Below, one piece after another: positions 1 to 64,000 of a stretch of 64,000 nucleotides of DNA. The position numbers and the translations under genes are program-made. The notes under the pieces were generated by a model. That model saw nothing but the letters and a program-made list of their open reading frames with translations. It ran no database searches and was not told the origin of the DNA. Source of the DNA: Chloroflexota bacterium (GTDB taxonomy: Bacteria; Chloroflexota; Dehalococcoidia; GIF9; AB-539-J10); the NCBI GenBank assembly GCA_013388845.1, contig JACAEN010000008.1, forward strand, positions 30,412-94,411, read 5' to 3'. The number at the start of each line of letters is the position of its first letter. Position 1 is the first letter of the stretch.

Positions 1-605
1 CGCCTACTGTGTGGGTCTCGCCCGATAGGTGCCTTGATTATCCCTTGCTCCGGGGATAGCCTGCCTTTAACGAGGACCAGATATCCTTTGGTCACAGCGC
101 GGCTTTTGAACTGTGCGGCTAAATATTCTCGGGCAAGGTCGTTTTTGGCCAAGACTATGAGCCCAGATGTATCTTTATCTAGCCTGTGCACTATGCCCGG
201 GCGCAACAGCTCATTGCTCTTGGCCAGGCTGGGACAATGGGCCAAGACAGCATTAACTAAGGTATGACTGGGATGCCCCGGGGCAGGGTGAACCGTCAAC
301 CCTGCCGGTTTATCTATGACCAATATATCTTCATCTTCATAAATTATGGTTAAAGGGATGGGCTCAGCTGAAGGATGGACAGGCAAGGGAGGAAGCTCAA
401 CCGTTATCCTATCAACCTTGTTTAGCTTCTGGCTCGCCTTTGCCTTTTGCCCCTTGACCAGAACGTAGCCCTGCTCAATCAGTTTCTGCACATAAGCGCG
501 AGAGAATTGTGGTAGAACCTGGGTTAAATACTTATCAAGGCGGATGTCAGGAACAGGTGAGCTGAATTGCAGTGTCTTAGTTTTGGAGTCCGTGGCTGCG
601 CTCAT
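1..605 (-). CDS. rluD: RluA/RluD-family 23S rRNA pseudouridine synthase (3' part cut by window edge)
   Basis: The protein converts specific uridines of 23S rRNA to pseudouridine. Reading from the ATG at 605, the N-terminal region has the S4 RNA-binding pattern (RLDKYLTQ, then a VLVKGQKAK strand). The catalytic core follows, with DKPAGLTVHPAPGH and HRLDKDTSG, whose Asp is the family nucleophile. About 200 residues are visible and the frame runs off the left edge, so roughly the last third is missing. Its ATG overlaps the lspA stop codon by 4 bp, so the two are translationally coupled in one minus-strand operon. RluA-type enzymes are hard to split by target; the S4 domain favours an RluC/RluD type. 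Confidence 0.88.
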   Translation of the reverse strand, partial: MSAATDSKTKTLQFSSPVPDIRLDKYLTQVLPQFSRAYVQKLIEQGYVLVKGQKAKASQKLNKVDRITVELPPLPVHPSAEPIPLTIIYEDEDILVIDKPAGLTVHPAPGHPSHTLVNAVLAHCPSLAKSNELLRPGIVHRLDKDTSGLIVLAKNDLAREYLAAQFKSRAVTKGYLVLVKGRLSPEQGIIKAPIGRDPHSR

Positions 606-1168
606 AATCTTTTTCTAAACATCCCCGACTTGTAGAAGGAATAGATGAGAATAAAGACCCCCACCGTTATAGCTGCGTCAGCGATGTTGAAAGCTGGCCA
701 ATGGAAACTGCCCCATAAACGAAAGTCAATGAAGTCGATGACATAACCAAAACGGAGACGGTCTATTAGATTGCCCACGGCACCACCCCAAATCAAACCA
801 ATGGATACCATGCTCAAAGTAGTAACTTGAGATAGGTAACGAAGAAACAGCAAGATAATGAGCAAACTAGCTATGCCAACAATGATGAGAAGAAAAGTTT
901 GGTTGGCAAGTAAACCAAAGGCGGAACCCGTATTCCCAACATAGGTCAAACTTAAGCGCCCAGTTATGGGCAGCGATTCCCCCGGGGCTAAGTGAGCTCT
1001 GACCCAGAGCTTGCTCAGTTGGTCAAGGGCCACCACCAGAGCAGCAACAATCACAAATAACCCTAACTTTCTTCTCCGCCTGTTTGAAGAAACCCTTGAT
1101 TTATCTTCGCCGACATAACCCGCTATCTTGTCGGTCACCAGTTTACTTGGAGGCCCATTATCTTGCAC
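602..1168 (-). CDS. lspA: Lipoprotein signal peptidase (signal peptidase II)
   Basis: LspA is an inner-membrane aspartyl protease that cleaves the signal peptide of lipid-modified prolipoproteins. The 188 residues show four hydrophobic segments and the family motifs DQLSKLW, NTGSAFGLL, GGAVGNLIDR and FNIADAAI; the Asp residues of the last two motifs are the catalytic pair. The N-terminal extension of about 35 charged residues before the first membrane segment is longer than usual. The start is GTG, inside the 3' end of the DksA-type gene (11-bp overlap), and the stop overlaps the start of the pseudouridine synthase. lspA-rluD adjacency is common in bacteria and supports both calls. Confidence 0.95.
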   Translation of the reverse strand: MQDNGPPSKLVTDKIAGYVGEDKSRVSSNRRRRKLGLFVIVAALVVALDQLSKLWVRAHLAPGESLPITGRLSLTYVGNTGSAFGLLANQTFLLIIVGIASLLIILLFLRYLSQVTTLSMVSIGLIWGGAVGNLIDRLRFGYVIDFIDFRLWGSFHWPAFNIADAAITVGVFILIYSFYKSGMFRKRL

Positions 1169-1526
1169 CTTTCATATCCTTTGTTCGGCTTGCCTTACAC
1201 TTCAGGCATAAGCTTGCTTGTGGTATGGCTTCCAGGCGAGCCCTCTCTATAGGTTGCCCACAGGAATCACACAATCCGTAGGTGCCAGCTTCATATTTTT
1301 GTAAAGCATGCTCAACTTCATTAAGAGACTCCCCCAGCCTTTTTTCCAAAGCCAGTCTTTTCTCTAGCTCAGAGGCCTCATCAGCTCCCTCCTCCCTTTT
1401 ACCAAACGGACTCCCCTCCTTTCTCTCTGCCGATGGTTGACCCAGAGCCCTCAACTGCTCTATCTTTTCTAGCAGCTCTGCTTTTTCTTTCTTCAATCTC
1501 TCATAAAGCTCAGCAAACTCTACCAC
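1158..1526 (-). CDS. TraR/DksA-family C4 zinc-finger protein
   Basis: The 122-residue protein has a long charged coiled-coil N-terminal half and a C-terminal zinc finger (CDSCGQPIERARLEAIP, then CLKCK), the layout of the DksA/TraR family. Family members bind the secondary channel of RNA polymerase and modulate initiation. The acidic DxxDA coiled-coil tip that defines true DksA is not obvious here, so it may be a DksA-like protein of the Bacillus YteA type. Start choice: GTG with AAGGAGG seven bases upstream. It is the first gene of the operon with lspA and rluD. Confidence 0.85.
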   Translation of the reverse strand: MVEFAELYERLKKEKAELLEKIEQLRALGQPSAERKEGSPFGKREEGADEASELEKRLALEKRLGESLNEVEHALQKYEAGTYGLCDSCGQPIERARLEAIPQASLCLKCKASRTKDMKGAR

Positions 1527-1609
1527 TTCTTGTCCTCCTTATCCCAACTTCGTCAGGGCAGCCATCCTATATCAAAATTCCACACGGATTGTGTGAGACC
1601 TACAGTTCG

Positions 1610-3232
1610 CTATACTCCGATTTCACCGGAGCTGGGCTTGCTAAAAACTTTTCTTATATTAGAATGTAAGGTGTCCCCCAGTTCCTTCACCGATTCGTAT
1701 CTAATTCTGTTAAGTTCCCTCTGCTTTTCTGCAAATTCAGTTCTGGAGTAAAGCTTTTCAGGATGCAAGTAGATATCATCTACATACCTTATCGCCCTAG
1801 GCACTTTAAAGCCCGTGGGTGAATCTACCCAGTCTTCTAGACCTCCCCTTAGTAGAGAATCGAGTATGGCCATGGTAAATTCTAACCTTATATCCTTGTA
1901 ACGTTCCCCTTCCCCTATGCCTCCAGTATTTAACAAGTAGTAATTTAGGTGGGGAATACCTTTTATTATCTCATAAAATATATTAGCATGCTCTGCCCGG
2001 TCTCCAGCGACGAAGGGGTCGTAGAAAAACTCGCTTCTAATTGCCCCCGCTCGTGTTGGGTCACCAGCCGAGGATTCCATTGCCTGTCCCAGAACCATCA
2101 AGGCTGCTGCTTGCTCCCGGGTTAGCTTGGATATCGCCGGAATCAGTGGCCCCCTGGTGATAAGAATCAGATTATCAATCCTATCTACATCAATATGGGA
2201 ACTGGCATGCATAAAATCTCTTCTTAATACCACTGCTCTGCCATTGGATGTTCTCTCAAAATTGAAAAAATCAAAATCCCCGTCTTCGGTTACGTAAACA
2301 TTCTCACAGACAGTTTCCGGTTTTAACAACCCATAAAATATTTCGATTTGCTCTCCAGGGTTCACACCCTCCGTTTTTACAAATATCCCACCGGCTTCAA
2401 AGCCATGGAAGGAACCATCGGGCATGAGAGTCCCCCCATCATCCTGGATAAGCCAAGATTTCTCTTTCCCTTTTCTAGCCAGGATTCTACAGGTTGTAGT
2501 CGTTTTCCCATTGGCACTTAAGGCTACGAGTAACGTCCGCAACGTCCGATAATCCCCGTGTGCTGATTGCAGATAATCCTCTCTACAGCCAGTATGTAAG
2601 AAGATGCCTCCTCTCTTCGTCTTAGCCACCCAGTCCTCAGCAGCGAAAACTCCCTTCTTATATTCACCTATGTAGTTACCATTCCTGATTATCTTGACAA
2701 ACCTCCCATCGTCCAGCATAGCCAACCTGATAGTGATATCTTTCTCAGGGAGTGGCTTTGACTGATTAGTTTCAAAAGCCTCATCAGCGAAGAATAAGAT
2801 GTAGTAGGTTGGCTCTTTGACTTCCCCCTTTGGAGGTATAAAAAGGTTCTTGCCTCCATAGGCAACATGGGCAAACCGCTCAGGAACAATTAACCTGACC
2901 GTAGTGTTGCTACTTTCATTGCCCACAATTCTGTCTACGGAAATCAATCTTTCCTTGCCCAAAGCCTTTTCACATTGAGCTAACAGCCTTAGTTCATCCT
3001 CACCAAAGAGATGGTCAACGCTGTTTTTGGTGAACATTGCTGACCTAGAAGTAGGCTCACTTTGGGCAACAAAATTTCCATAAATTGTTTTCCTGACTCC
3101 TGGCTCTTTTTCCACAAGCTTTCTCAGTTCCTCGTCAGGGGGGTTGTGAGTTAACCGATTTTCTGCCCGCGCCTTTTGCCAGATTCTGTTGGCAGTTATA
3201 ACGAATTGTTCTAGCTCAAACGCTACCATCAT
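1610..3232 (-). CDS. pckA: Phosphoenolpyruvate carboxykinase (ATP), divergent
   Basis: The enzyme interconverts oxaloacetate plus ATP with PEP, CO2 and ADP, linking C4 acids to gluconeogenesis. The 540 residues carry the PEPCK landmarks: a kinase loop at about residues 236-246 (VALSANGKTTT), QDDGGTLMPDGSFHGFEAGG at 263-282 equivalent to the metal-binding GDDEHGW region, and SKLTREQAAALM plus LNTGGIGEGERYKDIRL in the C-terminal domain. The P-loop is unusual: the first Gly of GxxxxGKT is Ala237, and the usual GLSGTGKTT reads ALSANGKTT. Length matches the family. It stands alone, 76 bp beyond the dnaK stop and in the same direction. Confidence 0.85.
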   Translation of the reverse strand: MMVAFELEQFVITANRIWQKARAENRLTHNPPDEELRKLVEKEPGVRKTIYGNFVAQSEPTSRSAMFTKNSVDHLFGEDELRLLAQCEKALGKERLISVDRIVGNESSNTTVRLIVPERFAHVAYGGKNLFIPPKGEVKEPTYYILFFADEAFETNQSKPLPEKDITIRLAMLDDGRFVKIIRNGNYIGEYKKGVFAAEDWVAKTKRGGIFLHTGCREDYLQSAHGDYRTLRTLLVALSANGKTTTTCRILARKGKEKSWLIQDDGGTLMPDGSFHGFEAGGIFVKTEGVNPGEQIEIFYGLLKPETVCENVYVTEDGDFDFFNFERTSNGRAVVLRRDFMHASSHIDVDRIDNLILITRGPLIPAISKLTREQAAALMVLGQAMESSAGDPTRAGAIRSEFFYDPFVAGDRAEHANIFYEIIKGIPHLNYYLLNTGGIGEGERYKDIRLEFTMAILDSLLRGGLEDWVDSPTGFKVPRAIRYVDDIYLHPEKLYSRTEFAEKQRELNRIRYESVKELGDTLHSNIRKVFSKPSSGEIGV

Positions 3233-3308
3233 GCTCCTTGTGACAAATAGGATTTTGTTCCTCTAACTTCCTAGGAATCAGGGCCTAATACCCACAAGTC
3301 GGGATTGC

Positions 3309-5204
3309 TTAGACTTCGCGGAACTCACCTTCTACCGTGCCTTCTTCTCCCCCTCCAGGTCCCTCCCCACCAGGTGGCGGCTGCCCTGGTTGCTGGTAGA
3401 CAGACGCTCCAACCTTTTGCAGGGCATCCGATAGCTCTTGCATAGCCTTACGAATGGCGCTTATATCCTTACCTTGGAGAGCCGACTTCACACTGGCTAT
3501 CTTAGCGTCTATGTCCTTTTTTACATTGGCCGGTATCTTATCTTTGTAGTCGCGGAGGGTCTTCTCTGCGGTGTAAGCCAAGCCGTCAGCAGAGTTGCGC
3601 AACTCCACTTCCTCTTTACGCTTAGCATCCTCGGCAGCATACTGCTCAGCCTCTCTCCTCATCCTCTCTACTTCTTCTTTGCTTAGCCCGCTCGAGGCAG
3701 TGATAGTGATTTTTTGTTCTTTCCCCGTGCCTTTGTCCCGAGCGCTAACATTAAGGATGCCGTTAGCATCTATATCGAAAGTTACCTCAATTTGAGGCAC
3801 GCCACGTGGCGCCGGCAAGATGCCATCGAGTACGAAGCGTCCCAATGTTCGGTTATCAGCAGCCATAGGGCGCTCGCCTTGAAGAACATGTATCTCGACG
3901 CTTGGCTGGTTGTCACTAGCCGTGCTGAAAATTTGGCTCTTGGAAGTAGGTATAGTGGTGTTGCGGAGAATAAGCGGCGTAGCTACTCCTCCCAGTGTCT
4001 CTATTCCTAAAGTGAGTGGGGTGACATCAAGAAGAAGGATTTCTCCGACTTCACCTTTAAGCACCCCAGCCTGGATAGCTGCTCCCATAGCGACAACCTC
4101 ATCGGGATTGATTCCCTTGGACGGCTCCTTGCCGAAAAACTGTCTCACCTTTTCTTGAACTAAGGGCATTCTGGTTTGCCCACCAACAAGGAGGACTTCA
4201 TCAATCTTAGCTGCAGTCAGCCCGGCGTCCTTCAGTGCTTGGCGACAGGGCTCAAGAGTCTGCTCGACCAAATCCATGACCAGTTGTTCTAGTTTAGAGC
4301 GGGTCAAGGTGATACTAAGGTGTTTTGGTCCCGAGGCATCAGCAGTAATAAACGGCAGGCTTATCTCAGTCTGTTGCACCGTGGAAAGTTCAATTTTCGC
4401 CCGTTCCGCTGCCTCTTTAAGGCGCTGCATTGCCATGCGGTCGTTCCTTAAATCAATTCCCTGATCCCGTTTGAATTCAGCACACAGCCATTCGATAATA
4501 CGCTGGTCGAAGTCATCCCCACCCAGATGAGTATTGCCGCTAGTGGACTTGACCTGGAAGGTCCCTTCCCCTATCTCCAGGATGGAGATATCGAAGGTGC
4601 CTCCACCAAGGTCATATACTGCAATTATTCCTTCTTTTTTCTTATCGGCACCATAGGCTAGAGCAGCAGCAGTGGGCTCATTAATAATACGAAGGACATT
4701 TAATCCAGCGATTGCACCAGCATCCTTGGTGGCCTGGCGCTGGCTGTCATTGAAATAAGCTGGCACGGTGATGACTGCTTCCGTCACTTTGTCACCAAGG
4801 TAGGCTTCGGCATCGGTTTTTAGTTTTTGTAATATCATGGCCGATATTTCCGGCGGCGTGTATTCTTTTCTACCCATGATCACTCTGACTTCGTTATTAG
4901 GACCACGAGTTGTCTTGTAAGATACACGCTTGGCGTCCTCTTCTACAGGCAATTCTCTCCCTGGCGGTTCCCCCCATTTTCTTCCCATGAAGCGCTTGAT
5001 GCTATAAATGGTGTTCTCGGGGTTAACGATAGCCTGACGTTTAGCCACTTGTCCGACCAGTCGCTCTCCATTCTTGCTTATGGCCACCACGGAAGGATAC
5101 AAGTTAGAGCCTTCAGAACTGGGGATAAGTTTAGGTTTCCCGCCTTCCATAACAGCGATTTCACTCAAAGTTGTTCCTAGATCAATACCTACTGCCTTAG
5201 GCAT
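3309..5204 (-). CDS. dnaK: Chaperone DnaK (Hsp70)
   Basis: Hsp70 binds and releases unfolded peptide segments in an ATP-driven cycle with DnaJ and GrpE. The 631 residues show the nucleotide-binding domain ([13 protein letters not shown] near the N-terminus, [15 protein letters not shown], the linker [18 protein letters not shown]) and the substrate-binding domain, ending in a Gly/Pro-rich tail with an acidic last stretch (GEFREV in place of the common EEVD-like end). The second-position SE in [11 protein letters not shown] differs from the usual NSCVAV. It starts 1 bp after the grpE stop in the hrcA-grpE-dnaK operon, so CIRCE/HrcA control of the operon is expected. dnaJ does not follow; PEPCK does. 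Confidence 0.97.
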
Positions 5205-5205
5205 A

Positions 5206-5754
5206 TTATCCCTCCTCTGTAGTTTCCTCTTGAGTCTTATCTTCCTTTTTACCTTTGCCTATCATAACCATACTGGGACGAAGCAGCTTGTCCTTAAATT
5301 TATAACCTTTGCGGATTTCCTCTACGACTACACCCTCCTGCCCCTCCAACTGACCCACTGCCTCGTGAAGATAGGGATCGAAGTACTCTCCCTTGGCTTT
5401 AATTTCAGCCAGCCCTTGCGCTTCTAAAATAGCTTTAATCTTATTATAGACAAGTTTTATGCCTTCAGTCCAATTCTGCTTGTCAAGCTCACTCGGTAGA
5501 GAAGCAAGCGCTGTCTCAAAATCGTCCAGGATGCTTAGCAAGTCCAGGACAAGCATCCTGTTAGCAAACTCCACTACCTCTGATTTCTCCAGCTCAGCGC
5601 GTTTCATGTAATTCTCGAGGTCCGCCTGGCTTCTTTGCCAATTGGCCAAATATTTTTCGGCTTTTTCTTTTTCCTCAGCCAGAGCTTGCTGTAACGCTTC
5701 TATATCCTCAGCCTGCTCGATTCCTGCTTCAACTACTTCATCACCTTCAGCCAA
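5206..5754 (-). CDS. grpE: Nucleotide exchange factor GrpE
   Basis: GrpE releases ADP from DnaK. The 182-residue protein has an acidic N-terminal tail, a long coiled coil from about residue 18 to 80 ([20 protein letters not shown]), the central helices with [14 protein letters not shown], and the C-terminal beta wing ([15 protein letters not shown], then [19 protein letters not shown]), the best-conserved GrpE signature. It lies between hrcA (13-bp gap) and dnaK (1-bp gap), the classic order in Gram-positive and Chloroflexota heat-shock operons. Regulation is expected from the CIRCE element ahead of hrcA. Confidence 0.96.
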
Positions 5755-5767
5755 TATTAGACCTCCC

Positions 5768-6784
5768 TTAAATATATTCAGCCACCGAGTTGCTCAGCAA
5801 TGTTGAGAGACAATTAAGCGAGGAAATAGCCTTAGCATAGTCCATCCGTTTGGGGCCAATCACTCCCACAATGCCACTGGCCTTGTCAGGCACTCCATAC
5901 CGACTAGCTATAAAACTCAAGTCCTGCAATGCTGGCTCCGGGTTTTCTTCGCCGATGACTACCTTTATCCCTCCCTTGCTAAGCTCGGGGCAGAATATGT
6001 TTCTAAGCCAATCTTCTCCTTCCAACACTTCTAAAATCTTAAGCACTCTAGGGCTGTTGCTAAACTCCGGTTGACTCAGCAACAAATGTAGCCCCTCCAG
6101 ATAAGGCTCACCATACTCTAGCTGATCTTCAGCAGCTACTATTTTTGCTAAACATTCGGCTACTTGCTTTTCCTCAGGAGAAAGTTCCGATTTGTCAGCC
6201 AAAATTTCGCTGCTGGTCATCCCGGCGTAAATAGAAGTAAGTTTGTTAGCTAGCTTTGTTAGCTCATCCTGGTTAACCTTTCTACCAAAAGATAAGACCT
6301 GCCGTCTAACTTTTGCTTCATACAAAACCACGATCAGCAAAGCCATGAAATCCTGCAACGCGACCAAATCGAGGTGTTTGAAGTGACAGCGAACCGCTTT
6401 AGGAGTGGTTATTACTACCAGGTTGTGAACAAGGCGCGCCAAAAGTGCTGCTACTGTTCTTAGCCATTGCTCGAACTCTTCCTTTGCTTCCTGAGATATC
6501 TGATGAATCAAATACTGCTCAACCGGGGAAAGTTCAATCTCTTCTCCTATCAGTTCTACATAGTAGCGGTAAGCCTTATCAGTGGGTACGCTGCCGGCTG
6601 AACGGTGAGGATGGATAACATATCCTTCCCGTTCCAGATATGCTGTATCATTGCGAATGGTAGCCGGGCTTACCTCCAAGCCGTACTTCTTCACGATAGC
6701 GCTGGAAGCTACCGGTACCGCCCTACTGATGTAATCCTCAACTATTATCCTGAGAACGGTTTCTCTCCTTTCTCTTATAGCCAT
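5768..6784 (-). CDS. hrcA: Heat-inducible transcription repressor HrcA
   Basis: HrcA represses the class I heat-shock operons by binding CIRCE and needs chaperonin for activity. The 338 residues contain the N-terminal winged helix (RRETVLRIIVEDYISRAVPV, then VSPATIRNDTAYLEREGY with the HrcA signature SPATIRN) and the GAF-like domain ending in SGIVGVIGPKRMDYAKAI. The start ATG directly follows a CIRCE half-site, and a consensus promoter precedes it, so the gene is very probably autoregulated. First gene of hrcA-grpE-dnaK. Confidence 0.96.
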   Translation of the reverse strand: MAIRERRETVLRIIVEDYISRAVPVASSAIVKKYGLEVSPATIRNDTAYLEREGYVIHPHRSAGSVPTDKAYRYYVELIGEEIELSPVEQYLIHQISQEAKEEFEQWLRTVAALLARLVHNLVVITTPKAVRCHFKHLDLVALQDFMALLIVVLYEAKVRRQVLSFGRKVNQDELTKLANKLTSIYAGMTSSEILADKSELSPEEKQVAECLAKIVAAEDQLEYGEPYLEGLHLLLSQPEFSNSPRVLKILEVLEGEDWLRNIFCPELSKGGIKVVIGEENPEPALQDLSFIASRYGVPDKASGIVGVIGPKRMDYAKAISSLNCLSTLLSNSVAEYI

Positions 6785-6811
6785 TTAGCACTCTCCCATT
6801 TCAATTGCTAA
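6785..6811 (-). promoter_or_regulatory. CIRCE operator (HrcA binding site)
   Basis: On the minus strand the sequence reads TTAGCAATT, nine bases, then GAGTGCTAA, against the consensus TTAGCACTC-N9-GAGTGCTAA: the right arm is perfect and the left arm has six of nine bases, with exact spacing. The right arm ends at the base before the hrcA ATG. A further TTAGCACTG half-site lies nearby at 6822-6830 and overlaps the -10 box. Confidence 0.88.
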
Positions 6812-6818
6812 ATAGAGT

Positions 6819-6847
6819 AATTTAGCACTGTAAACACGTTCTGTCAA
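6819..6847 (-). promoter_or_regulatory. sigma-A-type promoter of hrcA-grpE-dnaK
   Basis: Minus-strand TTGACA (6842-6847), a 17-bp spacer and TAAATT (6819-6824). The expected transcription start falls at about 6812, just before the CIRCE element, so HrcA bound at CIRCE would sit on the initially transcribed region. Confidence 0.75.
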
Positions 6848-6884
6848 ATGATATAGTTGGGACTTGCTTTGACGGGTCTTCTTA

Positions 6885-6913
6885 TTGACCGAGAATGAAA
6901 TATTAAGTACTAT
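6885..6913 (+). promoter_or_regulatory. sigma-A-type promoter of glyA
   Basis: TTGACC (6885-6890), a 17-bp spacer and TACTAT (6908-6913), about 37 bp before the glyA start. It diverges from the hrcA promoter; the -35 boxes are about 40 bp apart. Confidence 0.65.
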
Positions 6914-6949
6914 TATACCACAAATCTGAAAACCACAAAGGTATTTCCC

Positions 6950-8182
6950 TTGTCGCAACGTGATAACAAAGTAGCTCAACTCCTGAGCCTGGAGGCAGAA
7001 AGGCAAGCAAGCACCATAAATCTTATTGCCTCTGAAAACCACGCCAGCCGAGCAGTGCTTGAGGCCCAAAGCTCGGTGCTCAATGACAAATACGCTGAAG
7101 GATACCCCAGGCACCGCTATTACGGCGGTTGTGTCTACATAGACGAAATTGAAAACTTGGCTATCGAACGGGTTAAAAAGCTATTTAAAGCCGAGCATGC
7201 CAATGTCCAAGCTCATAGCGGCAGTCAGGCCAATATGGCAGCCTATTCAGTCCTATTGGAACACGGGGACACTGTTATGGGGATGAGTCTCAGCCATGGC
7301 GGGCATCTCACCCATGGCTCTGAGGTCAATTTCTCCGGGAAATGGTATAACTTTGTCCCTTACGGAGTCGACCCCAAAACCGAGATGCTCAACTACGACG
7401 AAATTGAACGGTTGGCTCTGAAGCATAAGCCTAAGCTAATAATAGCCGGGGCAAGTAGCTACTCGCGTATTATTGATTTTGAAAGGCTTCGCCACATAGC
7501 TGATAAGGTGGGTGCCAAGTTATTGGTTGACATGGCTCACATAGCAGGGATAATAGCCGCTGGACTTCATCCCTCCCCTGTGCCCCATGCCCAAGTTACT
7601 ACTTCTACCACGCAAAAGACCTTGCGGGGACCCCGGGGTGGCTTTATTTTGTGTGATAAAGAGCTGGCTTCAGCGATTGATGCAGCAGTTTTTCCCGGCA
7701 TGCAGGGTGGCCCCTTCATGCACATCATCGCCGCCAAAGCTGTGTGCTTCTTTGAAGCTATGCAACCTGAATTCGTTGATTACCAGAAGTCAGTGCTGGA
7801 GAATGCTCGCGTTTTGGCTTCCGAACTCCAGAGATATGGGATGCGTATTGTTTCCGGCGGCACAGATAACCATATTGTCCTTGTTGACCTCTCCTCACAG
7901 GGGATAAGCGGCAGGGATGCTGAGGAGGCCTTAGGGGCAGCGGGCATCTCCGTAAATAGAAATACCATCCCCTTTGACCCCAAGCCACCATTGATTACCA
8001 GCGGTATTAGACTGGGCACGCCAGCGGTGACCACCAGAGGTTTTGGCACAGACGAGATGAAGCGAGTTGCTTCTTTCATTGTCAAAGCGCTTTCTTCTTT
8101 AGGAGACAAGCGTGCTCAAGAACGAGTCCGCCACGAAGTGCAAGAGATGTGCCGACATTTCCCCATTCCCGGACTGGCCTGA
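6950..8182 (+). CDS. glyA: Serine hydroxymethyltransferase
   Basis: GlyA is a PLP enzyme that converts serine and tetrahydrofolate to glycine and methylene-tetrahydrofolate. In the 410 residues, [20 protein letters not shown] and the [14 protein letters not shown] segment are the N-terminal signatures, and [15 protein letters not shown] carries the PLP lysine. Length and motifs match cytosolic bacterial SHMT. The start is TTG, chosen because AAAGG lies eight bases upstream and no better start precedes the conserved region. It has its own promoter, divergent from hrcA. It supplies one-carbon units for the folate pathway, whose folP/folK genes lie at 25-26.6 kb. Confidence 0.97.
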
Positions 8183-8313
8183 CACATCTCTTCCCCGTTT
8201 AATCTTTTTACTTGCTTGGGCAAGAGGCATAGGAAGAACGTGTTTGCCTTTTTGTTTTTTGCTCTCGTCAAGAAGAATTGGACTGTGATAAGGTTAAGTC
8301 GAGAGTCTGGATA

Positions 8314-9117
8314 ATGTCCGAGTTGAAAATAATCCCCACGGTAAAGAGGTCTTTCAACCTTCTCAAAAAGGACCCCGCCCTCCTAGCACTTTTTATTCTC
8401 CCCGCAGTGTTCCCGATTGAAAGAATAATTGCCAATTATCTAATGCTTTTCATCATATTAGCTACGTTAGGACGTTCAGGAATTCCTTCGGTACCTTCTT
8501 TAATGCCTCCTATCCCTTTCCAGGTTATCTATCTTATCGTGGGCTTCTTGCTAGGAGTATGGGCGTCGGCCGGGGCTATTCTTAAGGTAACGGAACTTGA
8601 GAAAGGAAGCAAATTGGGATTAATAAAAGCCCTGACTAGGGGACTCAAGAGAATCCCCAAGCTCCTGGTCCCAGCCATCGCAGGCTTGGCGCTGTACACT
8701 TTAATGATTTCTGGTATGACGATAGTAATCAGTCGTTACACGTTTCTAAGAATGGGACCTCTAGTTCAGGGCGCTTCACCTTCGATTCCTTCCACCGTTG
8801 CCCTTATACTGGTGGCAGTCCTTATATTCATAGTGACGCTTTACGTTGCGACAAGACTACGCCTTTCTGCACCGGCATGCGTCCTTGAAAATAATTTTGG
8901 GTTAAACACAAGCTGGAAAGTAATAAAGGGGAATTGGTGGAAAGTCTTCGCAATCTTCTTAATCTTTGGGGCGATGTCAGCACTTATCAGCCAGATACCG
9001 ATAATAGGGATATATCTCCGTGGTGTGATAGTAGAGCCGCTCAGCATCACAGCCGCGACTCTTATCTATTTCCAGTTGCAAGAAGCAAAACCGAGTAGAG
9101 AAGAGGGAATTCCGTAG
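8314..9117 (+). CDS. Multi-pass membrane protein of unknown function
   Basis: About 267 residues with an N-terminal cytoplasmic stretch (TVKRSFNLLKKDPALL) followed by about six hydrophobic segments: two near residues 17-75, one at about 105-130, one at 155-180, and two after the soluble-looking NTSWKVIKGNWWKV loop. The pattern (a KDP-preceded first helix, then paired helices with an NWWKVF motif) resembles the membrane domain of uncharacterised DUF7544/GDPD-anchor-type families, but I cannot name the family firmly. The frame opens at a TTG at 8278, but the ATG at 8314 gives a natural N-terminus (MSELKIIPTV). It lies between glyA and prs with no operon link. Confidence 0.65.
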   Translation: MSELKIIPTVKRSFNLLKKDPALLALFILPAVFPIERIIANYLMLFIILATLGRSGIPSVPSLMPPIPFQVIYLIVGFLLGVWASAGAILKVTELEKGSKLGLIKALTRGLKRIPKLLVPAIAGLALYTLMISGMTIVISRYTFLRMGPLVQGASPSIPSTVALILVAVLIFIVTLYVATRLRLSAPACVLENNFGLNTSWKVIKGNWWKVFAIFLIFGAMSALISQIPIIGIYLRGVIVEPLSITAATLIYFQLQEAKPSREEGIP

Positions 9118-9135
9118 GCTTCGCCCTCAGCTTAC

Positions 9136-9154
9136 CTCTCCCTTCGAGGGAGAG
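9136..9154. repeat. Short palindromic repeat, family R3
   Basis: A 19-bp perfect hairpin sequence, CTCTCCCTTCGAGGGAGAG. Related palindromes with the core CTCTCCCTTGANGGGAGAG recur at 13641, 16279, 16326, 29040 and 31719, so it is an interspersed family and not only a terminator. Placed after the 8314-9117 gene it could still stop transcription, although no T run follows. Confidence 0.75.
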
Positions 9155-9238
9155 AAACTTCATATGAGATTACGCAGTTGACTGTAGTTTCTTTGGTTAG
9201 TTTTGAACCAACCTTTCCTGAAAAGAGACACGATTTCA

Positions 9239-9247
9239 TGCTATAAT
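9239..9247 (+). promoter_or_regulatory. Extended -10 promoter of prs
   Basis: TGCTATAAT is a perfect extended -10 box, 29 bp before the prs ATG. No good -35 is seen at 17 bp (only a weak CTGAAA at 18 bp). The same TGCTATAAT string precedes folP (25161) and the 27176 gene. Confidence 0.6.
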
Positions 9248-9276
9248 CAAGTTAGCATCCATACAATTAAGAGGTA

Positions 9277-10218
9277 ATGATAGACGAATTAAAAGTCTTC
9301 AGCGGCACGGCTCACCCGGCCTTAGCCAGGGCTGTGTGTGATTATTTAGACATACCTCTGGGGGAGGCTGAGGTCTTTGAGTTTAGCAACGAAAACATTT
9401 TTGTACGCATCCTCGAGAATGTCCGGGAACGGGACGTTTTTATCGTCCAGCCCATTTGCTCCCCAGTTAACAGAAGTCTGGTCGAGCTACTTATCATGCT
9501 TGATGCCTTCAGACGAGCTTCAGCGGGGCGAATCACCGCCGTCGTTCCCTATTATGGCTATAGCCGCACCGACAAAAAAGACCAACCCCGGGTCCCCATC
9601 ACCGCTCGCTTGATTGCTGACCTGATTACCACCGCTGGAGCTAATAGGCTGCTCGCCGTGGATCTCCACGCTCCCCAAATTCAAGGATTCTTCACCATAC
9701 CTGTGGACGAACTCACCGCTCGCCCCATGTTGACCCGGTATTTCAAGGAAAAGGCTTTGAAGAATCTGGTGGTGGTGGCTACTGATATTGGTATCTCCAA
9801 GGTAGCTCGCGATATGGCTGCCAAACTCGCAGTTCCCTTGGCTATCATGGAAAAGAGGCGCTTGGGCAATGTCGATGCCACAGAAACCCTCAACGTCATT
9901 GGTGAGGTTGAGGGAATGCGCGCCCTGACCGTTGATGATGAGATTGATACCGCTGGTTCGCTGGTCGGGGTGGTGGACGCTCTTCTAAAGCGTGGCGTTA
10001 GGGAAGTTTATGCTTGCTGCACTCACCCCGTTTTCTCTGGTCCCGCTATCCAGAGGATAGCCGCCTGCCCGGTGAAAGAGGTAGTCGTTACCGATACTAT
10101 ACCTGTTAATGCCGATAAGAAACTGGACAAGATCACCGTTCTGTCCATAGCCTCTCTTCTTGGTGAAGCCATTCATCGCATTCACACCGGCTTATCAGTG
10201 GGCGCGATGTTTGAGTGA
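9277..10218 (+). CDS. prs: Ribose-phosphate pyrophosphokinase (PRPP synthetase)
   Basis: Prs makes PRPP from ribose 5-phosphate and ATP for purine, pyrimidine, His and Trp synthesis. The 313 residues have all family motifs: FVRILENVRERDVFIVQPI, YYGYSRTDKKDQPR (ATP site), VDLHAPQIQGFF, ATDIGISKVAR, KRRLGNV in place of the usual KxR flexible-loop motif, and the PRPP loop VDDEIDTAGS. The final 15 codons plus stop (10172-10218) are an exact duplicate of 10729-10775, beyond the HicBA module, so an insertion event rebuilt the 3' end of this gene. The ATG is favoured by family alignment; the AGAGG box is rather close (2-3 bp). Confidence 0.96.
   Translation: MIDELKVFSGTAHPALARAVCDYLDIPLGEAEVFEFSNENIFVRILENVRERDVFIVQPICSPVNRSLVELLIMLDAFRRASAGRITAVVPYYGYSRTDKKDQPRVPITARLIADLITTAGANRLLAVDLHAPQIQGFFTIPVDELTARPMLTRYFKEKALKNLVVVATDIGISKVARDMAAKLAVPLAIMEKRRLGNVDATETLNVIGEVEGMRALTVDDEIDTAGSLVGVVDALLKRGVREVYACCTHPVFSGPAIQRIAACPVKEVVVTDTIPVNADKKLDKITVLSIASLLGEAIHRIHTGLSVGAMFE
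10172..10218 (+). repeat. 47-bp direct repeat, left copy (3' end of prs)
   Basis: Begins TTCATCGCATTCACACCGG and ends with the prs stop codon TGA. It is identical over 47 bp to 10729-10775. Sequence diverges immediately outside both ends: GAAGCCA versus GAGACTG on the left, TAAGGA versus CAATTT on the right. Confidence 0.95.
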
Positions 10219-10234
10219 TAAGGAGGATTGATTT

Positions 10235-10465
10235 ATGAAGAAAATCGTCCAAGTTAAGATTTACAAAGGGGAAAAGTACTATGTTGCTGAATGTGTTGAT
10301 TTACCCGTGGTTACCCAAGGTAGAACATTGGATGAGACAGTGCAGAATATAAGGGAAGCAATCGAGCTTCATCTCGAGGGAGAGAATCTTGATGAATGGG
10401 ATATTCTTCCTGATTTTTCTATCTTAGCTAATTTTGAACTTGAGCCAATCTATGTCAAAGCTTAA
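10235..10465 (+). CDS. hicB: HicB-family antitoxin
   Basis: 76 residues with the HicB partial RNase H-like fold: KKIVQVKIYKGEKYYVAECVD, then VVTQGRTLDETVQNIREAI and the acidic end. HicB antitoxins bind and block the HicA mRNA interferase and often repress their own operon; this one has no added C-terminal DNA-binding domain. An ideal AAGGAGG lies eight bases before the ATG and only 16 bp after the prs stop. The gene overlaps hicA by 14 bp. The pair is bracketed by the 47-bp prs repeats, which marks it as an inserted unit. The antitoxin-first order is less common than hicA-hicB but well known. Confidence 0.87.
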   Translation: MKKIVQVKIYKGEKYYVAECVDLPVVTQGRTLDETVQNIREAIELHLEGENLDEWDILPDFSILANFELEPIYVKA

Positions 10466-10700
10466 AAGCCTCAGTGGAGAGGACGTTGTCAAGATTTTCT
10501 CCCAATTTGGTTTCGAAATTGCTTCTCAGAAAGGAAGCCACGTAAAGCTGAAAAGGGTTCTATCTAGGGGAGCGAAACAAACCCTGACTATCCCTTTACA
10601 TAAGGAATTGGATAAAGGCACTTTGAGAGCTATCTTCAGACAAGCCTCAAGATACATCCCTGAGGAAGAATTGAGGTCATGTTTTTACAGTAATCGCTAG
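10452..10700 (+). CDS. hicA: HicA-family mRNA interferase toxin
   Basis: 82 residues from the ATG (MSKLKSLSGEDVVKIFSQFG). The protein has the double-stranded-RBD-like HicA fold signature, with the active-site motif KGSHVKLKR carrying the catalytic His, followed by TLTIPLHKELDKGTLRAIFRQA. HicA cleaves mRNA and tmRNA when free of HicB. An upstream TTG (10434) extends the frame by six residues, but the ATG fits the family better. Translation is coupled to hicB by overlap. 28 bp after the stop, the second copy of the prs 3' end begins. Confidence 0.87.
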   Translation: MSKLKSLSGEDVVKIFSQFGFEIASQKGSHVKLKRVLSRGAKQTLTIPLHKELDKGTLRAIFRQASRYIPEEELRSCFYSNR

Positions 10701-10728
10701 AATGCAGATAAACGAAGTAGGGAGACTG

Positions 10729-10775
10729 TTCATCGCATTCACACCGGCTTATCAGTGGGCGCGATGTTTGAGTGA
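10729..10775 (+). repeat. 47-bp direct repeat, right copy (detached prs 3' end)
   Basis: Exact copy of 10172-10218, including the stop codon, with no gene body in front of it. It is probably the ancestral 3' end of prs, displaced when the hicBA unit arrived, comparable to an attR-type scar. Confidence 0.95.
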
Positions 10776-10804
10776 CAATTTGCCGAAGACAAAGAGGGGT
10801 TAGG

Positions 10805-10935
10805 AAATCCAAAATCCTAAGCACGAAATGCTAAACAATATCAAAGTTTAAAACTCCAATGACAAAAACAGAGAGGATTCTGGATTTGGAGCATTGAGAT
10901 TTTGAATTTGTTTAGAGCTTAGAAATTAGGATTTT
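10805..10935. repeat. Interspersed repeat, family R5
   Basis: An AT-rich block beginning AATCCTAAGCACGAAATG and ending with TTTGTTTAGAGCTTAGAAAT just before secA. A clear relative in the opposite orientation lies at 17993-18075. It occupies the whole secA leader, and only a weak AGGA is seen ahead of the secA ATG. Confidence 0.75.
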
Positions 10936-10943
10936 ATCGAACG

Positions 10944-13547
10944 ATGCTTAAGTGGCTTAGCAATCTGATTGATTCCAACGAGAAAGAATTGAGGCGCCTT
11001 CAGCCTTTGGTTGACCACATAAACTCGTTGGAGCCTGACTTTGAAAAGCTCACCGATGCTGAGCTGCGAGCCAAAACTGATGAATTTAAGGCTCGGCTAG
11101 CCGACGGCGAAAGCCTGGATGAGCTCCTGCCTGAGGCTTACGCCGCCGTCAGGGAAGCCGCCAGGCGAACCATAAAGCAGCGGCATTTTGATGTCCAGTT
11201 AATGGGCGGTATCGTCCTGCACCAGGGCAAGATAGCCGAGATGAAAACTGGTGAAGGAAAAACCCTGGTAGCTACCTTGCCTCTCTATCTCAATGCCCTG
11301 GCCGGACAAGGCTGCCACTTAGTCACCGTTAATGACTATCTCGCCAAGCGGGACTGCCACTGGATGGGTCCTATTTACCACGCCCTGGGGGTAAGCGTAG
11401 CCTGCATTAATGCCCAGCAGGCAAGTGACCAACCTGCACCCTCCTATATCTATGACCCCAGCTATGAGACGGCAGACCAGAAGTGGAATTTTCTCCGCCC
11501 AATCACCCGCCGCCAGGCTTATGAGGCAGACATAACTTATGGCACCAATAACGAGTTTGGCTTTGACTACCTCCGAGATAATATGGTCTGGGATTTGTCC
11601 CAATGTGTCCAGCGTTCCCTGAACTATGCCATCGTCGATGAGGTGGATAACATCCTTATTGATGAAGCCCGCACTCCGCTCATTATTAGCGGTGCCGCTG
11701 AGGAAGCAACCAAAAGGTATTACACCTTCGCTCAATTAGTCTCCCGCCTTAGCAAAGACACAGACTATACCATTGACGAGCGCACGCGTACCGTCAGCCT
11801 TACCGAGATGGGCATGACCAAGATGGAGAAGATGCTGAAGAGGGAAGGTTTGCTCAAAGCGCCTGACCTGTATGACCCCTCTAATTACCTGCTCACTCAG
11901 CATCTCGAGAGCGCCCTTAAGGCTCATGCCTTGTTCAAGAGGGACAAGGACTACGTGGTGAAGGATGGGCAGGTCATCATCGTGGACGAATTCACGGGCA
12001 GGTTGATGTTCGGCCGAAGATACTCTGAAGGATTGCATCAGGCTATCGAAGCCAAAGAGAGGGTAAAAATTCAGCGAGAATCGGTTACCTTAGCCACCAT
12101 CACCTTCCAGAACTATTTCCGTATGTATCAAAAACTGGCAGGCATGACTGGTACGGCAGTTACCGAAGCTGAGGAGTTCCATAAGATTTATAACCTGGAA
12201 GTCGTGGTTATCCCGACCAACAAGCCCTTGATTCGCACTGAATACCCTGACCAGATTTACAAGGACGAGAAGACCAAGTTTGCTGCCGTAGCCAGGGAAG
12301 TCAAGCAATTATATGAGCAAAAAAGGCCGGTCCTTATCGGCACAACCTCTATTGAGAAATCGGAGTATTTATCTGACCTTCTGAGGAGAAATGGCATACC
12401 TCATCAGGTATTGAATGCCAAGCATCATGAGAAAGAGGCAGCCATAATTGCTCAGGCCGGGCGACTGGGAGCGGTAACCGTCGCCACCAACATGGCTGGC
12501 CGTGGTGTAGACATTATTTTGGGTGGCAATCCCGAAGGGTGTAATGAAGCCGAATGGCAGGAAGAGCACAACAAGGTGGTGGAGCTGGGCGGGCTGCACA
12601 TCATCGGCACCGAGCACCACGAAGCTCGACGCATTGATAATCAGCTCCGGGGAAGGGCGGGAAGGCAAGGAGACCCGGGCAGCTCCCGTTTTTATGCCTC
12701 CCTGGAAGATGAGATTATTCGCCGCTTTGGCGGCGACCGTGTTAAGGGAATTCTGCAGTGGGCAGGCATGGATGAAAATACCCCCATTGAGCATCCCCTC
12801 GCCACCAAAGCTATCACCAATGCCCAGGTCCAGACCGAAGGTTATCACTTCAATATTCGTAAACATCTTGTGGAATACGACGATGTCATTAACAAACACC
12901 GTGAGGTCATTTACGCCGAGAGGAAGAAAGTCCTCACTGGCGCCGACCTCAAGGTCAACATACTATCTATGGTCAAGGATGAGATTGAAAGCCTTGTATC
13001 GAGGCATCTCACCAATGTCGGCTACGAGCAGGAAGAAGGGCAATCCGGGCTGTCTGGCTTACTCGAGGATGTATCCACCATCTTCCCTTTGCCTCCGCAG
13101 TTCCGAAGCAACGGGCTTTCCGAACTCAGCGCCCAGCAAATCACAGAAAAGCTGATTGATTATGCCATTGAGTTTTACAACCAACGAGAGCAGGAGCTAG
13201 GTCCTGACAACATGCGAATAGCCGAGAGGCTGGTGATGTTGCGAGTTATTGACCGGTTATGGATGGAGCATCTTACCGCCATGGAGCATCTAAGACAAGG
13301 GATAGGTCTGCGGGCTGTCGGTCAGGAACAGCCACTGGTAGTGTATAAAAGGGAAGGTCATGCCTTTTTTGAAGCCCTCTTAGCGGGCATTCAGCATGAT
13401 GTTGCCCATAGTATTTACCACGTTGGCATTGCCAAAGAGGCTCCGCAAAAAAAGAAGGAAGCAGTCCCGGTAGGCAAGAAAGTTGGTCGTAACGACCCCT
13501 GCCCATGCGGCTCGGGCAAGAAATACAAGCATTGCTGTGGAAAATAG
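10944..13547 (+). CDS. secA: Preprotein translocase ATPase SecA
   Basis: SecA drives post-translational export through SecYEG. The 867 residues include the DEAD motor ([20 protein letters not shown] Walker [21 protein letters not shown] Walker B region), the preprotein cross-linking domain, NBD2 ([43 protein letters not shown]), the helical scaffold, and a C-terminal SEC-C zinc motif ([17 protein letters not shown]) for SecB or ribosome contact. Full length and intact. The gene directly follows the R5 repeat. Confidence 0.98.
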
Positions 13548-13561
13548 TTGAAGTTCAAAGT

Positions 13562-13626
13562 CCCCCCTCTTAAGGCTTGTCCTGAGCGAAGTCGAAGGAT
13601 AAGAGGGGGTTAGGGGGAGTTATGAA
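13562..13626 (+). repeat. R1 repeat carrying a nested R2 repeat
   Basis: The R1 family is a palindrome (CCCCTCTTAAGATAAGAGGGG) followed by a GGGGAGTTATGAA tail. Here the palindrome is split at its centre by 24 bp (13575-13598) containing TCCTGAGCGAAGTCGAAGG, the R2 family, also seen at 41781-41803. An intact R1 copy lies 90 bp downstream and shows the uninterrupted form. Confidence 0.85.
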
Positions 13627-13640
13627 ACAGAGCCCGGTCT

Positions 13641-13662
13641 CCTCTCCCTTGACGGGAGAGGG
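13641..13662. repeat. Palindromic repeat, family R3
   Basis: CCTCTCCCTTGACGGGAGAGG, a strong hairpin of the same family as 9136 and 16326, lying between two R1 copies in the secA-fmdB gap. Confidence 0.75.
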
Positions 13663-13717
13663 CGTGGTTGCCCAATTCATTGGGCTCCCTTGCGAAAGGT
13701 AGGTTTATTTATAGATT

Positions 13718-13754
13718 CCCCTCTTAAGATAAGAGGGGCTAGGGGAGTTATGAA
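13718..13754 (+). repeat. R1 repeat, intact copy
   Basis: CCCCTCTTAAGATAAGAGGGG followed by CTAGGGGAGTTATGAA. This is the reference form for the nested copies at 13562 and 17057 and for those at 16997, 27756 and 27879. Confidence 0.85.
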
Positions 13755-13789
13755 ATAGAAACTATTCTACCAAAGGAGGTGAGGATAAG

Positions 13790-14059
13790 ATGCCAATCTA
13801 TGAATATAAAGCTAAAAACGGTGCTCATTGCAAGCTCTGTAAAGGAAAGTTTGAGGTCAGGCAGGGCATAGATGACGCCCCCCTTACCAGATGCCCCCGA
13901 TGCGGCGCCGAAATAAGGAGGCTCTTTTCCCGTCCATTCCTGAGTCGAAAAGAATCCTTCAGCCATGAAGGCCCTCTGAATTATATGGAGGATATGGAGG
14001 ATGAGGGCGAAGAGTTAGGGCTTGAGGGAGACCTCGACGAAGACGAAGTCTGGGAGTGA
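13790..14059 (+). CDS. FmdB-type zinc-ribbon protein
   Basis: 89 residues beginning MPIYEYKAKNG with CKLCKGKFEV and CPRCGAEIRRL, the zinc ribbon of the FmdB/CxxC_CxxC_SSSS family, followed by an acidic C-terminal tail (EDEGEELGLEGDLDEDEV). The family role is unsettled; members near RNA genes are called putative regulators. An excellent AAAGGAGGTGAGG lies ahead of the ATG. The last 22 bp (14038-14059, ending in TGA) recur exactly at 14754-14775 beyond the VapBC genes, so this gene's 3' end was duplicated when VapBC arrived, as with prs and HicBA. Confidence 0.85.
   Translation: MPIYEYKAKNGAHCKLCKGKFEVRQGIDDAPLTRCPRCGAEIRRLFSRPFLSRKESFSHEGPLNYMEDMEDEGEELGLEGDLDEDEVWE
14038..14059 (+). repeat. 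22-bp direct repeat, left copy (3' end of the FmdB-type gene)
   Basis: CGAAGACGAAGTCTGGGAGT plus GA, ending at the stop codon and identical to 14754-14775. Both neighbouring flanks differ. Confidence 0.9.
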
Positions 14060-14123
14060 TGCTATTTCCCGTCAATTGTGATATACTATTCTGGGTAAAA
14101 ATGATATATAAAGGAGGTTCACA

Positions 14124-14327
14124 ATGAGGACGCTCATAGATATAGAAGGCGAATTAATGGAAGACTTACTGGAAGAAACTAAAGCCAAAACAAAGAAAGA
14201 AGCCATAGTAACGGCTATAAGAACTTATCTCAATTTGAAAAGAAGAGAGAAACTCGCCTCTCTTATCGGCAATTACGACTATGGGCACACTGTACAAGAG
14301 CTAGAAAGAATGAGGGCTGATGACTAG
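14124..14327 (+). CDS. vapB: VapB-type antitoxin
   Basis: 67 residues: RTLIDIEGELMEDLLEETKA, then TKKEAIVTAIRTYLNLKRRE, the ribbon-helix-helix layout of VapB (MetJ/Arc-like) antitoxins, with the toxin-binding tail containing SLIGNYDYG. It neutralises the adjacent PIN-domain RNase and represses the operon. AAAGGAGG lies seven bases ahead of the ATG. It overlaps vapC by 8 bp. The module begins 64 bp after the FmdB-type stop, and a TATACT or GATATA box in that gap may be its promoter. Confidence 0.88.
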   Translation: MRTLIDIEGELMEDLLEETKAKTKKEAIVTAIRTYLNLKRREKLASLIGNYDYGHTVQELERMRADD

Positions 14328-14718
14328 GGTAATAATTGATACCTCCGCCTGGATAGAATCTTTTCATCCCAAAGGAGATATTAAGCTAAAAGAAAGAGTT
14401 AAGCAGTTAATAACCGAAGGGAGTACACTTCTCCCCGGAATTATAAAAGCGGAGATATTAAGAGGAGCGAAATCGAAAAAAGAATACGAAAGTCTTGACG
14501 AATTATTGGATGGTTTAACTTACCTTCCGGTGGAAGAGAACTTCTGGGGTCGCTTAGCTAAGTTCTCCTTTGATTTGCTCAGGGAGGGGATTGTTGTCCC
14601 TCTGGTGGATGCTTACATCGCCCTTCTAGCTATAGAAAGCAACGCCTCACTCCTTCACCGTGACCAACATTTTGATTTAGTGGCTCGAAAAACTGGTTTG
14701 AACGTATTAAAGGTGTGA
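14320..14718 (+). CDS. vapC: VapC-type PIN-domain ribonuclease toxin
   Basis: 132 residues with the PIN-domain acidic residues in order: Asp7 (IIDTSAWIESF), Glu45 (IIKAEILRG), Asp97 (LVDAYIALLAI), and Asp115 and Asp119 (HRDQHFDLV). VapC toxins cut tRNA or rRNA when the antitoxin is degraded. Length and motifs are complete, so the toxin should be active. It is coupled to vapB by overlap. After its stop come 35 bp and then the second copy of the fmdB 3' end. Confidence 0.9.
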   Translation: MTRVIIDTSAWIESFHPKGDIKLKERVKQLITEGSTLLPGIIKAEILRGAKSKKEYESLDELLDGLTYLPVEENFWGRLAKFSFDLLREGIVVPLVDAYIALLAIESNASLLHRDQHFDLVARKTGLNVLKV

Positions 14719-14723
14719 TATCC

Positions 14724-14818
14724 ATGCGCAATCATTCCTGCGGAAGGCCGCGCCGAAGACGAAGTCTGGGAGTGAGGAAGACCTCGCAAGAAACATGAAT
14801 ATTGCTGTGGGAGGTAAG
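14724..14818 (+). pseudogene. Possible SEC-C zinc-motif remnant split by the repeat
   Basis: From an ATG at 14724 the sequence reads RNHSCGRPR, then runs into the 22-bp fmdB repeat; after the repeat one frame reads RKKHEYCCGR and stops. The two pieces together resemble a SEC-C motif (RNxxCxCGSGKKxKxCCG) whose middle has been interrupted. It is too short and altered to be a working gene. The downstream piece also supplies the GGGAGG ribosome binding site of the next gene. Confidence 0.4.
14754..14775 (+). repeat. 22-bp direct repeat, right copy (detached 3' end of the FmdB-type gene)
   Basis: Exact copy of 14038-14059, including the TGA, 36 bp after the vapC stop. No coding frame leads into it. 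Confidence 0.9.
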
Positions 14819-14820
14819 AA

Positions 14821-15006
14821 ATGGAAATGATATTGGGTGTTACCACATGTGACAAATGCGGAGAGCCTATAAAAATAGGACAAAATATCGTTATTGTAAG
14901 CCTAAGCACTGTTGCCGGAGAGAATTGTGAGTTAGAGATTCCAGAGCCTGAGATAAGATATGCCTGTCACCTTGACTGCTGGGATGGTGTAGAGGTGGAC
15001 TATTAG
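14821..15006 (+). CDS. Small zinc-binding protein, function unknown
   Basis: 61 residues: MEMILGVTTCDKCGEPIKIG, a middle beta-rich stretch, then YACHLDCWDG near the C-terminus. The CxxC plus CHxxC arrangement suggests one structural zinc. GGGAGG lies six bases ahead of the ATG. It resembles the small zinc-ribbon proteins often seen beside defence genes, but I do not recognise the family. A degraded second copy of its 3' end lies at 15045-15095. Confidence 0.6.
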   Translation: MEMILGVTTCDKCGEPIKIGQNIVIVSLSTVAGENCELEIPEPEIRYACHLDCWDGVEVDY

Positions 15007-15044
15007 CATGGGAAGGGATAACCTTGCAAGGTTCTTGTGTGCAA

Positions 15045-15095
15045 TATGTTTGACACTTTGACTGCTGGGATGTGATGGAAGAAAATGCAAGATAA
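15045..15095 (+). pseudogene. Degraded duplicate of the preceding gene's 3' end
   Basis: TTGACTGCTGGGATG is shared exactly with the 61-residue gene. The frame reads Y-V-stop-HFDCWDVMEENAR-stop against YACHLDCWDGVEVDY-stop, with the first Cys codon (TGT) replaced by TGA. The offset between the copies is 88 bp. It looks like an older, decayed 3'-end duplication. Confidence 0.5.
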
Positions 15096-15104
15096 GGAGT
15101 GACA

Positions 15105-15986
15105 TTGCATAATTGTTGGTTAGTAGTAGGTTTGCCCCACAATTGGAAAACTGCTTTTGAGCACAAAAACATTTGGGGCCTTAAACAAACACAGAGACAT
15201 TTGTGGAATAGGCTAAATGAAGGAGATGTGTTGCTTTTTTATGTCACAAGCCCTGTGAGTGGGGTAATTGGCTATGGCACTGTTCGCATAAAGTTTCATC
15301 AAGATCAGCCTTTATGGCCTCAGGAGATCGAAGAAAACGAGGTTATATGGCCATTACGCTTCGAATTTAATGTAGAGCGCTGCCTCCCTTTTGATAAATG
15401 GCCAACATCCAAAGTGACTTCCAGAGAATTGTTTCCTCGAGGAGGCTTCCAAACATTAAGTCATGACATAGCTCAAGAACTTGTTTCAAAACTTAAATCC
15501 CTGCCCCGAACATATTACGTACGGACTCCGACGGTAACCCCAGCAACTGAGGCTCTTTCTCCTTATCTTCACGGAGCCCAGCAGGCAGAGCAAGTTTTAC
15601 CTTCACACAAAGAACTCAAACAGAAACTGGTGGAAATTGGGAAACTCCAAGGTTATCTCGCCGATGAAGAGTACGTCTTTGACATTGGGAAACTTGATGT
15701 GGTGTGGAGAAGAGTGGCTCTCTCCGTACCAACCTATGCCTTTGAAATTCAGGTTGGCGGTGACATATACCACGCTCTAGCAAAGCTAAAGCACGCATCC
15801 GATATATGGAATAGCAATATTTTCATCGTAGCACCTCAAACAGACCACGGTAAGTTTGAGGGTTTGCTATCTGGTACTTTTCATGAAATCAGTAATCGGG
15901 TCAAGTTTATTGAGTTAAACAAGGTAGATGAGCTCTACAAGCGTAAGAAGGCCTATTCAGAGTTTGAAAAGGAACTTGGCATATAA
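15105..15986 (+). CDS. EVE-domain protein fused to a PD-(D/E)XK-like nuclease domain
   Basis: The N-terminal ~137 residues match an EVE domain (NCWLVVGLPHNWKTAF, then IWGLKQTQRHLWNRLNEGD, LLFYVTSPVSGVIGYGTV), a fold that reads modified bases. After a linker, the C-terminal half (about 165-295) has the restriction-nuclease core: KLDVVW with Asp200, then AFEIQV with Glu216 and Gln218, and a following helix GDIYHALAKLKHAS. This combination suggests a modification-dependent restriction enzyme that cuts DNA carrying modified cytosine. The start is TTG at 15105, five bases after AAGGAG; the GTG at 15099 overlaps that box. It lies in the accessory pocket with HicBA and VapBC and is followed by a small gene of unknown role. 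Confidence 0.75.
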   Translation: MHNCWLVVGLPHNWKTAFEHKNIWGLKQTQRHLWNRLNEGDVLLFYVTSPVSGVIGYGTVRIKFHQDQPLWPQEIEENEVIWPLRFEFNVERCLPFDKWPTSKVTSRELFPRGGFQTLSHDIAQELVSKLKSLPRTYYVRTPTVTPATEALSPYLHGAQQAEQVLPSHKELKQKLVEIGKLQGYLADEEYVFDIGKLDVVWRRVALSVPTYAFEIQVGGDIYHALAKLKHASDIWNSNIFIVAPQTDHGKFEGLLSGTFHEISNRVKFIELNKVDELYKRKKAYSEFEKELGI

Positions 15987-16026
15987 TTTCCTGTAAGAAA
16001 CAAATTCGCCAAATGGGGTAAAAAGA

Positions 16027-16254
16027 ATGCTTGATAGAGGTGTAGTCGAAGAATTCCTTTATTGCAAGCTTAAAGAACTAAAGATAAAAATCCCAAGGGA
16101 TATCAAGAAAAAAGCCTTGGTTGAAGCTTTTTGCCAGTATGTTGAGGATGATTATTACGAGTGGCTGAAGGATAATTTCAAGTCTTTCTTTAGGGATGGC
16201 GAAGTTGATTGGGAGTGGATAAGGGGGAAGATTAGGGCCATAGGTGGCGTATAG
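16027..16254 (+). CDS. Small acidic hypothetical protein
   Basis: 75 residues, helical, with many Lys/Glu/Asp and a Trp-rich end (DDYYEWLKDNFKSFFRDG, then VDWEWIRGKIRAIGG). It starts 40 bp after the EVE-nuclease stop in the same direction, so it may be co-transcribed. I do not recognise a family. No transmembrane segment or Cys cluster is seen. Confidence 0.55.
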   Translation: MLDRGVVEEFLYCKLKELKIKIPRDIKKKALVEAFCQYVEDDYYEWLKDNFKSFFRDGEVDWEWIRGKIRAIGGV

Positions 16255-16278
16255 TTAGCGGCATAAATCATTATAGTT

Positions 16279-16348
16279 CTCTCTCCCGGTGGGAGAGAGT
16301 TTAGAGAGGGGGAAATTCACCCTGACCCTCTCCCTTGAAGGGAGAGGG
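16279..16348. repeat. Two R3 palindromes in tandem
   Basis: CTCTCTCCCGGTGGGAGAGAG (16279-16299) and CCCTCTCCCTTGAAGGGAGA plus GGG (16326-16348), separated by 26 bp. The second is followed by TTTTATG and could act as a terminator for the upstream genes. The rest of the 217-bp gap to 16472 holds a TATAAT at 16454, a possible -10 for the HNH gene. Confidence 0.75.
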
Positions 16349-16471
16349 TTTTATGCAAAATCATAAACTGTTGCACTGGCCAGAAAGGCTTGCTAAAATA
16401 CCTGACTAAATAGTTACGGCTGAGAAATTGCAAACCGAATTTTCACAGCGAACTATAATTAGGTTGTAGGT

Positions 16472-16981
16472 ATGATAGACTCTCCGGTTCTGGTCCTTAA
16501 TCAGAGCTATGAGCCCCTTAACCTATGCCGCACGCGTCGGGCCGTAGTGCTGGTCATCCGTGGCAAAGCCGAGATACTGGAAAATAACAGAGGTGAGCTT
16601 CACTCCGCTAATCTCGTATTCCAGATACCTTCGGTAATCCGACTCGTCTATATGATTAAGCGCCCTCGCCATCAGAGAAAATTGAGCAGGGCTGAGGTAT
16701 TTACTCGTGACCAATACACTTGCCAGTATTGTGGTCGGCAAACCAGGGAGCTTACCCTAGACCACGTTATCCCACGGCGGCGGGGTGGGCAGCACGCCTG
16801 GGATAATGTGGTTAGTGCCTGCATTCCCTGCAACAGACGCAAAGGCGGACGTACGCCCAATGAAGCTAGAATGAAGTTGCTGCGTCAGCCACGTGCCCCT
16901 CGCAATGACGGTTTCTATATTCCCTATCACCTTCTCAATAATCACAGCGAATGGCAGAAGTATCTGCCCTCTATGAATTAG
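16472..16981 (+). CDS. HNH endonuclease
   Basis: 169 residues with an N-terminal domain (VLNQSYEPLNLCRTRRAVVL, the signature of a widespread bacterial single-HNH family) and an HNH core: CQYCGRQ, LTLDHVIPRRRGG with the catalytic DH, WDNVVSACIPCNRRKGG. The four Cys residues form the zinc site. This family is found as a single conserved gene in many phyla and is probably a housekeeping nuclease of unknown target, not a mobile one. Stand-alone gene. Confidence 0.88.
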   Translation: MIDSPVLVLNQSYEPLNLCRTRRAVVLVIRGKAEILENNRGELHSANLVFQIPSVIRLVYMIKRPRHQRKLSRAEVFTRDQYTCQYCGRQTRELTLDHVIPRRRGGQHAWDNVVSACIPCNRRKGGRTPNEARMKLLRQPRAPRNDGFYIPYHLLNNHSEWQKYLPSMN

Positions 16982-16996
16982 CTTAACCCCGACCCT

Positions 16997-17029
16997 CCCC
17001 CTTAAGATAAGGGGGATAAAGGGGGTTAT
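16997..17029 (+). repeat. R1 repeat
   Basis: CCCCCTTAAGATAAGGGGG followed by ATAAAGGGGGTTAT, an R1 variant 16 bp after the HNH stop codon. Confidence 0.75.
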
Positions 17030-17056
17030 CTCGAGGAGCAACATATTCCTGCTCGC

Positions 17057-17126
17057 TTCATAACTCCCCCGCCTGCCAAAGAATTTGTTCGGCGGCCAGG
17101 CCTGACGCCTCTTACCTTAAGAGGGG
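17057..17126 (-). repeat. R1 repeat interrupted by another palindrome
   Basis: On the minus strand CCCCTCTTAAGGTAAGAGG and GGGGGAGTTATGAA are R1 parts, but 37 bp (17071-17107) sit between them. That insert is itself nearly palindromic: GCCTGGCCGCCGAAC pairs with TTCTTTGGCAGGC. Confidence 0.7.
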
Positions 17127-17165
17127 AATTTTGGAAAGACTTACCTATTACCCCACAGATTTGTG

Positions 17166-17984
17166 CTAAGTTCGATCGGCTTCCTTAGAAGACTTCTCTT
17201 CTGGATGGATTAGCTCGTCCAGAGCTATCTCTTTAATCGCCTCACTATCCAATAATTGAACTGTTACCGTTTCCTTGAGCAAGTTAGCGCCGATTACCCT
17301 GGCTTTACCCCAGGGTGTTAATACCTCTTGTTTCAACTGAGGCATCTTGGCTTTAATAGCGGCATAGTCTTTGCTCTCATATGCCAGGCAGCAGAGGAGC
17401 CGGCCACAGATGCCCGATATCTTCATAGGATTCAAAACTAAGCTTTGTTCCTTGGCCATTTTGATAGATACTGAGGCAAAGCTGGTCAGGAAATTCTGGC
17501 AACATAAAGGATAGCCGCACTTGCCGATGCTCCCCAATAATTTACCCTCATCCCTAGCCTTTACCTGCCTTAGCTCCACCCGCGTTTCCAGAGCATGGCT
17601 CAATTTCCGAACCAACTCCCGGAAGTCCACCCTCTCCTCAGCACGAAAGAATATGGTCAGGCGCTCAACCTGAGAATCATAGCGAGCCGCTAGCGGCTTC
17701 ATCTTTAACCCGAGTTGGGCTACCATTTCCTGGCATTTGCTTAAGGCTTCCACTTCCAAGTTCCGCCAGACTTTCTCTATGTCCTCCGCTTCAGCCCGGC
17801 GCACCACTCTCGTCAATTGCTCGTCTGGTTGAGATGGGGCTTCCAGAGTAACGACTTTAGCCACGTCTGGACCATGCTCAGTATCCACCACTACATAGTC
17901 GGTCACTTGCAAGGCTATCTCACCAGAGTCGCAGTGGACCAATTTTCCTCTAGAGCGGAATTTGACTCCAATTATGTTAGCCAT
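17166..17984 (-). CDS. ricT: PSP1/RicT-family regulatory protein
   Basis: 272 residues with the PSP1 domain: IIGVKFRSRGKLVHCDSGE at the start, the Cys-rich core GKCGYPLCCQNFL and SGICGRLLCCLAYE, then a KMP-containing tail. In Bacillus RicT (YaaT) forms the Y-complex with RicA and RicF and steers RNase Y processing; the paired Cys motifs bind an Fe-S cluster. An RNase Y gene (rny) lies in this window. The gene is next to holB, the same pairing as in Bacillus, which supports the symbol. Confidence 0.88.
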   Translation of the reverse strand: MANIIGVKFRSRGKLVHCDSGEIALQVTDYVVVDTEHGPDVAKVVTLEAPSQPDEQLTRVVRRAEAEDIEKVWRNLEVEALSKCQEMVAQLGLKMKPLAARYDSQVERLTIFFRAEERVDFRELVRKLSHALETRVELRQVKARDEGKLLGSIGKCGYPLCCQNFLTSFASVSIKMAKEQSLVLNPMKISGICGRLLCCLAYESKDYAAIKAKMPQLKQEVLTPWGKARVIGANLLKETVTVQLLDSEAIKEIALDELIHPEEKSSKEADRT

Positions 17985-17992
17985 CGACGTGT

Positions 17993-18075
17993 AAATCCTA
18001 AACTCTAATTTCTAAGCCCTAAACAAACTCAAAATCCCTAATTGTTTAGGATTTCGTATTTAGTGCTTAGGATTT
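17993..18075 (-). repeat. R5 repeat supplying the holB stop codon
   Basis: The minus strand begins AATCCTAAGCACTAAAT and ends TTTAGGGCTTAGAAATTAG, matching the 10805-10935 copy at both ends. Its first bases are in frame with holB and encode Asn-Pro-Lys-His-stop, so the repeat forms the end of that gene. Confidence 0.7.
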
Positions 18076-19058
18076 TCCCTCCTGGGTAAATTGAGCATCA
18101 GCCGTTCCCAGGCTAGACGGGGATTAACATTCTGGGAGATTTCCTCCTGCAACAAGCAAAGATTAGCCAGAAACCCTTCAATCTCGCTCAGAGTTAATCC
18201 CCGAGCCTGTTCTTTCAGAGCCGTCTCATAATCCACATTGATGATGGCTTCCTGGCAACCACTTTTAATGAGCATCAAATCACGCCACCAATCGAGCCAA
18301 ATCTCTATTATTTCTGCCCCGGCTCGCCTGTTCTGGGTAAATTGGTTTGCTAGCTCCTGGGCATAGGCAAACCTTTGCTCTAAGCCGGCATTCGCCAAGG
18401 AGACCAGTTTAGCTATCCTTTGAGAGCGTTGCTCCAATACATCCTCATTAGCTAAAGCCAACAATGCCCAGCCCAGGCGACCATGGCATAATCGAGCCAG
18501 GAGCTTGGCTTTATCAGCCTCAACGTTATATGACTTGATGAGTATCTCTTGCACCTGCTCTGATGGCACAGGCTTCAATTCCAGCCACTGACACCGGGAA
18601 GTAATTGTCGGCAAGAGGCGTTCTTCCTCAGCTGCCAATAAAAGCCAAACGACCCTGGGCGGTGGCTCTTCCAATATCTTGAGCAAGGAATTGGCTGCTT
18701 CAGTGGAAAGAAATTCAGCGTCGTCAATGATAAACACCTTACACTTACCCTCATATGGGGGCAGATTAGCTAAGTGCTGCAGCCCTCGAATATCATCAAT
18801 GCCAATCTCCGTTCTAGAATCCAAACCAATAGGGGTGACATCAGCATGCTTGCCCTCCAGGATTCGCTGGCAGGAACGGCATTGACCGCAAGGCAGTTCG
18901 GGTCCATCGCAATTTAAGGCTTGAGCTAGATTGAGAGCTAAAGTCCCCTTCCCCACATGCCTTGGCCCTACTAGAAGATAGGCGTGAGCTACAGAATTGG
19001 TCTTAAGGCTGTAGTCCAGCAAAGATAGAATTTTGTCCTGTCCTATGACTTGCCACAT
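18060..19058 (-). CDS. holB: DNA polymerase III subunit delta'
   Basis: A clamp-loader subunit that helps load the beta sliding clamp. 332 residues with an AAA+ core: LLVGPRHVGKGTLALNLAQ (Walker A in a degenerate GKG form, typical of delta'), the zinc finger CGQCRSCQRI, IIDDAEFLSTEAANSLLKIL, LEEPPPRVVWLL and TITSRCQWLELKPV (sensor 1 with SRC). The C-terminal collar domain is less conserved. The last residues NPKH and the stop are provided by an R5 repeat, so the native C-terminus may have been replaced. It lies 1 bp from lysA and is followed by ricT. Confidence 0.9.
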   Translation of the reverse strand: MWQVIGQDKILSLLDYSLKTNSVAHAYLLVGPRHVGKGTLALNLAQALNCDGPELPCGQCRSCQRILEGKHADVTPIGLDSRTEIGIDDIRGLQHLANLPPYEGKCKVFIIDDAEFLSTEAANSLLKILEEPPPRVVWLLLAAEEERLLPTITSRCQWLELKPVPSEQVQEILIKSYNVEADKAKLLARLCHGRLGWALLALANEDVLEQRSQRIAKLVSLANAGLEQRFAYAQELANQFTQNRRAGAEIIEIWLDWWRDLMLIKSGCQEAIINVDYETALKEQARGLTLSEIEGFLANLCLLQEEISQNVNPRLAWERLMLNLPRRENPKH

Positions 19059-19059
19059 G

Positions 19060-20385
19060 TTAAATCAGGTCCAGGTTCATCAAATCCTGATAAGTTTCCC
19101 GTCGCCGAATAAGACGCGCTTGCCCTTCTTTCACCATAACTATAGCTGGCCTGGGCAGGGCATTATAATTGCTCGACATAGGTATGCAATAGGCGCCGCA
19201 GACTGGAATAGCTATGATGTCACCGGGCTGCACTGAACCCAAATTGATATCCCTCACTAATATATCACCGGACTGACAGAGCTTGCCAGCAATAGTAACC
19301 ACCTCTCTTTCCGCCTTCGAAGCTTTGTTAGCCACCAGAGCCTCATATTTGGCTCCGTAAAGAGCCGGGCGGATATTGTCGCTTATGCCGCCGTCAACAC
19401 AGACATATTTCTTTATGCCCGGTATCTCCTTTATCGCCCCAACCTTGTATAATGCCACCCCGACCTGGCCGACAATCGCCCTGCCGGGCTCGATAATGAG
19501 CCGAGGACGACCCAACCCCAGTTCCGAAACAAGACTATTCAACTTGCCAGTCACAGCCCGGGCATACTCAGCTATCGTGGGCACCTTAGAGTCCATAGTG
19601 TAGGGAACGGCAAAGCCGCCACCGATGTCGAATTCGCTAAGGTTAAAGCCAAATTTTCGGCCCATTTCCTGGGCAAAGCGCAGCACCAGCTCTATAGCCA
19701 GTTCGTAAGGCTGAATCTCGGACACCGGAGAGCCAAGATGAAAATGAAAGCCTAAAAGGTTGAGGTTGGAGGCTGACAAAGCCTGCCTTACTGCCTCTTC
19801 AGCCTGCCCGGTCGCCAAAGGAAAGCCAAATTTGCTCTCTATCGTCCCGGTCGTAGTATATTGGTGAGTGTGGGGGTCGACCGCCGGAGTGAGGCGAAGC
19901 AAAATATCTTGCCTCATCCTCCTTTCCTTGACCAGCTTGTTAAGTAACTCAAGTTCATAAAAGTTGTCCACCACAATTCTGCCCACTCCCCAATCCAGAG
20001 CCAGATTCAGCTCTTCTGGCGTCTTGTTGTTGCCGTGGAAATAGACCTTGCCCAGAGGAAAATCCACGGAGTGGGCGATGCTGAGTTCTCCTCCGGAGAC
20101 AACGTCGAGCCCCAGGCCTTCTTCCTTAAATACAAAAGCCAAAGCTCGGTTCAGGAAGGCTTTGGAGGCATAAATGACTAGAGTATCAGGATAATATTTG
20201 CCGAACTCGTCTTTAAATTCTCGGCACTTGTGGCGGAGGGTGATTTCGTCGAAAAGATAGAGCGGTGTGCCGAATTCCTCAGCCAACTCCACAACATCGC
20301 AGCCACCAATAAGGAGGTGACCTTTTTGACTTATTTCAGCGGTTAGGGGGAAAAGGGCTAGCCTGGGCACCTTTCTTGCGTTCAT
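19060..20385 (-). CDS. lysA: Diaminopimelate decarboxylase
   Basis: LysA is a PLP enzyme of fold type III that makes lysine from meso-diaminopimelate. The 441 residues show the PLP lysine in VIYASKAFLN, the HFHLGSP motif, the ESKFGFPL and EFDIGGGFAVPY segments (phosphate binding), EPGRAIVG, and the C-terminal VCGAYCIPMSSNYN with the active-site Cys-Gly-Ala-Tyr. Length is typical. No lysine riboswitch is seen in the 109 bp upstream. It is head of the lysA-holB-ricT transcript. Confidence 0.95.
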   Translation of the reverse strand: MNARKVPRLALFPLTAEISQKGHLLIGGCDVVELAEEFGTPLYLFDEITLRHKCREFKDEFGKYYPDTLVIYASKAFLNRALAFVFKEEGLGLDVVSGGELSIAHSVDFPLGKVYFHGNNKTPEELNLALDWGVGRIVVDNFYELELLNKLVKERRMRQDILLRLTPAVDPHTHQYTTTGTIESKFGFPLATGQAEEAVRQALSASNLNLLGFHFHLGSPVSEIQPYELAIELVLRFAQEMGRKFGFNLSEFDIGGGFAVPYTMDSKVPTIAEYARAVTGKLNSLVSELGLGRPRLIIEPGRAIVGQVGVALYKVGAIKEIPGIKKYVCVDGGISDNIRPALYGAKYEALVANKASKAEREVVTIAGKLCQSGDILVRDINLGSVQPGDIIAIPVCGAYCIPMSSNYNALPRPAIVMVKEGQARLIRRRETYQDLMNLDLI

Positions 20386-20494
20386 GCTGATATGGTAGCT
20401 GGTAATGCTCGATAAGTCAAAAACGACTGGACGAAGTCCTTGCCCTCGCCCATCACCCTGAGAGCAAGAATAAATTACCTACACGACAGTCCCA

Positions 20495-21754
20495 CTAAGC
20501 AAGCTGGGTCATCAAATAGAGGCTGCCTATGCTGGCGGCTAGCAACAGCGGGGTTAATACCAAGCCCACTCGGAAGTATTGCCGCGGTCTGATGTCCAAA
20601 CCTCTCTGCCGCAGAAGAACTATCCAGAGCATGGAAGAAAGGGAGCCCACAATAGTGAGATTAGGACCGAGGTCGGCACCCAGAATGGCGGCATAAATAA
20701 AGCTGGGGGCAGGTAAAGAATTGGCGACACCCAAGCTGGATACGGAAACCATCATCATTGACCAGTTGTTAATTAAATTGGAGCCCAGAGCATTGCCCAG
20801 GGCAACAGTCGCAATGCCTCTAAACGATTCCTGAGGAAAGGACTGCGCCAGGGCGTTTGCCAGAGCAGCGATGACGCCGCTATTTCCCAGCCCTTTTACC
20901 ACCACAGCAAGGCTGAAGATAAAGAGCAAAATAGACCAGGATATGCCCGAACCTATCTCTCGGAGATGGAGGCGACGGAACGCTAATCCCCCACTTATTA
21001 GCAGCAATCCCCCTCCCAGCGCTGCCCAAAAGAGGGGTAATCCATGAACAGAGATTGCCAGATAAGCTACGGCAATAAATCCCAGAGCCAGACAGGTGTA
21101 CTTGAAAAAGACATCTCGAGACGGATAAGTTAGCGTATTAGCTTTAAAATCAGCGGAAATCTCATGGCGGAAAAGAAGACGAAAAACGAGCATGTTCACT
21201 CCAATACCCACCAGACTGGGTAGCAGAAGATAGCGCAAATACTCGCCAAGGGTGAGGTGAAAGGCGGTAAAGGGCAACAAGTTCACGGGATTAGACACCG
21301 GCAAGAGTAGAGAAGCAGTATTGGCGATAAAGGCACAGGTAAACACATAGGGCAAGGGGTTAAGCTTTAACTTGCTGACCATGGTGAAAACAATGGGGGT
21401 TAATACTAAAGCAGTGGCATCGTTAGAGAGGAATGCTGTGATTACGGTTCCTAAGGCAAAAATGGTGAAGAACAGAACCTGACCCTTCCCTTTCGCCACG
21501 TTTACCGCTTGGTAAGCACTCCACTGGAAAAAGCCCGCCTTCTCCGCAGCTACACATATCAGCATCAGCCCCAGAAAGAAAAGCAAAATAGGAGCAACCT
21601 CCTGTAACACAGCCAGTAATTGCTGTGGCAATACCTGACCACTAATTAACATCAGGCCTGCACCGATGGCTGCTGCTGTGCCCTCGTTAAGTGGCTTGGG
21701 ACGCAGCATTATCAAAACCACGGTGATCACAGAGATAGAAAGAGCAATCCACAT
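20495..21754 (-). CDS. ArsB/NhaD-family permease (arsenite-efflux type)
   Basis: 419 residues, about 11 hydrophobic segments. ArsB-like motifs are present: FLSNDATALVLTPIVF in the first half, LLPVSNPVNLLPF, GSNLINNWSMMM, and LGADLGPNLTIVGSLSSMLW near the end, the counterpart of the GCDLGPKITPIGSLATLLW region of ArsB. ArsB exports arsenite using the membrane potential or with ArsA. No arsR, arsA or arsC is beside it, so the substrate is inferred only from similarity; other ion-transporter superfamily members are possible. A bidirectional-looking hairpin precedes it. Confidence 0.8.
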   Translation of the reverse strand: MWIALSISVITVVLIMLRPKPLNEGTAAAIGAGLMLISGQVLPQQLLAVLQEVAPILLFFLGLMLICVAAEKAGFFQWSAYQAVNVAKGKGQVLFFTIFALGTVITAFLSNDATALVLTPIVFTMVSKLKLNPLPYVFTCAFIANTASLLLPVSNPVNLLPFTAFHLTLGEYLRYLLLPSLVGIGVNMLVFRLLFRHEISADFKANTLTYPSRDVFFKYTCLALGFIAVAYLAISVHGLPLFWAALGGGLLLISGGLAFRRLHLREIGSGISWSILLFIFSLAVVVKGLGNSGVIAALANALAQSFPQESFRGIATVALGNALGSNLINNWSMMMVSVSSLGVANSLPAPSFIYAAILGADLGPNLTIVGSLSSMLWIVLLRQRGLDIRPRQYFRVGLVLTPLLLAASIGSLYLMTQLA

Positions 21755-21780
21755 TTCTTCACATACCCTGGGTATAATCC

Positions 21781-21826
21781 AAAAGCAAAGAAGCTATCCC
21801 CGTTTAGAGATAGCCCCTTTGCTTTT
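21781..21826. terminator. Strong hairpin between the small Lys/Ala gene and the permease
   Basis: AAAAGCAAAG pairs with CTTTGCTTTT at the base, and GCTATC with GATAGC above, with a CCCCGTTTAGA loop. The arms end in A and T runs, so it could work as a terminator in either direction; on the minus strand it follows the 24-residue gene. Confidence 0.7.
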
Positions 21827-21843
21827 TACTTTTCCAGGCTTAA

Positions 21844-21918
21844 CTACTTCTTGGATTTCTTGGCCTTCGGCTTAGCTGCCGCTTTTGCGGCTTTCTTAGC
21901 GGGCTTACTGCACGCCAC
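21844..21918 (-). CDS. 24-residue Lys/Ala-rich basic protein
   Basis: On the minus strand, AAAGGAGGTGAGATAAA precedes a GTG that starts a 24-codon frame: MACSKPAKKAAKAAAKPKAK followed by KSKK and TAG. Ten or more residues are Lys and most others Ala/Pro, like the basic tails of histone H1-type or ribosome-associated proteins. The ribosome binding site is nearly perfect, a hairpin terminator follows 18 bp after the stop, and a promoter-like TTGACA lies about 100 bp upstream, so it has a complete transcription unit of its own. Too short for usual gene callers. Function unknown; nucleic-acid binding is an inference from charge. Confidence 0.65.
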   Translation of the reverse strand: MACSKPAKKAAKAAAKPKAKKSKK

Positions 21919-21995
21919 TTTATCTCACCTCCTTTTTTCTATTCAGTGTCATCCCCTAATCCACTATCATCACCACAAAAACACTTCATACGTTT

Positions 21996-22023
21996 ATTTT
22001 CTCATACTTTTGAAGTTTGTCAA
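21996..22023 (-). promoter_or_regulatory. Putative promoter of the 24-residue gene
   Basis: Minus-strand TTGACA (22018-22023), then a 17-bp spacer and a weak AAAATA box. It leaves a leader of about 70 bases before the ribosome binding site. Confidence 0.4.
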
Positions 22024-22097
22024 TAGTACTTTTGCCGAGGTTGTCTAGTAACCTATTTGCGTGAGGGTTTTGACCCTCGTGGTTCCCTAGCTTTCGC

Positions 22098-23174
22098 TCA
22101 GAGCTTTAGTTTCGCTATTACAGCGTCGGCGACCTGGCTGGTGCCCACAGCGGTGGACGGGTCGAGCTTCAAATCATAGGTGAGGTTCTTGCCTTCAGCT
22201 ATGACGTCAGCTATAGCCTTTTCCAGCCTATCGGCGCTATCCTTTTCTCCCAGATGACGCAGCATCATCACCCCGGAGAGCATCATAGCCATGGGATTGA
22301 CCTTATTTTGCCCGGCATACTTGGGGGCGCTGCCATGGGTAGGCTCAAAGATAGCCACCTCGTCCCCGATGTTGGCTCCCGGCGCTACGCCCATGCCACC
22401 AACCAAACCAGCACAGAGGTCGGAAATTATGTCGCCGTACAAATTGGGCAGCATGAGGACGTCAAACATCTGAGGCTTCCTGACCAGTTCCATGCAGGTT
22501 GCATCCACGAGCATATCGCTAAACTCTATGTCGCTATATCCTTTAGCTACTTCACGAGCAGTATCTAGAAACAGTCCATCGGAGAACTTGAGTATGTTAG
22601 CCTTGTGAACTGCGGTGACCCTCTTCCTGCCGTTCCGTCTGGCATATTCAAAGGCAAATTTGACAATTCGCCGGCTCGCTGTTTGAGATATAATCTTCAG
22701 GCTCACAGCAGAGTCTTTTCTTAGCTCCTTTCCCGTGGCATCGTGCACCAAGTCCAGCAACTGCTTGGTTGCTGTGTCACCCTTGGCAAATTCGATGCCA
22801 GCATAGAGGTCTTCGGTATTTTCCCTGACCACCACTATATCCACGTTTTTGAATGGCGTATTTATACCGGGATAAACCTTGTAAGGACGAAGGCAAGCAT
22901 AAAGGTCTAACTTCTGCCTCAAAGCGACATTGACGCTCCGGAAACCCGTGCCTATGGGTGTGGTCACCGGTCCCTTAAGGGCAACTTTGTTTTTCCTTAG
23001 GGACTGGAGGGCACTTTCAGGAAGGGGGGGGCCAAACTTCTCCTGAGCCTGACTGCCTATGATAACAGTGTCCCACTGAAACTTGACCCCCGTAGCTTCC
23101 AGCACCCGCCGTGTCGCCTCAGCCACTTCAGGGCCTATGCCATCGCCAGGGATAAAAGTTATTCTGTGCTGCAT
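22098..23174 (-). CDS. icd: Isocitrate dehydrogenase (NADP-type residues)
   Basis: 358 residues of the beta-decarboxylating dehydrogenase family. RSVNVALRQKLDLYACLRP has the Ser/Asn/Arg set of isocitrate dehydrogenase, where isopropylmalate dehydrogenases have a Leu-rich motif. VVRENTEDLYAGIEF and PNLYGDIISDLCAGLVGG are shared family motifs. HGSAPKYAGQNKVNP contains the Lys-Tyr pair that in E. coli Icd selects NADP. It lies 79 bp after the aconitase-type small subunit in the same direction, giving citrate to 2-oxoglutarate in one cluster. Homoisocitrate dehydrogenase is the main alternative. Confidence 0.82.
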   Translation of the reverse strand: MQHRITFIPGDGIGPEVAEATRRVLEATGVKFQWDTVIIGSQAQEKFGPPLPESALQSLRKNKVALKGPVTTPIGTGFRSVNVALRQKLDLYACLRPYKVYPGINTPFKNVDIVVVRENTEDLYAGIEFAKGDTATKQLLDLVHDATGKELRKDSAVSLKIISQTASRRIVKFAFEYARRNGRKRVTAVHKANILKFSDGLFLDTAREVAKGYSDIEFSDMLVDATCMELVRKPQMFDVLMLPNLYGDIISDLCAGLVGGMGVAPGANIGDEVAIFEPTHGSAPKYAGQNKVNPMAMMLSGVMMLRHLGEKDSADRLEKAIADVIAEGKNLTYDLKLDPSTAVGTSQVADAVIAKLKL

Positions 23175-23204
23175 CCCTTATATCGTAACATAACTCCGAA
23201 AAGA

Positions 23205-23240
23205 GATTCTTCGCCCCGATAAGTCAGGGCTCAGAATGAC
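23205..23240 (+). repeat. R4 repeat
   Basis: GATTCTTCGCCCCGATAAGT followed by CAGGGCTCAGAATGAC; related copies lie at 45359-45426, 54022-54057 and 56156-56192. It fills the gap between icd and the dehydratase small subunit. Confidence 0.75.
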
Positions 23241-23253
23241 AAGTGGAATGGAC

Positions 23254-23787
23254 TTAATTCTCTAGGTTGAAGCCCTTATGCTTTTGTATGTACGGGATAA
23301 GCCCACCCTCTTTAAGGATGGCGGACATTATTGGCGGCATCTTGCTACAGCTTAATGTAATACCCGAGGTCAGATTAGCAATCTTGCCACCGGTCACATC
23401 TATTTCCAGCTCATCGCCGTCGCTGATCTTATCAGTATCGCAAAGCAGGACCGGCACACCCTGGTTTACGGCGTTCCGGAAAAAGATGCGGGCTGCCGAT
23501 TTGGCTAGAATAGCGCCCACTCCTGACATTTTGATTACTACCGGGGCATGTTCTCGGCTGGAACCCAAGCCGAGATTTTTGCCCGCCACCAAGATCGCTT
23601 TGCCTGCACCCACTGCTGACAAAGTCCTTACTCTTGAGGCAAATCCAGGCATAGCATCCTCCAGAACATGCTTGGCGAGCTCAGATAAGTTGCTCCGCAG
23701 ATGGGCAAACCTGCCGGGGATAATATCATCAGTGGAGATATTATCCCCCAATTTAATAGCTTTACCCTTAAGCACCAAATCTGGCAT
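23254..23787 (-). CDS. Aconitase/3-isopropylmalate dehydratase family, small subunit
   Basis: The swivel subunit (about 177 residues from the ATG) that pairs with the next gene to isomerise a hydroxy acid. Motifs: GDNISTDDIIPGRFAHL, NLGLGSSREHAPVVIK with the substrate-binding SSR, ARIFFRNAVNQGVPVL and CDTDKISDGDELEID. In LeuD the specificity loop reads YLRT after GR; here the sequence is GRFAHLRSNL, which argues against a plain LeuD. The ATG at 23787 has GGAAGG seven bases upstream; a GTG at 23793 is also in frame. With icd downstream, an aconitase role is the best inference. Confidence 0.82.
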   Translation of the reverse strand: MPDLVLKGKAIKLGDNISTDDIIPGRFAHLRSNLSELAKHVLEDAMPGFASRVRTLSAVGAGKAILVAGKNLGLGSSREHAPVVIKMSGVGAILAKSAARIFFRNAVNQGVPVLLCDTDKISDGDELEIDVTGGKIANLTSGITLSCSKMPPIMSAILKEGGLIPYIQKHKGFNLEN

Positions 23788-23799
23788 TGTCACCCTTCC

Positions 23800-23875
23800 T
23801 GCAAACCAAAAGCCAAAGACAAAAAATCAAAATGACAAACCAAAGTGCAAAGCTTTTGCATTTTGCATTTTAGCT
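23800..23875. repeat. AT-rich TTTGCA/AAATGACA repeat block
   Basis: The block between the dehydratase subunits is made of short runs such as AAAAATCAAAATGACAAACC and GCAAAGCTTTTGCATTTTGC, including the inverted repeat GCAAAGCTTTTGC. Its edge touches the stop codon of the large-subunit gene. Similar in style to R5. Confidence 0.5.
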
Positions 23876-25141
23876 TTTGCCTTCCATAACCTCCCTGGGG
23901 TCAGTAATCTCGCCCCTTATAGCTGAGGCAGCAGCAGTAGCCGGGCTAGCCAAGTATACCATAGCCTCAGGATTGCCCATTCTGCCCTTGAAATTGCGAT
24001 TAGCGGTGGAAAGGCAAACCTCGCCATCTCCCAACACCCCCTGGTGAAGACCAAGGCAAGCAGCGCAACCCGGCGGCAAAATCGTTGCTCCAGCTTCAAG
24101 CAAGCTCTGGATATATCCTTTCTTCATAGCTTGAATGAGCACCTGCCTCGAAGCTGGCGCTATAAGCAGCCTGGTGCCGGGATGCCTCTTCTGACCTTTA
24201 AGAATCTCAGCAGCCACAGCTAAATCCTCCAGACGCCCGTTAGTGCAGGTGCCAATAAATGCCTGCTGAATCTTGACCCCCTTTGCTTGAGCCACGGGAC
24301 GAACATTATCCACAGCATGAGGGAGAGAGAGCATTGGCTCGAGCTGGTTGAGATTCACAGATATGACCCGCTCATAGTTGGCCTCGGCATCAGGATATAG
24401 TGGCTGGTATTTATCACTCCGGTCATGTTCTCTGAGGAAGTCGCGGGTGATTTTATCGCTGGGAAACAAGCCAACTTTGGCTCCGGCTTCCACAGCCATG
24501 TTAGCGATAGTGAGACGCTGCGACATAGTCATCCGAGCCAGGGCCTCGCCACCAAATTCCAAAGCCTTATAATTAGCACCATCAACACCAATCTGACCAA
24601 TGAGATACAGAATTAAGTCTTTGGCATAAACTCCCCGAGGGAAGACACCCTTGAGCTCAATGAGAAAACTTTCCGGCACCCGAAACCAGGTTTTGCCCAG
24701 AGCTAAGGCGACGGCAACATCGCTGGAACCCATGCCCGTGGCAAAAGCCCCTAAAGCCCCAGCGGTAACAGTATGAGAATCCGCACCCACAATGATATCC
24801 CCGGGATTGGCGAAATTTTCCGCCACCAACTGGTGACATACACCATCGCCGACCTCGTAGATGCGACAGCCTGTTTCCCTGGCGAAGCGCCGCAGAAGAA
24901 TATGGTCATTAGAAAGCTGCTGAGCGGGGCTAGGAGCAGCGTGGTCCAGAAATATTATTGTTTGTTGCGGCTTGGCCAGAGCTGCAAAACCACTTTCCTT
25001 GAACTGCCTTATGGTGAGGGGCCCAGTAGTGTCCTGGACAAAAGCCCAATCCACGTCAGCAATAACGACATCCCCAGCCTTAGCTTCACTATGCGACTTA
25101 AGGCTGAGAATTTTCTCGGCTAATGTCTTGCCCACCCTCAC
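23870..25141 (-). CDS. Aconitase/3-isopropylmalate dehydratase family, large subunit
   Basis: 423 residues with the 4Fe-4S enzyme signatures: DVDWAFVQDTTGPLTI, FLDHAAPSPAQQLSNDH, GDIIVGADSHTVTAGALGAF, FIGTCTNGRLEDL (first cluster Cys) and LPPGCAACLGLHQGVLGDGE (the other two). The single-subunit aconitase layout is absent: this is the LeuC-type split form. The neighbours (small subunit, icd) suggest it works as aconitase for the partial TCA branch to glutamate; 3-isopropylmalate or homoaconitate isomerase are alternatives. The start is GTG at 25141, with a second GTG two codons on. Confidence 0.85.
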   Translation of the reverse strand: MRVGKTLAEKILSLKSHSEAKAGDVVIADVDWAFVQDTTGPLTIRQFKESGFAALAKPQQTIIFLDHAAPSPAQQLSNDHILLRRFARETGCRIYEVGDGVCHQLVAENFANPGDIIVGADSHTVTAGALGAFATGMGSSDVAVALALGKTWFRVPESFLIELKGVFPRGVYAKDLILYLIGQIGVDGANYKALEFGGEALARMTMSQRLTIANMAVEAGAKVGLFPSDKITRDFLREHDRSDKYQPLYPDAEANYERVISVNLNQLEPMLSLPHAVDNVRPVAQAKGVKIQQAFIGTCTNGRLEDLAVAAEILKGQKRHPGTRLLIAPASRQVLIQAMKKGYIQSLLEAGATILPPGCAACLGLHQGVLGDGEVCLSTANRNFKGRMGNPEAMVYLASPATAAASAIRGEITDPREVMEGKS

Positions 25142-25160
25142 TATTTTAATCGCTTCCTTC

Positions 25161-25169
25161 TGCTATAAT
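25161..25169 (+). promoter_or_regulatory. Extended -10 box of folP, possibly leaderless
   Basis: TGCTATAAT ends seven bases before the folP ATG, so transcription would begin at or next to the start codon. No ribosome binding site is seen in CAATAAC before the ATG. Confidence 0.55.
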
Positions 25170-25176
25170 CAATAAC

Positions 25177-26055
25177 ATGTCTGATTACAAACCAAGCAAG
25201 CTGGGCTCCACCCAATGTGGCAAGAGCACCTTTCACTGGGGCAAGCGTACCTACGTCATGGGGGTGATAAATGTTTCCCCAGATTCTTTCTCCGGCGATG
25301 GACTGGCCGATGTCGAAGGAGCCGCAGCCAGAGCAAAACGCTTTGTCCAGGAAGGAGCTGACATAATTGACATCGGCGGTGAATCCACCCGCCCTGGCTC
25401 CACTTCAATTTCAATCGAGGAAGAACTACGGCGGGTGATTCCTGTTGTGGAAAAGTTGGCCAAAGAGATATCGGTGCCATTGAGTGTAGATACCTACAAG
25501 CTAGAAGTAGCCCATCAGGCTTTGGATGCGGGAGCCAACATGATAAACGACATCTGGGGATTGAAAAAGGAATCCATGCTAGCTATGTTAGCCGCCCAAA
25601 AAGGTGTGCCAATTGTTGTAATGAGCAATCAGCGTGACTCTCCGTGCCAAGACATTATGGCAGCGGTTATTTCCGATTTGAAAAGAGCCATTCAGCAAGC
25701 ATTAGCTGCCGGAGTGCCCTGGGAGAATATCATCATTGACCCGGGCATAGGTTTCGGTAAGACACAGGAGCAAAACCTGGAGATTCTGCGCCGCCTAGAG
25801 GAACTTAAGACGCTGGGCAGACCTATCCTTCTGGGTAGCTCACGTAAGTCTTTTATCGGCTGGGTGCTCGACCTAACTCCGGAAGAAAGGAGTAAGGGAG
25901 TGGCATTCCTGCCACCTGGCGACCAGCGGCTGGAAGGGACAGCAGCCACCATAGCCATCGGCATCGCCAAAGGCGCTGATATTGTTCGGGTACACGATGT
26001 CAAAGAGATGGTACGCGTGTGTCAGATGAGCGATGCTATTGTGAGAGGCGTGTAA
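25177..26055 (+). CDS. folP: Dihydropteroate synthase
   Basis: FolP joins p-aminobenzoate to hydroxymethyl-dihydropterin pyrophosphate. The 292 residues have the TIM-barrel signatures YVMGVINVSPDSFSGDG, GADIIDIGGESTRPGS, PLSVDTYK, MINDIWGL, IIIDPGIGFGKTQEQNLEIL and LLGSSRKSF. First gene of folP-folK-PTPS. Its -10 box is so close to the ATG that the mRNA may be leaderless. The folK frame begins just after its stop. Confidence 0.96.
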   Translation: MSDYKPSKLGSTQCGKSTFHWGKRTYVMGVINVSPDSFSGDGLADVEGAAARAKRFVQEGADIIDIGGESTRPGSTSISIEEELRRVIPVVEKLAKEISVPLSVDTYKLEVAHQALDAGANMINDIWGLKKESMLAMLAAQKGVPIVVMSNQRDSPCQDIMAAVISDLKRAIQQALAAGVPWENIIIDPGIGFGKTQEQNLEILRRLEELKTLGRPILLGSSRKSFIGWVLDLTPEERSKGVAFLPPGDQRLEGTAATIAIGIAKGADIVRVHDVKEMVRVCQMSDAIVRGV

Positions 26056-26060
26056 GCGAA

Positions 26061-26579
26061 TTGGCTATCGCCTATCTTGGTCTGGGCTCAAACTTGGGAG
26101 AACGGGACGAAAACCTCTGCCAGGCTTTGACAATGCTTTCTCAGAAGGTAAAAGTTGAGAGGATTTCATCCGTTTATGAGACAGAGCCGGTCGGCTATGA
26201 AGAACAGCCGTTGTTTCTCAACTTGGTCTGCCGCATTACCACTGATTTGGCTCCTGACGAGCTTCTTCATCTCGCCAAAGAAATTGAAACAGCGATGGGC
26301 AGAGTCCCCAGTTTCCCCGGCGCCCCTCGCATTATAGATATAGACATCCTGTTCTATGACAACAAGATTAGGGAAACCCCGAACTTAACTATACCGCACC
26401 CCCGCTTAAAAGACCGGGCTTTCGTCCTGATACCACTAGCTGAAATCGCTCCGGACTTGGTTCATCCCAAGCTGGGCAAGAGCATTGCCCAATTGGCTAA
26501 AGATGTTAAAGGACAAGAGGGAGTGCGAAAGTACGAAGGAGGATTAGATGTATCAGATATTTGTGGAAGAGCACTTTGA
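26061..26579 (+). CDS. folK: 2-amino-4-hydroxy-6-hydroxymethyldihydropteridine pyrophosphokinase
   Basis: FolK transfers pyrophosphate from ATP to hydroxymethyl-dihydropterin, making the FolP substrate. From the TTG at 26061 the protein is about 172 residues: AIAYLGLGSNLGERDENL, SSVYETEPVGYEEQP, FLNLVCRI, GAPRIIDIDILFYD with the metal-binding Asp pair, and IPHPRLKDRAFVLIPLAEI. The frame is open upstream to 26019 but that part overlaps folP and is not conserved; the TTG gives the family's usual N-terminus. Its 3' end overlaps the PTPS gene by 32 bp. Confidence 0.94.
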   Translation: MAIAYLGLGSNLGERDENLCQALTMLSQKVKVERISSVYETEPVGYEEQPLFLNLVCRITTDLAPDELLHLAKEIETAMGRVPSFPGAPRIIDIDILFYDNKIRETPNLTIPHPRLKDRAFVLIPLAEIAPDLVHPKLGKSIAQLAKDVKGQEGVRKYEGGLDVSDICGRAL

Positions 26580-26916
26580 TGCTGCCCATTACCTCCCAAA
26601 CTATCATGGCAAATGCGAAAAGCTACATGGCCACCGCTTCAACGTAGTAGCTCGTTTACAGGTAGCCGAGCTCGATGAGTCGGGCCTGGCTTACGATTTC
26701 GCTCAGCTTAAGCAGCACCTGAGGGAAGTCCTGTCTCGGTTCGACCACACTTGCCTCAACGACCTGTCCCCTTTTGATAAGATTGGGCCCTCCAGCGAGA
26801 ATATCGCCGCCACTATATATAATGCGCTTCAGCCTCATTTTGCCCGCTCTTCAGCAAAGCTGGTGAGTGTAGAAGTCTGGGAATCGCCCACAACAGGCGT
26901 GTCCTATAGTCCCTGA
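26548..26916 (+). CDS. 6-pyruvoyl-tetrahydropterin synthase family protein (QueD or PTPS-III)
   Basis: 122 residues with the zinc ligands His14 (FDAAHYLP), His27 and His29 (CEKLHGHRF), then a DFAQLK strand, DHTCLND and VEVWESPTTG. QueD makes carboxy-tetrahydropterin for queuosine. In the PTPS-III branch a Glu near the catalytic Cys lets the enzyme make hydroxymethyl-dihydropterin and so replace FolB. This protein has both Cys23 and Glu24 in front of HGH, and it is fused by overlap to folK behind folP, with no folB in the cluster. A folate role is therefore a serious option; queuosine synthesis is the other. Confidence 0.85.
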   Translation: MYQIFVEEHFDAAHYLPNYHGKCEKLHGHRFNVVARLQVAELDESGLAYDFAQLKQHLREVLSRFDHTCLNDLSPFDKIGPSSENIAATIYNALQPHFARSSAKLVSVEVWESPTTGVSYSP

Positions 26917-26917
26917 G

Positions 26918-27100
26918 TTAAGTTTGCTGTTCCGGCGGCAACAGATTGGGAATGGTGTCCACAATGGGATAAGAATAGTGACAATTGGAGCAATAAAGAG
27001 AACCGGTGACTACTTCCTCCCCTTTTTCTTCATCCACTTTAAGCTCCAAATCCCCTTTACATACAGGACAGGCTAAGATTTTCATCAACTCTTTTTTCAT
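26918..27100 (-). CDS. Trm112/UPF0434-type zinc-ribbon protein
   Basis: About 60 residues from the ATG at 27100 (MKKELMKILACPVCKGDLEL, then GSLYCSNCHYSYPIVDTIPN). The CPxC and CxNC pairs make the zinc site, and YPIVDxIPxLL is the Trm112p signature. In eukaryotes and archaea Trm112 activates methyltransferases; in bacteria the role is unclear. The open frame continues 10 codons upstream, but those residues are unlike the family. Convergent with the PTPS gene; the stops are 1-2 bp apart. Confidence 0.87.
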   Translation of the reverse strand: MKKELMKILACPVCKGDLELKVDEEKGEEVVTGSLYCSNCHYSYPIVDTIPNLLPPEQQT

Positions 27101-27149
27101 TTCCGATTCCCAATTATACCATATGAGCACTGAAACTAAGATAGTAAAG

Positions 27150-27158
27150 TGCTATAAT
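27150..27158 (+). promoter_or_regulatory. Extended -10 promoter of the 27176 gene
   Basis: TGCTATAAT with a weak TGAAAC 16 bp upstream (27131-27136), 17 bases before the GTG start. Same string as at prs and folP. Confidence 0.55.
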
Positions 27159-27175
27159 ACTTGCAGGAGAATAAA

Positions 27176-27523
27176 GTGACAATCCAGATTAAAAAGACTT
27201 ATAAGAATTTAAATCCCGGGATGCTCTGCGACGAAGTAAAAGGCTTGTTGCAGAAACAAGGGATTCTAGTTGTGGAAACTGAGTCGCAAACATATGGGCT
27301 TCCCAGTGGCGCCACCCAATCGCGTACTACACTGGCATTAAAAACACAGGCCGAACAAGAGAAAAACCAGAAGGAATGCGGCAGCGTACATATTCTGGGC
27401 GCACCGCAGGACGAAACAAAAATGCTCCTTGACATAGATGAGACTCTTTTCCCCAAGGAAAAACTCTCTGCTTTTCAAAATGACCTCGATTTTATCCTCG
27501 GCTCATACGAAATGAAGTGGTAG
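27176..27523 (+). CDS. Hypothetical protein
   Basis: 115 residues from the GTG at 27176, which has AGGAG six bases upstream; the TTG at 27161 overlaps that box. The sequence is mixed alpha/beta (TIQIKKTYKNLNPGMLCDEV, then VKGLLQKQGILVVETESQTY, and LLDIDETLFPKEKLSAFQND), with no transmembrane segment. I do not recognise the family. It overlaps the next small basic gene. Confidence 0.6.
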   Translation: MTIQIKKTYKNLNPGMLCDEVKGLLQKQGILVVETESQTYGLPSGATQSRTTLALKTQAEQEKNQKECGSVHILGAPQDETKMLLDIDETLFPKEKLSAFQNDLDFILGSYEMKW

Positions 27524-27702
27524 ACGAACAGCTTTCAGACCAGAACCAGCTTGCCAGGGAAACCAGACAGGAACGAAGAGAAAGGCGGCGAGCCAGGGAA
27601 AAAGCCAAGATGCTCCAGCATGGCAAGAGCCTGGCCAGGGTATATAGGGACGCTGTATCCAAGAGAGCTAAGACCGCCAAACCCCGCAAGCAGTCAGACT
27701 AA
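27517..27702 (+). CDS. Small highly basic hypothetical protein
   Basis: 61 residues, about a third Arg or Lys (ARETRQERRERRRAREKAK, then VSKRAKTAKPRKQSD), predicted as one long charged helix with a basic tail. The GTG start overlaps the stop of the preceding gene (GTGGTAG), so translation is coupled. The composition suggests nucleic-acid contact, but there is no motif. It is the second gene of a two-gene unit. Confidence 0.5.
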   Translation: MVDEQLSDQNQLARETRQERRERRRAREKAKMLQHGKSLARVYRDAVSKRAKTAKPRKQSD

Positions 27703-28010
27703 AACCTAGCGGTTGTATGACAAAAAAGTTCCTTCTCAGAGGAGGCCGTGAAACGTTCATAACCCCCTTCATCCCCCTTATCTTAAGGGGGATGTTTAAG
27801 AAGAGAGCCTTATCTTAAAGGGAATGTTGCAGGAGAGAATCCTCATCTTAAGGGCTGACACGAAACTTCACCTAAGATCCCCCTCTTAAAATAAGAGGGG
27901 AAAGGGGAGTTATGAAGGAGAGACCTCTAATTTTAAGATGGAACTTGTGGAAAAACCAAACTATTACCCGGTATCTAGTACTCTATGAAAACAAAGTTTC
28001 TCAGGGGCAA
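27703..28010. repeat. 308-bp gap made of R1 repeats
   Basis: The gap holds an inverted R1 copy at 27756-27793 (CCCCCTTATCTTAAGGGGG), a decayed unit around 27800-27855 with two CTTATCTTAAAGGG-like fragments, and a direct R1 copy at 27879-27916 with the GGGGAGTTATGAA tail. No gene is seen. It separates convergent genes, so the palindromes may also end transcription. Confidence 0.75.
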
Positions 28011-28928
28011 CTAGTTGGCTCGGCGTTTTGAGCAGATTGCCGAGCACTGTTCACATTCATTGTCGCAGGGCTCAGCATGAATGATGACACTAGCCTCGCG
28101 GAGCGTACTCTGTATTTCGCCCTCAATCTGGTCGCATATTTGGTGAGCTTGCTCCAGACTAATGTCACTGGCCATTACCAGATGAAGGTCTATATAGCTC
28201 TGGCTGCCAGCCCGACGTGTCCGTAGTGCGTGGAAGCCGGACACCTCGCGACTGTGTTTCCCTAAACAATTTTCGATGACCGCCTGTTGTGAAGGAGGCA
28301 ATTTTTCATCAAGCAATCCGGATATCGGCTTACGGATAGTATCAAAAGCTACTTTCAGGATGTAAATAGCAACTCCGATAGCGAGTATAGGGTCAATAAT
28401 ATTGAGCCCGGTGAATCGCACTATTGCCAATCCCACTAACACGGCTGAGGCGGAGTAGACATCGGTGGCAATATTGCGGGCATTAGCTTCCAAGGCTACT
28501 GAGCCAGTGCTTCGGGCTACGTTTAGCAGATGCCGAGATAGGAAGATACTGACCACTATGGAAACCGCCATCACGGCTATCCCGGCTTCGGCTAGTTCAA
28601 TGCTAGAGCCCTTTATTATCCGGCCTATTGCCGAATAGATTATTAATCCGCCGGCAATGAAAATCAGAATTCCTTGCAAGCTGCCAGCAATGTCCTCTAC
28701 CCTACCATGACCATACGGATGTTCGGCATCGGCGGGCTTAGCCGCAATGCGAATAGCCGAGAAGGCAACAATCCCGGCAAACAAATCTAATAAGCTGTCA
28801 GCGGCCTGGGCCAGGATGCTGATACTGCCGGTGAGCCAGCTGACGACCACCTTAAATATTATTAACCCGACGACTACACCAATCAGCAGCTTGGTAGCCC
28901 CGGCTTTGGTCGAAAATATTTTATTCAC
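28011..28928 (-). CDS. Cation diffusion facilitator (CDF) transporter
   Basis: 305 residues: membrane segments at about 12-30, 38-55, 80-97, 115-130, 150-170 and 175-195. The metal sites are AQAADSLLDLFAG in helix 2 and NIATDVYSASAVLVG in helix 5. HPYGHGRVEDIAG is the family's loop motif. The cytoplasmic C-terminal domain has HALRTRRAGSQSYIDLHLVM. The last residues (CDNECEQCSAICSKRRAN) are Cys-rich and may bind metal. CDF proteins export Zn, Fe, Mn or Co in exchange for protons. Stand-alone gene. Confidence 0.93.
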   Translation of the reverse strand: MNKIFSTKAGATKLLIGVVVGLIIFKVVVSWLTGSISILAQAADSLLDLFAGIVAFSAIRIAAKPADAEHPYGHGRVEDIAGSLQGILIFIAGGLIIYSAIGRIIKGSSIELAEAGIAVMAVSIVVSIFLSRHLLNVARSTGSVALEANARNIATDVYSASAVLVGLAIVRFTGLNIIDPILAIGVAIYILKVAFDTIRKPISGLLDEKLPPSQQAVIENCLGKHSREVSGFHALRTRRAGSQSYIDLHLVMASDISLEQAHQICDQIEGEIQSTLREASVIIHAEPCDNECEQCSAICSKRRAN

Positions 28929-29025
28929 TTTCTTACCTTCCCTGATATAAAACTACAGAGACCAGAAGTTTACAGCGATATTTCGACTAAGGCAACTGTT
29001 ATCTAGCGGGTTGTTTACCAACCCC

Positions 29026-29064
29026 TCACCCTTTAGCCTTCTCCCATTCACAAGGGGAGAGGCA
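29026..29064. repeat. R3-related palindrome
   Basis: CCCTTTAGCCTTCTCCCATT followed by CACAAGGGGAGAGG, a decayed R3 hairpin in the 200-bp divergent gap before the MFS gene. Confidence 0.45.
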
Positions 29065-29133
29065 AAGATAACTACTCGAGGAACCCAACCAGAGCTAGAA
29101 TGACCCTCGGTAAATAAGTTAAAATAGCGGATT

Positions 29134-30516
29134 ATGGATGACTCTGTGGGCAATGGTACCAGCAAAAAAGTGGTACTCCTTATCACCACAACAGCCTCGT
29201 TTATTTTCCCCTTTACGCTCTCCGCTGTGAATATTGCCCTCCCTAGAATCGGGAAAGAGCTATCATTGGATGCCGTCATGTTAGGCTGGATTGCCACCGC
29301 CTATCTTCTGTCTTCGGCAACCTTTATTGTTCCCTTCGGCAGAATAGCTGACATATATGGCAGGAAGAAGATTTTCAGTTCTGGCATAGTTACCTTCACG
29401 CTCTCGTCTCTTTTTTGCGGAATGGCAAGCTCCGGCACTATGCTCATTTCTTGCCGGGCTTTTCAAGGAATTGGCGGTGCCATGTTTGGCGGAGCCGCAG
29501 TAGCATTGCTTACTACAGTATTTTCCGCCAATGAGAGGGGAAAAGTCCTGGGGATAAATGTCGCAGTAACATATACCGGCCTTTCCGTAGGCCCGGTCTT
29601 GGGTGGGATTCTCACACAGCATCTTGGTTGGAGGAGTATCTTTTTTCTGAGCGCGCTCCTGGGCTTGGTAGTTATTGGCATTGTTTTATGGAAGCTAAAA
29701 GGTGAGTGGACCGGGGCGAAGGGCGAGAGATTTGATTTCGCAGGCTCCGCAATCTATATCTTTGGACTTGTCGCGCTGGTATACGGTTTTACTCTTCTGC
29801 CGGCGATGTCCGGAGTGTGGTTGATTGTGGGAGGCATTATAGGGCTTTCCGCGTTCATCAGGTGGGAAATGAGAACAAGAAGCCCGGTTCTGGATATGAG
29901 CCTCTTCAGAAACAGCAAGGCCTTTACCTTTTCTAACCTGGCAGCGTTGATTAATTACAGTGCCACATGGGCCGTATCTTTACTCATAAGCCTTTATTTA
30001 CAGTATCTGAAGGGATTCAACCCTCAAGGTGCCGGCTTGATTCTGATCGCCATGCCCGCTATGCAAGCTATTTTTTCACCGCTGGCTGGCAGGCTTTCCG
30101 ACAGAATTGAACCAAGGCTGATTGCCTCAACAGGAATGGTGCTGACCACCATAGGACTCACCATATTCATCTTCCTCAATGAGCAAACTCCCCTGCAGTT
30201 AGTCATCGGCAATTTGATGCTGATGGGTTTGGGCTTTGCCCTTTTCTCATCTCCTAATACCAATGCGGTTATGGGTTCGGCGCCAAAAACGGCTTACGGG
30301 GTAGCCTCGGCAACGCTGGCAACGATGCGCCAAGTGGGCATGGTCTTCAGCATGGGAGTTGCCATGCTGATGTTTGCGCTGTACATCGGGAGAGTTCAAA
30401 TTACACCTGAATACTACCCGCTCTTCCAGGCAAGCACAAAAACGTCGTTCATAATTTTCGCCGTTCTCTGCTTCGGCGGCATATTTGCCTCGCTCGCCAG
30501 GGGTAAGGTGCGGTAG
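29134..30516 (+). CDS. MFS multidrug efflux transporter, DHA2/EmrB-QacA type
   Basis: 460 residues with about 14 hydrophobic segments. Motif A is GRIADIYGRKKIFSSG, motif C is TYTGLSVGPVLGGILTQHLG, and the first helix has FTLSAVNIALPRIGKEL, the DHA2 form of motif D1. It pumps drugs or other hydrophobic compounds using the proton gradient. No partner EmrA-type adaptor or regulator is adjacent, so the substrate cannot be named. A TTAAAATAGCGG segment before the ATG may be a -10 region. Confidence 0.9.
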   Translation: MDDSVGNGTSKKVVLLITTTASFIFPFTLSAVNIALPRIGKELSLDAVMLGWIATAYLLSSATFIVPFGRIADIYGRKKIFSSGIVTFTLSSLFCGMASSGTMLISCRAFQGIGGAMFGGAAVALLTTVFSANERGKVLGINVAVTYTGLSVGPVLGGILTQHLGWRSIFFLSALLGLVVIGIVLWKLKGEWTGAKGERFDFAGSAIYIFGLVALVYGFTLLPAMSGVWLIVGGIIGLSAFIRWEMRTRSPVLDMSLFRNSKAFTFSNLAALINYSATWAVSLLISLYLQYLKGFNPQGAGLILIAMPAMQAIFSPLAGRLSDRIEPRLIASTGMVLTTIGLTIFIFLNEQTPLQLVIGNLMLMGLGFALFSSPNTNAVMGSAPKTAYGVASATLATMRQVGMVFSMGVAMLMFALYIGRVQITPEYYPLFQASTKTSFIIFAVLCFGGIFASLARGKVR

Positions 30517-30548
30517 TGCTTCACGTCGTTGCGACCCGCCCTTTTGCT

Positions 30549-31031
30549 TCAGGGCAGGCGAGTTATCCCAGAAGGCGGTTTTTTATGTAGCTCAAACTCT
30601 ATTCCGGCTTCTCGAAACAGGCTTAGAAAAGAATCATCAGCATATTTGCCAAAGGTTACAAAGCGCTTGATTTTGGCATTGACCAGCATCTTAGCACAGA
30701 GTATGCATGGTGAATGGGTAACGTAAATCGTGGCACCTTCCAGGCTCACCCCATGTAGTGAGGCCTGTATGATGACATTCTGCTCGGCGTGAATACCCCG
30801 GCATATCTCCTGCCTGGTTCCAGATGCTATGCCCAGCTCATCCCTGAGGCAGCCAAGCTCCAGGCAATCTTTAAGTCCGGCGGGAGCCCCATTGTAGCCG
30901 GTGGCTAATATATGCTTGTCCTTCACAGCCACTGCACCGACATGGTGGCGCCGGCAAGTGGAACGCTCCGCCACCACAGAAGCTATCTTGAGAAAATATT
31001 CATCTATGTCGGGCCTGGTTTTTTTTGTCAT
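30549..31031 (-). CDS. dCMP deaminase family protein (ComEB type)
   Basis: 160 residues with the zinc-dependent deaminase motifs: [32 protein letters not shown] (HAE, catalytic Glu) and [16 protein letters not shown] (PCxxC). It deaminates dCMP to dUMP, the precursor for thymidylate. It overlaps the small kinase by 4 bp, and an archaeal-type dUTPase lies 290 bp beyond; together they form two routes to dUMP. Confidence 0.92.
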
Positions 31032-31570
31032 TTCAAAGCCGATAGAACTCGTTTTATCTCTCTTTCCAGTTCCTCCAAGGAAGCCTCATTTAGTATAGTG
31101 AAGTCGGCCATGGCAATTGGCCCACCTTTGTTAATTTTCTCTATCTCGGATTTATCCCGACTGGCTGCTTCCTCGAGCGTTAAGGGGCGCTCTGTTCTAC
31201 GTGCAAGTCTTTTATGCCTAGTAGCAGGAGACGCCCAAACCGCCAGCACGCTGAGCCTTTTCCCATAGCGCTCCTTCAATAAAGTATACTCTTCCCAAGA
31301 GTAAAGCCCATCTACGACAACATTCGACGATTTCAGTAAGCTATCTATCGTGGGCAAGTTCAATTTGGCATAAGCCGCCATCCCATGCTCTTTCCTCAGT
31401 AGTTGTCTGATATAACGCTCGTTTTCTTCACTTGGCTGGAGTCCTCTTTTCCTAAGCTCCTCGTCTGTAATGTCTCCAAACCGAACCTTCTTAAAGCCAT
31501 GCTCTTCAAATATCCTGGCTACCTCTGACTTGCCCGCACCCGTCATGCCCACAATTGCTACCACTTTCAT
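31028..31570 (-). CDS. Small P-loop kinase of the UPF0200/dephospho-CoA-kinase-like type
   Basis: 180 residues starting [20 protein letters not shown] with a Walker A, a [17 protein letters not shown] segment, [18 protein letters not shown] and a lid-like [18 protein letters not shown]. It looks like the archaeal UPF0200 nucleotide kinases; the substrate is unknown. The overlap with the dCMP deaminase suggests nucleotide metabolism. Dephospho-CoA kinase is a weaker alternative because the CoaE DADxxxH pattern is absent. Confidence 0.75.
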
Positions 31571-31586
31571 GGTTTACTCGCATCAA

Positions 31587-31604
31587 CCCCGACAAGTGTC
31601 GGGG
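31587..31604. repeat. Short perfect palindrome related to R4
   Basis: CCCCGACAAGTGTCGGGG, close to the centre of R4 (CCGACAAGTCGGGG). The rest of the 287-bp gap to 31857 holds an R3 hairpin (31719-31739), a GTAACCTGGGTTAC palindrome (about 31819-31832) and an AGATTATACT box that may serve the dUTPase gene. Confidence 0.6.
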
Positions 31605-31857
31605 AACTACAACAGTAGTTATATTATCAAGATTTAGACAACTATCATAGAGAAAATCCCAGACCTGAGAAAAAATTGAGCACCCCATCCTTCAATAAAC
31701 TTAGGACAGGCTCTTAATCCTCTCCCGTCAAGGGAGAAGAAATTTGGCTTTGTCCCTAATAATGGAAAATATCGTAGTGCCTTGCCTGGCAGTTCGGCCC
31801 AGATTATACTAAGTTTCTGTAACCTGGGTTACGTAAGCCTGAGTTGTAGGTGAACAA

Positions 31858-32373
31858 GTGTTCGGTATCCTTTCCAGAGACGACATCCTGAAGATGCTAA
31901 AGGCAAGTCCTCCCCTAGTGGAGAACTTATGCGATGTCCAGAAGCAGGTTCAACCCAATGGCATTGACTTGACTCTAAAGGAAGTAGCTTTGCTTTCCTC
32001 ACCGGGTGGCCTGGGCTTCAGCAACGAAGACAGAATCCTTTCCCGCGCTTCCCCGCTCGTTTTCGACGGCTTGGGCCGTATAGACCTCCTGCCTGGTTGT
32101 TATCTAGTTACATATAACGAGGTGGTCAATCTTCCCAAAAACATAATGGCCCTGGCTGCACCCCGGTCAAGCCTTCTCCGCTGCGGCGTCAGCATTCACA
32201 GTGCAGTCTGGGATGCCGGCTATTCAGGCAGGTCGCAGTCTCTTATGGTGGTCTATAATGCACAGGGGTTTCGGCTACACAGGAACGCTCGGATTGTTCA
32301 AATGGTCTTCTTCTCCTTAAGCCGCGAGGTAGCCCAAGGCTATCAAGGTATGTTTCAAGGCGAGAACATCTGA
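31858..32373 (+). CDS. dut: dUTP diphosphatase, archaeal DCD/DUT type
   Basis: 171 residues of the trimeric dUTPase/dCTP-deaminase fold: VQKQVQPNGIDLTLKEVALL, APRSSLLRCGVSIHSAVWDA, GYSGRSQSLMVVYNAQGFRL and ARIVQMVFFSL. The glutamate that dCTP deaminases need (LEF in E. coli Dcd) is replaced here (SLMVVYN), and the SAVWDAGY motif is the dUTPase form, so hydrolysis of dUTP to dUMP is the likely activity. The protein resembles archaeal dUTPases strongly. The start is GTG with GTAGGTG upstream. It complements the divergent dCMP deaminase. Confidence 0.8.
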   Translation: MFGILSRDDILKMLKASPPLVENLCDVQKQVQPNGIDLTLKEVALLSSPGGLGFSNEDRILSRASPLVFDGLGRIDLLPGCYLVTYNEVVNLPKNIMALAAPRSSLLRCGVSIHSAVWDAGYSGRSQSLMVVYNAQGFRLHRNARIVQMVFFSLSREVAQGYQGMFQGENI

Positions 32374-32398
32374 TAACGATCTCAAGTTGGGGCTAATC

Positions 32399-33970
32399 CT
32401 ATTTACTCGTTGACTCTCTTACCTGCTCCAACCTGTGCGCATCGCTCGTTAGGGATACACGTATTTTCTCAGCAACCTTGCGGAAATGGAATCCCTGAGC
32501 AGCAAGCGTCATGGATAAAGGGAAGGTTTTTGGTTTTTTCAGCAATGTCCAGACAAATAATTTCCAATAATGTATTCTCCCCTTTTCCTGGACTCCCAAA
32601 ACCCACATGGATCTTATCCAGGCTATAAAATGGAGAAAGGAAATCCTGAGTTTTCCTTTGTTGCTAGGTTTATACTCCTTCAGAAAGGTTTTGATGCGCT
32701 CATAGTATTGCTTGGGGGCATAGATTGTATCTAGAACATGCTTATAGCCCCTGACAAGCGTTTCGTGACCCATTTTGGGGATGAAGTTAGTTGAACCATC
32801 CGTGTTGTCCCCGGTACCACCTCGCAGTAGACGGTTCTCCTCTTTTAAGCGTTTGTATAATCTTGTCCCCGGGGGGGCCATCAACACACCGACCATAGCG
32901 GTAACGATTCCACTGTTTTGAATGAAATCTATCTGGCTCTTGAAGATTGAAATCGGGTCACTATCAAACCCCACAATAAATCCTCCCTGCACCTGCAAGC
33001 CATGGTGCTGTATCTTCTTAACCGCAGCCAATAAATCACGACCTTTGTTTGGCAGCTTGTTACATTCAACAAGACTTTCTTCATTGGGGCTTTCGATGCC
33101 CACAAATACCGTGTCAAATCCTGCCTCAACCATTAGACGCATTAGTTCTTCGTCATCGGCAAGATTCATAGATGCTTCTGTATAGAATGAAAAGGGACGT
33201 TTCCTCTCCTCCATCCATTCAATTATGGCTGGCAGAATTTCCGACTTTAGTTTCCGTTTGTTGCCAATGAAATTATCGTCCACAAAGAATACGCTAGCTC
33301 GCCATCCCATATCGTATAACGCCTCTAGTTCAGCTATTACCTGACTTCTATCCTTGGTTCGTGGTATATGCCCGTTCAGTATAATGATATCGCAGAACTC
33401 ACAATTGAAAGGACAGCCTCGAGAATACTGGATAGTCATCGATTGGTATTTTCTCCTGTTGATAAGTGACCACAAAGGCACAGGAGTTTTCCTGATATCT
33501 GGCCATTCTTCAGACTGGTAGATATGTTTGGCACAGCCCTTCTCTAAATCTTCCAAAAAGCGCGGCAGTATATCTTCAGCCTCGCCAAATATGAGATGGT
33601 CGACGTCTTCAAAAAAACCGGAATCTTCATACCCAGGGCCAAAAAAGGGGCCACCAGCAACAACTTTGGTCCCTAACTTTTTGCACCTATCGAGGACTTC
33701 CCTTGCCGAATTCTGTTGCGCCACCATAGCGCTAAGAAACACATAATCAGCCCACTTAAGGTCTTTATCCGTCAGGGCTGTGGTATTCATATCCACAAGT
33801 TTCTGTTCCCATTCCTCGGGAAGCATTGCCGCTACAGTTAATAGCCCTAGAGGAGGAAAAGTTGCCCTTTTAAAAATGAATTTCAAAGCATGCCTAAAGC
33901 TCCAGAAGGTATCTGGATACTGCGGATAAACTAAAAGTATTTTCAACTTACGCTCCTTTTTATGTTCCAC
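32399..33970 (-). CDS. B12-binding-domain radical SAM protein (DUF4070 type)
   Basis: 523 residues. The N-terminal ~150 form a cobalamin-binding-like Rossmann domain (KILLVYPQYPDTFWSFRHAL, then PPLGLLTVAAMLP, VVAGGPFFG), but without a clear DxHxxG motif. The radical SAM core has YSRGCPFNCEFCDIIILNG with CxxxCxxC, VFFVDDNFIGN and TVFVGIESPNEESL. The C-terminal part (ISFLHFIAWIRSMWVLG) matches DUF4070-type members. Family members perform methylations and ring changes on lipids or cofactors; the substrate is unknown. Stand-alone gene. Confidence 0.85.
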   Translation of the reverse strand: MEHKKERKLKILLVYPQYPDTFWSFRHALKFIFKRATFPPLGLLTVAAMLPEEWEQKLVDMNTTALTDKDLKWADYVFLSAMVAQQNSAREVLDRCKKLGTKVVAGGPFFGPGYEDSGFFEDVDHLIFGEAEDILPRFLEDLEKGCAKHIYQSEEWPDIRKTPVPLWSLINRRKYQSMTIQYSRGCPFNCEFCDIIILNGHIPRTKDRSQVIAELEALYDMGWRASVFFVDDNFIGNKRKLKSEILPAIIEWMEERKRPFSFYTEASMNLADDEELMRLMVEAGFDTVFVGIESPNEESLVECNKLPNKGRDLLAAVKKIQHHGLQVQGGFIVGFDSDPISIFKSQIDFIQNSGIVTAMVGVLMAPPGTRLYKRLKEENRLLRGGTGDNTDGSTNFIPKMGHETLVRGYKHVLDTIYAPKQYYERIKTFLKEYKPSNKGKLRISFLHFIAWIRSMWVLGVQEKGRIHYWKLFVWTLLKKPKTFPLSMTLAAQGFHFRKVAEKIRVSLTSDAHRLEQVRESTSK

Positions 33971-34272
33971 TCAAATTAGTGTGAACGATAATACCATAAC
34001 TCAAAATATTTTGATAGTGCCGTGCACAAGCTCAAAGTTTCAGGAGGCACAAATAAAAGTGTATGACGCTTACACAGGAAGATATCTTGCAATAGTACGA
34101 AAGAAATAACCTGAGCGGCTTAATTGTATTTTACCTAGCAGGGTCAGTTTTCAAGCCAGACTCTTAACAACTGAATAGTGGAAGGAAGGAAAGCTTCAAA
34201 CACTCAACGATAGACTTTGCAGCCTACCGACCGACCTAGGAATCCATAAGCTTTCCGCTTATGACTCCTTAG
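33971..34272. other. 302-bp gap holding the 16S rRNA 3' trailer
   Basis: Positions 34166-34191 (TTAACAACTGAATAGTGGAA then GGAAGG) match, in inverted orientation, the 16S leader at 35783-35813 (minus-strand TTAACAATTGAATAGTGGAA then GGAAGG). In the transcript the two pair to form the processing stem cut by RNase III. The remainder up to the radical SAM gene contains nothing I can support as a gene; a 16-codon frame at 34059 is too weak. Confidence 0.75.
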
Positions 34273-35780
<1,508 letters not shown>

Positions 35781-35782
35781 AA

Positions 35783-35813
35783 ACCTTCCTTCCACTATTC
35801 AATTGTTAAAGTA
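35783..35813 (-). other. 16S leader arm of the processing stem
   Basis: The minus-strand TTAACAATTGAATAGTGGAA followed by GGAAGG pairs with the 3' trailer copy at 34166-34191, differing at one position. This is a typical RNase III stem around pre-16S rRNA. Confidence 0.75.
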
Positions 35814-35826
35814 CTAATACAATATT

Positions 35827-35856
35827 ATTTTACAAGAACCCTTCTACCGCTGTCAA
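35827..35856 (-). promoter_or_regulatory. rRNA promoter
   Basis: Minus-strand TTGACA (35851-35856), an 18-bp spacer and TAAAAT (35827-35832), about 47 bp before the 16S 5' end. Confidence 0.7.
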
Positions 35857-35914
35857 CTTTTCCATCCTCGACCCAAAACAACTATAATACCTTAATCCAC
35901 AGTGTCAGGCAAGT

Positions 35915-35943
35915 TTGACATCAAGGAAATTTTCCTTTATATT
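35915..35943 (+). promoter_or_regulatory. tRNA-Asp promoter
   Basis: TTGACA (35915-35920), a 17-bp spacer and TATATT (35938-35943), 26 bp before the tRNA. It diverges from the rRNA promoter. Confidence 0.7.
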
Positions 35944-35968
35944 AATATTTTGTATTAAATCCTTCTGA

Positions 35969-36042
35969 GGCCCCGTGGTGTAGCGGTTTAACATGCCACC
36001 CTGTCACGGTGGAGATCAGGGGTTCAAATCCCCTCGGGGTCG
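35969..36042 (+). tRNA. tRNA-Asp (GTC)
   Basis: 74 bases. The acceptor GGCCCCG pairs with CGGGGTC, the anticodon arm is CCACC-CTGTCAC-GGTGG with anticodon GTC, and the T arm GGGGTTCAAATCCCC is intact. The discriminator is G, and CCA is not encoded. Confidence 0.95.
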
Positions 36043-36351
36043 CTTATTATATAATACTTGGTTTAACAGCCCTTCGTACCAACTATCAAGGAAAAGCCTA
36101 AATTCAGAGCATCCCCACTTCCCATCACACAGTGCAAGGCAAAAAGCGTGAGCTTCTAACCTCACAAGATTGAGAGTTTTATCCTCCACGCCCCGATAGC
36201 CAGTTGTGCTAGGCAATTCTGTTGATATTCGGTTGCTTCTTTAGTCATTTCTGAGGCAGATTCTGGATGCTTGCTTCACAAACTCCCTAGTGTTATTCTA
36301 ATGGGATTGTAAGTCAGGTATTCAACCTGTAGAGACAAAGAAGGTGATATA
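36043..36351. other. 309-bp gap after tRNA-Asp
   Basis: No gene is supported. A minus-strand frame of 66 codons runs into the tRNA, and its end is just the translated T arm. A weak promoter-like TTGTAA-N17-TAGAGA at 36309-36337 overlaps a CAGGTATTCAACCTG hairpin ahead of the permease gene. No repeat family is recognised. Confidence 0.5.
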
Positions 36352-37791
36352 GTGCCAGAACTTGAAACAACTGGATTAGGCACAAAAAGAGATTTTGCTA
36401 TCTATCTCGGGATAGTTGTGGCTGTTGGTATTGGCCTATTCCTCCTGCTCCGGGATGCCAGACAGACACTGGCCGCCACTATCTTCTTAGCTACTGTTTT
36501 CGGCACCCTCATGTTCTGGAAATTTAGAGTGGCCATCGCCTTTCTGGGCTTAGTGCTGCTTCTTATCACCCAGACAGTGAACCTGACGACAGCCATTCAG
36601 TTTATGAATCTACATGTCATCCTGTTCCTAGTGGGCATGATGGTGATTGTGGGACTCCTGCGACGATGCGGATTCTTCCGCTGGCTACTGTTCAAAGTGC
36701 TCAGGTTTTCCAAGTTTGAGCCTCACTGGCTAATAATAATTATCCTGTTTCTGGCAGCCCTGATGGCGGCACTGGTGGATGAAGTAACTTCAATACTTTT
36801 TGTCACCGCACTGGTGCTCGAGCTCTGCGACCATTTCGAAGTCAACCCGGTGAAGTATGTTATTGCTGTAGTATTGGCCACCAATATTGGCAGCTCCTGG
36901 ACTGTTCTAGGCAACCCGATAGGCATTCTGATCGCCTTCGAAGGCGGACTGACTTTTGGGGATTTCATTAGATTTGCTCTACCAGTGGGATTAATGTCGC
37001 TATTTGTACTCATGATTATAGCTTTGATATGGTTCAGGAAGGACTTCCCTGAATTAAGGGAGGGATACAGGCGGGAACTAGCCCGCGGCGGGATACGTGA
37101 CCAGGCGGCTGATGCCGGGGTGCGCTTCCTAGCTGACTGGGCTGAGATTAAAAATAGGGGGCTTTTTATCGGCAGTGCAGTCATTTTTGTGGCAGTTATC
37201 ACCTCCCTCGTTATTGGCCACAGGGTAGAGCTCTGGCTTGGGCTCGAGCTCAACACATTGCTTTTTGTTACTCCTATCCTCGGGGCCGGGATAGTAATGC
37301 TGTGGCACCGGGATGAGGCTAGAGAATATATACAAAAGGACGTGGATTGGTGGACACTGGTATTTTTCATGTTCTTATTCGCCAAGGCTGGCTGCCTCCA
37401 GTATGCCGGCTTAACTGACCGGATTGCTGCAGGCATGCTCAACATCAGTGGTGGTGCTAACAATCACTTACCAGCAATAATCATGTTGTGGATTTCCGGA
37501 TTCCTATCAGCGATAGCGGACAACGTAGTCGTGGTGGCCGGGTTAGCGCCAGTAGCCCATACCCTTTCTGCCGGAATGAGCACTTCAGCACCGTGGTGGG
37601 CTCTCCTCTTTGGTGCCTGCTACGGCGGCAATATGACCATGATTGGCTCCACAGCTAATATCGTGGCATTAGGTATGCTGGAAAAGAAAACAGGACACTT
37701 AATAAAGTTCGGTTACTGGCTCAAGGTTGGCTTGCTGGCCTCTCTGATACCAATGGCAATCGGCACGGTGGCAATAATGATTTTTGGCTAA
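36352..37791 (+). CDS. SLC13/CitM-like ion-transporter superfamily permease
   Basis: 479 residues, about 12 hydrophobic segments in two inverted halves. The paired signatures ALVDEVTSILFVTALVLEL with GSSWTVLGNPIGI in the first half and SAIADNVVVVAGLAPV with GNMTMIGSTANIVALG in the second are the hairpin-loop motifs of the ArsB/NhaD/DASS group. The substrate is probably a dicarboxylate, citrate or Na+/H+; nothing nearby decides. The start is GTG, with AAGGTGAT six bases upstream. A second, less similar member of the superfamily lies at 20495-21754. Confidence 0.85.
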   Translation: MPELETTGLGTKRDFAIYLGIVVAVGIGLFLLLRDARQTLAATIFLATVFGTLMFWKFRVAIAFLGLVLLLITQTVNLTTAIQFMNLHVILFLVGMMVIVGLLRRCGFFRWLLFKVLRFSKFEPHWLIIIILFLAALMAALVDEVTSILFVTALVLELCDHFEVNPVKYVIAVVLATNIGSSWTVLGNPIGILIAFEGGLTFGDFIRFALPVGLMSLFVLMIIALIWFRKDFPELREGYRRELARGGIRDQAADAGVRFLADWAEIKNRGLFIGSAVIFVAVITSLVIGHRVELWLGLELNTLLFVTPILGAGIVMLWHRDEAREYIQKDVDWWTLVFFMFLFAKAGCLQYAGLTDRIAAGMLNISGGANNHLPAIIMLWISGFLSAIADNVVVVAGLAPVAHTLSAGMSTSAPWWALLFGACYGGNMTMIGSTANIVALGMLEKKTGHLIKFGYWLKVGLLASLIPMAIGTVAIMIFG

Positions 37792-37848
37792 ATCACATTG
37801 CAAACCGTATTCAGCTTTAGCAGCCTCTTTGTGCTCATATGGGAGACG

Positions 37849-37916
37849 TTTTACATCGAAGAAGGCCAACGTCGAAGTATCACTGTGGCTAGCAAGCTGG
37901 TCAAATTGAACACAAT
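37849..37916 (+). repeat. R6 imperfect repeat, copy A
   Basis: TTTTACATCGAAGAAGGCCA and CAAATTGAACA are shared with 39020-39079 with about three quarters identity between. The two copies point the same way and flank the alkyltransferase-like and DUF3795 genes. Confidence 0.6.
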
Positions 37917-37981
37917 GAGTGAATGTGTGAGAATGCCAATCCATTGTGTACGAGGTGCGATATTTTGAACTAGCAATAGTT

Positions 37982-38473
37982 TCATGTTAGCTTCATCAGG
38001 TATTTCTCGTAATCGACAACCTGGTACTTCTTGCCCCGAGCAATGACCTTGAAATTCTCTCCCTCGAGTAGCTTCTTATGCGCTTCTTGACCACCGGGGT
38101 ATTTTTCATTCAAAAACCCATCTGCTTTGAGCGTCCGCCAGTACGGTATATCTAATGACTTGCCTTCCTTGCTTGCTTCTTCCACCGCATTGGCCGCCGT
38201 CATTATGAAAATCCCTGTGGTTAAAGAGCAGCAAGCTTTTACATCGTGCTGCGCGGCAATCTTTTTGCATATTTCGACAATAGTGACGAGCTTACCCTTC
38301 GGTACCTGCTTCATGATTGCCATTACTTCAGATGGATTAACCAAGACGACATTATTACCGACTTCGGCACCCATCTTGTGCACAGCATTGTAACAGGGAA
38401 ACCCTTTCTCCAGCTTGAGTACCTTAGGAAAAGAGGGTTTGTCTTTCAATTTTTCCTGCCAAGTTTTCTTCAT
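37982..38473 (-). CDS. Alkyltransferase-like (MGMT-fold) protein lacking the catalytic Cys
   Basis: About 163 residues from the ATG at 38473, chosen for GGGAGG five bases upstream. The MGMT C-terminal domain is recognisable: VPKGKLVTIVEICKKIAAQH (recognition helix region), then IPYWRTLKADGFLNEKYPGG and QEAHKKLLEGENFKV. The PCHR active site reads PYWR, so it cannot accept alkyl groups. Alkyltransferase-like proteins of this kind flag O6-alkylguanine for nucleotide excision repair. The frame is open 18 codons further upstream but that part overlaps the DUF3795 gene. The ATG overlaps the preceding stop (TAATG), so translation is coupled. Confidence 0.72.
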   Translation of the reverse strand: MKKTWQEKLKDKPSFPKVLKLEKGFPCYNAVHKMGAEVGNNVVLVNPSEVMAIMKQVPKGKLVTIVEICKKIAAQHDVKACCSLTTGIFIMTAANAVEEASKEGKSLDIPYWRTLKADGFLNEKYPGGQEAHKKLLEGENFKVIARGKKYQVVDYEKYLMKLT

Positions 38474-38918
38474 TATTCCTCCCAGCAGTATTTGTGCTTC
38501 TTTTGGCGTAGCTTGTCGAGACCACAATCAAAACACAGCCCGTTATGGCAGCATATTATCCCACCACACGCCGAGCAGCGCCACTTTGCCACTTCTCTTT
38601 CCAAGAACTTCCCCGTACCATACTTTTTTATGTATTCGAGGTTCTCAATCATGCTCATCCTGAAATATGTTCTGTAGCGGTTATCAAGACGCTTTACCCC
38701 TCGCAGGGAAAACTGCTACATTCATAGCAATATCTTACCTTATCAGAGATCAGTAGTTCGCATCTTTTCTTCAAGAAAGCGCACCTCTTATCTCGTGGTC
38801 TGCACCCTATGCAATAAGGCATCCTGATTCCCTTGCTTTTAACATCATGATGATAGGCAAGATATCCACTGCATATTGCGCAGTTCATCCCACAGGGAGC
38901 AATTAGTTCTTCATTCAT
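38473..38918 (-). pseudogene. DUF3795-type Cys-rich protein, split by a frameshift
   Basis: The first part starts at 38918 (MNEELIAPCGMNCAICSGYL), contains MPYCIGCRPRDKRCAF and CYECSSFPCEG, then stops at 38694. The second part is open in another frame: VKRLDNRYRTYFRMSMIENL, then WRCSACGGIICCHNGLCFDCG, ending 38473. Together they form one full-length DUF3795 protein. The break lies in a GGGG run (38697-38700); adding one G restores GAG GGG GTA AAG. This may be a real mutation, a programmed shift or a sequencing error. DUF3795 proteins are Cys-rich, metal-binding and of unknown role in anaerobes. Confidence 0.75.
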
Positions 38919-39019
38919 GGCTTCCCAACAGTAATATACAGGATTTGAAGCGATAGACACCAGCTCGATAAGAATCAATCTATATTAGCGTTGGAGTGAG
39001 TGAATTACACAGTCGGGTA

Positions 39020-39079
39020 TTTTACATTGAAGAAGGCCAAATGTCGGAGTGTGACTAGCAATCCAAGCAAATTGAACAA
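39020..39079 (+). repeat. R6 imperfect repeat, copy B
   Basis: TTTTACATTGAAGAAGGCCA, then GACTAGCA, then CAAATTGAACA; relative of 37849-37916. Confidence 0.6.
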
Positions 39080-39117
39080 TTTGTGTGGACGTGTATAAAC
39101 TGATTTCAGACTTAAGG

Positions 39118-40113
39118 CTACACAGATTTCAATAATGCTGTATATGCTTCTTCCTCGGTGTCGGCTATCTCTCTGAGGAATGCTGAGCAGCCACGACCAT
39201 CATTTTCCAGTGCTCGCTCGCACAATTTCACAATGAGGTCTCCCGATTTTCTAAAGAGGATAGAGGCATCGCTCCACTCTTTTCTCCGATACTTCTGCCC
39301 CAGGTCACTGAAAACTCGTGCCTGCTCAAATCGTAACCCATCATTACGAGATAAATCTTCGGCAATGAGCGGCGGTGTTAATCCAGCATATGCGATCATG
39401 TGTTTGAAGCAATCCTTATTTTCCCAATAGACAATCTCCTTGGCCAGCTTTCTCATGGCCGGAATGCCGAACATGCTCACAGGTGGTTTAAGCATTCGCC
39501 TGGCTTTATAGGTAAAACCTTTGTCGGCAATTTCAAGTTCGGTTGGCATCTTACGAGGTAATTGGAAGATTCTATAGGTATTCCTCTTGCTCATGCCAGG
39601 CACATTAACATCCAGAGCTCTCTCAAATTCCGTGTAAGGAATCTCTTGCACACCGCCTACACTACAATCGTGAACATAGACTACGTGCCTATCGTCATCA
39701 TAACCAACCATTAGAACGTAGTGAATAGGAACATGTTCTTTTTGATAGAGTTCGGGGTAGTAATGCAAATAATACATGTCCAGCGCACCAACCATCACCG
39801 GCTCATCATTATCCACATGCTCCTTCATTTTTGAAAATTCGTTCCTGAACGATTTGCCCTCACTTACGGTTTGAGTGAATCCGATTATCTCACCCAAGTC
39901 TTTGAGTAAGTATTTAGGATTATTGCCCCAGTAAACCATGCAGGGAGGTTTAGCCATCTTGAACTTCAGATACGTGAACGAAGCCATACCACCAATAATA
40001 GGTAGCAGGGAGTAATCATACCTGGCTCCCTGCCACGTTAAAATGTCAAATAAGCCATTAACGTAGCATGTGGATTCGTGAACCTTGTGAGGTATTTTAA
40101 TCAATTTGGCCAT
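39118..40113 (-). CDS. BtrH-like (C39-peptidase-fold) protein
   Basis: 331 residues. The N-terminal ~200 match the BtrH N-terminal domain: HESTCYVNGLFDILTWQGA with the likely nucleophile Cys, then VPIHYVLMVGYDDDRHVVYV with the His and HDCSVGG. The C-terminal part (WSDASILFRKSGDLIVKLCE) matches the helical DUF4872-like region. BtrH acyltransferases move a protected acyl group from a carrier protein to an aminoglycoside; many genomic homologues lie outside any biosynthetic cluster, as here. The role may be transfer or peptide-bond hydrolysis. Stand-alone gene. Confidence 0.75.
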   Translation of the reverse strand: MAKLIKIPHKVHESTCYVNGLFDILTWQGARYDYSLLPIIGGMASFTYLKFKMAKPPCMVYWGNNPKYLLKDLGEIIGFTQTVSEGKSFRNEFSKMKEHVDNDEPVMVGALDMYYLHYYPELYQKEHVPIHYVLMVGYDDDRHVVYVHDCSVGGVQEIPYTEFERALDVNVPGMSKRNTYRIFQLPRKMPTELEIADKGFTYKARRMLKPPVSMFGIPAMRKLAKEIVYWENKDCFKHMIAYAGLTPPLIAEDLSRNDGLRFEQARVFSDLGQKYRRKEWSDASILFRKSGDLIVKLCERALENDGRGCSAFLREIADTEEEAYTALLKSV

Positions 40114-40175
40114 TTTCTATCGCTTGTAGAAGTATAACAGCATCACAAGGTTGCTTGCCAGCACAACACAGCGAG

Positions 40176-40204
40176 TTGACGATAACCCGATAAAAGGTTA
40201 TTAT
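40176..40204 (+). promoter_or_regulatory. Promoter of rny-ymdB
   Basis: TTGACG (40176-40181), a 17-bp spacer and TATTAT (40199-40204), about 50 bp before the rny ATG. Confidence 0.6.
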
Positions 40205-40253
40205 TAATATACAATGTTTTGCATTTATTACGACAACGAAATAAAGAGGGAAA

Positions 40254-41777
40254 ATGGACTACACATTAATGATAAGTGGCCTTGCTCTTGTCTTAGGCAT
40301 TCTTGTTGGATACTTTATCAGGCAGCTAGTAGCCAACCGGGAAATTCAAAAAACAAGAAGAGAGGCACAGAAGCTATTAGATGAAGCAACAACCAAGTAC
40401 AATGAGCTACTCCGTGCAGCTAGGGAAGAAGCTATCAAGGTTGCCAATGCTGCCGAGGCGGAAAGCAAGGAACGCCGCTTCGAAATACAGCGAATAGAAA
40501 AGCGTGTTCACCAAAAAGAAGAGGCGCTGGAGCGCAAGTTAGAGTCTGTAGAGCGGCGTGAGCGTGATTTAGACAGCAAGAAAAAAGACGTTGAGAGAAT
40601 AACCGCTGAACTTCAGGCAATAAGAGAAAAACAGCTAGCCAAGTTAGAAGCCATCTCCGGCACATCCAGCCAAGAAGCCAAGACCCTCTTGTTCCAAATG
40701 CTGAAACAGGAGGTTGAAGAAGAAGTTTCGCGACAAGTCAGGACATGGGAGACGCAAATAAAGGAAGAGGCTGAGGAAAGGGTTCGGAATATTCTGGCTA
40801 CAGCCATTCAAAGATGTGCTACTGACGTTGTCTCGGAAACCACAATATCCGCTGTTCCCCTGCCTAATGATGAGATGAAAGGGCGGCTTATCGGGCGGGA
40901 GGGACGCAATATCCGGGCTTTGGAACAAGCTACTGGCGTTGATCTCATCATCGACGATACTCCGGAGACAGTTACTATCTCCAGCTTCGACCCTGTGAGA
41001 CGGGAGATAGCTCGCCTTGCCTTAAATAAGCTTATCCTTGACGGGCGCATTCATCCCGCTCGCATTAAAGAAATAGTGGATAAAACAAGAGCAGAGGTGG
41101 AAGCTACTATCCGCAGTGAAGGCGAACGAGCTGCTTACGAAGCTGGAGTGCCAGGCTTACATCCCGAACTGATTAAGCTGCTTGGCCAGCTTAAACTTCG
41201 CACTAGCTATGGACAGAATGTTTTGCTTCACAGCCTTGAAGTTTCTCACCTGGCAGGGATGTTGGCTAGCGAGATTGGGGCTAATGTCAGTGTCGCCAGG
41301 AAAGCTGGCCTGCTTCATGATATTGGAAAGGCAGTAGACCATCAGACGGAAGGCCCGCATGCTTTGATAGGTGCTGACCTGGTTAAGCAATGGGACAAAA
41401 ATCCCGAGGTGACTCAAGCTATTGCTGAACATCATGGCGAGGCAACAACTAGTAGTGTTATGGGCTTCATCGTTGCTGCCGCCGATGCCATAAGTGGTTC
41501 GCGGCCTGGTGCCAGACGCGAGTCCCTAGAACAATATTTGAAGCGTGTCAAGGACTTAGAGGATATAGCAGCCAATTTCCCTGGTGTAGAAAAGGCTTTT
41601 GCCATCCAGGCCGGACGTGAAGTGCGTGTCATGGTAAAACCGGACAAAATTGATGATTTAGCAGCGGTGAGATTGGCTCGGGATATTTCTAAGAAGATAG
41701 AGGAGAGCTTGACTTATCCTGGCCAGATAAAAGTAGTAGTGATAAGGGAGACCACAGCAGTAGATTACGCTAAGTAG
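40254..41777 (+). CDS. rny: Ribonuclease Y
   Basis: RNase Y is a membrane-anchored endoribonuclease that starts mRNA decay. The 507 residues have an N-terminal transmembrane helix ([18 protein letters not shown]), a long coiled coil to about residue 200, the KH domain ([19 protein letters not shown], then [20 protein letters not shown]), and the HD domain with [11 protein letters not shown] and AIAEHHGEA. It is followed by ymdB, the standard pair in Gram-positive bacteria. RicT, its partner in Bacillus, is at 17166-17984. Confidence 0.97.
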
Positions 41778-41780
41778 ACC

Positions 41781-41803
41781 TGTCCTGAGCTAAGTCGAAG
41801 GAT
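41781..41803 (+). repeat. R2 repeat abutting the ymdB start
   Basis: TGTCCTGAGCTAAGTCGAAG followed by GAT; one base differs in the core from the copy nested in R1 at 13575-13598. It ends at the base before the ymdB TTG. Confidence 0.7.
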
Positions 41804-42571
41804 TTGAAAATACTGGCAGTAGGCGACATCATCGGCAAGCCCGGTAGGAAAGCAGTAAAGGAAATCCTACCAGCTTTGCGTCGTGAGTATAGTATTGACC
41901 TGATAGTAGGCAATGGCGAGAATGCTGCTGGTGGGTTAGGGCTGACCCCCAGCACAGCACAAGAACTTTTTGATTCTGGAATTGATGTCATAACCACAGG
42001 CAATCATGTCTGGGCTTACAAGGAGATTATTCCTTACCTGGATAGCGAACCTGCTCTTCTCCGTCCATTGAATTATCCGCCGGCGAATCCCGGTCGTGGC
42101 TATTTGCTTAAAAAAAATGCCCTGATAGTTAACCTCGTAGGGCGTGTTTTCATAGGCCATTCTGATTGCCCCTTTCGAGCCATGGACCAGCTACTGGCTG
42201 AGTTTGAACATAAATCAATGCCTATCATTGTTGACTTCCATGCTGAGGCCACTTCGGAGAAAGTGGCCATGGGTAGATATCTTGATGGACGAGTCAGCGC
42301 CGTGTTGGGCACCCACACTCATGTCGGCACTATTGATGCCCAGATACTGCCTGGAGGCACTGCCTATGTCACTGACATAGGCATGGTCGGCCCTATAGAT
42401 TCGGTTATCGGGGATGACCCAAATTCTGTAATCAATCGCTTCCTTACCCAGATACCCTCCCGGTTATCGGTGGGAAAGGGAAAGGTCAACTTCGATGCAA
42501 TTCTGGTCGAAGTTGATAAAAATACTGGCAAGGCTCTGGATATCAAACGTATCCAAAAATTAGTGGACTAA
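41804..42571 (+). CDS. ymdB: YmdB-type metallophosphoesterase
   Basis: 255 residues: KILAVGDIIGKPGRKAV (metal site 1), IVGNGENAAGG (site 2), TTGNHVWAYKE, IVDFHAEATSEKVAMG and LGTHTHVGTIDAQILPGG (His ligands). YmdB hydrolyses 2',3'-cAMP and affects biofilm and motility decisions in Bacillus; it is almost always next to rny. The start is TTG directly after an R2 repeat, with the repeat's GAAGGA too close (2-3 bp) to be a normal ribosome binding site, so initiation may be weak or coupled to rny 26 bp upstream. Confidence 0.93.
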   Translation: MKILAVGDIIGKPGRKAVKEILPALRREYSIDLIVGNGENAAGGLGLTPSTAQELFDSGIDVITTGNHVWAYKEIIPYLDSEPALLRPLNYPPANPGRGYLLKKNALIVNLVGRVFIGHSDCPFRAMDQLLAEFEHKSMPIIVDFHAEATSEKVAMGRYLDGRVSAVLGTHTHVGTIDAQILPGGTAYVTDIGMVGPIDSVIGDDPNSVINRFLTQIPSRLSVGKGKVNFDAILVEVDKNTGKALDIKRIQKLVD

Positions 42572-42614
42572 GAAGAAAGAGCACCCAGTCGTTAGTTTAG
42601 CTGAGAACTGATAA

Positions 42615-43373
42615 CTAAGAGAGCCTCACCTTTTCCATCACCTTGGGCATTATTTTGCCAGCCTCGCCGTAGATGACCACTGTGGCGTAGCGGTCGAGGG
42701 GGGTCGGTGTTAAATTCACGATAGCTAACCTGGCTCCTGCCTCTCTGGCATATGTTGGCATATAGGCAGCGGGGTAAACGACAAGAGTGGAACCAATGAC
42801 AATAAAAAGGTCGCAGTTCCGAGAGCGGCGAGTAGCCTCTTTCAATGTCTCTGGGGGCAATGCCTCTCCAAATAACACGGCATCTGGCTTCAGGATACCC
42901 TGACAGTCAGGGCAATCGGGAACTTCTATCCCCTCCTTTATCCTTTGTAATACTTCGAGCATGGGAAATCGTCTACGGCAGCTTAAACACACCGCCCACC
43001 GCGTATTACCATGAAGTTCAAATACCTTATTTTCAGGGACCCCGGCCTTTTGGTGCAGATTATCGATATTTTGTGTGATGACGCAATCTAATTTGCCCAA
43101 CTCGTGGAGCTCGGCGATGGCATAGTGGGCCGGATTTGGTTCAGCTTCAGTAAGAAGTCCGCTTTCAGCAGACATTTTCCAAAGAATTCTGCGAGCGGCC
43201 GGGCTGCTGAGGAACCTTTGAATGGTGAAATCCTCAGGGTCGTATCTACTCCAGATTCCTCCCGGGCCACGGAAATCGGGTATACCTGATTCCGTGCTTA
43301 CCCCAGCCCCAGTGAACACAACGGTCTTTTTGGACTCTATGATAAGTTGAGCTAACCGTTCTATCTCTCCCAC
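42615..43373 (-). CDS. cobB: NAD-dependent protein deacylase, sirtuin
   Basis: 252 residues with all sirtuin motifs: FTGAGVSTESGIPDFRG, TQNIDNLHQKAG with the NAD-site residues, FELHGNTRWAVC (catalytic His), the Cys4 zinc module (CLSCRRRFPM and CPDCQGILKPDAVLFGE) and IGSTLVVYPAAYMP. It removes acetyl groups from Lys, and the best-known target is acetyl-CoA synthetase; three such enzymes are encoded at 51976-58155. GTG start. It precedes no operon partner, but ends 43 bp from ymdB in convergent orientation, and starts 11 bp after the prmC stop, so it is probably the last gene of prfA-prmC-cobB. Confidence 0.95.
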   Translation of the reverse strand: MGEIERLAQLIIESKKTVVFTGAGVSTESGIPDFRGPGGIWSRYDPEDFTIQRFLSSPAARRILWKMSAESGLLTEAEPNPAHYAIAELHELGKLDCVITQNIDNLHQKAGVPENKVFELHGNTRWAVCLSCRRRFPMLEVLQRIKEGIEVPDCPDCQGILKPDAVLFGEALPPETLKEATRRSRNCDLFIVIGSTLVVYPAAYMPTYAREAGARLAIVNLTPTPLDRYATVVIYGEAGKIMPKVMEKVRLS

Positions 43374-43384
43374 AGTTACCCTTT

Positions 43385-44239
43385 CTACAATACCACCTTT
43401 ACTACCCTATCAATGCCACCCAGATCAGGAATTAGCCTGATGCTGGCGCGAGGGAAATAACTGCTCACCAACGACGTCACCGCTTCTCCTTGCCCTTGAC
43501 CTATTTCCAGAAGGAAGAATCCACCAGAATCGAGCTTTCCTGACATTTGTTCTAGCATGTGGTGTATTTTGTCCAAGCCGTCTTTGCCGCCAGCTAAGGC
43601 TATCCTGGGCTCAAAATTTATTATCTCTGGGCTCAAATCTTCAAATTCACAATCTTTGATATAAGGTAAATTGGCTACCACCATATCTACGGGTTGAGAC
43701 AAGGGCTCAAGCAAATCCCCCTGCAAAAGCTCCACCCGCCTGTTGACGCCATAGTGTCGGCAGTTCACTTGAGCTACCTTCAGAGCTGAAGCTGAAATAT
43801 CCGTAGCATAAATCCTAGCTTGGGGTATCGCTAAGGCAAGGCTAATGGCAATGGCTCCGCAACCTGTCCCAATGTCAGCTATCTCAATTTGCTCTTTCCG
43901 CTGGGCAAGATGATGAACAAGCTTAATAGCCTCTTCCACGAGAACTTCTGTTTCTGGACGGGGAATGAAAGCATCGCAATCAACGTAGAACTCAATGCCG
44001 AAGAACTCGCACCGTCGTAAGATATAAGCAGTAGGCTCACGATTAAGACGACGCTGGACAAGACGCTGTAGATGACTTGTTTCTGTTCGAGTTAAGTCCC
44101 TCTCTGGCTCTGTGTAAAGTTGCGTTTTGGACATTCCTAGAACATAGCCGAGCAAAAGCTCAGCCTCAATGGAGGCATCAGCAATTCCTGCTTTGAGTAA
44201 TGTTTGAGTAGCTGATTGTAAAGCTTGGCTCAAAATCAT
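43385..44239 (-). CDS. prmC: Peptide chain release factor N(5)-glutamine methyltransferase
   Basis: PrmC methylates the GGQ glutamine of release factors. The 284 residues contain the N-terminal helical domain, YILRRCEFFGIEFYVDCDAF and PRPETEVLVEEAI, the SAM motif IADIGTGCGAIAISLALAI and the catalytic NLPYIKD (NPPY family in the NLPY form). The ATG overlaps the prfA stop (ATGA), the usual prfA-prmC arrangement. Confidence 0.95.
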   Translation of the reverse strand: MILSQALQSATQTLLKAGIADASIEAELLLGYVLGMSKTQLYTEPERDLTRTETSHLQRLVQRRLNREPTAYILRRCEFFGIEFYVDCDAFIPRPETEVLVEEAIKLVHHLAQRKEQIEIADIGTGCGAIAISLALAIPQARIYATDISASALKVAQVNCRHYGVNRRVELLQGDLLEPLSQPVDMVVANLPYIKDCEFEDLSPEIINFEPRIALAGGKDGLDKIHHMLEQMSGKLDSGGFFLLEIGQGQGEAVTSLVSSYFPRASIRLIPDLGGIDRVVKVVL

Positions 44240-45306
44240 GTAAAGGCTGCTTCCAATTGTTCAACTTGCTCTTTGCTGGACAGGGCTTCAATGATTTCGT
44301 CCAGTTCTCCATCTAGGACCTGTTGAAGGTTGTGAAAACTTAAGTTGACTCGGTGGTCGGTGACCCGATTCTGAGGGAAATTATAGGTGCGAATCTTTTC
44401 TGCCCGCTGGGCACTGCCTACTTGCATCCTCCGCTCTTTATCTATGCTTTCAGATTGTTTCCGTTGTTCCAAGTCAAGCAGCCTGGCTCGAAGCACCGCC
44501 ATGGCCTTCATCCTGTTTCTTATTTGAGACCTTTCATCCTGACAGGAGGCTACTATGCCTGTGGGCAAGTGCGTGATGCGAACCGCTGTAGTTACTTTAT
44601 TCACATTCTGCCCTCCGGCCCCTCGACTACGGAAAAACTCCATTTTGAGGTCATCGGGATTGATATTGAGCTCAACCTCTTCTGCCTCGGGCAGGACTGC
44701 CACTGTAGCTGTTGAAGTATGAATCCGCCCCGAGGCTTCAGTGATTGGCACCCTTTGTACCCGATGAACACCACGCTCATACTTAAGATGGCTGAAAGCG
44801 CCTTTACCTTTGATTTCAAATATTAGCTCTTTAAAACCTCCGATCGAGCTTGGACTGCTATCAACGATCTCCACTTGCCAGCCCTTGGATTGAGCGTAAC
44901 GGCTATACATACGGAATAAATCGGCAGCGAAGAGGCTTGCCTCTTCACCACCAGCACCTGCTCTTATCTCCACAATGACATCCTTATCATCATTGGGGTC
45001 TTTGGGCACTAGTGAAAGCTTGAGTCTGTGAAGGAGAGCATCTTGTTGCTCTTTGAGCTTGCTCACTTCTTCCCTGATTAAAGCCATCATCTCCGTATCG
45101 GCTTGGGAATTAAGCAAAGCTTCAAGCTCCACCAGCTCTTTGCTCCTAGCTTTATATTCCTGATATATGCCAACAACATCTTCAAGAGCAGCCTTTTCCT
45201 TGCCTAGCTCTTGAAGCCGTCTAGGATCGGTGACTATCTCCGGCTGAGCCAGGAGCTGGCTTAGCTCATCGTAGCGTTTTTGTATTAGTTCTAGTTTCTC
45301 AAACAT
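44236..45306 (-). CDS. prfA: Peptide chain release factor 1
   Basis: RF1 ends translation at UAA and UAG. From the ATG at 45306 (MFEKLELIQKRYDELSQLL) the protein is 356 residues with the GGQ motif (FRSRGAGGQNVNKVTTAVR), the IHTSTATVAVLPEAEE segment and the anticodon-like region TEASGRIHT just before it, which places the PxT-type tripeptide region (VPITEASGRIHTSTA). The open frame extends 13 codons upstream, but the extra part is hydrophobic and unlike RF1. First gene of the prfA-prmC pair. Confidence 0.96.
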   Translation of the reverse strand: MFEKLELIQKRYDELSQLLAQPEIVTDPRRLQELGKEKAALEDVVGIYQEYKARSKELVELEALLNSQADTEMMALIREEVSKLKEQQDALLHRLKLSLVPKDPNDDKDVIVEIRAGAGGEEASLFAADLFRMYSRYAQSKGWQVEIVDSSPSSIGGFKELIFEIKGKGAFSHLKYERGVHRVQRVPITEASGRIHTSTATVAVLPEAEEVELNINPDDLKMEFFRSRGAGGQNVNKVTTAVRITHLPTGIVASCQDERSQIRNRMKAMAVLRARLLDLEQRKQSESIDKERRMQVGSAQRAEKIRTYNFPQNRVTDHRVNLSFHNLQQVLDGELDEIIEALSSKEQVEQLEAAFT

Positions 45307-45358
45307 AGCCAATACTATTATAATACAGCAACATAAGCTGCTCAAATTTGTCTCTAAT

Positions 45359-45426
45359 TGTCACCCTGAGCGCTAGCGAAGGGCCTGTAGATTCTTCGCT
45401 CCGACAAGTCGGGGCTCAGAATGACA
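45359..45426 (+). repeat. R4 repeat, complete MITE-like copy
   Basis: It begins TGTCACCCTGAGCG and ends GGCTCAGAATGACA; the ends are inverted repeats (TGTCAYYCTGAGC). The inner part is GATTCTTCGCTCCGACAAGT followed by CGGGG. About 68 bp, the fullest copy in the window. Confidence 0.75.
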
Positions 45427-45469
45427 GAGGGTGAAAGGCTCAAAGTGATATAGGGTGGAGGGAACCACA

Positions 45470-46363
45470 ATGCGACTGGCGCCAAGTTGCTATGAGTGCT
45501 TACGAGGATTAATCCACCAAGCTGCCGGGCTAGCTACGAGTGATGCCTCGCTGAAGCAAAGAGCCATAAGAGAAGCCATGAAGATATTGGATGATGAGTT
45601 TTCTTATAGCCAATTGTCTATTGCGATTGCCACCAAGATTCACAAGGTAATAAAAGATGTGACCCACAATCCTGACCCCTATAGGGCAATGAAGAAAAGG
45701 GAAATGACGGTCGCCAGGAAACTATCCCTCGAGCTGTTATTGCGAGCTCAAGCTGCGAGGCCCGACTTGTCGGGGCCAGGCAAGAAACAAAGCAATCTCT
45801 ATAAGGATGAATTTCAAGGTTATATTCAGCTGGCTGCGGCAGCCAACGCCATAGATTTCTTCAGGGAGCCTGGACTCATCAAGGAGGACCTCAGGAAACC
45901 TGTGAGCTTTATTATAGACGACTCGGAGCAATTTGCCGCAAAGCTAAAAGATGCCGACAAAGTTTTATATCTGGCGGATAATGCCGGTGAGCTCTACTTC
46001 GACCTACCTCTAGTCAAGTGGATGAAGCAATTTGCCCATGTTATTTATGCGGTTAAACCATCGCCTGTTCAAGACGACCTGACTCTACAAGATGTGAAGG
46101 AGGCTGGCTTGGAAAGCGAGTTGAGGAAGGTTATAACTACGGGCATAGCCTCACCAGGAATAGTTTTCTCCCTAGCTTCAGCCCAGTTCAAACGAGAATT
46201 TGAGTCAGCAGACCTTATATTCGCCAAAGGGATGGGGCATTATGAGGCTTTATCCGAGCTCCCAGCGAACGGGAGGTTTTTCTATTGTCTGAAGGCGAAA
46301 TGCCAACCCGTAGCCGATTCCCTTGGTGTGTCTATAAATAGTTATGTAGCCATGCTACAGTGA
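45470..46363 (+). CDS. DUF89/ARMT1-family protein (metal-dependent phosphatase type)
   Basis: 297 residues from the ATG at 45470, which has GGAGGG nine bases upstream. Cys residues near the N-terminus (APSCYECLRGLIHQAA), then FFREPGLIKED, VLYLADNAGELYFDLPLV with the DUF89 DNAGE signature and FAKGMGHYEALSEL. DUF89 enzymes are metal-dependent phosphatases that clear damaged phosphometabolites; the bacterial and archaeal Cys-bearing subfamily I is less studied. Residues RPDLSGPG (around 97-104) are encoded by a small palindrome at 45759-45777, an apparent repeat insertion that kept the frame. Confidence 0.8.
   Translation: MRLAPSCYECLRGLIHQAAGLATSDASLKQRAIREAMKILDDEFSYSQLSIAIATKIHKVIKDVTHNPDPYRAMKKREMTVARKLSLELLLRAQAARPDLSGPGKKQSNLYKDEFQGYIQLAAAANAIDFFREPGLIKEDLRKPVSFIIDDSEQFAAKLKDADKVLYLADNAGELYFDLPLVKWMKQFAHVIYAVKPSPVQDDLTLQDVKEAGLESELRKVITTGIASPGIVFSLASAQFKREFESADLIFAKGMGHYEALSELPANGRFFYCLKAKCQPVADSLGVSINSYVAMLQ
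45759..45777 (+). repeat. Palindrome of the R4 type inside a coding sequence
   Basis: GGCCCGACTTGTCGGGGCC, resembling the R4 centre in reverse complement (CCGACAAGTCGGGG). It adds Arg-Pro-Asp-Leu-Ser-Gly-Pro between a helix and the KKQSNLYKDEF region of the DUF89 protein. Confidence 0.6.
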
Positions 46364-46606
46364 TTTTAAGTTTTCGCCCGTATCCCTCAAAATCTCCTCA
46401 AAGGGCACTGAGAGGCTCTAAAAAGGGCATGAAATAAGAAATAAGGGAAAAATATTATCCCCAACCCTCCCCTCCCAACACCTCAAAGCAGCGGGGACAT
46501 GATTTTTGATCTCATCCAAAACTTTCATCAACCAAAGTCGACAGGCACAAGGTGCTAGCTTACCTGAGATATTCAGTTTGCACTCCTATTTGGGGGTTGT
46601 TTTAAC

Positions 46607-46635
46607 TTGAGTTTCCCAAGCTATTCTGTTATAGT
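46607..46635 (+). promoter_or_regulatory. tRNA-Ala promoter
   Basis: TTGAGT (46607-46612), a 17-bp spacer and TATAGT (46630-46635), 12 bp before the tRNA. The rest of the 284-bp gap after the DUF89 gene shows no gene and no repeat I recognise. Confidence 0.65.
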
Positions 46636-46647
46636 CTTGAACCAAGC

Positions 46648-46720
46648 GGGGCTGTAGCTCAATTGGGAGAGCGTCTGACTGGCAGTCAGAAGGTAGTGGG
46701 TTCGAATCCCATCAGCTCCA
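46648..46720 (+). tRNA. tRNA-Ala (GGC)
   Basis: 73 bases. The acceptor GGGGCTG pairs with CAGCTCC (one G-T pair), the anticodon arm is TCTGA-CTGGCAG-TCAGA with anticodon GGC, and the T arm is GTGGGTTCGAATCCCAT. The discriminator is A, and CCA is not encoded as a full triplet. Confidence 0.95.
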
Positions 46721-46774
46721 CAAGTTTTTTCTCGGCTTTGCTTACCACGAGCCGAAACAAGAGGCTTAGTCCCA

Positions 46775-47323
46775 TTACCCTTTCTCGGGCTCGATCAGGC
46801 CGTAGTTGCCATCCTTGCGGCGATACAGTAGATTGAGCTTTTCAGTATCAGCATCCAGGAAAAGAAAGAAATCATGCCCCAGAAGCTCCATTTGGCTTAT
46901 AGCTTCATCTACAGGCATGGGTTTGACTAAGAAGCGTTTACTCTTTACCACCCTCTTGGGAGCCTCGATTTCCTCCGCCTCGATTGCCGCTCCTCGCCGA
47001 GCCAAAGAAACGCCTCGGCCCTTATCATATAGTTTGCCCTTGTATCGCTCGATTCGCTTAGACAGCACGTCCACTACCTTATCAACGGCTGTGCGAATGT
47101 CCTTAGATTTTTCCTGAGCTCTAATTAGAACACCTTTGCTGTCAAGAGTAACCTGGACGGTGAATCGCTGCTCAGGCAGCTTGGCATTCTCTTGGGAAAT
47201 CTCCACCTTACCTTCACCAATAGTACGTAAATAACGACCTAGTTTACCAATCTTCTTCTCAACATATGTATGTATTGTTTCAGAGATCTCCAAATTATTC
47301 TTAGTCATAATCTGTAGCTTCAT
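46775..47323 (-). CDS. hpf: Ribosome hibernation promoting factor, long form
   Basis: 182 residues: the N-terminal S30AE domain (MKLQIMTKNNLEISETIHTY, then KIGKLGRYLRTIGEGKVEIS) and, after a linker, the C-terminal dimerisation domain (KRVVKSKRFLVKPMPVDEAI, then HDFFLFLDADTEKLNLLYRR) typical of long HPF, which pairs two 70S ribosomes into 100S particles in stationary phase. It lies 10 bp before comF in gene order (comF upstream), a common pairing in Gram-positive bacteria. Confidence 0.95.
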   Translation of the reverse strand: MKLQIMTKNNLEISETIHTYVEKKIGKLGRYLRTIGEGKVEISQENAKLPEQRFTVQVTLDSKGVLIRAQEKSKDIRTAVDKVVDVLSKRIERYKGKLYDKGRGVSLARRGAAIEAEEIEAPKRVVKSKRFLVKPMPVDEAISQMELLGHDFFLFLDADTEKLNLLYRRKDGNYGLIEPEKG

Positions 47324-47333
47324 TTCCCCTCCT

Positions 47334-48038
47334 TCAGTTGTAAATTTCTCTGGCTAAGGTTAAGCCCCAAACAGACATAGCACCCTTACTCTTGAGAGCT
47401 ACGGCACAAGACTCCAGCGTAGCTCCAGAGGTACATACATCATCTATAAGGATAACTTGTTTACCGCGTACCCTTTCATCACGACACACAAAAGCACCGG
47501 CGACATTCCTTCGGCGCTCTTCCACATTAACAGCCTTCACCTGAGGTTGTGCCAGCCTAACTCGAATCAGACAATCCTCAATCACTGGCAAACCGATGCG
47601 CCGGCCCAACTCCCTGGCGAGAAGGCTGGACTGATTGTAACCCCTCTCCCTCAATCGTCGTGGATGCAGAGGTACACAAACCAAGACCTCACCAGGCAAG
47701 GGATTTGACCTGAGGTAATCGGCTAGTAATTCAGCCAGACAGGGAGCAATTGTTTTCAAATTTCGGTATTTCAACTCATGAATGGCTTTCCGTATCACTT
47801 CTTCAAACCTAAATGGAGAACGGATGCCGTCAATCTCAGTTTGTCCTCGCCGGCAGTCTGGGCATACAATGCCGCTGGCTTGAGGTCTGCCACAGCGGGG
47901 ACAAAACGGCGGTGACAGCCTTGGTAGTTTCCCAAGGCATTTCGGGCAAAGAAACGCGCCTACCTTCCCACAGCCCACGCATCGACGCGGGAAAAAGGAG
48001 TCAACCGCCAGCTCAACTATTTTACTTAAGCGAAGCAA
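47334..48038 (-). CDS. comF: ComF-family phosphoribosyltransferase-like protein
   Basis: 234 residues: an N-terminal double zinc ribbon (CVGCGKVGAFLCPKC and CPRCGRPQASGIVCPDC), a middle helical part (AIHELKYRNLKTIAPCLAEL) and a PRTase domain with VCVPLHPRRLRERGYNQS and the PRPP loop VILIDDVCTSGATLESC. ComF helps DNA uptake in competent bacteria; whether this lineage is competent is unknown, and homologues occur widely without competence. Runs with hpf downstream. Confidence 0.92.
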   Translation of the reverse strand: MLRLSKIVELAVDSFFPRRCVGCGKVGAFLCPKCLGKLPRLSPPFCPRCGRPQASGIVCPDCRRGQTEIDGIRSPFRFEEVIRKAIHELKYRNLKTIAPCLAELLADYLRSNPLPGEVLVCVPLHPRRLRERGYNQSSLLARELGRRIGLPVIEDCLIRVRLAQPQVKAVNVEERRRNVAGAFVCRDERVRGKQVILIDDVCTSGATLESCAVALKSKGAMSVWGLTLAREIYN

Positions 48039-48046
48039 ATCTTTGT

Positions 48047-48271
48047 CTAAGGAGTATATTCCCGGCGCGTGCGAGTATGAAGTGCTCCACTAAGAATAGG
48101 CTCATTAAGGTATATCTCACCATTCCTGATCTTTACATTGTAACCACAATCAGGATTGGTACATACCCACGCTTTGTACTGGATTGGTGCCCCTTGACTA
48201 CCGAAGTCAGACAGAGGCACTAAATCCCCCTTTCCACATTTTTGACATTTGGGTAATGAACCGTTTTCCAA
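48047..48271 (-). CDS. Small zinc-ribbon protein of unknown function
   Basis: 74 residues from a TTG at 48271 that has GGAGG six bases upstream (MENGSLPKCQKCGKGDLVPL, then YKAWVCTNPDCGYNVKIRNG). The two Cys pairs form a rubredoxin-like ribbon. The ATG at 48286 lies before the ribosome binding site and would add MRRWN. It ends 9 bp from the comF start, so it shares that transcript. I do not recognise a named family. Confidence 0.65.
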   Translation of the reverse strand: MENGSLPKCQKCGKGDLVPLSDFGSQGAPIQYKAWVCTNPDCGYNVKIRNGEIYLNEPILSGALHTRTRREYTP

Positions 48272-48375
48272 GTTCCACCTCCGCATTTATTATTATTTTA
48301 TGACATCAAAACCAGTAAGTATATACTATCAAAAATTCGGTTGCAAGGCCACCTGTCTTACAAACCAAAAATTTT

Positions 48376-48990
48376 TCACATTTTCTTTGCACTTTCTAAT
48401 GGCCTCAGCCCAACCATCGACAGCCGACTATAAATAGCCCCGGCCGGCGTTAGTTGGCTTCTCATTAAGTTGATAGCCTCGACATCGACAGAATATTTAT
48501 CTACAAAGGTCACAGAGCCCACGAGTTCGCCAAAACTTCTCCTTTCTGCCGGTGATGCGCCTTCCCTGATGCGAGCCAGAGTCAAATGGGGCACAAAGGA
48601 GCGTTCTTCTTTAGCAAATCCCAGGGCAGCGAGTGCAGAGTCCATGCTTTGCTGTAAACTGGATAGCTTGTCAACCTCCCCACCAATGCCGACCCAGAAG
48701 ACCCGAACTTGCTTCAGACTGGGGAAAGCCCCTAAGCCTGAAATCTCTAAATGGAATGGCGAAACTCCCTGTGCGGCTTCTTTCATAGCTTCAGTTATCT
48801 CTGCTACCCGCTTAGAAGGAATATTGCCCAGAAACTTCAAGGTCAGGTGAATTCCCCCGGGGTCTACCCACTTGACGAACTTATGCTCGTCCCTCTCCAA
48901 TTCTTTTCTCAGCCTGGCTAGCCCTTCCTTAGCCTCCTCAGGCAGTTCAATGGCAATAAAGGAACGGATTTCTTCACGATCATGTAACAT
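48376..48990 (-). CDS. thpR: RNA 2',3'-cyclic phosphodiesterase
   Basis: 204 residues from the ATG at 48990 (MLHDREEIRSFIAIELPEE). The 2H phosphoesterase motifs are GIHLTLKFLGNIP and FVPHLTLARI, the two HxTx sites that define LigT/ThpR. It opens 2',3'-cyclic phosphate ends on RNA. The open frame reaches 49149 but that part overlaps the amidohydrolase gene and is unlike the family. It lies 19 bp after the amidohydrolase stop. Confidence 0.92.
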   Translation of the reverse strand: MLHDREEIRSFIAIELPEEAKEGLARLRKELERDEHKFVKWVDPGGIHLTLKFLGNIPSKRVAEITEAMKEAAQGVSPFHLEISGLGAFPSLKQVRVFWVGIGGEVDKLSSLQQSMDSALAALGFAKEERSFVPHLTLARIREGASPAERRSFGELVGSVTFVDKYSVDVEAINLMRSQLTPAGAIYSRLSMVGLRPLESAKKM

Positions 48991-49009
48991 TCTTGCTCCT
49001 TGCACCCCG

Positions 49010-49843
49010 TCACAGCAGTTTTTGGGCATTAGCCCCCAGAATTCTAACTTTGTCTTTCTCTGGAAGATGCGCAGATTGGATTTGGGCAAGCACCCGATTC
49101 TGGTGCACAAGAGGATAATCGCTGCCAAAAAGTATCTTATTACTGCCAATGACTTGATTCACCTGCTCAAAAATCTCGGGCTCATACAGGAAAATGGTGG
49201 CCGCGGTATCGAAGAAGACATTAGCTAAAGCCTTACCTACTTCGGGCATCAGGGCATAAAAAGGCAACCCACCACCCCAGTGAGCACAAACAATCTTTAA
49301 ATTCGGGAAAGCCGTGATGAAGGAGTAGAGAATACCGGGGGTTATACTACCCTTGCCAGAGTAGTCATGCCCCACTGGCTCAGATGAGTGGGTCAGAAAA
49401 ATCAAGCCGTGCTTCAGCGCGGCATCGACCAGAGGCTTCATCGTTGCCTTATCAGTAAGGTCGAAGCCCTGCACATCGAACCTTAATTCGCCAATTCCCT
49501 TAGCCCCAGCCTTAGCACATCGCTTCAGTTCGGCTATGGCAGCATCTCTCGCCTTGGGTTGAACAGCACAAAAGCCGACAAGCCTTGTGGGATAGCGTGA
49601 TACTGAATCTAGAATATAGTCGTTTGTTTTCACACAGAGTTCGTGGCTGACCCAGCCGATGTTAAGAACGACTGACAAATCGATGCCGGCTTCATCCATG
49701 CTGGCAAGCAATTCCTCGGCCGTAGCTATCCTGGCTTTTGGCTTAGAATAAAGCAAAGAAAAACAAGGATCTCGCTTGATATATTCGTCACGCCTTTCCC
49801 TCAGCCAAGGGGGAAATATGTGGGTATGAAAATCTATAATCAC
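49010..49843 (-). CDS. Amidohydrolase-2-family metal-dependent hydrolase
   Basis: 277 residues: IIDFHTHIFPPWL (HxH metal motif), GIDLSVVLNIGW, GAKGIGELRFDVQGF, LIFLTHSSEPVGHDY and KILFGSDYPLVHQNRVL with the late Asp. This is the TIM-barrel group of ACMSD/4-oxalomesaconate-hydratase-like decarboxylases and hydrolases. The substrate cannot be named. It precedes thpR in the same direction. Confidence 0.85.
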   Translation of the reverse strand: MIIDFHTHIFPPWLRERRDEYIKRDPCFSLLYSKPKARIATAEELLASMDEAGIDLSVVLNIGWVSHELCVKTNDYILDSVSRYPTRLVGFCAVQPKARDAAIAELKRCAKAGAKGIGELRFDVQGFDLTDKATMKPLVDAALKHGLIFLTHSSEPVGHDYSGKGSITPGILYSFITAFPNLKIVCAHWGGGLPFYALMPEVGKALANVFFDTAATIFLYEPEIFEQVNQVIGSNKILFGSDYPLVHQNRVLAQIQSAHLPEKDKVRILGANAQKLL

Positions 49844-49947
49844 TTAAGGCATTATACCCAAACGACGAAAAATACTAAACACTAATATTCCTAAAAATGA
49901 GAAACTAAGTCAGACAAGCAAAAAATAACGACACCTGAAATGTTAGG

Positions 49948-51567
49948 TCATATCTCAATTGTCCTACCTTCGGTGGGCAAGATGATATTTATCCCACTGC
50001 CACTGAGGTTATCCGTGTAGAATTCGGGATGCTCGGAGTGCACAGGGATTAGCACCTCTGGCTGAATCTCACGGGCAACTCTTAGCAAATCAGGGCCGCA
50101 GGCGTGACCAGAGGCGTGCAGCCCCTTCTCCTCTTCAGGTATTTCCCACTTACCATTTTTAGCTACAGGTAAGCCAAAACCTCGCATTTGGAACACGACA
50201 TCATCTTCTTTGAAACTCTCGTCCGGATGTCCCAGCCAGTGGTGTAGACGCCGGAAGTCCATCTCCTGTTCCTCATTGTGAGGTTCACTGGAGCTAAAGA
50301 CGTAAAGGCTGCCAGGCCGGGGGTGTATGCTGGGTAGCTCATTCAAATCGAAGAAGCTGAAGCAAAGGATGAAATCGCTTTGATCAGAACTAACATCCTT
50401 AGCCAGGACAATCTTGCTGGAGTATTCCTCGTAAATCTTTTTCAACCATTGAGCAGGGCTCTTACTGGCGGTTGTTTCCTGATAAATGACAATGGGACCT
50501 TCCTGGGCAATGTCCGGTATTTCTGGCTCAAGAAGGCGCATGATTCTCAAGAGGTAGGCATCTTTGGGCAGAATGGCTAGTTTCCTCTTAGTATCTCTGG
50601 CAACGTGCAAAAAGGTAAGCAAACGGTCTACATCTCTGGCAGGGAAATCGGCGATGACTAGGCCCTTGGCATTCCTGATGACCCTTAAGGCATTCTCGTA
50701 CACCTGCTGTTCAGAAACATTTGTGGCCTTGTCCACGTTAGTGCCTTCCAGAATTAATGCCCTGGGGTGTAGCTCGGCTGCCTTCTTTATAAATGCCTCA
50801 GTGAGCTTACCCCGCTTGCCATGAAGTCTCAGGTCGCCACTATAAACCACCCAGCCAGAGCTTGTCTCGATACCCCAGGCACAGGCACCAGGGATGGAGT
50901 GATCCACGGGAAAACACCGCAGATTAAAACTACATTTACTAATATCTCCCAGCGGTTGTGAGTCAAGTTTCTTCTGCCGAGTAGCTTTTCCCCAAAATTT
51001 TTCGGCGTCCTCACTCAGCCCCGATTTGTTAGCAATATAGAAGCGGCGTTGACGGTCACTGCCGCCGCTGGCAACATAAGCCCCTTGCCTCCATCCATTC
51101 AGACATTCCTCAACCCTAGGGGTGAAATAGCATACTTGTTGGTCGAAATCTGCCTTTCCTGAGTCTTGTATAGCCTTTGTGATAAAAGCCGTAGTCGCGG
51201 TGGCATACACCGGGATGTCCTCCCTCAAAAAAGATATGTGGCCAGAGTGGTCGAGATGGGCGTGGGTTAGCAGAACCCCGTCTACACCTTCAAGTTTGCG
51301 ATAATGCTCGGCTCGGCGAAACTGTTGCCACAGGTTTCCTGTCTCCAAATCAGTGCGGTAAATGCCCTCAAGGTGAGGAAGCAGCCCCATTACTAACAGG
51401 TCGAGAAGTCCGGCTCCGGCTCGGGGCTTCAAATATTCCTCGTAGAAAATTCGGTACTTACTATAGGGATAGCCGAAGTCCAGGAAAAGCTTCCCTTTGC
51501 CATCCTCAAGGAGGATCTTATTGCCCCCGATTTCCCGGACGCCGCCGTAGAACGTAAGCTTCACCAT
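49948..51567 (-). CDS. Metallo-beta-lactamase-fold nuclease, RNase J-like
   Basis: 539 residues: LTFYGGVREIGGNKILLEDG at the start, LLTHAHLDHSGHISFL (HxHxDH metal motif), FPVDHSIPGACAWGIETS, VVYSGDLRLHG, and the late HASGHACGPDLLRVAREIQ and VLIPVHSEHPEFY, the RNase J-type beta-CASP motifs. An insert of about 100 residues lies between the first strands and the metal motif (SKYRIFYEEYLKPRAGAGLL onward), longer than in RNase J1. RNA processing or decay is the likely role; it may be a distinct paralogue. A two-repeat small protein gene lies upstream. Confidence 0.85.
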   Translation of the reverse strand: MVKLTFYGGVREIGGNKILLEDGKGKLFLDFGYPYSKYRIFYEEYLKPRAGAGLLDLLVMGLLPHLEGIYRTDLETGNLWQQFRRAEHYRKLEGVDGVLLTHAHLDHSGHISFLREDIPVYATATTAFITKAIQDSGKADFDQQVCYFTPRVEECLNGWRQGAYVASGGSDRQRRFYIANKSGLSEDAEKFWGKATRQKKLDSQPLGDISKCSFNLRCFPVDHSIPGACAWGIETSSGWVVYSGDLRLHGKRGKLTEAFIKKAAELHPRALILEGTNVDKATNVSEQQVYENALRVIRNAKGLVIADFPARDVDRLLTFLHVARDTKRKLAILPKDAYLLRIMRLLEPEIPDIAQEGPIVIYQETTASKSPAQWLKKIYEEYSSKIVLAKDVSSDQSDFILCFSFFDLNELPSIHPRPGSLYVFSSSEPHNEEQEMDFRRLHHWLGHPDESFKEDDVVFQMRGFGLPVAKNGKWEIPEEEKGLHASGHACGPDLLRVAREIQPEVLIPVHSEHPEFYTDNLSGSGINIILPTEGRTIEI

Positions 51568-51589
51568 ATCGGTACCGAAAATAGATTGA

Positions 51590-51895
51590 CTATCGTGTCC
51601 TAACAGTGATTTTCAAACTGTCTATCTTACCCACCCCCTTTAATGAAGAAACCATGCCGGTTATGGTGTTGGTGATAATCTCTTCGGGGAAGGGAGTAAG
51701 CGGAAGTTCATTCCCATTGACAATGAGCTTGACATCGCCCCGCTCCAGATGAAGTTCTAAGTCTTGTATGTTTTCAGCTCCTTTCAAGGAAGAGACCGCA
51801 CCAACCACAGTTCGAGCTAAGAACTCCTCGGCAAAGGGGTTGAGTTCGATAGATACTTTGTTGACCACAAGTTCTGCTCTGAGGTTCTTTCCCAT
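51590..51895 (-). CDS. Small protein made of two repeats, function unknown
   Basis: 101 residues built from two similar units: VNKVSIELNPFAEEFLARTV then VGAVSSLKGAENIQDLELHL, and VNGNELPLTPFPEEIITNTI then TGMVSSLKGVGKIDSLKITV. Each is a beta-alpha-beta-like half of about 45 residues with a shared SSLKG turn. No catalytic residues are evident. It lies 23 bp upstream of the RNase J-like gene in the same direction. I do not recognise the family. Confidence 0.65.
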   Translation of the reverse strand: MGKNLRAELVVNKVSIELNPFAEEFLARTVVGAVSSLKGAENIQDLELHLERGDVKLIVNGNELPLTPFPEEIITNTITGMVSSLKGVGKIDSLKITVRTR

Positions 51896-51975
51896 TTTAC
51901 ACCTCCTGGTCTATAACCACGCTGTTTAATAATTTTGATTGCCCGTTCAACTGGCAATCAATATCTGGCGACACC

Positions 51976-53910
51976 TTACTTCTTCTTCACCTCTCCTTCT
52001 TTAAGCTCCTGATAGGCTTTGATTATTTCCTCCACGGAGCTTGCATCTTCCAGAGTCGTAAGGTCGCCTATACTGGTATTATTGGCTACGGCTTTCAAAA
52101 CCCGCCGCATGACCTTGCCACTCCTGGTCTTGGGTAGCTTCGTGACGAAATAAACTTCGTCAGGAACTGCTATAGGCCCTACCTCTTTTCGTATATGAGC
52201 AGCGAGGCCCTTTTTCAAGTCTGGAGAAGACTCAATTCCTTCTTTGAGCCGGGCAAAGACGACAATGCTCTCACCCTTCACCGGGTCAGCTTTGCCTACG
52301 ACTGCTGCTTCCACTATTTGGGGATGTGAAACGACAGCGTCCTCTAGTTCAGCAGTACCTATTCTATGCCCGGCTACTTTGAGCACTTCGTCAGCCCTCC
52401 CCAGGACCCAGAAGTATCCGTCTTTATCCTTCACAGCATAGTCACCGGCATAATAGACACCAGGAAAATGTGACCAATAGGTTTCCCTGTAACGTTCCGG
52501 GTCCCCATGTATGCCCAGGAGCATCCCCGGCCAGGGCCTCTTTATGACCAAAAAACCCCTCTGCTCCATCGGCGCGGGCTTACCATCCTCACCAACTACG
52601 TCAACCTCTACCCCGGGCAACGGCAGTGTTGCCGAGCCCCGCTTCAAAGGCAAACACTCTATGCCCGGGCAAGGCGAAATCATAATGCCACCAGTTTCAG
52701 TCTGCCACCATGTATCAACGATGGGACACCTCTCACCACCGACATTGCGGTAGAACCAGAGCCAGGCCTCAGGATTAATGGGCTCTCCTACACTCCCCAA
52801 TAACTCCAGACTGCTGAGGTCATGCTTTTTCACCATTTCCTCCCCATATCCCATAAACATCCTGATGGCTGTGGGCGAGGTATAGAACACGGTGACCCCA
52901 TATTTCTCGATAATATCCCACCATCTCTCAATCGTAGGATAATCAGGAGCCCCTTCGTAAATGACTGTAGCCGCCCCATGCGCCAGCGGGGCATACACTA
53001 TCTGGCTGTGTCCGGTAACCCACCCAATATCAGCAGTACACCAGTAGATCGATTCCTCTCGAAGATTGAAGACCCACTTATAAGCAGAACAATTGTGCAC
53101 CAGATAGCCACCTGTACTGTGCACGATTCCTTTGGGCTTCCCTGTGGTCCCCGAGGTGTATAGTATATAAAGGGGGTGATTTGACTCTACTAGCTCCGGT
53201 TCTACAAACAGAGCAGCATCTTTTAGCAAGTCATCAAGCCACGATTCCTTTGGTGTCTTTACGGTGACCGGAGAGTTAGTTCTCTTAACCACGATAACCT
53301 TCTCCACTGAGGGGCATTTTGTTACAGCCTCGTCGGCTATGTTCTTCAACGGGACCACCTTCCCCCGGCGAAATCCTCCATCAGCAGTTATTAGCAGCTT
53401 AGCTTGTATATCATTGACCCTATCAGCCAATGCCTGAGCACTGAAACCAGAGAAAATCACTGTGTGAATGGCTCCAATTCGGGCACAGGCCAGCATGAAA
53501 ATAAGCAGCTCCGGTATCATCGGCAGATATAGGGCAACTTTGTCTCCATCCCCTACACCGCAGTTCCTTAAAACTGAAGCATATCTGTTGACTTCCCGAT
53601 ATAACGTGGAATAGCTTAAGGCCCTGCTATCTCCCGACTCGCCCTCCCAGTATATGGCCACCTTGCTTCTACGCCACGTCTTAACATGGCGGTCCACACA
53701 TATATGCGATGCATTCAGTCTCCCCCCTAGAAACCATCTGGCAAAAGGCGGCTTCCACTCCAGCACTTTGTCCCAGGTCCTGAACCAATCCAGCTTACGC
53801 GCCTCCTCCGCCCAGAACTCCTCTGGCTCCTCCAGGGACTTCTGGTACATATCGAGGAATTTCTTCACAGGCAAGTATCTGAACTTAAATGGTAAAGATA
53901 ATTCAGTCAT
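51976..53910 (-). CDS. acs: Acetyl-CoA synthetase (AMP-forming), paralogue 1
   Basis: Acs activates acetate through acetyl-AMP to acetyl-CoA. The 644 residues carry YTSGTTGKPKGIVHSTGG (P-loop), IGWVTGHSQIVYAPLA with Val298-Thr299, LLGSVGEPINPEAW, VDTWWQTETGG with Trp402 (W414 in Salmonella, which limits the pocket to acetate), YAGDYAVKDKDGYFWVLGR and LPKTRSGKVMRRVLK with the catalytic, acetylatable Lys599. All canonical acetate determinants are present, so this is the true acetate enzyme of the triplet. Acetylation by a Pat-type enzyme and reversal by the sirtuin at 42615 are likely. Confidence 0.95.
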   Translation of the reverse strand: MTELSLPFKFRYLPVKKFLDMYQKSLEEPEEFWAEEARKLDWFRTWDKVLEWKPPFARWFLGGRLNASHICVDRHVKTWRRSKVAIYWEGESGDSRALSYSTLYREVNRYASVLRNCGVGDGDKVALYLPMIPELLIFMLACARIGAIHTVIFSGFSAQALADRVNDIQAKLLITADGGFRRGKVVPLKNIADEAVTKCPSVEKVIVVKRTNSPVTVKTPKESWLDDLLKDAALFVEPELVESNHPLYILYTSGTTGKPKGIVHSTGGYLVHNCSAYKWVFNLREESIYWCTADIGWVTGHSQIVYAPLAHGAATVIYEGAPDYPTIERWWDIIEKYGVTVFYTSPTAIRMFMGYGEEMVKKHDLSSLELLGSVGEPINPEAWLWFYRNVGGERCPIVDTWWQTETGGIMISPCPGIECLPLKRGSATLPLPGVEVDVVGEDGKPAPMEQRGFLVIKRPWPGMLLGIHGDPERYRETYWSHFPGVYYAGDYAVKDKDGYFWVLGRADEVLKVAGHRIGTAELEDAVVSHPQIVEAAVVGKADPVKGESIVVFARLKEGIESSPDLKKGLAAHIRKEVGPIAVPDEVYFVTKLPKTRSGKVMRRVLKAVANNTSIGDLTTLEDASSVEEIIKAYQELKEGEVKKK

Positions 53911-53942
53911 AGCTTAAATCCTTCCCATGATTCATTTTGTAG

Positions 53943-54057
53943 CTGCCTGATTTATCAAGCACCACTTTTGTCATTGCCAGTGAAGAGTGGCAACCCCATA
54001 CCCTTCCACGAGATTGCTTCGTCCCGATAAATCGAGACTCGCAATGACAAACAGTCT
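53943..54057. repeat. R4-type repeat block between acs paralogues 1 and 2
   Basis: CCTGATTTATCAAGCA at one end and GATTGCTTCGTCCCGATAAA followed by TCGAGACTCGCAATGACA at the other. The matching block lies between paralogues 2 and 3 (56079-56190). Confidence 0.7.
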
Positions 54058-54110
54058 GCACCCCTTGCGCTGCTTCACCACCAACCATGAAATCAATATC
54101 TGGCGGCACC

Positions 54111-56045
54111 CTACTTCTTCTTCACCTCCCCTTCTTTAAGCTCCTGATAGGCTTTGATTATTTCCTCCACGGAGCTTGCGTCTTCCAGAGTTGTGAGATC
54201 TCCTATGCTGGTATTATTAGCTACGGCCTTCAAAACCCGCCGCATGACCTTGCCACTCCTGGTCTTGGGTAGCTTCGTGACAAAATAAACTTCGTCAGGA
54301 ACTGCTATAGGCCCTACCTCTTTTCTTACATGACCAGCAAGTTCTTTTTTCAGGTCCGGAGAAGGCTCCGCACCTTCTTTGAGCCGGGCAAAGATGACGA
54401 TGCTCTCACCTTTCACCGGGTCAGCTTTGCCCACGACTGCTGCTTCCGCTATTTGAGGATGTGAAACGACAGCATCCTCTAATTCAGCAGTGCCTATTCT
54501 ATGCCCGGCTACTTTAAGCACCTCGTCAGCTCTCCCCAGGACCCAGAAGTATCCGTCTTTATCCTTTACGGCATAGTCACCAGTATAGTAAACACCGGGG
54601 AACCGCGACCAGTAAGTTTCCTTATAACGTTCTGGGTCTCCATGTATGCCCAGGAGCATCCCCGGCCAGGGCTTCTTTATGACCAAGAAACCCCTCTGCC
54701 CCATCGGCACTGGCTTACCATCCTCATCGAATATATCAACCTCTATCCCTGGCATCGGCAGTGTTACCGAGCCGGGCTTCAAAGGCACACACTCTATGCC
54801 CGGGCAAGGCGAGATCATATTGCCACCGGTTTCAGTCTGCCCCCAGGTATCAACAATGGGACACCTTTCACCACCGACATAGTGATAAAACCAGAGCCAG
54901 GCCTCAGGATTAATGGGCTCTCCCACACTCCCTAATAACTCCAGACTGCTGAGGTCGTACTTTTTCAGCATCTCCTCCCCATATCCCATAAACATCCTGA
55001 TGGCTGTCGGTGAGGTGTAAAATACGGTGACCCCATATTTCTCGATAATATCCCACCACCTTTCGATCGTGGGATAATCGGGAGCTCCTTCGTAAATGAC
55101 TGTGGCCGCCCCGTGTGCCAGCGGGGCATACACTATCTGGCTGTGCCCGGTAAGCCAGCCAATATCAGCAGTGCACCAGTACACTGATTCCTCTCGAAGA
55201 TTGAACACCCACTTATAAGCAGAACAATTGTGCACCAGATAACCACCTGTGCTGTGGACAATTCCTTTAGGCTTTCCTGTGGTCCCCGAGGTGTATAGTA
55301 TATAGAGGGGGTGATTTGACTCTACCGGCTCCGGTTCCACAAAGAGTGCTGCCTGTTCAAGCAGGTCGTCCAGCCATGATTCCTTGGGCGCCTTTACAGT
55401 GATTGGAGAGTTAGTCCTTTTAACCACAATAACCTTCTCCACCGAGGGGCATTTTGTTAAAGCTTCATCAACTATACTATTCAGCGGGACCACCTTCCCC
55501 CTCCGAAATCCTCCATCGGCAGTCACCAGCAGTTTGGCTTGTATATCGTTGACTCTATCAGCCACTGCTTGAGCACTGAAACCAGAGAAAATCACTGTGT
55601 GAATGGCTCCAATTCGGGCACAGGCCAGCATGAAAATAAGCAGCTCCGGTATCATCGGTAAATATAAGACAACATTGTCCCCTTTGCCTATACCACAATT
55701 CTTCAGGACGGAGGCAAACCTGTTAACTTCACGATATAACGTGGAATAGCTTAGGGCCCTGCTATCCCCTGGCTCGCCTTCCCAGTATATAGCCACCTTG
55801 CTTCTGCGCCACGTCTTGACATGGCGGTCCACACATATGTACGAAGCATTCAGCATCCCCCCGACAAACCATCTGGCAAAAGGCGGCTTCCATTCCAGCA
55901 CCTTGTCCCACGTCTTGAACCAATATAGCTTACGTGCCTCTGCCGCCCAGAACCCCTCAGGATCTTCCAGAGACTTCTGGTACACATCGAGGAATTTCTT
56001 AATAGGAAAGTATCTGGACTTAAATGGTAAGGATAATTCAGCCAT
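54111..56045 (-). CDS. Acyl-CoA synthetase (AMP-forming), Acs paralogue 2 with altered pocket
   Basis: 644 residues, very close to paralogue 1 along the whole length, with the P-loop, YTGDYAVKDKDGYFWVLGR and LPKTRSGKVMRRVLK (Lys599) intact. The substrate pocket differs: VDTWGQTETGG has Gly402 in place of the acetate-limiting Trp, and IGWLTGHSQ has Leu298 for Val. The same Trp-to-Gly change in a characterised archaeal Acs opened the pocket to longer acids, so propionate, butyrate or a branched acid is more likely than acetate. It is separated from paralogues 1 and 3 by R4 repeat blocks. Confidence 0.9.
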   Translation of the reverse strand: MAELSLPFKSRYFPIKKFLDVYQKSLEDPEGFWAAEARKLYWFKTWDKVLEWKPPFARWFVGGMLNASYICVDRHVKTWRRSKVAIYWEGEPGDSRALSYSTLYREVNRFASVLKNCGIGKGDNVVLYLPMIPELLIFMLACARIGAIHTVIFSGFSAQAVADRVNDIQAKLLVTADGGFRRGKVVPLNSIVDEALTKCPSVEKVIVVKRTNSPITVKAPKESWLDDLLEQAALFVEPEPVESNHPLYILYTSGTTGKPKGIVHSTGGYLVHNCSAYKWVFNLREESVYWCTADIGWLTGHSQIVYAPLAHGAATVIYEGAPDYPTIERWWDIIEKYGVTVFYTSPTAIRMFMGYGEEMLKKYDLSSLELLGSVGEPINPEAWLWFYHYVGGERCPIVDTWGQTETGGNMISPCPGIECVPLKPGSVTLPMPGIEVDIFDEDGKPVPMGQRGFLVIKKPWPGMLLGIHGDPERYKETYWSRFPGVYYTGDYAVKDKDGYFWVLGRADEVLKVAGHRIGTAELEDAVVSHPQIAEAAVVGKADPVKGESIVIFARLKEGAEPSPDLKKELAGHVRKEVGPIAVPDEVYFVTKLPKTRSGKVMRRVLKAVANNTSIGDLTTLEDASSVEEIIKAYQELKEGEVKKK

Positions 56046-56078
56046 AGCTTAACCTTTCCGATTACGATTCTTCACATT

Positions 56079-56190
56079 TATGAGTCGCCTGATTTGTCAG
56101 GCATCTCTTTCATCATTGTCAGCAAAGCGCAGCATTCCCATGCCCATCCACAAGATTGCTTCGTCCCGATAGATCGGGACTCGCAATGAC
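56079..56190. repeat. R4-type repeat block between acs paralogues 2 and 3
   Basis: GCCTGATTTGTCAGGCA (a small palindrome), then GATTGCTTCGTCCCGATAGA followed by TCGGGACTCGCAATGACA; shares its layout with 53943-54057. Confidence 0.7.
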
Positions 56191-56208
56191 AGATAGTGTG
56201 GCGACGTC

Positions 56209-58155
56209 TTACTTCTTGTTTCCCTTCTTCTTTACCTTCCCTTCTTTGAGCTCCTGATAAGCCTTGATTACCTCTTCTACGGAGCTTTCATCTTCCAGAG
56301 CTGTGAGGTCTCCTATGCTGGTACCATTAGCCACGGCTTTCAAAACTCGCCGCATAATTGTGCCACTCCTCGTCTTGGGTAGCTTGGCCACAAAATAAAC
56401 CTCATCAGGTACTGCCACGGGACCTAGCGCCCTCCGTATATGATCAGCCAAGTCCTTTTTCAAGTCCGGGGAAGGCTCAACGCCTTCTTCAAGCCGGGCA
56501 AACATGACGATGCTTTCACCTTTCACCGGATGAAGTTTACCTATAACTGCTGCTTCAGCTATTTTGGGATTTGATATAGCAGCATCCTCTAGTTCAGCAG
56601 TGCCTATTCTATGGCCGGCCACTTTAAGCACTTCATCAGCCCTCCCCAGAATCCAGAAGTATCCATCTTCGTCCCTTACAGCATAGTCACCAGTATAGTA
56701 AACGCCAGGAAACCGTGACCAATATTCTTTCTTGTAACGTTCCGGCCCTCCGTATATGCCCAGGAGCATCCCCGGCCAGGGCCTCTTTATGACCAGAAAA
56801 CCTCTGTGCTCCAGCGGCACCGGTTTGCCATCCTCATCTACTACCTCAGCCTCTACTCCAGGCAGCGGTAGCGTTACTGAGCCAGGTTTCAATGGTATGC
56901 ACTCTATGCCCGGGCAAGGTGAAATCAGGGCACTACCAGTTTCAGTTTGTCCCCAGGTATCAGCAATGGGACACCTTTCACCACCGACATTACGGTAAAA
57001 CCAGAGCCAGGCTTCAGGATTAATAGGCTCTCCCACGCTCCCTAATAACTCCAGAGTGCTGAGGTCATGCTTTTTCACCATTTCTTCCCTATACCCCATG
57101 AACCTCCTGATAGCTGTGGGCGAGGTGTAAAATATGGTGACTCCATATTTCTCGATAATATCCCACCATCTTTCAATTGTAGGATAGTCAGGAGCACCCT
57201 CGTAAATGACTGTGGCCGCCCCATGTGCTAATGGGGCATATACTATCTGGCTGTGCCCGGTAACCCACCCAATATCAGCAGTGCACCAGTAGACTGATTC
57301 TTCCCGAAGACCGAAAACCCACTTATAAGCAGAGCAATTGTGCACCAGATAGCCACCCGTACTGTGGATAACTCCTTTAGGCTTTCCTGTAGTCCCCGAG
57401 GTATACAGCACATAAAGGGGATGATTTGATTCTATCGACTCCGGTTCCACGAAGAGTCCTGCCTTATCCAGCAGGTCATCCAGCCATGATTCCTTTGGCG
57501 TCTTCAAAGTGACCGAAACACCAGCCCTCTTAACCAGAATAACCTTCTCCACCGAGGGACATTTTGTTAAGGCTTCATCAACTATACTCTTTAGCGGGAT
57601 CACCTTCCCCCTCCGAAATCCTCCATCAGCAGTTACTAGCAGCTTGGCTTGTATATCATTGACCCTATCAGCCAATGCCTGAGCACCAAAGCCGGAAAAA
57701 ATCACTGTATGAATAGCCCCGATCCTGGCACAGGCCAGCATGAAAATAGGTAGCTCCGGTATCATGGGCAGATATAGGGCAACTTTGTCCCCATCCCCTA
57801 CACCACAGTCCCTTAAAACTGAAGCATATCTGTTGACTTCACGATACAACGTGGAATAGCTTAAGACCCTGCTATCTCCCGGCTCGCCTTCCCAGTATAT
57901 AGCCACCTTGCTCCTCCGCCAGGATTTAGCATGACGGTCCACACATATATACGAAGCATTCAGCATCCCCCCGACAAACCATCTGGCAAAAGGCGGCTTC
58001 CATTCCAGTACCTTGTCCCACGTTCTAAACCAATCTAGCTGACGTGCCTGTTCCGCCCAGAACTCCTCCGGCTCCTCCAGAGACCTCTGGTACATATTGA
58101 GAAATTTCTTCATAGGGATATAACTTGATTCAAATGGTAAAGATAATTCAGCCAT
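56209..58155 (-). CDS. Acyl-CoA synthetase-like protein, Acs paralogue 3 without the catalytic Lys
   Basis: 648 residues, the most diverged of the three but still full length. The P-loop (YTSGTTGKPKGVIHSTGG) and the DYAVRDEDGYFWILGR region are kept. The pocket reads ADTWGQTETGS with Gly402 and Ser408, and the A10 motif reads LPKTRSGTIMRRVLK with Thr599 in place of the Lys that is needed to form acyl-AMP and is the target of acetylation. It may be unable to form acyl-AMP, or may only carry out the thioester half-reaction. The C-terminal KGNKK is added. First of the acs genes in transcription order. Confidence 0.88.
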   Translation of the reverse strand: MAELSLPFESSYIPMKKFLNMYQRSLEEPEEFWAEQARQLDWFRTWDKVLEWKPPFARWFVGGMLNASYICVDRHAKSWRRSKVAIYWEGEPGDSRVLSYSTLYREVNRYASVLRDCGVGDGDKVALYLPMIPELPIFMLACARIGAIHTVIFSGFGAQALADRVNDIQAKLLVTADGGFRRGKVIPLKSIVDEALTKCPSVEKVILVKRAGVSVTLKTPKESWLDDLLDKAGLFVEPESIESNHPLYVLYTSGTTGKPKGVIHSTGGYLVHNCSAYKWVFGLREESVYWCTADIGWVTGHSQIVYAPLAHGAATVIYEGAPDYPTIERWWDIIEKYGVTIFYTSPTAIRRFMGYREEMVKKHDLSTLELLGSVGEPINPEAWLWFYRNVGGERCPIADTWGQTETGSALISPCPGIECIPLKPGSVTLPLPGVEAEVVDEDGKPVPLEHRGFLVIKRPWPGMLLGIYGGPERYKKEYWSRFPGVYYTGDYAVRDEDGYFWILGRADEVLKVAGHRIGTAELEDAAISNPKIAEAAVIGKLHPVKGESIVMFARLEEGVEPSPDLKKDLADHIRRALGPVAVPDEVYFVAKLPKTRSGTIMRRVLKAVANGTSIGDLTALEDESSVEEVIKAYQELKEGKVKKKGNKK

Positions 58156-58184
58156 AGCTTAACCTCCTGCAATTATTACAAGGG

Positions 58185-58532
58185 TTAGACCTCTACCAGG
58201 ACTTCGCCATCTTGAAGCCCTACATTATACACCATAAGGCTCTTGGACATCTTAAGGGCTTTACCTACCTTCGACATCAGCCCTCCTTTTAACCAACGGA
58301 CTACCCGACCATTACTAATATCAAATTGAGAGCCATGCCGGGGACAAGTGACCACTGTGCCTTCCAATCTACCCTGTGATAGATCGCCCTTCATATGAGG
58401 GCAGCGATTATCAGTGGCATAGTACTTATCTCCGACTCTGGCCAGAAGGATTTCACGCCCTGCTATCCTTACCATTTTCATTGTTCCGTCTTTCAGTTCG
58501 TCTATTTTAGATACCTCTATGAACTGACCCAT
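58185..58532 (-). CDS. Rieske [2Fe-2S] protein
   Basis: 115 residues with the Rieske ligands CPHMKGDLSQG and CPRHGSQFD (CxH and CxxH), in a small ferredoxin-type fold like NirD or dioxygenase ferredoxins (KMVRIAGREILLARVGDKYY ahead, ISNGRVVRWL behind). It carries electrons to an unknown partner. It starts the gene group running toward the acs genes and follows the YHS gene by about 120 bp. Confidence 0.9.
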   Translation of the reverse strand: MGQFIEVSKIDELKDGTMKMVRIAGREILLARVGDKYYATDNRCPHMKGDLSQGRLEGTVVTCPRHGSQFDISNGRVVRWLKGGLMSKVGKALKMSKSLMVYNVGLQDGEVLVEV

Positions 58533-58652
58533 AAAGCACCTCCTTTAACAAATCCGAGCTATCAAGCAAATCCTTGCCCACCTCGCCAGACTACCTTCCT
58601 AAATTTCTCCCGAGGGTAGGCATTGCTAGCTATCTTCTCCCTCCCTGTAAAT

Positions 58653-58808
58653 TTAATTCTTCCCCTTGGCGAGGTATTTCTCAGGGTTCTGGTCGAAAGC
58701 CTTCTTGCAACCAACAGCACAGAAATAGTATCTCTTTCCTTTGTACATGGAAGTAGCTGCTGCCTTAGCTTCCTGTACCTGCATCTTGCAAACTGGATCT
58801 ATGGCCAT
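58653..58808 (-). CDS. YHS-domain protein
   Basis: 51 residues from the ATG at 58808 (MAIDPVCKMQVQEAKAAAT), which has GGAGG six bases upstream. The YHS motif is YKGKRYYFCAVGCKKAFDQN with DPVCKM as the metal-binding part. YHS proteins often serve copper or other heavy-metal resistance next to CopA-type ATPases, which matches this position 17 bp after copA. Confidence 0.88.
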   Translation of the reverse strand: MAIDPVCKMQVQEAKAAATSMYKGKRYYFCAVGCKKAFDQNPEKYLAKGKN

Positions 58809-58824
58809 TGAGCACCTCCTTTCC

Positions 58825-61311
58825 TTAATTACCAAGCTTAGCTGGCTTAAACCTTCTTAGACGCAGGGAGTTGGATACGACGGTGATGGAACTAGCTGCC
58901 ATGGCTGCTGCAGCCAGTATGGGGTTCAAGAAACCATACTCACCCAAGATGAAACGAAGCCCAGAGGGTACACCAGTGCTCCCGAAGACGAGATATAATA
59001 CTCCGGCTGCCACCGGGATTAGAGCAGTATTGTAAGCAAAGGCCCAGAAGAGGTTCTGCTTGATAGTCCTCATGGTCCGCTTGCTCAGGGATATAGCGGT
59101 TACCACTCCCATCAAGTCACCGCTAATCAGGGTAATATCGCCAGTCTCCATGGCCACATCAGTACCTGTACCAATAGCGATACCGATATCTGCCTGAGCC
59201 AATGCCGGAGCATCGTTAATGCCATCGCCCACCATTGCCACCACCTTCCCTTCCTTCTGCAATTTCTTGACCTCTCCAGCCTTATGCTCAGGGAGCACGT
59301 CAGCCAGGACACGGTCAATGCCTGCCTCTCGAGCAATAGCTTCAGCCGTGCGTCGGTTGTCCCCGGTGAGCATAGCTGTCTCGATACCCATCTTGCGCAG
59401 CATTTGGAGTGCTTCTTTGGCGCCTGGTTTTAGGGTATCAGCTAAGGCAATAATTCCTGCTATTTGACCGTCCCACCCCAGGAACATCACTGTCTTGCCC
59501 TGTTCAAAGAGCTCGGTGGCTTTCTTCGCCAACCCATTCAAGGAAAAGCCTCTCTCGCCCATCAACTTAAGGTTGCCTATGAAAAGCTGCTTGCCATCCA
59601 CCAAAGCCTCCACACCTTGCCCTGGAATAGCATTGAAATCGGAGGACGGAGATAATTCCAGCTTCTTTTCCAGGGCAGCCTTGACCACAGCCTCGCCCAG
59701 TGGGTGCTCTGAGCTGTGCTCAGCGGAGGCAGCTAACCGGAGGACCTCCTCGGGAGAGGAAAAAGGCGCAGCAACCACGTCAGTCACCACAGGCTCGCCA
59801 CGCGTCAAAGTGCCTGTCTTATCCAGAAGTACAGTGTTTATCTTGTGAGCCCTCTCCAGGGACTCGCCATTTCTGATCAGAATCCCATGCTCGGCTCCTT
59901 TGCCTGTGCCAACCGTAATCGCGGTGGGAGTAGCCAACCCCAAAGCGCACGGGCAGGCGATAATAAGCACAGCGACAAAGTTGAGGAAGGCGAAGGTGAG
60001 AGCTGGAGGTGGTCCCACAAAATACCAAACCACAAAGGTTATGATGGCAATGCTAATCACCGTCGGCACGAAGTAGCTGGCGATGACGTCAGCAAGACGC
60101 TGAATAGGAGCTTTGCTTCCCTGTGCTTCCTCCACCATTCTGACGATACGTGCCAAGGTTGTCTCTTTGCCCACTCTGGTTGCTTCGAATTGAAAGCTGC
60201 CCGTCTTGTTAATAGTGGCACCGATAACCTCGTCACCCACCTTTTTCTCCACAGGGATACTCTCGCCAGTAATCATGGACTCATCAACGCTAGAGTAGCC
60301 CTGGCGCACTATACCATCTACAGGTATTCGCTCGCCAGGGCGCATCAGGATAAGATCGCCAATCCGAACATCTTCAACAGGAATTTCCCTCTGCTCGCTT
60401 TCGCGGATGACCAAAGCAGTCTTCGGCTGCATACCGATAAGCCTCTTTATCGCTTCCGATGTCTGCCCTCTGGCTCTAGCTTCCAGAAAACGGCCGAGCA
60501 GGACCAGCGCTATGATCATCGCTGAGGTATCGAAGTACAAATGGGGTTCCAGCATATCACCAGCAAAAAGGCCAAGAGAAACAACAGCTACCAGGCTGTA
60601 GAAGTAAGCCACCGAGGTACCTACCGCAATCAGGGTATTCATATCAGAAGTTCTATGTTTCAAAGCGCCCCATGCCCCTCGGTAGAATCGCAGGCCCGCC
60701 CAGAATTGCACCGGCGTGGCCAGAGCCCACAATAGATAAGGCTGGCCCACAAAGGGAGGACTGAAACCCAGAACCATGATTATTGAGGCAAGGACGGCAG
60801 CGACGATAAATCTATCCCTGAGAACTCGAACCTCACGCTGGGCAGCAGTGGTCACATCCTCCAGAGCTTGCACTTCGGGGCCAAGTTCATAGCCGGCGTC
60901 TTTTACTGCTCGTCTCATGTCAGCCAGCCCCACCCCTTCCAGGTACTCCACAGTAACCTTCTCCGAGACCAGATTCACGCTGGCTGAAATCACTCCGGGC
61001 ACGCTGGATAGCGCCTCCTCCACCCGGGCGACACAGGAGGCACATGTCATTCCGCCTACGGGGAATATGGATTTCCTGGTGGCGACCCCATACCCTAATT
61101 GCGAGACAGTATCCTTAATCTTGGCGAGGTCGACCTTTGTAGGATCATATTTTATCGAAGCCTTCTCCGAAGCGAAGTTAACGTCAGCTTGCTCTATACC
61201 AGGAGTTTGGGAAAGGCCCTTCTCGATAGTAGCCGCACAGGTAGTGCAGGTCATTCCGGTTATGTGGATTGAAGCCCTGTCAGACTTCTGAGAATTAGTT
61301 TCGTCGCTCAC
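58825..61311 (-). CDS. copA: Copper-exporting P1B-type ATPase
   Basis: 828 residues with two N-terminal heavy-metal domains ([15 protein letters not shown] and [15 protein letters not shown]), the transmembrane metal site ([17 protein letters not shown]), [10 protein letters not shown], the phosphorylation site [14 protein letters not shown], the HP motif in [14 protein letters not shown], and [20 protein letters not shown]. It pumps Cu(I) out of the cell. Its 5' end overlaps the ferritin gene stop by 17 bp, and the YHS gene follows, so the three act together in copper or iron-linked stress. Confidence 0.96.
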
Positions 61312-62164
61312 TATTTTTTCTACCCCGCCCTTCCTCTTCCTTCAACAAATCGTTGAATATATCAGCGTGGTACAATTCGTGGTCCCTTATCCGGGTGAGA
61401 AGCTCTTTCAGGTCAGGCTCTTCAATTTCTTTGGCAGCACGGTCATATTCAGCCGCCACCTTTTTCTCAATCTTGATATCTGCCCGAAGCATATCAGCGG
61501 TCTTGGTGGATTTATCCACCTTGGTATGCTCAATCCTGGGACTGCCTTTATTGCCAATCATCTCCTCGGACAGCCATCCCAGATGCTGCATCTCATTTAT
61601 AGCCTGGTCCTCCATTTCCTTCTTGACATCCTTGTTGGGCGTCATATAGGAATGGAGAAGGTATTGCAGGATAACAGTATATTCATGCTCAATACCCCAG
61701 TTGAGAACGTTGGTAACCTTATCCTGTCGAGAGCACCTTAAATCCCTGAGACTTTCTTTTTGAGCCTTAGTTACAAAGTGTTCAAAGTCGCCATGGTGTG
61801 ATTTTTCATCGGAAAGAATTCGCTTCAGCAGCCGCCTTATCTCAGGATTGTCGATGGCCTTGATGTGCTCTTCATATAAAGCAATGGCATCTTTTTCCTG
61901 AAGCACATCGTTCCTCATCCAATCGGGAACCGATTCGCCGCCCGTGCGCATGTCTCCCCTCTCAATGCTGGGAGTGCCGCCCAGGCTGACTATGGTCTCA
62001 GCCAGCCAATCAAAATGGCGCATTTCTTCCCGGGCAATGGCTTCGATTTCACAGGCCATCTCGCCCTCACCCATGGCATAGGCATGGACCAAATACTGAA
62101 TTATGGCTGCGTGTTCCCCCTCGAGGTCTTTATTTAGTAAAGCAATAATTTTACTTTTGTCCAT
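61295..62164 (-). CDS. Ferritin-like protein with two tandem four-helix domains
   Basis: 289 residues. Domain 1 (about 1-130) has [20 protein letters not shown] and [20 protein letters not shown] with the ExxH iron ligands and [10 protein letters not shown]. Domain 2 (about 140-280) has [37 protein letters not shown] and [12 protein letters not shown]. Each domain has a full di-iron set, so the protein is a fused pair of bacterioferritin-like domains. It stores or oxidises iron, limiting Fenton chemistry. It overlaps copA. Confidence 0.87.
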
Positions 62165-62293
62165 TTGTCTCTCCTGTGTCGCCCACTTTCTTGTCTATTT
62201 CATCGCGATAAACACTTAGCCCTCCGTACCAACAAGTTGTTGGTCTTATGAGGGGAAGACACTCCCTATATAAATTCAATATCGCCTGGAATA

Positions 62294-62515
62294 TTACTTT
62301 ATCAGCTTGGTTCCCTTTTCACTGAGCTTGTACTTATCTTCTTTTTGGTCAGCCAGTCCAGCTTGAGTAAGCTCACGGAGCCCGCTCCTCACCCTGAACA
62401 AGGGAAGTCCAGTTTCCTTGGCGATTTCTTCGGGAGACTTCAACCCTGCCTGCAGGGCGCGGAGCATCTTGGTACCTGACTCGGTAGGTTTACCATCGGG
62501 GCTAATACATGCCAT
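62294..62515 (-). CDS. Small winged-helix protein
   Basis: 73 residues: GTKMLRALQAGLKSPEEIAK, then TGLPLFRVRSGLRELTQAGL and ADQKEDKYKLSEKGTKLIK, a winged helix-turn-helix with the wing at YKLSEKG. It may regulate the stress genes around it. No effector domain or Cys cluster is present. It lies 23 bp after the peroxiredoxin stop. Confidence 0.75.
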   Translation of the reverse strand: MACISPDGKPTESGTKMLRALQAGLKSPEEIAKETGLPLFRVRSGLRELTQAGLADQKEDKYKLSEKGTKLIK

Positions 62516-62538
62516 ATTATCCTCCTATAAAGATGTGT

Positions 62539-63198
62539 CTAGAGCTTTTTCTTACATAGATACCAGTCCACGCACTTGTATCCTTGCTTGAGCCTCTCTT
62601 CAGCCATCTCCTGCGTGTTCGGCGGCGGCACCACTACCTCATCACCCGGTCGCCAGTTGGCCGGAGTAGCGACGCCGTGTTTGTCCGTGGTTTGTAAGGC
62701 GTCTATTATTCTCAGTATTTCGTCCATGTTCCTGCCGGTGGTCAGCGGGTAGTAGAGTATCGTCCTGATTTTCTGGTTGGGGTCGATTATGAACACGCAT
62801 CTGACAGTCTCCGTCTTGCTCTGACCGGGGTGAATCATGCCATAGGCCAGAGAAACTTCCTTGTTGAGGTCAGCGATAATGGGGAATGGTATTTTTACCC
62901 CCATTTTTTCTTCCACATTGCGCACCCAGGCAATATGAGAGGAGACACTGTCTACACTAAGACCCAGAAGCTCCACCCCCCGCTTTTGTAGTTTGGGATG
63001 AATCTCGGTAAAAGCGATGAACTCAGTAGTGCACACCGGGGTAAAATCCGCCGGGTGAGAAAAGAGAATCAGCCAGCTCCCCTTAAAGTCTTCCAGCTTG
63101 AGCGTCCCATGAGTGGTTACTGCCTCAAAAGCTGGCGCCGGCTCGCCTATCCGGGGCATGTGACCTGTTTGTTCTTTTATTTCTTCCATGTTAGACAC
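62539..63198 (-). CDS. Peroxiredoxin, Prx6/1-Cys type
   Basis: 219 residues with the peroxidatic motif SHPADFTPVCTTEFIAF and the C-terminal arm PANWRPGDEVVVPPPNTQEM of Prx6-type enzymes. It reduces peroxides with thiols. The last residues (KCVDWYLCKKKL) include two Cys that could act in resolution, as in archaeal members such as Aeropyrum Tpx. It lies between the winged-helix gene and sod in one transcript direction. Confidence 0.93.
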   Translation of the reverse strand: MSNMEEIKEQTGHMPRIGEPAPAFEAVTTHGTLKLEDFKGSWLILFSHPADFTPVCTTEFIAFTEIHPKLQKRGVELLGLSVDSVSSHIAWVRNVEEKMGVKIPFPIIADLNKEVSLAYGMIHPGQSKTETVRCVFIIDPNQKIRTILYYPLTTGRNMDEILRIIDALQTTDKHGVATPANWRPGDEVVVPPPNTQEMAEERLKQGYKCVDWYLCKKKL

Positions 63199-63308
63199 CT
63201 CCTTTAATTGTACTTTTTTAATTCTAAAAGGCCTCTCTTAGCTTCGTTCTTTCCCATCAACCTCCTTTCCTATCACATCTAACTTATCCGTCCACCCTTG
63301 CCCTAAAA

Positions 63309-63923
63309 CTACTTGAATATTCTTTCCAGCCTCTTATTCACCTCATCCCAGTTGACGATGTTCCAGAAGGCATCAACGAATTTGGCTCTGTCATTCTTGT
63401 AATCCAGATAATAAGCATGTTCCCAGACATCAACAACCATGAGGATGGTAAACATGGGATAAACATTTGTATTATGTTTTTCTATCTGCATTATTATTGG
63501 TCTGTTAGTTTGCCTGCAGAAACTGAGTGCTGCCCACCCCGAGCCTTCCACACTGGTAGCAGCCAGACTGAATTCCTTTTTGAATCTGTCGAAACTACCA
63601 AACTCCTTTTCTATGGCTGTGCCCAAATTTCCGGTTGGCTTTCCACCACCTTTGCCCGATGGCGCCATGTTAGTCCAGAACAATGAGTGTAGCAGATGCC
63701 CTCCGATATGAAACGAGAGCTCTTTCAAGGTAGCTTTAACATCAAAGTCGGTACCTTCTTTGCGAGCCTTGTCCAGCCTCTCGAGTATGGCATTAGCACT
63801 ATTGACGTACGCCTGATGATGCTTTTGATGGTGTAGAGTTAACTGTTCCTGGGATATATATGGCTGCAATTCACCATATCCGTAGGGCAATTGCGGCAGG
63901 ACATAAAACCTAGCTTTTTCCAT
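63309..63923 (-). CDS. sodA: Superoxide dismutase (Fe/Mn)
   Basis: 204 residues from the ATG at 63923, which has AGGAGG ten bases upstream; the open frame ten codons earlier is unlike the family. Ligands: [13 protein letters not shown] (His), [15 protein letters not shown] (His), [20 protein letters not shown] (Asp and His). It converts superoxide to peroxide, which the adjacent peroxiredoxin removes. The metal cannot be decided from the motifs alone. It is the upstream gene of the stress block; a 17-codon frame with GGAGG lies in the 110-bp gap to prx but is not counted. Confidence 0.95.
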
Positions 63924-64000
63924 AAGTCTTTTTCCTCCTTTCCAAAATTCCATTTCCTTAGCTCCCTGCCCAAAATCACTTTAATCTCTTTTTTGATTCC

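Follow-up and report, generated by a model that had tools for sequence, protein, structure and literature searches.

A solitary EVE-PD(D/E)XK nuclease gene and its 75-residue companion in a putative exchangeable defence cassette of Dehalococcoidia

Introduction

Fusions of an EVE domain to a PD-(D/E)XK nuclease have been listed among the putative modification-dependent (type IV) restriction enzymes, and EVE domains and proteins have also been found in toxin-antitoxin contexts (Bell, Wolf and Koonin 2020, PMC7641849). Proteins with the EVE-nuclease architecture are generally expected to restrict modified DNA (PMC7641849, PMC7897488). In the EVE-HNH restriction enzyme VcaM4I, the EVE domain flips 5mC or 5hmC into a hydrophobic pocket that contains the residues P24, W82 and Y130 (PMC7897488). 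Small proteins encoded together with restriction genes usually belong to a single system. Controller (C) proteins, for example, are helix-turn-helix regulators of their own restriction-modification (R-M) system.

We analysed a 64,000-nucleotide stretch of DNA (hereafter the window) of a Chloroflexota bacterium of the class Dehalococcoidia. An initial annotation of this DNA had proposed that an EVE domain joined to a PD-(D/E)XK-like core is followed, in the same direction, by a small acidic gene encoding a possible inhibitor or accessory subunit. The fusion protein proved to be a new member of the EVE-PD(D/E)XK kind with an uncatalogued nuclease branch, which by itself is an expected find, and by analogy with the described systems it is a probable enzyme of a known general kind that cuts chemically modified foreign DNA. 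Like VcaM4I (PMC7897488), it carries an N-terminal EVE sensor on a nuclease, the nuclease part being HNH in VcaM4I and PD-(D/E)XK in the window protein. It resembles the EVE-PD(D/E)XK type IV set (PMC7641849) in domain architecture and defence context, but differs from it in having an ExQ motif, in lacking a Pfam model for the nuclease domain and in that this domain also occurs together with Mrr_N. The small downstream gene turned out to have a much wider range of neighbours than EVE nucleases.

Results

The fusion protein consists of an EVE domain and a predicted PD-(D/E)XK-type domain

All genes and gene remnants described below between positions 13790 and 16981 lie on the + strand. The EVE-PD(D/E)XK fusion ORF (15105..15986) encodes 293 aa when read from TTG at 15105 and 295 aa from GTG at 15099. 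The N-terminal part of the protein is an EVE domain of the PUA superfamily (15117..15458, residues about 5-118), as both its profile match and its fold indicate: the Pfam EVE model PF01878 matched residues 5-78 with 24.6 bits against a cut-off of 23, and the N-domain of the AlphaFold2 model retrieved EVE, ASCH and YTH structures with Foldseek (PH1033, E 1.3e-6). The NCBIfam model PRK00809 gave a partial match under its own cut-off, and the best PDB sequence matches, which were weak, were two archaeal EVE-type proteins with known structure. A six-frame Pfam scan of the genome did not report the EVE domain, owing to the limit of its first-look filter, whereas the protein itself scored above the cut-off. 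The AlphaFold2 model, built with 49 aligned sequences, had a mean pLDDT of 89.5 and a single disordered linker (residues 142-161). Among the 49 homologues W24, G25, W34, G56, P69 and W71 were invariant, and so was W99; the aromatic residues W24, W71 and W99 are putatively involved in modified-base binding.

The C-terminal domain (15606..15983, residues 168-293) had no Pfam match, and the comparison of its sequence with Pfam and with PDB sequences revealed no significant match to a known nuclease family. The model nevertheless contained the alpha-beta-beta-beta-alpha-beta core of the PD-(D/E)XK superfamily, with the topology helix, three strands, helix, strand, helix, strand (assigned elements: helix 168-181, strands 185-192, 195-202 and 211-215, helix 221-235, strand 238-243). 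D198 (codon 15696-15698) lies in the second strand, E214 (15744-15746) and Q216 (15750-15752) at the end of the third, and K227 (15783-15785) on the next helix. This numbering counts from the TTG start; the initial annotation had named the first three residues Asp200, Glu216 and Gln218 from the upstream GTG start, and its choice was borne out, since among the aligned homologues D198 and E214 were conserved in 49/49 and Q216 in 48/49 sequences. K227 was likewise present in 48/49. When Mrr_N-fused and other relatives were included, three residues, a D, a W and an E, were still invariant. Absence of a nuclease core from the predicted structure and lack of conservation of the catalytic residues, which had been named in advance as grounds for rejecting a nuclease, were both examined, and neither was observed.

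With whole-protein queries, a viral structure library yielded restriction endonucleases, a mismatch endonuclease, and VRR-NUC, DUF559 and Mrr-type entries, all ranked under the EVE matches; the predicted viral restriction endonucleases resemble the fusion protein by fold only. The top 50 listed PDB matches obtained with Foldseek all fell on the EVE part, because the query was the whole protein. The assignment of the nuclease fold, which was made on a predicted model, thus draws on topology, conserved residues and the viral-library matches. A profile comparison with the C-domain of another EVE nuclease aligned the D and E motifs of both but was not significant. Relatives of the C-domain alone are preceded by an Mrr_N winged-helix domain in L011 and L022 and by other N-termini in L012 and L080. 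The association of this domain with different sensors therefore points to a portable nuclease-like core.

The position of the lysine in the (D/E)xK motif is occupied by Q216, which makes catalysis uncertain, while D198 and E214 are invariant and K227 is conserved on the following helix; K227 could stand in for the lysine of ExK. The nuclease gene evolves under purifying selection (omega about 0.1-0.2), which in most sequence pairs was stronger on the nuclease part than on the EVE part. As expected of a type IV enzyme, the sensor is fused to the nuclease and there is no methyltransferase among the window genes at 14124-16981, although methyltransferases are present elsewhere in the genome. Searches with Pfam, NCBIfam and PADLOC detected no known toxin-antitoxin domain in the EVE protein or in the 75-residue protein.

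EVE nucleases of other lineages

Homologues of the fusion protein were found at 58 loci overall, in Dehalococcoidia, other Chloroflexota, Acidobacteriota, Planctomycetota, Zixibacteria, Desulfobacterota, Poribacteria, Nitrospirae, Omnitrophota, Armatimonadetes, WOR-3, Stahlbacteria, Bathyarchaeota, Thermoplasmata and Hadesarchaea. R-M genes are sometimes neighbours of the EVE nuclease outside Dehalococcoidia, and in 17 of the 58 loci the fetched stretch contained a match to such genes. At six loci (L059, L060, L067, L075, L077 and L078) it lies between a methyltransferase fragment on the 5' side and a TdeIII-like restriction endonuclease fragment on the 3' side, and at L069 it adjoins a fragment of the latter type only; in the archaeal loci L075, L077 and L078 the C-domain alone is kept between the R-M fragments. 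The fragments on both sides, seen in bacterial and archaeal genomes, look as if the EVE nuclease had replaced the middle of an R-M system. One possible reading is that a nuclease which reads the mark of a methyltransferase selects for the loss of that methyltransferase.

The 75-residue companion protein

The gene of the four-helix companion (A2/A4/A9 family, 16027..16254) begins 40 bp downstream of the EVE-nuclease ORF and follows it in the same direction, as had been proposed. With an omega of 0.06-0.21 at a synonymous divergence around 1, the 75-codon ORF is under purifying selection and therefore represents a real gene. Its protein was modelled as four helices with moderate confidence (pLDDT 72.8); it had no family match in Pfam, NCBIfam or PADLOC, no structural match, and no similarity to a known toxin or defence family. 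In the libraries and papers covered by our limited literature search the family was not described. The suggestion that the protein is acidic did not hold for the window copy, which is net neutral (15 D+E, 15 K+R, pI 6.3), while its relatives are mostly acidic (pI 4.2-5.0). The strong negative charge expected of a DNA mimic is absent from this copy, and a DNA-mimic reading is weakened by its neutrality.

C proteins and other small regulators of type II R-M systems (e.g. PMC6237814) resemble the 75-residue protein in being small and encoded with restriction genes. The latter, however, has no helix-turn-helix match in Pfam or NCBIfam, occupies the 3' position and accompanies unrelated systems. 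The divergence of the 75-residue protein tracks that of secA (r 0.44, Mantel p 0.015), and cassette type explains hardly any of it. At L094:1797-2066 a diverged paralogue stands in tandem with the 75-residue gene and shares 32% identity with the window copy; no other was seen.

The companion gene follows many unrelated defence genes

In the data examined, the 75-residue family was found in Dehalococcoidia only. A sample of the phylum comprising 400 genomes contained it in the order of the window only, and in that order 26 of 84 genomes carried the gene or a fragment of it. Confinement to one order proved to be wrong, as other families of the class also have copies.

For the 21 open copies of the window's order we scored the same-strand gene just upstream. 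In 18 of them this was a restriction endonuclease, methyltransferase, HNH or EVE-nuclease gene. The window type of EVE nuclease preceded seven copies, and EVE340, another EVE nuclease standing alone, three. A methyltransferase preceded five, and before it came the EVE358 nuclease (two copies), a BsaWI-like nuclease (two) or an HNH nuclease (one); an HNH nuclease with a methyltransferase before it was found twice and a TdeIII-type restriction endonuclease once. The remaining three followed the gene of a HATPase protein, an 81-aa gene and isocitrate dehydrogenase, one each. Two copies were without a nuclease (G020, G027). Decayed copies are common (stops in G043, G044, G034 and G026), and they follow BsaWI-like R-M genes, EVE327, or a DCD-methyltransferase with NurA-like and HerA genes. 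At L124 we noted a DCD-methyltransferase fusion, a HerA-type ATPase and a NurA-like gene that no Pfam model matched, and then a decayed 75-residue gene.

The small gene was thus seen behind the window type of EVE nuclease at seven loci in the window's order and was absent beside the homologues found outside Dehalococcoidia. In most loci the spacing between the EVE nuclease and the small gene is fixed at 40 bp. The 75-residue gene starts with the 8 nt ATGCTTGA, and at eight loci the reading frame upstream terminates within them. This overlap was seen with upstream genes of three kinds, methyltransferase, HNH nuclease and EVE nuclease, and suggests, from the sequence, a translational coupling of the small gene to its upstream neighbour.

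A search of the whole class revealed eight copies in other families. One of them (G695, L204) was excluded because it is apparently the contig already represented by L031, being equal in length and encoding an identical 75-residue protein, which left seven unseen copies. The prediction that a defence gene lies upstream, written down before the neighbours were read, held for 7/7: six directly followed a defence gene, and the seventh (L209) followed a broken EVE327 located about 0.5 kb upstream with an ORF between. The upstream genes were PD-T4-2 A and B in two cases, a methyltransferase with HNH in two, and EVE327 directly in two. In the two genomes with PD-T4-2 (PMC10952713, PADLOC) its A and B genes fill the same cassette position before the 75-residue gene (at L203, PADLOC E 4e-156 and 2e-57). 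As recorded in PADLOC, PD-T4-2 does not include the 75-residue gene, and its enzyme, DUF262 plus HEPN, is unlike the EVE nuclease.

Relatives of the two proteins searched there were not detected among viral contigs and phage records, and plasmids yielded a single weak match (34%) to the nuclease part; an origin in phages or plasmids is therefore unsupported.

The site downstream of secA

The cassette of the window lies behind secA and an FmdB-type zinc-ribbon gene (13790..14059), which forms the 5' border of the site in this genus, and before an HNH endonuclease gene (16472..16981), which forms the 3' border; at the empty site of G003 (L131) the HNH gene stands directly after secA and the zinc ribbon. 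The first genes inside are the antitoxin VapB (14124..14327, PF09957) and the PIN-domain toxin VapC (14320..14718, PF01850). VapBC is bracketed by the 3' end of the zinc-ribbon gene (14023-14059) and a 37-nt copy of it (14739..14775, 86%), and a 25-nt remnant resembling the 3' end of secA (13516-13540) follows at 14786..14810. We regard these copies as scars of stepwise insertion. The secA-like remnant stands directly after the zinc-ribbon gene in G019 (L025) and G033 (L114). Of the two toxin-antitoxin units previously placed next to the EVE gene, VapBC belongs to the same cluster, while the HicA gene with a weak HicB-like match (10235-10700) is separated from the EVE gene by secA, at a distance of about 4.4 kb. 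No RNA families were found in 13400-17200.

The 75-residue gene occupies several chromosomal sites. Among further genomes of the order, the sequence behind secA was without any of the cassette types in 31, and none of these sites contained the 75-residue gene; after secA, mostly directly, came PolX, another core gene, malic enzyme, the HNH gene (that at 16472 in the window) or VapBC alone. The small gene is therefore not a fixed neighbour of secA. Two further genomes (G057, G082) had a cassette with a mere fragment of it.

Discussion

We propose that the locus represents one variant of an anti-phage cassette that can be exchanged and that is located between the secA and zinc-ribbon genes on one side and the following conserved gene on the other. 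In the window the cargo would be a solitary modification-dependent restriction enzyme, whose EVE domain should flip a modified base and read it, and whose PD-(D/E)XK domain (D198, E214-x-Q216, probably helped by K227) would cut DNA. The 75-residue protein would accompany this type of cassette, not the EVE nuclease in particular, and would be retained when the cargo is swapped; most likely it is co-expressed and has an accessory or regulatory function directed at something common to these systems, for which host DNA protection, expression control and a host factor are candidates. Taken as a whole we consider this explanation, on balance, probable. What we observed is the predicted fold, the conservation and the gene order, from which we infer the cutting, the recognised base and the shared role of the small protein.

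The main rival of a shared accessory or regulatory role, and a rather unlikely one, is that the 75-residue gene is a marker or passenger of an exchange site, providing 3' homology for the swapping of cargo while its protein has no role in defence. The gene indeed stays and tracks the organism as the cargo changes, copies free of cargo exist, and the scars and duplicated gene ends point to repeated recombination at the site. However, the constraint acts strongly on the protein (omega about 0.1), and a synonymous divergence near 1 means that the DNA itself is not conserved; moreover, the gene is present at several unrelated sites and missing from empty secA sites. That it clusters with defence genes in nearly all cases, and that decayed copies are common, as is usual for defence genes, would also suit a small stand-alone defence or toxin-like gene. 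This appears improbable to us, given that the gene stands downstream of the cargo gene, often with an overlap, that each cassette has a single copy apart from the tandem pair at L094, and that the protein matches no known toxin or defence family.

The proposed inhibitor or accessory subunit is too narrow a description if it refers to the EVE nuclease alone. The fixed spacing behind this nuclease in most loci and the mostly acidic family would fit an inhibitor or DNA mimic specific to it, but the gene stands behind many unrelated enzymes and is absent from EVE-nuclease loci in other phyla, and the copy in the window is neutral; the gene-neighbour data largely refute such specificity, which we regard as highly improbable. 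As to the fusion protein, it might be an RNA-directed or regulatory reader of modified bases with a degenerate nuclease domain rather than a DNA restriction enzyme, as the glutamine in place of the catalytic lysine and the YTH RNA readers among the structural relatives of the N-domain would allow. Against this stand the invariant D and E together with the conserved K227, the stronger constraint on the nuclease domain than on EVE, and the type II restriction-gene remnants that recurrently flank the gene on both sides in other phyla, and we judge this alternative distinctly improbable.

The reading we prefer for the small protein is thus the shared accessory or regulatory role. Since its gene ends many unrelated anti-phage cassettes across the class, it is probably a shared helper and not the partner of one enzyme. 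In its most general form, as a possibility that we put forward tentatively, one 75-residue family would serve many unrelated restriction and anti-phage systems of a single class as a general helper or a safety device, placed after each cassette and often translationally coupled to it. If this is true, a small protein kept while the cargo enzyme changes would point to a requirement common to very different nucleases, and its gene would provide a sequence handle for the discovery of defence systems in Dehalococcoidia, for which few genetic tools exist.

Several other recurrent elements were observed at these loci. The palindrome CTCTCCCTTGANGGGAGAGG flanks the cassette on both sides (13642-13661 and 16328-16347) and also occurs at 9135-9154 and 31719-31738, with 6 matches on both strands against 0 expected. 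In other lineages a 60-64-aa gene follows the EVE nuclease (L040:5947-6138, L049:5857-6036, L054:5890-6078); a homology of the 75-residue family to p64, the small gene behind EVE nucleases of other phyla, was suspected and was not supported by hhalign. A second small helical family (81-94 aa) is found on the 5' side of some cassettes that end in the 75-residue gene (L002:1187-1468, L121:4880-5122, L123:3992-4264), and an ORF similar to it precedes EVE327 in L210. Beyond what the initial annotation had described, the neighbourhood upstream of the EVE gene contains, besides the recombination scars, a gene for a 61-aa CxxC...CxxxC protein (14821..15006), the usual 5' neighbour of the cassette in Dehalococcoidia, and, immediately in front of the EVE ORF, what is left of another CxxC gene's 3' end (15044..15072). 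CxxC...CxxxC proteins of 61-69 aa head many such cassettes (L025, L026, L028, L029, L032, L037, L038), and their gene is also located before BsaWI-type R-M genes (L129, L143) and before PD-T4-2 (L203).
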